From Nitrospirota bacterium (lineage in GTDB: Bacteria; Nitrospirota; Thermodesulfovibrionia; SZUA-242), in assembly GCA_027021335.1 (NCBI GenBank), contig JALUUO010000069.1, positions 1-37,379 of the forward strand: a stretch of 37,379 bases of DNA, read 5' to 3'. A program made the translations under genes and the position numbers. The notes under the pieces are model-generated. The model saw nothing but the letters and a program-made list of their open reading frames with translations, ran no database searches and was not told the origin of the DNA. This document shows positions 1 through 37,379 of this stretch, in pieces (position 1 is the stretch's first letter; the number at the start of each line of letters is the position of its first letter).

Positions 1-1083
1 TGTTTCGGCCGCTGTGCGGTGCGGAACAACGGCATCCGGATCAACAGTCAGTGTTCTGCTGTCAAGGCCTGCATCAAGAGCATGCGGACTCCAGGAGGTT
101 CCGGCACTGTTTGTAGCGCTTGCTTCCCAGGTGTAAGCAGCAAATCCAAGTGTCTGGGGGAATGAGTAAACAGTCCAGATATCTCCGCTTACGGTGTCAT
201 TAGGATCAGAATCAACAAGGCTGCCGTCTATGTATAAAGAAACATCGGTTACCGCAGGGTACTCACCACTACTACTATTAAAGAGCGGGCTTGGAGTCGG
301 CTCAAGAACACCGACCGAAAAGTTTACACTTGTGCTGGCCACTGTCTCGCCGGCTGCAGGAGCTATAGAAAAGACCTGGGGAGGCATAACATCGCTGCCA
401 CCGCTATAATCGGTATATAACGGACCGACTTCTATTTGATTCCAGAGCTTCATACCGCCATAAGTGGATAGATCGCTGTTTACACTGCCCTCGATACCAT
501 CACTGTCAATATCAAAAAGATTGCTGAAGTTGCCATACGTATCGGTCCTGGCGTTATAGAAACCGGTCGGACCTTGATCCTCTATCCAGTGCAGCATAAG
601 ATGGCTTCTAACAGCGCTGCGGCAGAGAAGATGTATCTCGGTATTAAAATCTATAACACCGGCCGCAAGAAGATTTTCGATAATCGCTTTAACTTCATCC
701 GGGTCTTCAGGGGTTCTCCTGGCACTTTCAGGGGAATTGCCTTGTGGCCAGTTGGCGGAAATCCAGAATGGTATGTTGATCGGCAGTTTAACCACCCCAT
801 CAACCACCCATGCCGGAGTTCCTTTAGGCGGTGTGGTGTCAGGACAAACATCACCCTGCCAAGGGGGCTGGCACCCGTTATGCTCATCCACTGAACGCAC
901 GTCAAAGATCACGGCTGTCGAGCCCGGGGCTGTAAGCGCCGCAAGTGTTTCGGCCGCGGTTCTATACTTTCCTACCGGCAGATCAGTAGCACGCACCCCC
1001 TGCGCCGTAAACAGCAGCAGGCCTGCCAGTGCCATAAACAACGCCAGAAATAATACCGTTGATTTCCTTCCTGTTGTACTCAT
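1..1083 (-). CDS. Secreted rhodanese-like domain protein with C-terminal Ig-like/beta region; 3' end runs off the left edge of the window
   Basis: Own translation of the minus strand from ATG at 1083: MSTTGRKSTVLFLALFMALAGLLLFTAQGVRA (signal peptide)...VIFDVRSVDEHNG...FNTEIHLLCRSAVRSH. Open to position 1. Missing from the ORF track, probably because it lacks a stop inside the window. Rhodanese active-site loop CRSAVRS present. Confidence 0.85.
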   Translation of the reverse strand, partial: MSTTGRKSTVLFLALFMALAGLLLFTAQGVRATDLPVGKYRTAAETLAALTAPGSTAVIFDVRSVDEHNGCQPPWQGDVCPDTTPPKGTPAWVVDGVVKLPINIPFWISANWPQGNSPESARRTPEDPDEVKAIIENLLAAGVIDFNTEIHLLCRSAVRSHLMLHWIEDQGPTGFYNARTDTYGNFSNLFDIDSDGIEGSVNSDLSTYGGMKLWNQIEVGPLYTDYSGGSDVMPPQVFSIAPAAGETVASTSVNFSVGVLEPTPSPLFNSSSGEYPAVTDVSLYIDGSLVDSDPNDTVSGDIWTVYSFPQTLGFAAYTWEASATNSAGTSWSPHALDAGLDSRTLTVDPDAVVPHRTAAET

Positions 1084-1240
1084 TTAACAATTACCTCCCA
1101 TTTAAATTATTTCCAAATATATTTTATCCGGCACGAGCCGGAACCAAAAAATAACCATCTTTTAAGGAATTTAAGCATCAATAAAAATAACCCTGAGTAT
1201 TTATTAATTTTTTACAGCCTTTTAATTATTGTAAGTATGA

Positions 1241-1285
1241 AAAAATCAAGGGGAGCGGACCGTCGGCCTGCTCCCCTTGATTTTT
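1241..1285 (-). terminator. Rho-independent terminator of the 1284..2420 gene
   Basis: Perfect 16-bp inverted repeat AAAAATCAAGGGGAGC / GCTCCCCTTGATTTTT with 13-nt loop; T-tract on either strand; overlaps the TAA stop of the minus-strand gene. Confidence 0.85.
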
Positions 1286-2420
1286 ACTGAGTGTTATACG
1301 GCTTAATAGTTTCTTTAGTTGTTTCTTCCCCTGGATGACCTGTTTTTTTAACTCCGTCATCCAGGCAGCTAAAGCCGTTAAAGCCTATCCCCCCGTCACA
1401 GTCATCAACCACATCCACAGTTAAACTCCTGGTGTCATGTCCGGCATATGTTGCGTTAGGGCTTGCCTGCTGGAGCGTGCCAAGAGAAGCGTGATAATTT
1501 TCAGCGCCTGATGTCCATAAATAATCACCGTTAGGCAATGTCAAACTGAATTTATAGTGGGTTACAACATTATTTGGAGGGGTATCAGCAGAGTCACAAA
1601 AATCTGCCGTTGCTAAATCATGCAGGGATACAGAGCCTATACATGTATTTAAAACCGGGGCATAGCTTATTGCACTATTGCCGGGCAGCGTCGGCTCCAG
1701 AATGGAAACGATGAAAGAGACCTTGTTAGTAAATGTTTCCGTATAGCCATCCTTATCAGGAGCGTAAGAGATGATCTGCGGCGGCATTGTTTTATCTCCG
1801 TAGTTGGACCACCTGGGAAGCCCCGTGGTGTTCCACTCATACATGCCGCCGAAACCGCCATCCGGGGCGCCATCGGCATCAATATTAAAAAGCTTCGAAA
1901 AGTATCCGCTGGTCCCGGTTCTGGCATTGTAGAATGTTTGATCGTCCATCCAGTCAGACATATAATAACTTCTGTAAGCCGTGCCGCTTATAAGGTATAT
2001 TTCCGTATCAAAATCTATTGTGCCTGCAGCAAGCAACTCCTCGATAAGAACCCTGACCAGCGTCTCGTCCTCCGGCGGGCCAGGCACAACTCTTTTAACA
2101 CCAGCATACCAGTAAGGGATATTAAACGGCAGCCTGGCTGCATCAGGCACGCCGCTTACAACCCACTTCGGAACACCGTTATATGCATCAGGATCAGTAC
2201 ACACACCATTGCTGGAGTCATTCCAGGGGCGCCCGCATCCATAGTATTCATCAGCAGTACGGGTATCGAAGATGACTCCGGCCGAACCAACCGCTGTAAG
2301 CTGATCGTAAGCCACTCTGGCCGAGACACTCTTAAAAGACGTTTTGGTCAATGCGGCACCTGCCGGATGCGGAGTAAAAATAAGTAGTAGCATAATCATC
2401 AATAACCGTTGTTTTTTCAT
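1284..2420 (-). CDS. Secreted rhodanese-like paralog with active-site Cys replaced by Ser
   Basis: Signal peptide MKKQRLLMIMLLLIFTPHPAGA; aligns along its length with the 1..1083 product (VIFDTRTADEYYGC, LPFNIPYW, AAGTIDFDTEIYLISGTAYRS, FYNARTGTSGYFSKLFNIDADG). Confidence 0.85.
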   Translation of the reverse strand: MKKQRLLMIMLLLIFTPHPAGAALTKTSFKSVSARVAYDQLTAVGSAGVIFDTRTADEYYGCGRPWNDSSNGVCTDPDAYNGVPKWVVSGVPDAARLPFNIPYWYAGVKRVVPGPPEDETLVRVLIEELLAAGTIDFDTEIYLISGTAYRSYYMSDWMDDQTFYNARTGTSGYFSKLFNIDADGAPDGGFGGMYEWNTTGLPRWSNYGDKTMPPQIISYAPDKDGYTETFTNKVSFIVSILEPTLPGNSAISYAPVLNTCIGSVSLHDLATADFCDSADTPPNNVVTHYKFSLTLPNGDYLWTSGAENYHASLGTLQQASPNATYAGHDTRSLTVDVVDDCDGGIGFNGFSCLDDGVKKTGHPGEETTKETIKPYNTQ

Positions 2421-2530
2421 TAAAAAGGCATAAATCCTAAAGCAAGCACATAAGTTCTTTCAATAAAGAAATGAGTTTGATTAATCGCCCAGGACACAGG
2501 TCAGGATCTGATAATATACATAATCTAAAA

Positions 2531-2549
2531 CAAGCAACACCCATGCCAA
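2531..2549 (-). promoter_or_regulatory. Sigma54 (-24/-12) promoter upstream of the 1284..2420 gene
   Basis: Minus strand TTGGCATGGGTGTTGCTTG: consensus YTGGCACG-N4-TTGCW with one mismatch; GG-N10-GC spacing exact; about 110 nt upstream of the ATG at 2420. Confidence 0.75.
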
Positions 2550-2667
2550 ATCTATAACTAATTGAAATTACAAAGATTTTTTAAGACAACAACTTTTACA
2601 CCCCCATAAAGTGTTAATTTTACCAACACCAAGAGCCATGCACTATTTTCACTTATAAAACAATATG

Positions 2668-2895
2668 TTACAAGAAACAGCCTTAAAAAGAGCCTAATAA
2701 TTAGGCAATTTTTAGCTCATTACAAGAAAAAAACAGTAAAAAAGTGTAAAATTTTCCGACATCAAAACCTGCCTGTTAATTTCATTTAAAAAACAGCAAG
2801 TTACAAGAAAAGCTACCAAAAACTGCCTAGTTTCTAGGCAGTTTTTGGCTTATTTAAAAGGTTAAACAACAAAAAAAGTGTAAAATTTTCCGACA
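2668..2895. repeat. Two diverged tandem copies of a ~134-bp unit (24-bp direct repeat + hairpin + TTACAAGAAA boxes)
   Basis: AAAAAAGTGTAAAATTTTCCGACA occurs identically at 2738..2761 and 2872..2895; TTACAAGAAA at 2668, 2720 and 2801; hairpins at 2679..2717 and 2811..2850. Confidence 0.85.
2816..2848. repeat. Perfect 15-bp inverted repeat, 3-nt loop
   Basis: CCAAAAACTGCCTAG-TTT-CTAGGCAGTTTTTGG. Confidence 0.9.
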
Positions 2896-2917
2896 ATAAA
2901 ACAGAGCTAAGAGATTA

Positions 2918-3784
2918 TTATCTCTTCTTCCTCAGTTCCGCATCTATTATGGCCTTAAATCCATCAAGGGAACGATTTCTAAGCCTTATTCCATTTATAA
3001 AGATAGTTGGAGTTCCGGTCACCCCAACCATAGAGGCATCCTTAACATCCTTGGAAATAGCCCTCTGATGTTTCGGGTCTTTAAGGCTTGCGACAAAGGC
3101 CTCCATATCAAGGCCGAGTTCCCTGGCAAAGTCCAGGAATTTCTGGTCCGACAGGTTTCTATAGTCTGCAAATATCTTTTCGTGGTACTCCCAGTACTTT
3201 CCCTGCTCTCCGGCGGCCAGAGCGGCAACAGCCGCAGCACGCGCAAATTTATGACTGCGAATAGGATAGTTCTTGGCTACAACTTTGACCTCATTAGGAT
3301 ATTGCTCCAGCACCTGCTGAAGTAACGGCACAAGCCGCGCACAGTAAGGTCATTGAAAGTCTTCAAAAACCGCAATTACAACCGGAGCATCAGCCGGCCC
3401 AAGAAACGGAGATCCTTTAACATCAATCTGATAAAGAATCTTAAGGTTAATTACGGAAAGGGTTTTCCCGCTTGCGTTGGCCAGAAAAAGCCTGTCGCCT
3501 TTAGGAGAGACGGTGATGCTGTCAACTCCACGATCCACGGGAATCTGGTCAACAACAGCTTTTTTAGCAGGCGAATACAGCAGAACCTCACCAGGGGTCA
3601 GAATATAAACCCACTTACCATCAGCCGAAGAAGCAACATCAAGCGGTTTTTGTTCTATGTTCAACGTGGACTGAAGATTCCATTGCACATCCGCATGAAC
3701 CCCGGCAGGCATCAAGCCGAAAACTGCAAGAAACAGAAAACAGGATAAAACTAGATACATTCCACTACTACTACTGCGTTTCAT
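2918..3784 (-). CDS. Secreted selenoprotein: N-terminal YVTN/beta-propeller-like segment fused to DsbA-like thioredoxin domain with U-P-Y-C active site (UGA at 3350..3352 read as Sec)
   Basis: ORFs 3350..3784 and 2918..3331 are in the same frame, split only by TGA: ...GSPFLGPADAPVVIAVFEDFQ-[TGA]-PYCARLVPLLQQVLEQYPNEVKVVAKNYPIRSH...GVTGTPTIFINGIRL. FEDFQCPYC is the DsbA-family active-site context; cis-Pro motif TGTPT present; SD GGAGG before the ATG at 3784. Confidence 0.88.
3305..3322 (-). promoter_or_regulatory. Candidate bacterial SECIS element of the DsbA-like selenoprotein
   Basis: mRNA CUUCAGC-AGGU-GCUGGAG: 7-bp stem (one U-G), apical loop AGGU with G at position 2; 34 nt between UGA and loop. 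Confidence 0.65.
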
Positions 3785-4097
3785 GATCGACCTCCATTTA
3801 AAAAGATAGTAGGGGGCAAAACCTGTGCGCTTCCCCCGTCTGTTAACGTGCTAAAGAGTTAAAACCGGGCCTGCTTGGAATTCAGGCTAGGGGCAGGAAA
3901 CAGGAATTTAAAGAATCTCCTAAGAATTCTCCAGGAAAAAACAATAGGCAAAAAACCTGACTCCTGCTTAAGGTTGTTAACTTACACTATTGCATTTTTA
4001 CAAGTCAAGAAAAACAAATAAGCCTTTTTAAAAAACTAATAGCTTTGACTGCAAATATTTATAATTGAAAGTTGAAGAAAATAAAACGTCCGGTTTT

Positions 4098-6728
4098 TTA
4101 AGGGCCCTTCCTCCTGACCTGACCTTGAAACTCGTAGAGCTTGTTAAGCGCCTCTATAGGCGTAAGCCTTGCAAGGTCCAGGTCGAGAATTTCGGTCAGC
4201 ACAGGGTCAGGGCTCGCAGCAAAAAGATCCAACTGCCGGTTTACATCAGGCACTGAATCGGCCTTATAAGCCAGCTTCGGACGACCCTCCTCGTTTAACT
4301 CAGCCTTTTCCAGGTTGTCAAGAATCTCCTTGGCCCGCCCGATAACCCCGTCAGGAAGCCCTGCAAGCCGCCCCACCTGTATTCCATAGCTTTTGTCGGC
4401 CGGGCCTTCCTTGATTTTTCTTAGAAAAATAATCTCGTCGCCCCACTCCTTTACAACTATATTGTAATTCTTTACACCCTCCATCACCATCGCCATCTCG
4501 GTAAGCTCATGGTAGTGTGTGGCAAAAAGAGTACGGGCCTTTATTTTCTGGCAAATACGCTCCGCCACTGCCCATGCTATGCTGATACCATCAAACGTGC
4601 TCGTGCCGCGGCCCACCTCATCCAGGATTATCAGGCTGCGGCTTGTGGCGTTATTTAAAATATTCGCCGTTTCCGTCATCTCAACCATGAACGTGGACTG
4701 GCCTTTCACCAGCATGTCTGAGGCGCCGATCCGGGTGAAAATTCTATCGACAACACCTATAACCGCCTCGTCGGCAGGCACAAAGCTGCCTGCCTGGGCC
4801 ATGAGTGTAATCAGGGCCACCTGGCGCATGTAAGTGGATTTACCGGCCATGTTCGGGCCTGTAATAATCAAAAGCCGGCTTTCGGAGCCGTCCAGTTCAG
4901 TATCGTTAGGCGTAAATCCCCCGGATTTATTTTCAGGTGTACTTATAGTCTCTATCACCGGATGCCTGCCTGAATCAATACGAACCCGGTCATCAAGGTT
5001 GACAACAGGCCTTGTGTAGCGGCGTCCCCTTGCAATATGAGCCAGCGATGCCAGGGCATCGATAGCAGCCACTGCCGAAGCCGTGCTTTGTATACGGCTT
5101 CCGGCCATAGCAACCGTCTCCCTTATATCCGTAAATATCGCGTATTCAAGCGCTTTTATCTTTTCCTCGGCACCCAGGATCTTGTTCTCATATGTTTTCA
5201 GCTCTTCAGTAATATACCTCTCTGCCGCTACAAGGGTCTGTTTTCTTATATAGTGCTCAGGCACCATACCCTGCTTTGCCTTGGGGACCTCGATAAAATA
5301 TCCAAAAACACGGTTATACCCTATCTTCATAGCAGTGATACCCGTGGCTTCCCTTTCCCTTGCCTCCAGTGAGGCAAGGTAGTCCTTTCCGTGCGAGCTC
5401 AGCCCCCGAAGCTCGTCCAGGTCGGAGTTATAGCCGTCACGAATCAGCCCTCCCTCTCGAAGCGAGACAGGAGGCGAATCTTTTATGGTATTTCCTATCA
5501 GTTCACGAATATCCTCCAGGTCATCCATACGCCGTGCGATATCTGAAAGTTTTTTATCCAGAGCACCCGAAACCATCTCTTTTATAAAAGGTATCGAGGC
5601 AAGGCCTTCCTTGACAGCCACGAGGTCCCTGGCGTTTCCAAGCCCAAGTGTGATTCTCGAGACCAGCCGCTCCAGATCCGGCATACCCTTAAGCCCATCA
5701 CTTCTGAGCGAATCAAGAGATTCCGGATCATCTTTAAGATACTCAACGCTGTCGAGCCTGGCGTTGATCTCATCCGGGTCCAGCAGGGGCTGAAGAATCC
5801 ATTTTTTAAGAAGCCTGCCGCCCATCGCGGTCAGGGTTCTATCCATAACTCCAAAAAGCGTGGCCGCCGAAGATATGGAAGAACCATCGTTAAGGTTTTT
5901 TACCAGCTCCAGGTTGCGCTGAGTAGTCGAGTCAAGAGCCATGTACCTGTGCCTCTCCACAGGACGAAGCGACCGGATATGCTCCAGGCTGGATCTCTGG
6001 GTTTCTATCAAGTAGGCAAGAAGACTGCCTGCGGCCGAAACGCCAATGAGCATACCCTCGCAACCAAATCCGGCCAGGGAATCCAGGCGGAAATGCTCTG
6101 TAAGGGTTTTGTACGCGTTTGGATAATCATAATGCCGGTCATCCAGGAAACTAACAACAAATCCAGACAAAACACCGTTAACCAAGGCCTTGTCCGACGC
6201 CGTGCTTTCAGGTATAAGGATTTCGCTCGGCTCCAGCTTTGAGATCTCATCCTCCCATGAGCCGGTGGTCTCGTAGATGCCAAATTCTCCGGTCGTCAGG
6301 TCGGCAAAGGCGACACCGGTTATCTTGTCCCTGGGATAGAGGCTCAGCAGATAGCGGTTGGCCTTGTCAGAAGGCATATTTTCCGGCATATGGGTTCCGG
6401 GTGTAACCACCCGGATAATCTCCCGCTTTACAAGCCCCTTGGCCTGCTTGGGATCTTCCACCTGCTCGCATATGGCAACCTTCTTGCCGGCCTGTATCAG
6501 CTTCGCCAGGTAATTCTCAGAGGCATGATAGGGAATGCCGCACATAGGAACCGGGTTAGCCTTGCTTTTATCACGTGATGTGAGGGTTATCTGGAGAATG
6601 GCCGAGGCGGTAACCGCATCTTCACCAAACATTTCGTAGAAATCACCCATACGGAAGAATAAAATCGCGTCTTTACAACCGGACTTGATCTCAAAGTACT
6701 GCTTCATCAAAGGAGTGAGTTCAGGCAT
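4098..6728 (-). CDS. mutS: DNA mismatch repair protein MutS
   Basis: 876 aa; MutS N-terminal MKQYFEIKSGCKDAILFFRMGDFYEMF, Walker A ITGPNMAGKSTYMRQ, DEVGRGTSTFDG. Confidence 0.99.
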   Translation of the reverse strand: MPELTPLMKQYFEIKSGCKDAILFFRMGDFYEMFGEDAVTASAILQITLTSRDKSKANPVPMCGIPYHASENYLAKLIQAGKKVAICEQVEDPKQAKGLVKREIIRVVTPGTHMPENMPSDKANRYLLSLYPRDKITGVAFADLTTGEFGIYETTGSWEDEISKLEPSEILIPESTASDKALVNGVLSGFVVSFLDDRHYDYPNAYKTLTEHFRLDSLAGFGCEGMLIGVSAAGSLLAYLIETQRSSLEHIRSLRPVERHRYMALDSTTQRNLELVKNLNDGSSISSAATLFGVMDRTLTAMGGRLLKKWILQPLLDPDEINARLDSVEYLKDDPESLDSLRSDGLKGMPDLERLVSRITLGLGNARDLVAVKEGLASIPFIKEMVSGALDKKLSDIARRMDDLEDIRELIGNTIKDSPPVSLREGGLIRDGYNSDLDELRGLSSHGKDYLASLEAREREATGITAMKIGYNRVFGYFIEVPKAKQGMVPEHYIRKQTLVAAERYITEELKTYENKILGAEEKIKALEYAIFTDIRETVAMAGSRIQSTASAVAAIDALASLAHIARGRRYTRPVVNLDDRVRIDSGRHPVIETISTPENKSGGFTPNDTELDGSESRLLIITGPNMAGKSTYMRQVALITLMAQAGSFVPADEAVIGVVDRIFTRIGASDMLVKGQSTFMVEMTETANILNNATSRSLIILDEVGRGTSTFDGISIAWAVAERICQKIKARTLFATHYHELTEMAMVMEGVKNYNIVVKEWGDEIIFLRKIKEGPADKSYGIQVGRLAGLPDGVIGRAKEILDNLEKAELNEEGRPKLAYKADSVPDVNRQLDLFAASPDPVLTEILDLDLARLTPIEALNKLYEFQGQVRRKGP

Positions 6729-6736
6729 GTTTTTTT

Positions 6737-7510
6737 CTAAGGAAGCAGCCCCTTGACCGCCCAGCCATCCTCAATAATGCCCAGTGCGTCATAGTTGGTT
6801 AAGTCACGATGAAGAGGGGTCACCGAAACATATCCCTCGCCAACCGCATGTATGTCTGTCTCGGTCCCCTTCGTCCATACCGGAGTACCGCCGCCCTGCC
6901 AGTAGTGGGTTCTGCCGTGAGGATCTTCAACCACCTGTATCGCGTTATCATAGGTGCGCTTTCCCTGGCAGGTAATCCGCACGCCGGTAATCTCGCCAAA
7001 AGGCCTGTTAGGCACATTCACATTAAGAAGCGTGTCTTCAGGCAGCCCTCGCTTAAGTACCAGCCTGGCGATATAAACCGCCACTTCTCCGGCATCGTGA
7101 TAACGAAAACGCGAACCGGCCACAAGCGAAACAGCTATCGAAGGAAGTCCCAAAAGAGTGCCTTCAAGAGCTGCGGCCACTGTGCCGGAATACGTAACGT
7201 CATCCCCCAGGTTTCCACCGCGGTTAATGCCGGAAATCACGAGATCCGGCTGCCTGGGCAATATCTCCTTTACTGCAATAACCACACAGTCGGTCGGCGT
7301 TCCGTTTATACTGTAAACCCCTTCCCGAAGCTCGTCACAGTAGAGAGGCCTATGCATGGTAAGGGCATGTCCCACCCCGGAACGTTCGCGGTCAGGAGCA
7401 ACCACAACCACTTCCGCCCCCTCAAGGCTCTTCATCGCTTTTGAAAGAGCGATAATGCCCGGCGCATGCACACCATCGTCATTGGTTACAAGAATTAACG
7501 GTTTTTTCAT
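6737..7510 (-). CDS. surE: 5'/3'-nucleotidase SurE
   Basis: ILVTNDDGVHAPGI, SGINRGGNLGDDVTYSGTVAAALEG. Confidence 0.98.
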   Translation of the reverse strand: MKKPLILVTNDDGVHAPGIIALSKAMKSLEGAEVVVVAPDRERSGVGHALTMHRPLYCDELREGVYSINGTPTDCVVIAVKEILPRQPDLVISGINRGGNLGDDVTYSGTVAAALEGTLLGLPSIAVSLVAGSRFRYHDAGEVAVYIARLVLKRGLPEDTLLNVNVPNRPFGEITGVRITCQGKRTYDNAIQVVEDPHGRTHYWQGGGTPVWTKGTETDIHAVGEGYVSVTPLHRDLTNYDALGIIEDGWAVKGLLP

Positions 7511-7634
7511 AAGGCTTGTTCTGTTTTAGGTGAATAGACTGAAAAAGTGCTAAGATCGTCAGGAGACTTTGTTTTATTAAAGCCGTAGGACCGTGTTGCA
7601 ATACAGTTCTGCAGCCTCCAGCCTAAATACCCGG

Positions 7635-8675
7635 TCAGTGATTTTTGTTATCCACATATATACTAATAAGGGCCATGCATGTAAGAGCCACCATCGGGCC
7701 GACAATCACACCAACAAAACCAAAGTGGCTCAATCCCCCAAGCACGCTTAAAAATATCACCAGCGTGTGCATCTTCGTCCTGGTTCCTATAACTATCGGC
7801 CTTAATACATAATCCACCATACTTATCAAAAACACTCCGACAAAAAGAAGAATAAACGCCTTGCCATGATGCCCGTAAACGGCAAATCCTATAACGGCAG
7901 GCCCCCATATGATTCCGGCTCCAAGTACAGGAACAAAAGCCAGAAACGCCATAACCGTTCCCCAAAGCACCGGCGCGTTTATGCCAAGCAGCCAGAAAGC
8001 CGTGCCGCCGATCAGCCCCTGCACCACCGCAACGCTTAGGCCTCCGTAAAGCGTTGCTATTATCATATCCTTTAACTGGCTTATCAGTCTAATGCGTTCA
8101 GAATGTTTAAACGGAAGCACAGTAGCTATACTCTTTAAAATCCGGTCGCCGTCGCGGAGAAAAAAGAAGAGCGCAATAATCATGATTATAAAATTAAACG
8201 CAAATCCAAGAACGTTCACAAACGCAAACGAGAAGTAATTCACAAGAGTTTTACTGGTGGTTTTCAGATACTGCAGAAGATTCGTGCCCAGAACATCGGC
8301 ATCTGTCGGCATATACTTGGAAAGCTGTTTCCATAGGCCTGATATGATCGGTATATTAGAGGGATCCAGTTCACGAATTTTCGGCCACTCGCTGTCTATC
8401 CATCTATAAGTTTCTCCCAGTTCCACAATAAGCAGCTGAACAAGAAAGAAAAGCGGAATTAAAATGCCCACCATAATTGCGATCAACATAATAGCCGCGG
8501 CAAGGTTTTCATTTTCGGTGCGTTTAACCAGCCAGCCATGAGGAATAAATGAGACCACAGAAAAAACCAGGGCCCACATTAATGAGTCAAAAAAAGGCTT
8601 GAGCATCTCAAAAAGCAGGTAGAAAAAAACCAGGAATATTACAGCGATAAGAGAAGACTTTGCCCTGTCATGCAT
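7635..8675 (-). CDS. AI-2E family (PerM/UPF0118) transporter
   Basis: 346 aa multi-TM; IALFFFLRDGDRIL, LRPIVIGTRTKMHTLVIFLSVLGGLSHFGFVGVIVGPMV. Confidence 0.92.
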   Translation of the reverse strand: MHDRAKSSLIAVIFLVFFYLLFEMLKPFFDSLMWALVFSVVSFIPHGWLVKRTENENLAAAIMLIAIMVGILIPLFFLVQLLIVELGETYRWIDSEWPKIRELDPSNIPIISGLWKQLSKYMPTDADVLGTNLLQYLKTTSKTLVNYFSFAFVNVLGFAFNFIIMIIALFFFLRDGDRILKSIATVLPFKHSERIRLISQLKDMIIATLYGGLSVAVVQGLIGGTAFWLLGINAPVLWGTVMAFLAFVPVLGAGIIWGPAVIGFAVYGHHGKAFILLFVGVFLISMVDYVLRPIVIGTRTKMHTLVIFLSVLGGLSHFGFVGVIVGPMVALTCMALISIYVDNKNH

Positions 8676-10275
8676 TGCCTGTATAGCCCCTTAAAATACG
8701 TCCTGGACGAACTTCCGTCAGGGATCCGTTTTTTACAACCTGAAGACCGTTTACAAAAACATGCAGTATCCCGTCGGAAGGTAAAAATGGTTTTTCGAAT
8801 GTCGCCCTGTCTTTAACAGAACCTGGATCAACAATCACAAGATCTGCATATGCACCTTCATAAATACGGCCACGGCCCTGAATACGAAAAACCTCAGCCG
8901 GCAAAGAAGTTATCTTACGTACGGCCTCGGCAAACGGCATAAGCTGAAGATCACGGGAGTAATACCCCAAAAACTTCGGAAAAGTTCCAAAAGCCCTGGG
9001 ATGCGGATGGCCTGACGCTGTAATGCCGTCAAAGCACCTGGCAGATGCATCAGAGCCGACCATTGTATAGTTCTTAGTTAAAATACGCTTCAGGTTTTCC
9101 TGGCTCATACCGAAAAATATGCCTCCGGCACGAAGCCTCTCATCAAGCAAGACTTCAATATAGGCATCAAACGGTTTTTTATTAAGCCTTCTGGAAACAG
9201 CAAGCATGTCAAGACCCTGCATCCAGATGTTTTCATCTCTGCTGACACTGGAAACACGTACATCCTTCCAATAGTCATCACCCATAATCTCAGTGCCCAT
9301 TTCGTTCCTGATACGCTCAACAACAGCATCATTCCGAAGCCTGTCCATCTCGGCCCCGGCGCCTCCCTCGTAAACCCAGGCGGGAAGAAGAGCGTCAAGA
9401 TCCGTGCTGCCGGCCACGTACGGATACCTGTCGCAGGTCACCTTATGCCCTTTGGATATAGAGTTACTCATCAGGCTGAAGATTTTATCGATCTTATTCC
9501 AGTTGGTTCTGCCTGCTGTTTTAAGGTGCGATATATGTACAGGAATAGAGCCCCTTGCCCCGATCTCAAGCGCCTCACTTACAGCCTGCACCACATCATC
9601 GCTTTCACTGCGCATATGAGTCGCATAAATTCCGCCGCTCAAAGCAACCTCTGAAGCCAAGTCCGCAAGTTCGTCCAGGTCAGAGTAGACACCTGGAGGA
9701 TATATAAGACCGGTACTCAGGCCACAAGCTCCCTGAAAAAGAGCGGTTCTAAGAAGACTCTTCATCCGGGCCAACTCGGTTTCCGTTGCCGGCCTGTCGG
9801 CATATCCCACAACAGCGCCTCTTATATTTCCGTGGCCTACAAGTGTCTTAAAGTTAAGCGCAGGAGAGCGTCTTTCCAAGATAGAAAAGTACTCCTCCAG
9901 GCTCTGCCAGCGCTCACGTATGCCGAGCTCTTTTAGATCGTCTTCACGCCTTTCCGCGTAGGCGCCCAAAAGCGGGCCTCCGGAGAGCCCGCAGTTTCCA
10001 TTTATCTCGGTTGTCACACCCTGGAGAATCTTTGCGGCAGCCCTCGGATCGGCAAGCAGCGTAAACTCCGAATGCGCGTGGGTATCTATAAAACCAGGAC
10101 AGACGGCAAGGTTGTTAATATCCAGCACCTGATCAGCCACAGCCTGCTCCAGGTCTCCGATGGCTGCTATCCGGTCCCCGGCCAGACCCATGTCGGCTGT
10201 AAACGGCCGGCTTCCTGTTCCGTCAAAAATACTTCCGTTTCTTATAATAATATCGAATTTCAGAAGACTGCTCAT
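8668..10275 (-). CDS. N-acyl-D-amino-acid deacylase (D-aminoacylase), amidohydrolase family
   Basis: DIIIRNGSIFDGTGSRPF...VCPGFIDTHAHSEFTLL, ATHMRSE, VGSDASA. Confidence 0.93.
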   Translation of the reverse strand: MSSLLKFDIIIRNGSIFDGTGSRPFTADMGLAGDRIAAIGDLEQAVADQVLDINNLAVCPGFIDTHAHSEFTLLADPRAAAKILQGVTTEINGNCGLSGGPLLGAYAERREDDLKELGIRERWQSLEEYFSILERRSPALNFKTLVGHGNIRGAVVGYADRPATETELARMKSLLRTALFQGACGLSTGLIYPPGVYSDLDELADLASEVALSGGIYATHMRSESDDVVQAVSEALEIGARGSIPVHISHLKTAGRTNWNKIDKIFSLMSNSISKGHKVTCDRYPYVAGSTDLDALLPAWVYEGGAGAEMDRLRNDAVVERIRNEMGTEIMGDDYWKDVRVSSVSRDENIWMQGLDMLAVSRRLNKKPFDAYIEVLLDERLRAGGIFFGMSQENLKRILTKNYTMVGSDASARCFDGITASGHPHPRAFGTFPKFLGYYSRDLQLMPFAEAVRKITSLPAEVFRIQGRGRIYEGAYADLVIVDPGSVKDRATFEKPFLPSDGILHVFVNGLQVVKNGSLTEVRPGRILRGYTGNA

Positions 10276-11483
10276 TTAGAAGCGGCCAGACGACGCTGTT
10301 TAAGCCAGAAGCGGGCCGTTTTTGAGGAGCTCAGATAATCCAGTATGCCTGCGGATACGGCTTCAGAAACTTCGGCCCGATATTTTTCGTTCTGGAGTCT
10401 CATCTCATCCTCGGCATTGCTTATAAAGCCCACTTCAAGAAGAACGGCAGGCATCCTTGCACCCACAAGAACATGAAATTTAGCCCACTTGACACCGTGA
10501 TCATAAAGGTTTCCGTAACTCTTCTTTAAAGAGTGTATCGTAGAGTCATGAACAAAATGAGCCAGGCTCATAGACTCCTCTATTTTATGAAACCTGCTTA
10601 GGTCTTTAAGAATTAAATCCAGTTCCGACACACCGGTTGAATCGCTTTTAGATATTTTGTTTTCACGATCAGCAACTTCCTGCCACTCTCTGTTATTGGT
10701 GGCGTTTAAAAACCATGTTTCGATACCACGGAGTTTACGGTTTTTAGCGGCATTTACATGAATGGAGACAAAAAGGTCCGCATCCTCTTTATTGGCGATT
10801 TCCGTACGCCTGGATAAAGGTATGTAGACGTCTTTGTTACGAGTCAGGATAACACTTATACCCTGACGTTCTTCCAGGTTTTTTTTAAGGCGCCTGGCAA
10901 TATCCAAAGCGATGTTTTTTTCCTTCAGGCCGTTCCATCCGGTTGCGCCGGAATCCCTTCCGCCATGCCCGGCGTCAATAACAACTTTTAATACCGACCT
11001 GGGCGGCGGCGCCTTTACCGAAACCGGCAGGAGCTTATTAGGTCGCTTTACAGCAATCCGCTCCGGATTAAGACTTTTTGTTATACCGTAAATATCCACG
11101 ATAAAACGGCCTGGAGCTCCGCTGACCTTGTAATTATCCATGCTTTCAAGATCAAAAACAATGCGTACAACATCTTCCGCATGCTCTCCGATACGGATAG
11201 ATTGCAGGATTCCGTCGTTGACAACCGATATAGGTTTTATTGAATCAGATAAACCGGTTGAGGGAAGATCAAAGAAAAGCCTGTTAGGGTTTCTCAGCTT
11301 GTGAGCTGAATAGCTCAGATCGCCTTCAAAAGTGACTTCAACCCGAGTAAAAAAAACCTCGGACGTATACTTTACTGTTTTTATAAAAGCCTTAGGTTTT
11401 TCTTCTCTTTCTTTTGCCGAAATTAATTGTGCAGGTAAAAGAAAAATTATAAGCCCCAGAATCAAACGCATTAACATAATCAT
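10272..11483 (-). CDS. N-acetylmuramoyl-L-alanine amidase (AmiC-like, AMIN + Amidase_3)
   Basis: AMIN-like N-terminus; VVIDAGHGGRDSGATGWNGLKEKNIALDIARRL, FVSIHVNAAKNRKLRGIETWFLN, LLEVGFISNAEDE. Confidence 0.95.
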   Translation of the reverse strand: MIMLMRLILGLIIFLLPAQLISAKEREEKPKAFIKTVKYTSEVFFTRVEVTFEGDLSYSAHKLRNPNRLFFDLPSTGLSDSIKPISVVNDGILQSIRIGEHAEDVVRIVFDLESMDNYKVSGAPGRFIVDIYGITKSLNPERIAVKRPNKLLPVSVKAPPPRSVLKVVIDAGHGGRDSGATGWNGLKEKNIALDIARRLKKNLEERQGISVILTRNKDVYIPLSRRTEIANKEDADLFVSIHVNAAKNRKLRGIETWFLNATNNREWQEVADRENKISKSDSTGVSELDLILKDLSRFHKIEESMSLAHFVHDSTIHSLKKSYGNLYDHGVKWAKFHVLVGARMPAVLLEVGFISNAEDEMRLQNEKYRAEVSEAVSAGILDYLSSSKTARFWLKQRRLAASK

Positions 11484-11532
11484 GTTTTCTATACTATCAG
11501 CCTTATTTTGTCAACAAAAACACAGTTTTTAC

Positions 11533-12312
11533 TCAGGTCACCCCCGGCTCTTGATCCCTGACTTTTGAATCTCTCAAGTATTGGGCATTTGAAAAGCAGC
11601 GCAAGTGACCGTCATCGTAAAAAACCCTGAACGTCCCGCTTACCAAAAAATCCTTAAGGCAATCAGCCACACTAAAAAGAGTTAAAGGATGATTCACAGC
11701 CTCAAGCTGCCTGGCAAAGCGTTCGTAAAACAACCTGCCCTGGCCGTCCGGGCGGACAGGACGGTAAATATATATGAAGTCGAAATCCGCCGGAGAAACA
11801 TCCATTATGTTTTTCCTGATCCACTCAACCCTGTCGCCTGGAATCTCCATCATTGCTTGCAGCTTCCGGCCTTTTTCCATCATGTAGCTGCCGAGTTCTA
11901 TCTGGACAACCTTGCAGGGCCGGTACAGATACTGAAGCAAAAGGCCCTGAAGACCGTTGCCTGCGCCATAATCCGCAAGCCTTGTCTTACTTGTAATATA
12001 ACTTCCCGCCATAAGAAGCGGTGTAAGTCCTCCGGCATAACACCAGTAACCATCCATTTTTTTAAGCTCTTTAAGCTCCGAGCCGGAATACCTGACATCC
12101 TTTTCATGTATCCGGCAGTAAATCCGGGTAAGCCGCTCTTCCAGGCCGTCGAGATCGTTTCTATCTTTAAATCGGTCTACACCAGAAAAAAGTGAAGACA
12201 CCCTGGGGTAGGAGTCAAGAAAATCCTTATTTTCCGCCAGGCGGATGAACAGCTCCATGAGAGCAGCAAGGTGTTTGTGTTTGCAATCTTTATAGCTTAT
12301 ATCTGTTGTCAT
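11533..12312 (-). CDS. Putative SAM-dependent methyltransferase-like protein
   Basis: Rossmann-like motif LADYGAGNGLQGLLLQYLYRPCKVVQIELGSYMMEKGRKL followed by DFDFIYIYRPV; weak family match. Confidence 0.6.
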   Translation of the reverse strand: MTTDISYKDCKHKHLAALMELFIRLAENKDFLDSYPRVSSLFSGVDRFKDRNDLDGLEERLTRIYCRIHEKDVRYSGSELKELKKMDGYWCYAGGLTPLLMAGSYITSKTRLADYGAGNGLQGLLLQYLYRPCKVVQIELGSYMMEKGRKLQAMMEIPGDRVEWIRKNIMDVSPADFDFIYIYRPVRPDGQGRLFYERFARQLEAVNHPLTLFSVADCLKDFLVSGTFRVFYDDGHLRCFSNAQYLRDSKVRDQEPGVT

Positions 12313-12357
12313 AAGAGCAATTTGTTATAATAACCGAAACTCACGAGGTAAAACGCG

Positions 12358-13158
12358 ATGCAGAATAAACCGTTAGACTTAAGAGATATGGTTCGCAAAG
12401 ATTACGCTGCCGTTGCCCAAGGGCTGGATAGCTGCTGTCTGCCATCCAGTTGCTGCGGCGCTGAGGCTGATATGGAAAGCCTGCTGGAAACCGGCAAACA
12501 TCTTGGATACAGCGAGGAGGAGCTTAAACTTGGCCTGGGTGAGGCGAACCTCGGCCTGGGTTGCGGAAATCCGCAGGCAATAGCCGAGATTAAACCTGGT
12601 GAGGTTGTTCTTGATCTTGGAAGCGGTGCCGGGTTTGATGCCTTTCTGGCCGCAATGGCTGCTGGAAATTCCGGCCGTGTAATCGGGATCGATATGACGC
12701 CAGAGATGTTAAGTAAGGCAAGAAGCAATGCCGAAAATCTGAATGTCCCGAATGTTGAGTTTAGACTTGGAGAAATCGAGCACCTGCCGGTTGCCGATAA
12801 TTCGGTTGACGTGATCATCTCAAACTGCGTAATCAATCTTTCTACCGACAAGCAGGCGGTTTTCAATGATTCCTACAGAGCGCTTAAGCCTGGAGGCAGG
12901 CTTGCCATCTCAGATATTTTAAGAGGCGGGGAGCTTCCTCAGGAAATTAAAGCGGATCCGGCTGCCTACAGCGGTTGAATAACCGGAGCGGTCTCCGTGG
13001 AGACCATGAGGCAGTACTTGGAAACAGCAGGATTTGAAAATATTATATTTATCAACAAGAAAAACAGTGACGAAATAATCAAGAACTGGAACTTTGGTGA
13101 AGGTGTGGAAAACGCAGTGTTTTCAGCCTATATAAAAGCGGTCAAGCCATATAATTAA
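12358..13158 (+). CDS. arsM: ArsM-like arsenite/SAM methyltransferase, predicted selenoprotein (UGA at 12976..12978 read as Sec)
   Basis: GLDSCCLPSSCCG; LGLGCGNPQAIAEIKPGEVVLDLGSGAGFDAFLAA; VISNCVINLSTDK; ADPAAYSG-[TGA]-ITGAVSVETMRQYLETAGFENIIFINKKNSDEIIKNWNFGEGVENAVFSAYIKAVKPYN-TAA. ArsM homologs have Cys at the UGA position. Confidence 0.87.
12990..13005 (+). promoter_or_regulatory. Candidate bacterial SECIS element of the ArsM-like selenoprotein
   Basis: GGUCUC-CGUG-GAGACC: perfect 6-bp stem, 4-nt loop with G at position 2; 17 nt between UGA and loop. Confidence 0.68.
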
Positions 13159-13173
13159 CCTGCCCTTGACTCA

Positions 13174-13968
13174 TCACTGCTTTGGCGGCCTAAGCGGTTT
13201 GCCGTCCTTGTACCAGCTCTCCTGGATAATTTCTCCGTGTTTGTTCCACTGTGTGAATTTACCGTCAAGACGTCCGTTTACGTAACTTCGTTCCATGCTT
13301 TTCTTACCGTTTGAATGCCAGGTGATCCATAGACCATCAAGAACGTCATTTTTGTAGTGCTGCTGCTTCCATTTCTTTCCATCACGACTCCAGAAAGTCC
13401 AGGTGCCTTCTTTTTTTCCGTCTTTAAAGAACAATTCCTCTCTTTTAAAACCGTTGTCATACCAGTAGGTCCAGCGTCCTACCTTGACATCTTCTTTGCC
13501 TTCCTCAGGCCTGTATATCCAACCCTGCTCTTTAAGTCTTCCGTTTGAGTCGCCGACCTCGACTTTTTCACCGCAGAACAACTCGAAACATTTACGCATA
13601 ATAGGGCTCTCATCAATAAAACGCGGCTCAGACATTGAAAAATCTTTTTTGTAAGTCCGTTTGTCTTCGTATATCATTGCACGCTCTTTACGAAACTCAA
13701 AGTACCTGCAAAACATCCGGTACCGGACAGAGGTAAGCTTGCCGGAATCATGCTCTGTTTTGAGCCAGAACGAAACAGTATCTTTACCATGTTCTATCTG
13801 GTCAATGTTTATAAAGTATTTTGCAGAATCGTCATATGCAACAAGCTTCCACCTGAAAGATGATGCGTTGGAGAGGGATACAAAGAGAAGCAGCAGATAA
13901 AATAGGGACAATACCGCAATAACCCTAAGGCGAAAGCGGAAAAAGCGGGAAAGACATATTGAAAACAT
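13174..13968 (-). CDS. Secreted/anchored MORN-variant (YwqK-like) repeat protein
   Basis: N-terminal hydrophobic segment; repeats GRWTYWYDNGFKREELFFKDGKKEGTWTFWSRDGKKWKQQHYKNDVLDGLWITWHSNGKKSMERSYVNGRLDGKFTQWNKHGEI. Confidence 0.8.
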   Translation of the reverse strand: MFSICLSRFFRFRLRVIAVLSLFYLLLLFVSLSNASSFRWKLVAYDDSAKYFINIDQIEHGKDTVSFWLKTEHDSGKLTSVRYRMFCRYFEFRKERAMIYEDKRTYKKDFSMSEPRFIDESPIMRKCFELFCGEKVEVGDSNGRLKEQGWIYRPEEGKEDVKVGRWTYWYDNGFKREELFFKDGKKEGTWTFWSRDGKKWKQQHYKNDVLDGLWITWHSNGKKSMERSYVNGRLDGKFTQWNKHGEIIQESWYKDGKPLRPPKQ

Positions 13969-13977
13969 CTGAGACTG

Positions 13978-15072
13978 CTACCCGAGAAGTTCGGCCTCTA
14001 CAAGTATATCAGCCCCCGTATGCGTAACGGACATTGATCCCAGCCTGGCGGCTTCCTCAAGAAGGTTTATACCCGGACCGCCTACAGAGGGTATCGCGTT
14101 TCGTCCCCCGATTATTTTCGGAGCAATAAAGAACATCACCCTGTTTATCACCCCGGCCCTAAGCACTGCTGCATTGATACCGGAACCGCCTTCGATTAAT
14201 ACCGAACTTACACCTCTTTTGCCTATCTCGCGCATAAGCTCCTTCATGTCGAGCTTGCCGTTTTTACCTCCGACATAAAGGATTTCGGCCGCTTTTTGAA
14301 GTACCGGGCTTACAGGTCCACGTTTTGGAGACTTTACCGTAGCTATCCAGGTAGGCGCAAGGCCGTCCGTAAGAACCTTGCTGTTGGAGGAAATTTCGAG
14401 TTTACCATCCACTATTATGCGAATAGGGTTTTTTCCGGACCGAATCCGGGCGGTCAAGGAGGGGTCATCAGCTTTTACCGTACCGGCACCCACCAATACA
14501 GCCTGATTTTCTGACCGCAACCGGTGAACCATCCGGCGTGATACCGGTCCTGTAATCCACTTGGACCGGCCGTTTGCCGTAGCTATTTTTCCGTCAAGAC
14601 TTTGAGCCACCTTCAAGGTAACATATGGTAGTCCGGTGGTAATAAAGCGGATAAAAACCCTGTTTAAATCCAGCGCTTCCTGCCGCAGGACTCCGGATAT
14701 GACATCTATTCCTGCCGCACGAAGCTTACGAAACCCACGGCCCGAGACCTTGGGGTTCGGGTCTTTCATAGCGGCCACAACCCTTTTTACTCCCGCCCGG
14801 ATAATGCCATCGGTGCAGGGCAGTGTTTTTTTATCCGTATGACAGCAGGGTTCGAGGTTTACGTAAAGCGTCGTCCCTTTCGCCCTGGCGCCGGCACGAG
14901 CAAGGGCAACAGCTTCTGCGTGAGGGGTTCCGGCTTTTTTATGATACCCTTCCGCAACCACCTCTGCGCCCTTAACCAGCAGGGCGCCAACCATTGGATT
15001 CGGGCTGGTTTTCCCTCTGGCTTTATCCGCAAGCGCAAGCGCGCGCTGCATATAGCGCTCGTGTATGCTCAT
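13978..15072 (-). CDS. ribD: Bifunctional pyrimidine deaminase/reductase RibD
   Basis: MQRALALADKARGKTSPNPMVGALLV, HAEAVAL, NLEPCCH; reductase domain SLDGKIAT. Confidence 0.98.
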   Translation of the reverse strand: MSIHERYMQRALALADKARGKTSPNPMVGALLVKGAEVVAEGYHKKAGTPHAEAVALARAGARAKGTTLYVNLEPCCHTDKKTLPCTDGIIRAGVKRVVAAMKDPNPKVSGRGFRKLRAAGIDVISGVLRQEALDLNRVFIRFITTGLPYVTLKVAQSLDGKIATANGRSKWITGPVSRRMVHRLRSENQAVLVGAGTVKADDPSLTARIRSGKNPIRIIVDGKLEISSNSKVLTDGLAPTWIATVKSPKRGPVSPVLQKAAEILYVGGKNGKLDMKELMREIGKRGVSSVLIEGGSGINAAVLRAGVINRVMFFIAPKIIGGRNAIPSVGGPGINLLEEAARLGSMSVTHTGADILVEAELLG

Positions 15073-15137
15073 AACAAAAAACGTAAGGTTAAACAGATAA
15101 CGCGGTCGGGGCGCAGTCCTCTGTGTGTGAGTGCCCC

Positions 15138-15410
15138 CTACTGTATTGCTTCTTTAAAAGCCTTGCCTGGTGTAAATTTCGGGGCCTTTGACGCCTTGAT
15201 ATCGATTTCCTCGCCGGTCTGTGGATTTCGACCTTTTCTGGCAGCTCTTTTTGATACCGAAAACGTGCCAAATCCTATCAGGGTCACCTTTTCATCTTTC
15301 TTAAGCGCCTCCCCCAGACCTTCGGTCATTGAGTCTAAAGCCTTGCCGGCCGCCGCCTTTGTAATATCTGCATCCGCAGCCATCTTTTCAATAAGTTCTG
15401 CTTTTGTCAT
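15138..15410 (-). CDS. HU/IHF-family DNA-binding protein
   Basis: MTKAELIEKMAADADITKAAAGKALD...VTLIGFGTFSVSKRAARKGRNPQTGEEIDIKASKAPKFTPGKAFKEAI. Confidence 0.97.
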   Translation of the reverse strand: MTKAELIEKMAADADITKAAAGKALDSMTEGLGEALKKDEKVTLIGFGTFSVSKRAARKGRNPQTGEEIDIKASKAPKFTPGKAFKEAIQ

Positions 15411-15552
15411 AGAATTAATCCTCCTTTTTTATGAAATATTGTTCATCAAAGTTATTCGAAAGCTTACTGCGCCATTAATTAAATCGTTAGCCTGAATTAG
15501 AAGAACGTTAGCATTAAGCCCAAATCATGTCAAGATTTTTCTTGCCGCCGGT

Positions 15553-15581
15553 TTGACAAAAAAATATTATTTCCCTATGCT
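15553..15581 (+). promoter_or_regulatory. Sigma70-type promoter TTGACA-N17-TATGCT
   Basis: TTGACA 15553..15558, spacer exactly 17 nt, TATGCT 15576..15581. Confidence 0.65.
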
Positions 15582-15588
15582 AAGCCTG

Positions 15589-16503
15589 ATGAAAAACCTG
15601 AAATTCGATAGGCCGATAGCGTTCTTCGACCTGGAAACTACAGGTGTTGATCCGCTCACCGATCGCATCGTCGAAATAGCCATAGTAAAAATATCTCCTG
15701 ACGGCAGCCGCAACACTTTGTCGTTACGTCTGAATCCCCAGATTCCAATCCCGGCAGTTGCCAGCAAAATACATGGCATTACGGATGAAGATGTAAAAGG
15801 TAAACCTGCATTTCGTGAAGAAGCCCACAACATAGCATCCTTTCTTGAAGGCTGCGACCTGGGTGGATTCAATATCATTAGGTTTGATGTTCCTATGCTT
15901 ATCGAGGAGTTTAAACGCGCCGGAATCGCCTTTCCTATTGAAAACGTATCCCTGGTTGACGCACAGGTTATTTTTCACAAAAAAGAGCCGCGGACCCTTG
16001 AAGCGGCTCTTCGCTACTACTGCAATAAAAGCCACGATAATGCCCACGCAGCACTTGCAGACGTTGAGGCAACTATAGATATTCTAAAGGCACAACTGGA
16101 CCGCTACAGTGATATTCCAGAAACCGTTGAAGACCTGCACAAGTACTGCGACCAGAAAAACCCTTTGTTTGTCGACAGGTTCGGCAAAATGATCTGGTGT
16201 GACGGCGAAGCGTGTCTGAACTTCGGCCCCCATAAGAGTAAGCCGCTAAGGGAAGTTGTTGAACGCGACAGTGGCTTTCTAGACTGGATGCTCAGGAAAG
16301 ACTTCTCCTCCGAGGTTAAGGAGATAATTTCCAACGCGATGGCCGGAACCTTCCCTTCACCGCCACCTGATGAAACAAAGCCCCCTGAACAGGGAACTCC
16401 TGAACAGGTAATCCCTGAGCAGGTGACTCCTGAACCTGTGGACAGAAAAAAGCAGGATAGCAGCATTACCGGCAGCGATAAACGACAGCCGTCGCTGTGG
16501 TAG
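15589..16503 (+). CDS. DEDDh 3'-5' exonuclease (DnaQ/epsilon-like) with Pro/Glu-rich C-terminal tail
   Basis: IAFFDLETTGVDPLTDRIVEIAIVKI, HGITDEDVKG, HNAHAALADVEAT; start moved to ATG 15589 (MKNLKFDRP) because the track start TTG 15553 coincides with a -35 box. Confidence 0.9.
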   Translation: MKNLKFDRPIAFFDLETTGVDPLTDRIVEIAIVKISPDGSRNTLSLRLNPQIPIPAVASKIHGITDEDVKGKPAFREEAHNIASFLEGCDLGGFNIIRFDVPMLIEEFKRAGIAFPIENVSLVDAQVIFHKKEPRTLEAALRYYCNKSHDNAHAALADVEATIDILKAQLDRYSDIPETVEDLHKYCDQKNPLFVDRFGKMIWCDGEACLNFGPHKSKPLREVVERDSGFLDWMLRKDFSSEVKEIISNAMAGTFPSPPPDETKPPEQGTPEQVIPEQVTPEPVDRKKQDSSITGSDKRQPSLW

Positions 16504-16639
16504 CGATCTTCAGAAGGCGCAAAAAACAGGCTTTGTTGAATATTTAGAGTTTTTGATTTTTGTCTTTTATGTTCAGGATGTCGGAGTGTTATTATCTATG
16601 CAGAAAGAGGTATGCAGGATCAACAATGCCAAAAAATAT

Positions 16640-18619
16640 TCAAGACTTATCAAGAATACTATTTACCCTTGATAAAAGTTCATCCAGGTTGTAAGGTTTT
16701 TGAATAAACCCTTCAGCCCCCATGTCTAAAATATCCCTTACCGGGCTGTCCTCATCATAACCGCTTGAGACCAGAACCTTTATCTCGGGTTTGAGCTTTT
16801 TTAGTTCCACGTACGTCTCCTTGCCGTTCATTCTTTTCATAATAATATCGAGAATAACAAGGTTGATATCCGGATTTGCTTTAACGGCTTCGATGGCATC
16901 ATCACCATCCTCGGCAATTAAAACACTATAGCCGGAACCGCTGAGAATGTCTGTCGCCACCTCACGCACCACTTCTTCGTCATCCACAATAAGGATCGAG
17001 CCGGTGGGAGGCTGGGGTTGCTTGCGGCCTTCGCCGGGATGGGGTTCTGAGGTTTTTTCGACCGGAAACTGCATGTTGGTTGGCCAAATAAGCTCAATTT
17101 TGGTTCCAATATTAGGCTCGCTTTTTGCCTGAATCATTGCTTTGTGCTGCCTGGTAATACCGTATATAGCCGCCATTCCAAGCCCACGACCGGTTCCTTT
17201 GGTGGAATAAAAAGGCTCGAATACTTTTTCAAGAACACTCTGGGACATGCCGCATCCGGTATCCTGAACAATAATGGAGACGTAGACACCATCAGGATCA
17301 GCATCAGTAAAACTCTCAGGAATGAATTCGGCAAGCTTGGTTGTGATAATAATCTCTCCCTTGCCTTCAGTCGCTTCAGCCGCATTCATTATTATGTTGA
17401 TCAACGTCTGGTGGAACTGTCCGCGGTCTGCCACTATCATGGGAAGGCCGGGCTGAAGGTTTGAAGTCACTGTTATCTGGCGGTCGATTATACGAGAGGT
17501 GAAGGCCAGTGTTTCTTCTACAAACTGGTTTATATCTATCTCTTCAGGCAGGAACTTACCACCCTGAGCGTAAGCCAGCAGGCTCTTTGTCAGGTCGGAC
17601 ATCTTCAAAGCCGAGTCCCGTATGATACAAAGAAGTTTATACTTGCTGTCATTGACATCCATGTTCTTAAGCAACAGCTCAGCACCACCCAGCACACCCA
17701 CAAGCAGGTTGTTGTAATCGTGAGCCACTCCGCCGGCCAGGGTTCCGATAGACTCCATCTTCTGTGCCTGAAAAAGCTGGTTTCTAAGTATTTCCTGCTC
17801 TTTAACCGCCTTAATCTCATCGGTTATATCCATATGCTGGACAACCGTATTTTTCAACATTCCAGACGAGTCCAGCACCGGAAAGACCGAGAAGCGAATT
17901 ATTCTTTCGCCTTTGCCGGGTATGTAGTAGTTTGTCTGAAACTCAGCCTGGTGATTTTCTTCGAAAACCATGCGTATGATATCAAGACGCCCGTTTTTAC
18001 GAAGCTGGGGGTCATCAAAAATCCGATACGCGCCTATAGATCTCTCCTGCTCCACGTTGAATACCTTGGCATAGACATTATTGTGCAGAACACAGACGCC
18101 ATCTTTATCGGTAATAAGAGTGCTTACAGGGCTCTGCATTATAATGCCCTCAAGAAAATGACGGGCATAGGCCTGCTCTTCCAGGGATACGGCAAGTTCG
18201 CGGCTGTATTCCCCGAGGTAATGGGCTTTCTTCTCAAGCGGCAGATCGTCCCTGTACCCGGCAAGGTAAGCATTAAGAGTGGAGACGAAAGTATCCACAT
18301 CAATCGGTTTTGGAATGTAGCCGTCACAGCCTGCCACCAGGCAACGCTCCCTTGAGCCTGGAAAAGCGTTTGAGGTAATAGCAACTATGGGTATATTTGG
18401 AAGACCAGGTGTGCTTTTTATAATAGTTGTTGCTTCGTTTCCGTCAAGTCCCGGCAGGTTGATATCCATCAAGATCAGGTCGGGAATATCTTCTCCGGCT
18501 GCTCGTATTCCGCTCAGGCCGTCCAGGGCCTCAACCACCGTATGTCCGGCTGACTCAAGCAGCCTTCGCACAAGAAGCAGGTTCTCCGGATTGTCTTCAA
18601 TATGTAGAATTTTAGCCAT
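16640..18619 (-). CDS. Hybrid sensor histidine kinase (REC-PAS-HisKA-HATPase-REC)
   Basis: MAKILHIEDNPENLLLVRRLLESAGH...DLILMDINLPGLDG; H-box TLAGGVAHDYNNLLVGVLGG; DTGCGM, GTGRGLGMAAIYG; second REC ILIVDDEE...LVILDIIMKRMNG. Start chosen at MAKILH (18619), not the track start. Confidence 0.95.
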   Translation of the reverse strand: MAKILHIEDNPENLLLVRRLLESAGHTVVEALDGLSGIRAAGEDIPDLILMDINLPGLDGNEATTIIKSTPGLPNIPIVAITSNAFPGSRERCLVAGCDGYIPKPIDVDTFVSTLNAYLAGYRDDLPLEKKAHYLGEYSRELAVSLEEQAYARHFLEGIIMQSPVSTLITDKDGVCVLHNNVYAKVFNVEQERSIGAYRIFDDPQLRKNGRLDIIRMVFEENHQAEFQTNYYIPGKGERIIRFSVFPVLDSSGMLKNTVVQHMDITDEIKAVKEQEILRNQLFQAQKMESIGTLAGGVAHDYNNLLVGVLGGAELLLKNMDVNDSKYKLLCIIRDSALKMSDLTKSLLAYAQGGKFLPEEIDINQFVEETLAFTSRIIDRQITVTSNLQPGLPMIVADRGQFHQTLINIIMNAAEATEGKGEIIITTKLAEFIPESFTDADPDGVYVSIIVQDTGCGMSQSVLEKVFEPFYSTKGTGRGLGMAAIYGITRQHKAMIQAKSEPNIGTKIELIWPTNMQFPVEKTSEPHPGEGRKQPQPPTGSILIVDDEEVVREVATDILSGSGYSVLIAEDGDDAIEAVKANPDINLVILDIIMKRMNGKETYVELKKLKPEIKVLVSSGYDEDSPVRDILDMGAEGFIQKPYNLDELLSRVNSILDKS

Positions 18620-18757
18620 ACACAAACTCTGAAGCCTTGCAACAAGCAGTAACAGAGGACTTTTGTTATTAAAACAGTAAAGATAAATAGTGTCAACCAA
18701 ACAACGCCTATTCAGGTTTTTCATACTGTCAAAATAAAAAATATACAGCGATACAAG

Positions 18758-18787
18758 TTGACATAACGTCTTCATGACGTGTTAAAA
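18758..18787 (+). promoter_or_regulatory. Putative sigma70 promoter of the thi operon
   Basis: TTGACA (18758..18763), then TTAAAA after an 18-nt spacer, just upstream of the TPP riboswitch. Confidence 0.5.
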
Positions 18788-18795
18788 TTCAGCTA

Positions 18796-18893
18796 CCGTG
18801 GGGGAGGTTTTAAGACCTGAGAATTCCCGGAAAGAAGCGGACCGGAAAGACCCCTTGAACCTGACTTGGATAATACCAGCGGAGGAAACGGAG
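18796..18893 (+). promoter_or_regulatory. TPP (THI element) riboswitch
   Basis: Conserved blocks CTGAGA, CCCCTTGAACCTGA and GGATAATACCAGCGGAGGAA directly upstream of thiS. Confidence 0.95.
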
Positions 18894-18996
18894 CCGATAC
18901 TTTTCCAACCTGCCAAACGCTCTTGTTATTATTTAAAAGCTCCCTAATAAAACAAGTTCAAGTTGATTGTGACTTAAACCAAAGCATCAAAGCGTT

Positions 18997-19203
18997 ATGA
19001 AAATCAGACTAAACGGCAAGCTTATCGAAGCGCCTGATGATATTACCGTTTCAAATCTGCTTACAAGTTTAGGTATAGCTGAAGAGCGTGTTGCAGTCGA
19101 AGTTAACCTGAATATTATAAAAAAGAAATTTTATGAAACCCACGTGCTTCATGAGGCAGATGAGGTGGAAGTTGTAAATTTCGTGGGCGGAGGTTCTGTT
19201 TGA
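18997..19203 (+). CDS. thiS: Sulfur carrier protein ThiS
   Basis: [27 protein letters not shown]...[15 protein letters not shown]; first gene after the TPP riboswitch. Confidence 0.95.
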
Positions 19204-19982
19204 TGAAAGAAGAAAATAAATTGGTAATAGGTGATATTGAGTTTTCGTCCCGTCTCTGGGTTGGGACAGGCAAATACAAAGATTTCGAGGAGACCGCTCT
19301 TGCAGTGGAGGCTTCCGGTACTGATGTGGTGACAGTTGCGGTGCGCAGAGTAAATATCACCGACAGGTCCTCAGAAAATCTACTGGATTTCCTGGATCTT
19401 AAACGAGTAAAAATACTACCTAATACAGCCGGATGCTATAACGTAAAAGACGCTCTTCGTTACTCGCGCCTTGCAAGGGAGGCCGGAATTTCGGACTTGA
19501 TTAAACTGGAAGTAATCGGAGATGAAAAAACTCTTTTTCCTGATGTATTGGGATTACTTGAGGCCACGGAAACCCTTGCAAAGGAAGGGTTCATAGTTCT
19601 TCCCTATACAAATGACGATCCCATCATGGCTCAACGCCTGCTTGATGCCGGAGCTGCTGCGGTTATGCCTCTTGCCGCACCAATAGGGTCTGGCCTGGGA
19701 ATTAGAAACCCCTACAATATAAAAATTATTCTGGAAACAATTAAGGCTCCGATAATCGTTGACGCCGGAGTTGGTACGGCATCTGACGTTACTGTGGCCA
19801 TGGAGCTTGGCTGCGACGCGGTACTAATCAATACCGCTATAGCCGGGGCAAAAAATCCGATAGCGATGGCGGAGGCGATGAAACATGCAGTGATAGCTGG
19901 AAGATTGGCCTTCAATGCCGGACGAATTCCTAAAAAACTCTATGCCACCGCCTCAAGCCCTCTTGATGGAATGCTCCTGTAA
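19203..19982 (+). CDS. thiG: Thiazole synthase ThiG
   Basis: [61 protein letters not shown]; overlaps the thiS stop (TGATG). Confidence 0.98.
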
Positions 19983-20628
19983 ATGTAACGATGCCGATCG
20001 GCTATTTAGTCTCTACCTTATTACAGATAGAAAACTCCTGCCGGAAGGCTGCTCTGTTGAGACGGCAGTGGAACAAGCGCTTAAAGGCGGCCTGCAAGCG
20101 GTTCAGTTAAGAGAAAAGGATTTTACCGCTACAACAAAGGACCTTCTTCGGCTTGCCGAGAAGATGCGTACACTCACATCACGTTATGGCGCCAGGCTGT
20201 TTATAAACGACCGCCTGGATATCGCCCTGGCGGTTGAAGCAGATGGTCTGCACTTAACCACAACAAGCATGCCGGCAAGCGCAATACGACGGGCGACAGG
20301 AAGAAATTTTCTAATAGGGGCCTCCACCCATAACATGACCGAAGCGCGCTTGGCAGCGGCAGAGGGCGTTGACTTCATAACATTCGGGCCGATTTACGAT
20401 ACACCGTCAAAGCGGCCTTACGGCAAACCCGTGGGAGTTGAGTTGCTGGGTAAGGTCGTCCGGGAAATACCCATTCCTGTCTTTGCCCTGGGCGGAATCA
20501 AACTCGAACGGGTGGAAGAGGTAAAACGATACGGGTGTTACGGAGTAGCACTGATATCGGGAATACTCGCATCTGATAACATTAAGGAAAGGACAGAACA
20601 GTTTCTGAAGGGGTTGCAAACGCCTTAA
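19966..20628 (+). CDS. thiE: Thiamine-phosphate synthase ThiE
   Basis: [52 protein letters not shown]; start uncertain (ORF open from 19915). Confidence 0.95.
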
Positions 20629-20674
20629 CCTGTTTTTAAAGAAAGAAACAAACAGACCTCTTAAAACATTAGAT

Positions 20675-21958
20675 ATGACAAGAATAGAACATGCAAAAAA
20701 AGGCGATATAACAGACGAGGTCAGAGCTGTTGCAGAACGTGAATGCGTTAATGCCGAACAACTGGCCTCTGACATTGCCGATGGCCTCTCGGTTATTCCT
20801 ATAAACAACAGGCACAAAATCCGGCCAATCGGCATAGGGCGGGGGCTTTCGACAAAAATTAATGCAAACATCGGTACATCCAAAGACAGCGTAATGTTTG
20901 AAGCGGAAAAAGCAAAGCTTGACCTGCTTATCAAGTACGGAGCCGATGCTGTTATGGATCTCTCGACCGGCGGCCCCATACGTGAACTAAGAGCGATGAT
21001 AATGGAGCGCTCATCCATAGCCGTCGGCACGGTTCCGATCTATGAGACGGTGGTTCGCACTGTTCAACAAAACCGCAACATAGCCGGCATGACGGCTGAC
21101 GACCTTTTCGGTGTGATAGAAGAACATGCTGAAGAGGGCGTTGATTTTGTAACCGTGCATTCCGGACTTACTCTTAAGGCGGTGGAACGGCTTAAGAGTG
21201 AAGGTAGAGTTTTGGACATAGTAAGCCGTGGAGGATCATTTCTGCTTGAGTGGATGGTGTTTAACGGGAGGGAAAACCCTCTTTACGAGGATTTCGACAG
21301 GCTTATTGAGATTGCTAAAAAGCATGATATGACACTTTCTCTAGGCGATGGATTGCGCCCCGGATGTCTGGAAGACGCCACAGATAGAAGCCAGCTTGAA
21401 GAACTTCTTACACTTGGCGAACAAAGAGACAGGGCAATCGAACAGGGAGTTCAGGTAATAATCGAAGGTCCGGGTCATGTGCCCTTGAACCAGGTCGAGT
21501 TAAACATACGGCTTCAGAAAGAGATCTGCAAGGGTGCGCCTTTTTATGTGCTTGGGCCTCTGGTAACCGATTCCGGCATGGGCTACGACCATATTACAGG
21601 AGCCATAGGCGGAGCAATCGCGGCTGCTGCCGGAGCTGATTTTCTCTGTTATGTAACTCCTGCGGAACATATCCGCCTTCCGAGTCTTGACGATGTACGA
21701 GAAGGGGTAGTTGCCTCGAAGCTTGCCGCTCATGCCGCTGATATTGCAAAAGGCATAAAAAGCGCAATCAACAGGGATAAAAAAATGGCTCGTGCGAGAA
21801 AGAACCTTGACTGGTCAGGCCAGATAGCACAAAGTTTTGATCCTGAAAAAGTTAAGGCCTGGCGTGCGGAAACACCTCCATCTGAAAGTGATGTTTGCAG
21901 TATGTGCGGGGAATTCTGTGCTATCCGTACCGTAGAGCGGGCACTCAAAAATGAATAA
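20675..21958 (+). CDS. thiC: Phosphomethylpyrimidine synthase ThiC
   Basis: IGIGRGLSTKINANIGTS, DLSTGG, EGPGHVPL, C-terminal SMCGEFCAI radical-SAM cluster. Confidence 0.98.
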   Translation: MTRIEHAKKGDITDEVRAVAERECVNAEQLASDIADGLSVIPINNRHKIRPIGIGRGLSTKINANIGTSKDSVMFEAEKAKLDLLIKYGADAVMDLSTGGPIRELRAMIMERSSIAVGTVPIYETVVRTVQQNRNIAGMTADDLFGVIEEHAEEGVDFVTVHSGLTLKAVERLKSEGRVLDIVSRGGSFLLEWMVFNGRENPLYEDFDRLIEIAKKHDMTLSLGDGLRPGCLEDATDRSQLEELLTLGEQRDRAIEQGVQVIIEGPGHVPLNQVELNIRLQKEICKGAPFYVLGPLVTDSGMGYDHITGAIGGAIAAAAGADFLCYVTPAEHIRLPSLDDVREGVVASKLAAHAADIAKGIKSAINRDKKMARARKNLDWSGQIAQSFDPEKVKAWRAETPPSESDVCSMCGEFCAIRTVERALKNE

Positions 21959-22018
21959 CGACCGGCAAGTAATTAGTCTAACCGACTGCAACCTTTTTTT
22001 ACTCAAGTTTCTGAAAAG

Positions 22019-22795
22019 GTGAAAACAGCTCTTTCTATTGCCGGAAGCGATCCTACCGGCGGTGCCGGGCTACAAGCCGACCTAAAGACATTTGCCGCAT
22101 TTGGAATACATGGACTATCTGCTGTAACAGCGCTTACGGCACAATCAACTCATTCTATTTCCACGATTCATCCTGTGCCGACTGATTTTTTTGCAGATCA
22201 GCTTGAAACTCTTCTTTCCGATATAAAACCAGGCGCTCTTAAAACCGGTATGTTGCATAATGCCGGAATCATTGATCAGTTAATCTTATCGATCAAGAAA
22301 CATGAACTGGTCAACCTGGTGGTTGACCCTGTATCCGTTTCTTCATCCGGTACTGAGCTTATTGATAACGAAGGCTTTAAAATGCTCCGTGACAGACTTA
22401 TTCCCATGGCACGCGTTATAACACCTAATCTTATGGAGGCGGAAAGGCTCACGGGATTAAGAATCTCTGGAGAATCGGAACTCATCGATGCAGCCAAACG
22501 GTTAAAACAGATGGGGCCTGAAAGTGTAGTTATAACCGGAGGACACTGGAGAAAAAGTGAAACCGTGGATTTTTTTCTTGACGGCAGTGAATACGACTTT
22601 TTTCGGGGGGAAAAAATAAAGGGCGAATTTCATGGGACAGGCTGCGCCTTTTCGGCTGCTATCACAGCCGGCCTCGCAATAGGACAGAGATTGAAAAAAG
22701 CGGTGCATGACGCCCACCTCTACGTCCTTGGCGCAATCACTTCCGCTTTCAGGCCGGGCTCCGGAGCATCAATTCTTGGATCAGGGGGATTTTGA
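22019..22795 (+). CDS. thiD: Hydroxymethylpyrimidine(-phosphate) kinase ThiD, GTG start
   Basis: [57 protein letters not shown]. Confidence 0.96.
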
Positions 22796-22797
22796 TT

Positions 22798-23754
22798 ATG
22801 CCTACAAAAGCCCGTAGACTTCTTATAATCCTTATGGGCCTGGTTATAGTAAGTACTCTTCATTTTTCCACACGAACCGACGGGGCGACCGTACACGCAT
22901 GGCACATCTTTTTTCGAAAGCTCTATTTTATTCCTATTGTTGCCAGCGCGGTTTGGTTTGGAATTTCCGGAGCTTTTATTACCGCTTTTACCGCTATCTC
23001 CGTTTACAGCATACATATGTGGCTGAATTGGCCCTCGGCTCACATGGAAAGGATGAACCAGATCGGCGAGATGGGAAGTTTTCTTATACTGGCTGCTGTT
23101 TCCGGAGTTCTGGTAACTCTTGAAAACCGCTACCGGGAAAAAGCAGACCGGATCCAACGCGAAGCCGAAAGGGAAAAAATCGGTACAGCAGTAGCCGCCC
23201 TCACCGAAACGCTTGGTGCCCGTGATACCGAAACCCTGGACCATTCAAAACGAGTAGCCGGACTGGCTAAAGGGTTTGCTTCTTTCCTGGAATTTCCCGC
23301 AGAAGAGCTTCATGATATCTATCTTGCCGGAGTTCTGCATGATATCGGCAAGATAGGTATAAGGGACGATGTGCTTCTTAAACCGGATACCCTTACAGAT
23401 GAAGAACGCCACAAGATCATGAAACATCCAGAGATTGCAGAACATATCCTTGCACCCATAGGGTTTGAGAAAGTGGTTAGATATATTGCCGCTCACCATG
23501 AAAACATGGACGGCAGTGGCTACCCCAAGGGAGTCAGCGGCGACCAAATTCCGGCTGCAGGCCGGGTCTTGGCAATAACAGACATCTACGATGCGCTCAG
23601 GTCCGGACGGTCCTACAAAGGCCCAATGAGCGAGAGTACGGTTCGACAGATCATGACGGAAATGGCAGGAAAAAAACTGGATAAAAATTTATTGAATAAA
23701 TTTTGGGGTTATATCGATTCTTCAGGTTATACCGCGCCCCTTGAACCGGGGTGA
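22798..23754 (+). CDS. Membrane-anchored HD-GYP domain protein
   Basis: N-terminal TM helices; HSKRVAGLAKG, LHDIGKIGIRDDVLLKPDTLTDEER, HHENMDGSGYPKGVSGDQIP. Confidence 0.93.
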   Translation: MPTKARRLLIILMGLVIVSTLHFSTRTDGATVHAWHIFFRKLYFIPIVASAVWFGISGAFITAFTAISVYSIHMWLNWPSAHMERMNQIGEMGSFLILAAVSGVLVTLENRYREKADRIQREAEREKIGTAVAALTETLGARDTETLDHSKRVAGLAKGFASFLEFPAEELHDIYLAGVLHDIGKIGIRDDVLLKPDTLTDEERHKIMKHPEIAEHILAPIGFEKVVRYIAAHHENMDGSGYPKGVSGDQIPAAGRVLAITDIYDALRSGRSYKGPMSESTVRQIMTEMAGKKLDKNLLNKFWGYIDSSGYTAPLEPG

Positions 23755-23828
23755 ACAAATACAATATTATTATAGATGTCCATTTATCTAAAGAGGCTCA
23801 CACATAAAGCCTCCAGGAGGTTAGAGCA

Positions 23829-24485
23829 CTGGCTGACAACTTAAAGCAGAAACATAAAAGCAGATTCCGGGAAACCCTGGAAGCTATCGGAACAGCCCTG
23901 CTTCTGGCTCTTTTAATCAGAACGTTTGTTGTACAGGCATTTAAGATTCCTTCGGGTTCCATGCTGGAAACCCTTCAGATTGGTGACCACCTACTCGTGA
24001 ACAAAATGGTATTCGGTACCCCTGTGGACTTCCCTTTTACATCACGAACCATGTTAAATACCCCCGGCTTAAGTGATCCGGAACATGGTGATGTGATTGT
24101 CTTTAAGTACCCCGAAAGTCTAAACAGGGATTTTATAAAGCGGGTTATAGGAGTTCCCGGAGATAAAATAGAGATTCGTAACAAAGCGGTCTATAGAAAC
24201 GACGTATTACTGGATGAACCATACGCTATACACAAAGATCCACAAATAGTGCCGAAAGGACACCCTAATTATCAACGGGACAACCTAGGCCCATTCGTGG
24301 TTCCTGAGGGAAAGTATTTTGTAATGGGTGACAACAGAGATCACAGCCTGGATAGTCGGTTCTGGGGTTTTGTCGATCGTGACCTTATACGCGGCAAAGC
24401 TATGATTCTTTACTGGTCTTGGGATAGAAAGGCAAACCGGTGGGGAGGTGTTCGATGGAGTCGAATTGGCAGTCTTATTCATTAA
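23829..24485 (+). CDS. lepB: Signal peptidase I LepB, probable CTG start
   Basis: TM + catalytic Ser FKIPSGSMLETLQIGDHLLVNKM; KRVIGVPGDKIEIRN; YFVMGDNRDHSLDSRFWGFV. The track ORF (23961) starts after the catalytic Ser; frame open back to 23808; AGGAGG 8 nt before CTG 23829. Confidence 0.93.
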   Translation: MADNLKQKHKSRFRETLEAIGTALLLALLIRTFVVQAFKIPSGSMLETLQIGDHLLVNKMVFGTPVDFPFTSRTMLNTPGLSDPEHGDVIVFKYPESLNRDFIKRVIGVPGDKIEIRNKAVYRNDVLLDEPYAIHKDPQIVPKGHPNYQRDNLGPFVVPEGKYFVMGDNRDHSLDSRFWGFVDRDLIRGKAMILYWSWDRKANRWGGVRWSRIGSLIH

Positions 24486-24868
24486 AAAACATGCCATGTA
24501 AAAAAATGCATGATAATGTCCGGGGTGAAGGTGGGGTAAAAGCTATTATCTGCCTATTAACCATCGGTTTGTCGATTTACGCGGCTATAGGCTTTGGGCT
24601 TCCCTACTATAAATACCTCGTTTTAAAAGACGATATGGAGCAGATTGCCAATATTACCGTAATGAACACCGACAAATTAAGGCAGAAGTTAATGGAGCAG
24701 ATCGCAAGCCTGAACATCCCTATTAAAGCCAAAAATATTAAGGTTTTAAGGCGACACAAAGGTGACATATTTATGCGTGCATCGTGGAGGCACGACGTTT
24801 ACCTTTTCGGTAGACTTGTTAAGACATATAATTTTAAGATCCAGGTCGGAGAGGAAGAGGTTCGCTAG
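24440..24868 (+). CDS. Small single-TM protein, DUF4845-like
   Basis: One TM segment (VKAIICLLTIGLSIYAAIGFGLPYYKYL) next to lepB; true start could be further downstream. Confidence 0.65.
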   Translation: MGRCSMESNWQSYSLKNMPCKKMHDNVRGEGGVKAIICLLTIGLSIYAAIGFGLPYYKYLVLKDDMEQIANITVMNTDKLRQKLMEQIASLNIPIKAKNIKVLRRHKGDIFMRASWRHDVYLFGRLVKTYNFKIQVGEEEVR

Positions 24869-25515
24869 TGTTTACAGGACTTATAGAGGCTCTAGGCACA
24901 GTTAAGGCAACCAGCTCCATAAGTGGCGGCAGGAGGCTGTCTATAAGCCCCGGCTTTGACACAAAAGACGTTGTAACAGGCGAAAGCATTGCTGTAAACG
25001 GCGTCTGCCTGACCGTAACCGGAGAAAATCCGGCAGGCGCTCTGTCATTTGATGTCTCTCCAGAGACACTAAAAAGCACAAACCTCGGAGAACTTAAGCC
25101 CGGTCAAAAAGTCAATATCGAACGGGCAATGAAAATCTCGAGCCGTTTTGGAGGACATATTGTTTCAGGCCACGTAGACGGAATCGGCACCATAGAGTCA
25201 GTGGAACCGGCTGGTGAATTTACCCTCTACAGAATTTCGGCGCCTAGTGATGTATTGACCGTCTCGATAAAAAAAGGGTCTGTAACGGTTGACGGAATAA
25301 GCCTTACAATAGTCGATCTTAGAGAGGCGGATTTTACTGTAGCAATAATACCGCATACGGCAAAGGAAACAACAATGGCCTTTAAACGGCCTGGAGACAG
25401 GGTTAACCTGGAAGCAGACATGGTTGGTAAATACGTGGCACGTCTCATGGAGCCTCAGGTCGTTGATAAAAACAGGGCTTTTATGGGGCTGCTGCAAGAG
25501 GAAGGTTTTATCTGA
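24868..25515 (+). CDS. ribE: Riboflavin synthase (alpha subunit)
   Basis: [12 protein letters not shown], duplicated lumazine-binding repeats, [28 protein letters not shown] start overlapping previous TAG. Confidence 0.97.
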
Positions 25516-26738
25516 TGAGCAAAAGCAAAAGCAAATTCAAGGTTAACTCTATAGAAGAGGCTATACAGGATATCCGGGAAGGAAAGATCGTAATCCTGGT
25601 GGACGATGAGGATCGGGAAAACGAGGGAGACCTCACCATGGCGGCCGAAAAGGTGACTCCGGAGGCTATAAACTTCATGGCCAGGTACGGTCGCGGCCTG
25701 ATCTGCCTCTCCCTTACACCGGAGAGGGTAAAAGAACTGCATCTTCCGATGATGTCAGAGGTTAACACTTCGTCTTTCGGTACAGCCTTTACCGTTTCTA
25801 TCGAAGCGGCCCGGGGAGTAACCACCGGCATTTCAGCGGCTGACAGGGCGACTACCGTTCTTACTGCAATAGATCCGAAAAGCACGCCGTCTGACCTGGC
25901 CCGGCCCGGACATATCTTTCCTTTAAAGGCCAAAGCCGGCGGTGTGCTTCAGCGAGCCGGACAGACCGAAGGCTCTGTGGATCTTGCCCGTCTGGCAGGG
26001 CTCTATCCTTCCGGCATTATATGCGAAATCATGAATGACGACGGAACAATGGCCAGAATGCCGGACTTGTCAAAATTTGCAGAAAAACATGGTTTGAAAA
26101 TTGTAACTATAAAAAGCCTTATTGAATACCGCATGAAAAATGAAAGCCTTGTGCGCCGCGTAGCCGAAGCAAAACTTCCGACCAGCTTCGGAGAATTCCG
26201 GGCAATCGCTTTCGAAAACATGGTTGATGATAATACTCATGTCGCCCTAATCAAGGGTGACATAACCCATGGTGATGATGTTCTTGTAAGGGTCCACTCG
26301 GAATGCCTGACAGGAGATGTTTTTGGTTCAGTACGCTGCGACTGTGGAGAACAGCTTCATAAGGCCATGAAGGTTGTGGCAAAAGAAGGCCGTGGTGTGA
26401 TCTTATACATGCGCCAGGAAGGCCGTGGAATCGGGCTTGCGAACAAGTTCAAAGCTTATGAACTGCAGGATGCCGGATATGATACGGTTGAGGCAAACGA
26501 AAAGCTTGGATTTAAACCAGACTTGCGGGACTACGGAATCGGGGCTCAAATCCTTGTCAATCTCGGCCTTAAAAAGATCAAACTACTAACAAACAATCCC
26601 AGAAAGATCGTCGGCCTAGAAGGTTATGGGCTGAAGGTGAAGAAGAGAGTTTCGATCGAAGGGGATCCCTGCAAGGGAAACTTACGTTATCTCTCCACAA
26701 AAAAGAAGAAGCTGGGACATATGCTTGAAAATGTGTAA
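25515..26738 (+). CDS. ribBA: Bifunctional DHBP synthase / GTP cyclohydrolase II
   Basis: [52 protein letters not shown]. Confidence 0.98.
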
Positions 26739-26759
26739 CTTACAACTTTGGAGGAACAA

Positions 26760-27221
26760 ATGCAGACTATAGAAGGAACTCTTCAGGCAGAGGGACTGAA
26801 GTTCGGCATTATTGTCAGCCGGTTCAATGATTTTATTAATGGCAGGCTTCTGGAGGGAGCCATAGATGCGCTTATACGGCACGGCGCTGCCGAAAGTGAC
26901 ATTGATGTTTACAAGGTTCCAGGCGCTTACGAAATACCACTTGTTGCTAAAAAACTGGGAAATAAGGGTGGCTATGATGCTCTTATCTGCCTTGGGGCCG
27001 TAATTCGTGGAGCTACGCCGCATTTCGATTATGTTGCCGCAGAGGTTTCAAAAGGAGTTGCTACGGTCTCTCTTGAGACGGGCATGCCAATGTCTTTTGG
27101 TGTACTAACCACTGATTCTATTGAACAAGCAATTGAGAGGGCAGGAACCAAAAGCGGCAATAAGGGTGTTGATGCCGCTGTTTCCGCCATAGAAATGGCC
27201 AGTCTTCTTAAGAAGATTTAA
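26760..27221 (+). CDS. ribH: 6,7-dimethyl-8-ribityllumazine synthase
   Basis: [48 protein letters not shown] 26760 after GGAGG. Confidence 0.97.
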
Positions 27222-27260
27222 GCGCTTGCACAAAAATAAATTCGTAGTTTTAGTATCCGT

Positions 27261-27668
27261 ATGAGTCGCAGAAGAAAGGCCCGGCAGTATGCTCTTCAGC
27301 TCCTCTTTCGCCTGGATATCACACGTGAGAACATAAACTGGGCTGATTTTAATGAATTTTGGGAAGATATACAAGCGACCGAAGATGTAATTTCCTTTGC
27401 CAAAGAACTTGTAAAAGGCACCTGGGACAATTTGGAACGTATAGACAACGAGATTCGCAACTCATCTTCTCACTGGACACTTGAAAGAATAAACAACGTA
27501 GATCGCAGCCTGCTCAGGCTGGCGGCCTTCGAACTGCTGTACCGCAATGACATTCCAGCATCGGTTTCCATTAACGAAGCTTTAGAAATAGCCAAGAAGT
27601 TCTCAAGTATGGAATCAATATCTTTTATAAACGGAATTCTTGATAATATAGCAAAAAAAGCTGTTTAA
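27261..27668 (+). CDS. nusB: Transcription antitermination factor NusB
   Basis: SRRRKARQYALQLLFRLD, DRSLLRLAAFELLYRNDIPASVSINEALEIAKKF. Confidence 0.97.
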   Translation: MSRRRKARQYALQLLFRLDITRENINWADFNEFWEDIQATEDVISFAKELVKGTWDNLERIDNEIRNSSSHWTLERINNVDRSLLRLAAFELLYRNDIPASVSINEALEIAKKFSSMESISFINGILDNIAKKAV

Positions 27669-27715
27669 AAATTTGATTTCCTTGGGGACATACTATACCT
27701 AAAGGTATTTGGATG

Positions 27716-28879
27716 TCATACCAGAACGGTCCTGGGAATCGAAAAGCCGTTGAACTCAGATGCGTAGCACGTGGTGTACGCGCCGCAGCCGAGTATTATC
27801 AGATGATCACCTATCTCGGGTTCAGGCAGCTCGATCTCGTGGTCGATCACATCGAAACTATCGCAACTAGGACCCGCAAGCGTCCATTTGCGTAAAGGGC
27901 CTGCACTTTCCGAAAGGTAACTGTAGCGAATCCCACCCACGCTCTCCATCAGGCCGTTAAAGACACCTACGTCCAAATACATCCAGTTCTCACCTATACG
28001 GTTTGCCTTGCCTATCACCGATGTCACAAAAAGGCCGGCGTCGCCGATAACCGCCCGGCCCGGTTCAAGCAATATCCGTATTTCCGGTGGAAAAATATTT
28101 TTGACACGCCTGTCTATCCTGCGCTCTATTGTTTCGATCTCCACAACATCTTTTGTGTAGTGGATGGGATATCCGCCCCCGATATTAAGCAGATTGAGCT
28201 TAAGACCGGCTTTTGCCGCCATCTCCCACAAGCGGGCGGCCTTATCCAGGGCAGCGTCCCAGTTGTAAGGATTGGCGCACTGTGATCCCACGTGAAAGGT
28301 CAGGCCTGCAGGTGAAAGCCCGGCTTCTCCTGCGTAAAGCAACAGGTCCCGTGCCTCTTCCAATTCCACGCCAAACTTCTTACTTAACGGCCACTGACTT
28401 CCCTCGTTAGGCACGGAAAGCCGTACATAGACATTCGAGCCGGGGCAGAATGAAGTCAGTCTATCCGCCTCATCACGTGTATCAAACGCGAAATACCCGA
28501 TACCGGCTTCTCCTGCTTCCTGCAGAAACAGACAGGTTTTGATAGGATTACTGGATATTATACGGCCCGGAGATACTCCGAGTTTTAGAAGCAGGCGGAG
28601 CTCTCCCTCCGAGGCTACTTCAAAGCCCAGACCCAACTGATTGATAAGGGCAAGAACTTCCGGATGAGAGTTAGCCTTAACAGCATAAAAAACTTCCGCT
28701 TTACTGATGTTTCTACCTATTAACCTTGCCTTCTGCCGAATTTTAGCACTATCCAGAAGAAGAAACGGGGTTTCTGTAGAAGATGTCTCCAGGTAGTCCA
28801 CCCCTTTTTTGATGGTGGAACGAACCGTCATGCCAGGGGGAATACACCTCAGGTTGAATCTTTTTTCTTTATGTCGCAC
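27716..28879 (-). CDS. Ornithine/lysine-type PLP decarboxylase (Orn/DAP/Arg decarboxylase family 2)
   Basis: VFYAVKANSHPEVL, GLTFHVGSQC, LNIGGGYPIHY, LEPGRAVIGDAG, GPSCDSFDV (ODC-type catalytic Cys). Confidence 0.92.
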   Translation of the reverse strand: MRHKEKRFNLRCIPPGMTVRSTIKKGVDYLETSSTETPFLLLDSAKIRQKARLIGRNISKAEVFYAVKANSHPEVLALINQLGLGFEVASEGELRLLLKLGVSPGRIISSNPIKTCLFLQEAGEAGIGYFAFDTRDEADRLTSFCPGSNVYVRLSVPNEGSQWPLSKKFGVELEEARDLLLYAGEAGLSPAGLTFHVGSQCANPYNWDAALDKAARLWEMAAKAGLKLNLLNIGGGYPIHYTKDVVEIETIERRIDRRVKNIFPPEIRILLEPGRAVIGDAGLFVTSVIGKANRIGENWMYLDVGVFNGLMESVGGIRYSYLSESAGPLRKWTLAGPSCDSFDVIDHEIELPEPEIGDHLIILGCGAYTTCYASEFNGFSIPRTVLV

Positions 28880-28907
28880 GCCTTATCAATCTGCCTTACC
28901 GGTCGGG

Positions 28908-29600
28908 TCAGTGTCTCTTTTTGCTTAAGATACGCTTGACTGCCCCACGAACCAGATCCGGAATGTTCTTGTTTTTCTCAAGACGGGACAGGTCCGACTT
29001 TTTTATTCGCGACACAAAGCTAACGGAAACTCCAGGAGGAGTTTTAGGATTTGTAACCAGCCCAAATAAAATAGAGTAGTTTCTTGTCCATTCACGATTC
29101 TTGGATATAATTCTCAGGATTTCTTCGGGTGTGTTTCGGTTTACGGCAATAAGCTCCACTTCGCTCTCCGTAATCTTAGGATTTAACATCACCGTTCTAA
29201 GAACCTCTTTGTTTGAGTCTTTCAAAAGCAGGTTCCTAACTTCTCTTCCGCCTCTAAGTGCAAGATGAATGCGCTGTCCCACATTCATACTTTGTATGCA
29301 CTGAAGCAGGGTCTGCTTACGCTCTTCCTTCGGCTTGGCCTCTTTCTCTTCTTTAACCGCCTGAAGGTCCGTCTGGGCCGGCACCGGAAGATTCAGCAGC
29401 TTGCTTGCCTCCTGCCTGATTTCTTCGGGTGTGCCGTAATGGTTAAGCAGCATCTTAAGAATCCCGGGCCTGTTTCTGTTTGCGAAAAATATGTCTGAGA
29501 AAAACGCGGAATCCAAACCACCTTCCCAAAGTATGATATCTAGCGCATCCTCTGAAATTGAACCAAGGTCAAGACCTATCTGCTTAAGTTTTTCCGTCAT
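28908..29600 (-). CDS. Conserved hypothetical protein with helical-repeat character
   Basis: 230-aa ORF, overlaps tlyA by 4 bp (translational coupling); repeated 'N(R/K)xTPEEI/NPK' segments. Confidence 0.7.
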   Translation of the reverse strand: MTEKLKQIGLDLGSISEDALDIILWEGGLDSAFFSDIFFANRNRPGILKMLLNHYGTPEEIRQEASKLLNLPVPAQTDLQAVKEEKEAKPKEERKQTLLQCIQSMNVGQRIHLALRGGREVRNLLLKDSNKEVLRTVMLNPKITESEVELIAVNRNTPEEILRIISKNREWTRNYSILFGLVTNPKTPPGVSVSFVSRIKKSDLSRLEKNKNIPDLVRGAVKRILSKKRH

Positions 29601-30415
29601 ATCGTCTTTCTTGTAAAATAGATAAGAAATTCTATATTACCTTTTGCACCTGATATGGGTGAACATATTATGCCACGTGACAGTAGTCCAAGGCTTTCGG
29701 CAAACTCCCTGATACTATCAATCACCATCTCGTGTTTTTTGGGATCTCTCACCACTCCTCCTTTTCCGACCTCTCCCTTTCCGACCTCGAACTGGGGCTT
29801 GACCAGAGCTATAAGCTTACCTGTACTGGAAAGAAACTCAAGGATTTTTGGAAAAACAAGTTTAAGAGATATGAAGGAAACATCGATAACCACGATATCA
29901 ACCGGCTCGCGCACCACGGCTTCTGACTCCAAGTACCGTATATTGGTTTTCTCAAGCAGCCTGACCCTGGGGTCTTGTCTAAGCGACCAGTCCAACTGGC
30001 CATATCCTACATCCACAGCAATCACACCGGCCGCACCGTGTTTAAGCAGACAGTCGGTGAATCCTCCTGTTGAAGAGCCGATATCCATCGCTGTCATACC
30101 TGTGGGATCGATCTTGAATGCGTCAAGAGCCGCGGCCAGCTTAATGCCTCCTCGGCTTACGTAAGGGTTATCTTGCTGAATTGTAATCGATGCCTTTGCG
30201 GGCACTGTTGCTCCGGCCTTCTCCACACGCCGGCCCTCAACAGCTACACGCCCGCTCATCACCAGAGCCTGGGCCTTATGACGGCTGCAAACAAGCCCGC
30301 GCTCCACCATTAAAAGGTCTATACGCACCTTTTTATTTGCAAAGGAGGACCGGGAAGATACAGGGCCGGTCGGAAGACCGGCCTTATCACCCGACGGTGA
30401 TCTGTCTTTGTCCAT
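29597..30415 (-). CDS. tlyA: TlyA family rRNA methyltransferase/hemolysin
   Basis: RIDLLMVERGLVCSRHKAQALVMSGRV (S4), MDIGSSTGGFTDCLLKHGA, ALVKPQFEVGK. Confidence 0.96.
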   Translation of the reverse strand: MDKDRSPSGDKAGLPTGPVSSRSSFANKKVRIDLLMVERGLVCSRHKAQALVMSGRVAVEGRRVEKAGATVPAKASITIQQDNPYVSRGGIKLAAALDAFKIDPTGMTAMDIGSSTGGFTDCLLKHGAAGVIAVDVGYGQLDWSLRQDPRVRLLEKTNIRYLESEAVVREPVDIVVIDVSFISLKLVFPKILEFLSSTGKLIALVKPQFEVGKGEVGKGGVVRDPKKHEMVIDSIREFAESLGLLSRGIICSPISGAKGNIEFLIYFTRKTI

Positions 30416-32291
30416 CAGACTTCTTTAGAAATGCTTCGGCTGTTTCAGCTATTCCATCGGCATTTAGGCCAAGAAGGGCCATCAACGATGTTTGACGCCC
30501 CTGCTCGATAAAACGGTCCGGAATGCCTATTCTCTTTATTCGCAAATCATCGATATCACAATCTATAAGATACTCAGTAACAGCACTTCCAAACCCACCC
30601 TGCAGAGCATTTTCCTCAACCGTAAGCACTGTTTTAATTCTGCCGGCAAGAGATCCTATCAGGTCTTTGTCAAGGGGTTTTACAAACCTGGCATCCAAAA
30701 CAGTAGCACTTATGCCTTTATGCTGTTTAAGCTTCTTTGCAGCCTCAAGCGCAGAACCTACCCTGCTTCCAATAGCTATTATCAGAATGTCATCACCCTC
30801 CTGCAGCACCTTGGCTGTGCCGACCGCAATAGAGGTTATTTCATCTTCCATTTCCACGCCCTTGGCCCGGCCACGTGGAAACCTTAAGGCAGAGGGACCT
30901 TTATGCTCCAGGGCCGTCTTAAGCATTCTGCACAGGTCGTTTTCGTCCTTAGGCGCCATTATCATAAGGTTTGGGATATGCCTTAAATAGCTCATGTCGA
31001 ATACACCATGATGCGTCGGACCGTCCTCGCCTACAAGCCCGGCCCGGTCAAGCACAAAAACCACTGGGAGGTTCTGCAGACAGACATCGTGTACCACCTG
31101 ATCGTAGCCTCTCTGCAGAAATGTAGAGTAGATGGCAACAACCGGCAGAAGTCCTTCAACCGCAAGGCCGGCGGCAAACGTAACAGCATGAGGCTCGGCA
31201 ATGCCCACATCGTAAAACCTGCGCGGAAATGCATTGGCAAACTCGTAAAGACCTGTGCCTTCCGTCATGGCTGCGGTTATAGCCACCACCCTTTTATCAT
31301 TGCGGGCCAGTTCGCACAATGCCTCGCCAAAAACACGGCTGTACGCAGGAGTTCCCTTTCTGCTGCTCGGCTCTCCTGTTTCCGTGTCAAACGGATCAAC
31401 CCCGTGAAAAAGGCTGGGCTCCTTTTCCGCGGGCTCATACCCTTTACCCTTCTGGGTTATAACATGAATCAACGTGGGACGATCGAAGCCGCGCACCCTT
31501 TTAAACGTATGCACCAGGTCATCTATCCTGTGCCCATCCACAGGACCCACATATTCAAAGCCAAGTTCTTCAAACAGCATGCCCGGTGTAACCAGCCCCT
31601 TAACAGTGCCCTTGGCTCTATGGGCAATGCGGATCATCGACTCACCCACAGAAGGTATTCCTTCGAGCAGGTGCTTGGTTTCCTGCTTCAGCTTACTGTA
31701 AAGTGTGCCCGTCATCATACGCTTAAGATAGCTGGAAAGGGCGCCCACATTCGGAGATATCGACATATCGTTGTCATTAAGCACAACTATGAGCTTCTTT
31801 TTTATATGCCCTGCGTGATTCAACCCCTCGAACGCCAGACCGGCAGTCAAAGCGCCATCACCAATAACAGCAATCACATCACCCGGGGCATTAACCCGTC
31901 TCTTGCCTTCCATCATGCCCAAAGCAGCAGATATGGATGTTGAACTATGGCCTGTTCCAAAAGGGTCATGTATGCTTTCCGAACGTTTCGGAAAACCAGA
32001 GAGACCGCCTTCTTTTCGTATGGTATCGAAACGGTCCCGGCGGCCGGTAAGAAGTTTGTGGGCGTAAGCCTGATGCCCTACATCCCATATAATACTGTCT
32101 GTGGGAGACTCGAACACATGATGCAGCGCAATTGTGAGCTCGACCGAGCCCAGATTGGATGCAAGGTGTCCGCCGTTTAAGGATACCCTTTCTATTATCA
32201 GATCCCGCACCTCATCGGCGAGGCGACCGAGTTCATCCAGTGAAAGCGGTTTCAAGTCATCAGGATCGTTGATCTTCTCAATAATCGACAT
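30387..32291 (-). CDS. dxs: 1-deoxy-D-xylulose-5-phosphate synthase
   Basis: GGHLASNLGSVELTIALHHVF, WDVGHQAYAHKLLTGR, GDGALTAGLAFEGLNHAG, AAMTEGTGL; start MSIIEK at 32291. Confidence 0.98.
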   Translation of the reverse strand: MSIIEKINDPDDLKPLSLDELGRLADEVRDLIIERVSLNGGHLASNLGSVELTIALHHVFESPTDSIIWDVGHQAYAHKLLTGRRDRFDTIRKEGGLSGFPKRSESIHDPFGTGHSSTSISAALGMMEGKRRVNAPGDVIAVIGDGALTAGLAFEGLNHAGHIKKKLIVVLNDNDMSISPNVGALSSYLKRMMTGTLYSKLKQETKHLLEGIPSVGESMIRIAHRAKGTVKGLVTPGMLFEELGFEYVGPVDGHRIDDLVHTFKRVRGFDRPTLIHVITQKGKGYEPAEKEPSLFHGVDPFDTETGEPSSRKGTPAYSRVFGEALCELARNDKRVVAITAAMTEGTGLYEFANAFPRRFYDVGIAEPHAVTFAAGLAVEGLLPVVAIYSTFLQRGYDQVVHDVCLQNLPVVFVLDRAGLVGEDGPTHHGVFDMSYLRHIPNLMIMAPKDENDLCRMLKTALEHKGPSALRFPRGRAKGVEMEDEITSIAVGTAKVLQEGDDILIIAIGSRVGSALEAAKKLKQHKGISATVLDARFVKPLDKDLIGSLAGRIKTVLTVEENALQGGFGSAVTEYLIDCDIDDLRIKRIGIPDRFIEQGRQTSLMALLGLNADGIAETAEAFLKKSDGQRQITVG

Positions 32292-32308
32292 AATATATAC
32301 CACATCTT

Positions 32309-32338
32309 AGCACGGGTGTATTGCAATACACCCGTGCT
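32309..32338. repeat. Perfect 30-bp palindrome between dxs and ispA
   Basis: AGCACGGGTGTATTG|CAATACACCCGTGCT; no mismatch. Confidence 0.95.
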
Positions 32339-33232
32339 TTAGTTCTTTCTCTCCACGATATAGTCGGCGATGGTTCTAAGCCCCCAGGCTTGCTCGCCGA
32401 AAGAGTCCAGTGCGCCGACGGCTTCGGCTGCCAGCCGCTCTGCTTTCCGGCGGGCATTCTCAATGCCGTAGAGAGCCGGATAGGTTTTTTTGTCCCTGGT
32501 AACATCGGATGTGGATTTCCCCAGTTCCTCTTGGGTGCCGGTAACATCAAGTATATCGTCCGCCACCTGGAAAGCCAAACCAATTCGTGAGCCGTAAACC
32601 GCCATAGCGGAAACTTTGTCAGCGGCGGCACCGGCCAGGATTGCCCCTGAAACCACTGACGCACATATCAGGGCTGATGTCTTTCTCAGGTGTATATCTT
32701 CCAGTGCCTGCCGGTCAATACTCCTTCCTTCTGACAGGATATCAGCCACCTGCCCGCCCACCATGCCTGATGAGCCGGAGCTGCGTGCAATCTCTGAGAT
32801 TATTTTACCTCTACGGTCCGGATCTATGTCTCTTAAAATTTTGTCGTCCGACAGAAGTTCGAACGCTTGTGTTAAAAGAGCATCCCCTGCAAGAATCGCC
32901 ACAGCATCTCCGAAAACCTTGTGGTTTGTAGGGCTGCCACGGCGGAAATCGTCGTCATCCATGGCCGGCAGATCATCGTGTATAAGAGAGTACGTATGAA
33001 TCATCTCTATTGCCGCACCCAGAACAACTGCGGCATCTTCGCAGGGTGTTTTTGTATGGCATGTTTCATAAGCGGCAATAGCCAGAATAGGCCTGAGACG
33101 CTTGCCTCCGGCAAATACGGAATATCTCATCGCTTCAAGCAGCCTGGAAGGCGCATCAATGGAAGAAAGGTATTTCTCGAGAAATGCGTCAACCCTGTTT
33201 TTCCGGCTCTTCAGGTATTGCTTGAAATCCAT
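32339..33232 (-). CDS. ispA: Polyprenyl (farnesyl/geranyl) diphosphate synthase
   Basis: GGKRLRPILAIAAYE, LIHDDLPAMDDDDFRRG (DDxxxxD), FQVADDILDVTGT; start MDFKQYL at 33232. Confidence 0.95.
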   Translation of the reverse strand: MDFKQYLKSRKNRVDAFLEKYLSSIDAPSRLLEAMRYSVFAGGKRLRPILAIAAYETCHTKTPCEDAAVVLGAAIEMIHTYSLIHDDLPAMDDDDFRRGSPTNHKVFGDAVAILAGDALLTQAFELLSDDKILRDIDPDRRGKIISEIARSSGSSGMVGGQVADILSEGRSIDRQALEDIHLRKTSALICASVVSGAILAGAAADKVSAMAVYGSRIGLAFQVADDILDVTGTQEELGKSTSDVTRDKKTYPALYGIENARRKAERLAAEAVGALDSFGEQAWGLRTIADYIVERKN

Positions 33233-33455
33233 CACTTTCGTTTCTGCCGTCAAAGGGCACATACCGTACTCCTGCTTTGCTATCCTTTAATAACATCTCG
33301 ACTTTACCCTCGGCCTCTTCCAGCTTGGCGGCAAGAAAGCGCGAAAGTTTCATGCCCTCCTCAAAGGCTTTAAGTGACCGGTCAAGAGACATGTCACCCC
33401 GTTCCATTTGTGCGACCACCTCTTCAAGGCGTTTCAGAGCATCCTCGAAGTCCAT
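33189..33455 (-). CDS. xseB: Exodeoxyribonuclease VII small subunit
   Basis: FEDALKRLEEVVAQMERGDMSLDRSLKAFEEGMKL. Confidence 0.95.
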   Translation of the reverse strand: MDFEDALKRLEEVVAQMERGDMSLDRSLKAFEEGMKLSRFLAAKLEEAEGKVEMLLKDSKAGVRYVPFDGRNESDGFQAIPEEPEKQG

Positions 33456-33582
33456 CGTGTATTATCTTTTTTTTAGGGCTTTGTAGTCAAGTAAACTTTC
33501 GTATTTTTTATGAAAAATCTCTTTAAAACAACCTTAATCTTTACTTTAAGGTAGCTTCTGTGTTAAAAATCAGCTATTTTTT

Positions 33583-34854
33583 ATGGACTACTTCAGATAC
33601 AAACAAGGTCAGCTCTATGCCGAGGATATAGAAATTTCCTCCATCGCGGAAAAAGTCGGGACACCTTTTTACGTATACAGTTACGCTACTGTTATGCGTC
33701 ATATACATGCGGTTAAGGAAGCCTTATCAGGATATCCAAGCATTTTCTGTTTTGCTCTTAAAGCCAACTCCAACAGCGCTATTTTAAGAATACTTGCCAA
33801 AGAAGGCGTCGGCGCTGATATCGTCTCCGGAGGCGAGCTCTACAGGGCCAGGAAAGCCGGCATATCCGGCAGGAAAATCATCTACGCCGGTGTCGGCAAA
33901 ACCGATACAGAAATTCGTGCCGCTATAAGGGCCGGCATTTTGATGTTCAACGTGGAAAGCAGCGATGAGCTGCGAACTATTGATCGCGTGGCCGGGCTGA
34001 TGAACAGAAAAGCTCCGATTGCACTCCGGGTGAATCCGAATATCGACGCCGGAACACATCCGTATATCACCACCGGTATGAAAAAGTATAAATTCGGAAT
34101 GCCGGTTGAAGAAGCCCTGGAGGGCTACAGGCTTGCACGCCGTTTGAAAAATGTCAAAATCATGGGCGTGCATAAGCATATAGGATCGCAACTAACCGAG
34201 TTGGCCCCGTTTCTGGAGTCGGCAAAAAAAATCGTGGCTTTTATAGATCAGCTGAAACACGAGGGCATTGATATTAAATACCTTGATGTCGGAGGAGGCC
34301 TCGGTATCCGTTACGGCGAAGAGATTCCGCCGCAACCCGCAGAATTGCTTGCCAATCTAATCTCTATAATACGCCCGACAGGATGCACGCTGATCACAGA
34401 GCCTGGACGCTCCATAATGGGAAACGCAGGTATACTGGTTACACGGGTACTGTATCTCAAACAAAATGAGCTAAAGAATTTTGTGATCGTGGATGCCGGG
34501 ATGAACGACCTTATACGCCCCAGCCTTTACGAAGCGTTTCATAAAATCGAGCCGGTTGTTAAAAGGAGGCGTACCAAAATTAGTGCAGATATCGTTGGCC
34601 CTATATGTGAATCAGGAGACTTTCTTGCCAAGGACCGTCTGCTAACCAGGGTAAAACAGGGTGAGCTTCTGGCTGTTCGCTCGGCAGGCGCTTACGGTTT
34701 TACCATGTCATCCAACTACAACTCGCGTCCCCGTGTGGCAGAGGTTTTGGTAAAAGGCAACAAGTTTTATACCATCAGAAAACGTGAATCGTACGCTGAC
34801 CTAATCAGACATGACAGTATACCAGCCTTCCTGAAAACAGCCGGTGACAGGTAG
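33583..34854 (+). CDS. lysA: Diaminopimelate decarboxylase
   Basis: TPFYVYSYATV, FCFALKANSNSAIL, GADIVSGGELYRA, HKHIGSQLTE, GPICESGDFLAKDR. Confidence 0.98.
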   Translation: MDYFRYKQGQLYAEDIEISSIAEKVGTPFYVYSYATVMRHIHAVKEALSGYPSIFCFALKANSNSAILRILAKEGVGADIVSGGELYRARKAGISGRKIIYAGVGKTDTEIRAAIRAGILMFNVESSDELRTIDRVAGLMNRKAPIALRVNPNIDAGTHPYITTGMKKYKFGMPVEEALEGYRLARRLKNVKIMGVHKHIGSQLTELAPFLESAKKIVAFIDQLKHEGIDIKYLDVGGGLGIRYGEEIPPQPAELLANLISIIRPTGCTLITEPGRSIMGNAGILVTRVLYLKQNELKNFVIVDAGMNDLIRPSLYEAFHKIEPVVKRRRTKISADIVGPICESGDFLAKDRLLTRVKQGELLAVRSAGAYGFTMSSNYNSRPRVAEVLVKGNKFYTIRKRESYADLIRHDSIPAFLKTAGDR

Positions 34855-34887
34855 TATCCCACAAGTTAAAATATCGTACAAAATATC

Positions 34888-35751
34888 GTGAAGATTCATT
34901 TTACAAAAATGCATGGCGCAGGCAATGATTTCATTGTTATCGACTGCAGAAGAGATGCGCAGGCATACAAATTTTTTAACACGCCCAGCAGTGCCGGTGA
35001 TACAGCACGCAGGCTCTGCCGACGGAGGTTTGGAGTAGGGGCCGATCAACTGCTTCTTTTACTGGACTCGGCTCAGGCTGATTTCAAGATGAACATATAT
35101 AACGCCGACGGCAGCGAAGTAGAGATGTGCGGAAACGGAATCAGGTGTTTTGCAAACTATATATGGAACCGTGGTATTTCGAGTAATGAAATTTTAAATA
35201 TCGAGACAACTGCCGGAATCATCCGCCCTAAACGTAACGGAAAGCTCGTGGAAGTGGATATGGGAAAACCGGTGCTTGATGGTAAAAACATACCGGTAAA
35301 TATTGACGGCAGGGTGATAGACTTTCCGGTAATAATAGAAGGAAAAGAGATCAAAGTTACTTGTGTTTCCATGGGCAATCCACATGCTGTTGTTTTTGTG
35401 GATGATGTCGAAGAATTCCCGGTCGAGCGTATTGGTTCCACCTTGGAGACCAACCCGCTATTTCCAAACCGAACGAACGTTGAGTTTATAGAGGTTGTTT
35501 CTGAGAGAGAACTGAAAATGAGGGTATGGGAAAGAGGGGCCGGCGAAACTCTAGCCTGTGGTACCGGGGCATGTGCATCTGCAGTTGCGGCCTCTTTAAA
35601 AGGAGTGACGGGCAGGGATATTACTGTACATCTCAAGGGAGGAGATCTTACGATCCGATGGAATAAAGATGATCGGGTTTTTATGACCGGACCTGCGGTA
35701 GAGGTTTTTGAGGGAATTATCGAGACCGCAGAACTCAAAATAAAAGTATAA
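34888..35751 (+). CDS. dapF: Diaminopimelate epimerase, GTG start
   Basis: FTKMHGAGNDFIVID, NADGSEVEMCGNGIRC, ERGAGETLACGTGACAS. Confidence 0.98.
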   Translation: MKIHFTKMHGAGNDFIVIDCRRDAQAYKFFNTPSSAGDTARRLCRRRFGVGADQLLLLLDSAQADFKMNIYNADGSEVEMCGNGIRCFANYIWNRGISSNEILNIETTAGIIRPKRNGKLVEVDMGKPVLDGKNIPVNIDGRVIDFPVIIEGKEIKVTCVSMGNPHAVVFVDDVEEFPVERIGSTLETNPLFPNRTNVEFIEVVSERELKMRVWERGAGETLACGTGACASAVAASLKGVTGRDITVHLKGGDLTIRWNKDDRVFMTGPAVEVFEGIIETAELKIKV

Positions 35752-35916
35752 TTAATATTATTATAGATTTAGTTACGCCCAGATTGATAGATGCAAAGAT
35801 ATCTGCTAAGATTTTGAGCCTACCTGGTTCCATATTGGGCTGATCAATATTAACAGCAGATCAAGCAAGCAGGTTGCCCGGCCTGGATTATAATAAAAAA
35901 CAAAGAGGTGATATCT

Positions 35917-36801
35917 ATGTTTGAAGGTTCCATAGTTGCTATTGTTACACCGTTTAAGAAAGACAAAGTCGATGAATCAGCCTTTAAAAAGCTGATAGAG
36001 TGGCATATAAAGGAAGGAACAAACGCTATCGTACCCTGTGGTACAACCGGAGAATCCGCCACCCTGGATTACGAGGAACACCATAGAGTAATTGAGCTTA
36101 CAGTAAAAACAGTAAAAGGCAGGTTGCCTGTTATCGCCGGAACAGGAGCAAACTCGACCGATGAAGCGATAATGATCACAAAACGAGCTATGGATGTAGG
36201 TGCAGACGGTGCTCTTCTTGTTTCTCCTTATTACAACAAGCCCTCTCAGGAAGGTATTTATCAGCACTACAAGGCGATTGCAGAATCGGTTAAAGGGTTT
36301 CCACTGGTCCTTTATAACGTGCCCGGCCGAACAGCGTCGAATATATCACCCACTACTGTGGCAAGGCTCGCCCGTATAAAAAATATTGTTGCGATAAAAG
36401 AAGCTACCGGAGATATGCGGCAGACCAGTGACCTTGTACGCCTCTGCTCGAAGTCAAAAAAGTTTAATATTATTTCCGGTGATGATTTTACAACCTTTTC
36501 CATGTGCATGCTTGGGGGTAAAGGCGTTATATCTGTTGTGGCAAACGTAATGCCAGGAGCTGTCAGCAGGATGATGGCTGCAATAAAGTCCGGAGATATT
36601 GACGAGGCCCGCAAAATACACTTTATGTTAGAGGAACTAAACGGTGCAATGTTTATAGACAGCAACCCGGTTCCGGTAAAAACAGCGCTGGCCATGATGG
36701 GAATGATAAAGGAAGAATTCCGTCTTCCTCTATGCCGTATGACTAAAGAGAACAAGGCAAAACTTAAAAATGTACTCAAAAAATACGGCCTGATCCGGTA
36801 G
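35917..36801 (+). CDS. dapA: 4-hydroxy-tetrahydrodipicolinate synthase
   Basis: GSIVAIVTPFKKDKVDE, GTTGESATL, YNVPGRTASNI, IKEATGDM. Confidence 0.98.
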   Translation: MFEGSIVAIVTPFKKDKVDESAFKKLIEWHIKEGTNAIVPCGTTGESATLDYEEHHRVIELTVKTVKGRLPVIAGTGANSTDEAIMITKRAMDVGADGALLVSPYYNKPSQEGIYQHYKAIAESVKGFPLVLYNVPGRTASNISPTTVARLARIKNIVAIKEATGDMRQTSDLVRLCSKSKKFNIISGDDFTTFSMCMLGGKGVISVVANVMPGAVSRMMAAIKSGDIDEARKIHFMLEELNGAMFIDSNPVPVKTALAMMGMIKEEFRLPLCRMTKENKAKLKNVLKKYGLIR

Positions 36802-36919
36802 CTGGAGCCGGCTATAAAATAAAATAAAATTAAATCTGCACCTGTATAATTTGCGGAGAAACCTTTCTTCTATTTAAGGAATTAGTCAAAATAGTTAGAA
36901 GCACAACAACTACACAGGT

Positions 36920-36943
36920 AGGGACGTGTTTTAATGCGTCCCT
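36920..36943. repeat. Intergenic hairpin AGGGACG-N10-CGTCCCT
   Basis: 7-bp perfect arms; inner loop can pair further with G-U wobbles; no U-tract. Confidence 0.7.
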
Positions 36944-37052
36944 GCAGTTCCATACCCCCTCTTTCTTAACTTTTTACTTGTGTTTAAAAGAAACTAAAAA
37001 ACTGAAATAGCCTGAAAATATTTTTAAATTCATCACCGGAAACCCGGAAAAA

Positions 37053-37379
37053 ATGTCCAGACAAAAGCGCAAAAAGAAGACAGGAAAATCCAGGGGTGGA
37101 TTATGGCTTAAACGTACCAAAAGAATCCTGTTTTGGATTTCTGCCGTAGTGGTTATCATTGCCGGCCTTTACACAGGTTTTCTGGCAGCCGATATATACG
37201 ACAACTTGGAAAAGCTCAGCCAAAGACCCGTATCACGTTTTTACGCGGCTCCACTTAAGCTCGAAAAAGGCAGTAATATAAGCCGTGAGAGCCTAGCTGA
37301 ATACCTGCATCTACTTGGATACTCAGAGCAGAACTCGGTCGAGCAGCCGGGCCGGTTTAACCTTTACGGAAATGAGTGG
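37053..37379 (+). CDS. Penicillin-binding protein 1B-like N-terminus (partial, runs off right edge)
   Basis: Own translation: MSRQKRKKKTGKSRGGLWLKRTKRILFWISAVVVIIAGLYTGFLAADIYDNLEKLSQRPVSRFYAAPLKLEKGSNISRESLAEYLHLLGYSE...: basic cytoplasmic tail, one TM, UB2H-like start. Confidence 0.75.
   Translation, partial: MSRQKRKKKTGKSRGGLWLKRTKRILFWISAVVVIIAGLYTGFLAADIYDNLEKLSQRPVSRFYAAPLKLEKGSNISRESLAEYLHLLGYSEQNSVEQPGRFNLYGNEW

Follow-up and report, generated by a model that had tools for sequence, protein, structure and literature searches.

The gene at positions 2918-3784 (minus strand) of the 37,379-nucleotide stretch of DNA analyzed here, referred to as the window, very probably encodes a secreted selenocysteine (Sec) enzyme, in other words a selenoprotein in which a two-blade YVTN beta-propeller fragment is joined to a DsbA-fold exchange domain. 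The most likely role of the protein is thiol/selenol-disulfide exchange in the periplasm. The complete architecture was found in 17 genes of 16 genomes among ~475 searched, and each of the 17 full-length genes contains one TGA, located at the UPYC active site. The carriers come from Nitrospirota and from one further, small phylum.

Anatomy of the gene

Two open reading frames (3350-3784 and 2918-3331) share a minus-strand frame and are parted by a single TGA (3350-3352). The first-pass annotation had placed this TGA at the first position of the active site, and the alignment bears this out, because the same TGA column is present in the 17 homologous genes, which excludes a chance arrangement. 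When the TGA is read through, the coding sequence gives a product of 288 amino acids with Sec at residue 145, in the motif FEDFQ-U145-P-Y-C148, and it ends at a TAA (2918-2920); homologues extend over its full length. Residues 1-31 (3692-3784) form a predicted signal peptide of the signal peptidase I type, based on the sequence and the alignment. Ala31 is invariant in the alignment of 12 full-length proteins, and no lipobox Cys adjoins the predicted cleavage site in the window protein. The predicted signal peptide with its invariant Ala31 points to export to the periplasm.

The signal peptide is followed by the two-blade fragment (residues 32-122; 3419-3691), whose blades pass directly into the DsbA-like thioredoxin-fold catalytic domain (residues 123-288; 2921-3418). 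In the catalytic domain, the UGA codon of U145, at position 1 of UPYC, occupies the identical column in 17/17 full-length relatives. The codon of Cys148, the predicted resolving residue of UPYC, lies at 3341-3343 and is invariant in the alignment. The Thr258-cisPro259 pair of a GTPT motif (3008-3013) is also invariant; when aligned to structures of DsbA, it proved to be the cis-Pro loop. Because the UGA is read as a stop in annotation, the gene is split, and proteins of this kind have probably been missed or entered as two hypothetical fragments. Just downstream of the gene, a 49-nt direct repeat is present at 2720-2768 and 2854-2902 (80% identical, spacing 134, core AAAGTGTAAAATTTTCCGACA).

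Decoding of the in-frame UGA

Does the UGA encode Sec or does it end the gene? The gene displays what is expected of a bacterial selenoprotein: a UGA that aligns with Cys or Sec and after which coding continues, a SECIS element, and a host with the decoding machinery. Evidence of continued coding comes from substitution rates 3' of the UGA. In unsaturated pairs, dN was 0.02-0.12 and dS 0.23-0.96, giving a dN/dS of ~0.08-0.15. Codon usage in the same region carries a further imprint. Where 16 genes encode the same residue, the fraction using the same codon was ~0.37-0.46 across most of the gene, 0.70 in residues 146-162, and 0.84 in hairpin 2. This rise in codon identity after the UGA is the mark of an RNA signal overlying the code.

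Two hairpins were found by RNAalifold and by direct counting, at +15 to +28 and +31 to +48 from the UGA. The latter is the SECIS hairpin (3305-3322; 7-bp stem, apical loop AGGU). It is the hairpin CUUCAGC-AGGU-GCUGGAG of the first-pass annotation and proved to be real: its loop starts 34 nt after the UGA, and it is conserved with compensatory changes. In this hairpin, 98% of cells were paired, three pairs were changed on both sides, and the loop was AGGU or AGUU in all relatives. The proximal hairpin, located between the UGA and the SECIS hairpin (3325-3338; 5 bp), had 92.5% of cells paired and one pair changed on both sides. None of 500 shuffles attained the structure's covariation score, and it was destroyed when the partners were slid. 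The rules for a bacterial SECIS call for a loop of 3-9 nt with a G in its first two positions, a stem of 4-16 bp, a distance of 16-37 nt from the UGA, and a minimum free energy of at most -7.5 (PMC13188914). The window element agrees with all of them, having a 4-nt AGGU loop with G at position 2, a 7-bp stem, a distance of 34 nt, and an energy of -9.5 kcal/mol. The SECIS hairpin was more stable than synonymous recodings in every relative tested (z ~-2.2 to -3.8). The window's own hairpin was weakly stronger than its recodings (z -1.4 to -1.7), and the support from stability is thus at the level of the family. The equivalent hairpin was absent in the Cys homologues.

The host genome encodes SelA (632 bits), SelB (346 bits), SelD (362 bits), and a tRNA-Sec (67.7 bits, above the cut-off) that ARAGORN also calls as tRNA-SeC. 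The first-pass annotation would have been overturned by a host that lacks Sec machinery, and the machinery is present. A tRNA-Sec-like match adjoining selB turned out to be tRNA-Ser. SelB scored above its cut-off in 11/11 carriers tested and also in most comparison genomes, so its presence is consistent with the reading but does not discriminate. The host SelD gene (contig C17, 11652-12575) contains one in-frame TGA itself, so SelD is probably also a selenoprotein.

Could the UGA instead be a true stop, in a decayed or split gene or between separate proteins? Only standard ORF calling splits the gene in this way. In contrast, 17/17 genes share the TGA column and the frame downstream of it is under purifying selection, the upstream half alone lacks a thioredoxin core, and the SECIS hairpin and Sec machinery are in place. 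A true stop at the site was found in 0/17 genes with the full-length architecture. The first-pass annotation had named homologues with a real stop as grounds for giving up its reading, but homologues have either UGA or Cys. A true stop is accordingly very improbable. It had also considered that the site might really be TGC or TGT, misread as TGA. The same TGA recurs in independent genomes from several studies, including the public records L047 and L048, and a sequencing error is hardly credible; the identical TGA in independent genomes rules it out.

A second in-frame TGA is found elsewhere in the window, in a gene at 12358-13161 (plus strand) for an arsenite methyltransferase (NF008823, 339.7 bits; cut-off 263). 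Reading it as Sec gives the motif U207-ITG, which we take to match the known UxxG class of ArsM selenoproteins. By its sequence, this ArsM is the predicted second selenoprotein of the window.

The catalytic domain

Residues 123-282 matched Thioredoxin_4 (PF13462; 7e-28, 98.3 bits) and DSBA (PF01323; 9.6e-23, 81.4 bits) in Pfam, both above the gathering cut-offs (23.2 and 25.6 bits). The Pfam scores together with UPYC and the cis-proline Pro259 place the domain in the DsbA/Thioredoxin_4 fold. Solved relatives identified by sequence include BdbD, ScsC proteins, Corynebacterium diphtheriae DsbA, and a thioredoxin-like protein from Silicibacter. AlphaFold modeled the domain with pLDDT mostly >90, and Foldseek returned 3gyk (1.4e-11) for it as well as ScsC and BdbD. 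Thus, DsbA, BdbD, and ScsC proteins are the nearest to the catalytic half by sequence as well as by fold. The trimeric isomerases alpha-DsbA2 and ScsC (PMC8900818, PMC6450060) are among its nearest structural relatives.

That Sec-containing DsbA-like folds are already known, as the first-pass annotation stated, is correct: they were first described from the Sargasso Sea (PMC1088965), and a 2026 review (PMC13188914) lists them with the motif UxxC. The window protein resembles DsbA-like form 1 of that review (PF01323) in its DsbA fold, its UxxC motif, a bacterial SECIS just downstream of the UGA, and the existence of Cys homologues. However, form 1 is listed without a propeller module, whereas the window protein has a two-blade YVTN half, and no Cys form of this architecture was found. 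The best NCBIfam model was NF041057, the Rcas_1661 (seleno)lipoprotein that is DsbG-like in the same review (PMC13188914) and likewise has UxxC. It matched residues 119-282, covering positions 75-246 of the model and no YVTN part. NF041057 is a lipoprotein model, whereas the window protein is without a lipobox at the predicted site. The window protein (82.5 bits) and the relatives L047 (84.6) and L048 (71.1) all scored below the cut-off of 190; membership was rejected and the window protein is not filed in the Rcas_1661 family.

The N-terminal half

Residues 39-113 matched the YVTN surface-layer protein 1l0q in a phmmer search (E 2.4e-12). A profile of three sequences strengthened the match (E 1.8e-24), which occurred in several registers, each spanning about two repeats. 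The YVTN model TIGR03866 was also matched (E 7.8e-5), under its cut-off. In the full AlphaFold model, residues 49-113 form seven strands arranged in two blade-like sheets with pLDDT of ~79-91, and the core of the N-terminal half modeled alone had pLDDT of 72-90. Foldseek with this half alone placed 1l0q at the top (8.6e-5), followed by other propellers, with 6r5x as match 16. Residues ~38-46, which precede the first predicted strand, appear to align with the last strand of a preceding 1l0q blade. The module may therefore hold eight strands, enough for two complete blades whose register is permuted, with the extra strand not confident in AlphaFold.

The YVTN/beta-propeller assignment of the first-pass annotation was thus right about YVTN kinship, which is seen in the match to 1l0q by both sequence and fold; its wording needs one correction, in that the half is no whole propeller. 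Closing a ring within one chain takes at least four blades, and the window protein has about two, in ~90 residues. The archaeal surface-layer propeller 1l0q, in contrast, has the same repeat sequence and fold in a full multi-blade chain.

Distribution and relatives

The genomes searched comprised the closest 61, 396 of the phylum, 231 of the class, and the family and phylum of the second carrier; these samples overlap and amount to ~475 different genomes, mostly fragmented assemblies and mostly from one phylum. A scan of the GTDB species collection, which detects close relatives only, was also run. One public record (L047, identical to genome G208 and counted once) comes from the same class as the genome of the window. 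In genome G001, the gene spans two contigs with a common 72-base end. The other carrier lineage, represented by G397 (record L048), is from a phylum sampled by eight genomes, five of which carry the gene. Because this group is a separate phylum, the gene is present in at least two phyla. Genome G110 contains two near-identical copies of the Sec fusion ~3 kb apart (L062, contig C30, 4179-5069 and 7266-8249). Both copies keep the UGA and the hairpin, and dN/dS between them is ~0.1.

No protein with the blade architecture and Cys at position 1 of UPYC was found among the ~475 genomes, so that YVTN-DsbA fusions number 17 with U and 0 with Cys. Most bacterial selenoproteins have Cys versions of the same architecture. 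The lack of a Cys version in the ~475 genomes suggests that the function depends on selenium chemistry. The first-pass annotation had called the architecture unusual; it is no sporadic oddity and recurs as a subfamily with Sec in every member found. No report of a selenoprotein with YVTN repeats was found in the open-access literature, and the word propeller is absent from the 2026 review (PMC13188914). The YVTN-DsbA combination, its Sec-only state in the members found, and its spread over two phyla are apparently unreported.

The same bacteria possess two other groups of related proteins, used for comparison. Members of one group are short selenoproteins (e.g., L038-L041; ~200 aa) with a TGA in a UPHC motif. 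They are secreted and share the DsbA fold and the Sec column with the fusion proteins, but have no blade module, UPHC in place of UPYC, and another SECIS sequence, and form a separate clade. The other group has CPYC, an N-terminus that resembles a coiled coil, and no stop at the site. In a tree of catalytic domains, the fusion Sec group was separate from the short Sec group, and the branch starred in the tree (100/99) parts the fusion group from the Nitrospirota Cys and short Sec forms, with the intrusion of one very long outgroup row. Apparent stop-bearing blade fusions in G040 and G034 were rejected as ordinary full YVTN proteins, and the myxococcal matches L049-L051 as triple DsbA proteins without blades. 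In one genome, the reading frame of a short UPHC Sec-DsbA stays open into a protein resembling di-heme cytochrome c peroxidase (L044, G039:C15, ~1438-3114). The peroxidase-like part opens with a signal-like segment of its own; this may reflect either the loss of a stop or a fusion, and it hints at a redox pairing.

Proposed mechanism and possible role of the blades

How might the protein work? SelB and tRNA-Sec very probably decode the UGA at 3350-3352 as Sec, directed by the SECIS hairpin at +31 to +48; comparative evidence supports the recoding strongly. In thioredoxin-fold enzymes with UxxC or CxxC, the first residue of the motif attacks and the second resolves. By analogy with these enzymes, Sec145 would act as the nucleophile, attacking the substrate or joining it in a mixed selenenyl-sulfide, and Cys148 would resolve.

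One model of the blades is that three or four subunits pool them into a 6- or 8-blade ring that presents several UPYC catalytic domains. Because two blades cannot close a ring, self-assembly would be the simplest way to bury the blade edges. The lectin RSL has two blades per chain. RSL is a trimeric beta-propeller (PMC11883740), two-blade fragments form closed propellers as tetramers (PMC6805158), and Pizza2 provides a precedent for propeller assembly from such fragments (PMC7337062). In 6r5x, itself a Foldseek match, four two-blade fragments combine into a propeller with eight blades. An oligomer of this kind might serve as a disulfide reductase/isomerase that proofreads, like trimeric ScsC and not like the monomeric oxidase DsbA. 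Relatives of ScsC are isomerases when an N-terminal module trimerizes them, and the Salmonella form, which lacks this module, is a monomer without isomerase activity (PMC8900818). This tie between isomerase activity and a trimerizing module makes a reductase/isomerase role the preferred guess. The ScsC, BcfH, and alpha-DsbA2 isomerases share with the window protein the Thioredoxin_4/DsbA fold and an added N-terminal module. However, the ScsC trimerization module is alpha-helical, the active site has Cys, and the oligomer is proven, whereas that of the window protein is a prediction.

A different possibility is that the same selenoprotein is a monomeric oxidase or reductase whose blades are an arm for docking or substrate binding, with a partner, the cell surface, or another propeller protein as the target. 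Conservation is lower in the blade half (mean pairwise identity 42%) than in the catalytic one (59%), and in two genomes of different families the gene lies amid genes for secreted proteins that could be clients. However, the edges of an open two-blade fragment normally have to be buried by partners and the known fragments of this kind self-assemble (PMC6805158), and no conserved neighbor offers itself as a candidate partner. A docking arm is quite possible, if short of probable. An always-Sec disulfide reductase/isomerase assembled via a propeller shared between subunits is a tentative proposal, built on analogy and somewhat doubtful. In the shared-propeller model, the two-blade module might do what a helical stalk does elsewhere, in other words make a DsbA-fold enzyme an oligomeric isomerase. 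If true, selenoproteins would gain a new subfamily, and the ring would be a naturally occurring oligomeric propeller that builds a thiol-exchange enzyme.

Genomic neighborhood

The neighbors of the gene differ between carrier genomes and no conserved gene neighborhood was found among them, so that an assignment of function from operons was dropped. VKOR had no match in the host or in 10 other carriers, which rules it out as a universal redox partner. In genome G118 alone, a secreted protein with DUF4124 and glutaredoxin domains is encoded directly downstream of the Sec fusion (L065, contig C23, 1705-2337, minus strand); in G118, it may act as the redox partner. In G368 and G054, which represent two families (L066 and L067), a PBP_like_2 protein is encoded upstream and an Lcl_C/PEP-CTERM protein downstream, all of them secreted. 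In the window, the gene downstream (1284-2420, minus strand) encodes a secreted Cys-rich protein with a rhodanese-like look and no Pfam or NCBIfam match, which is a possible client of the enzyme.
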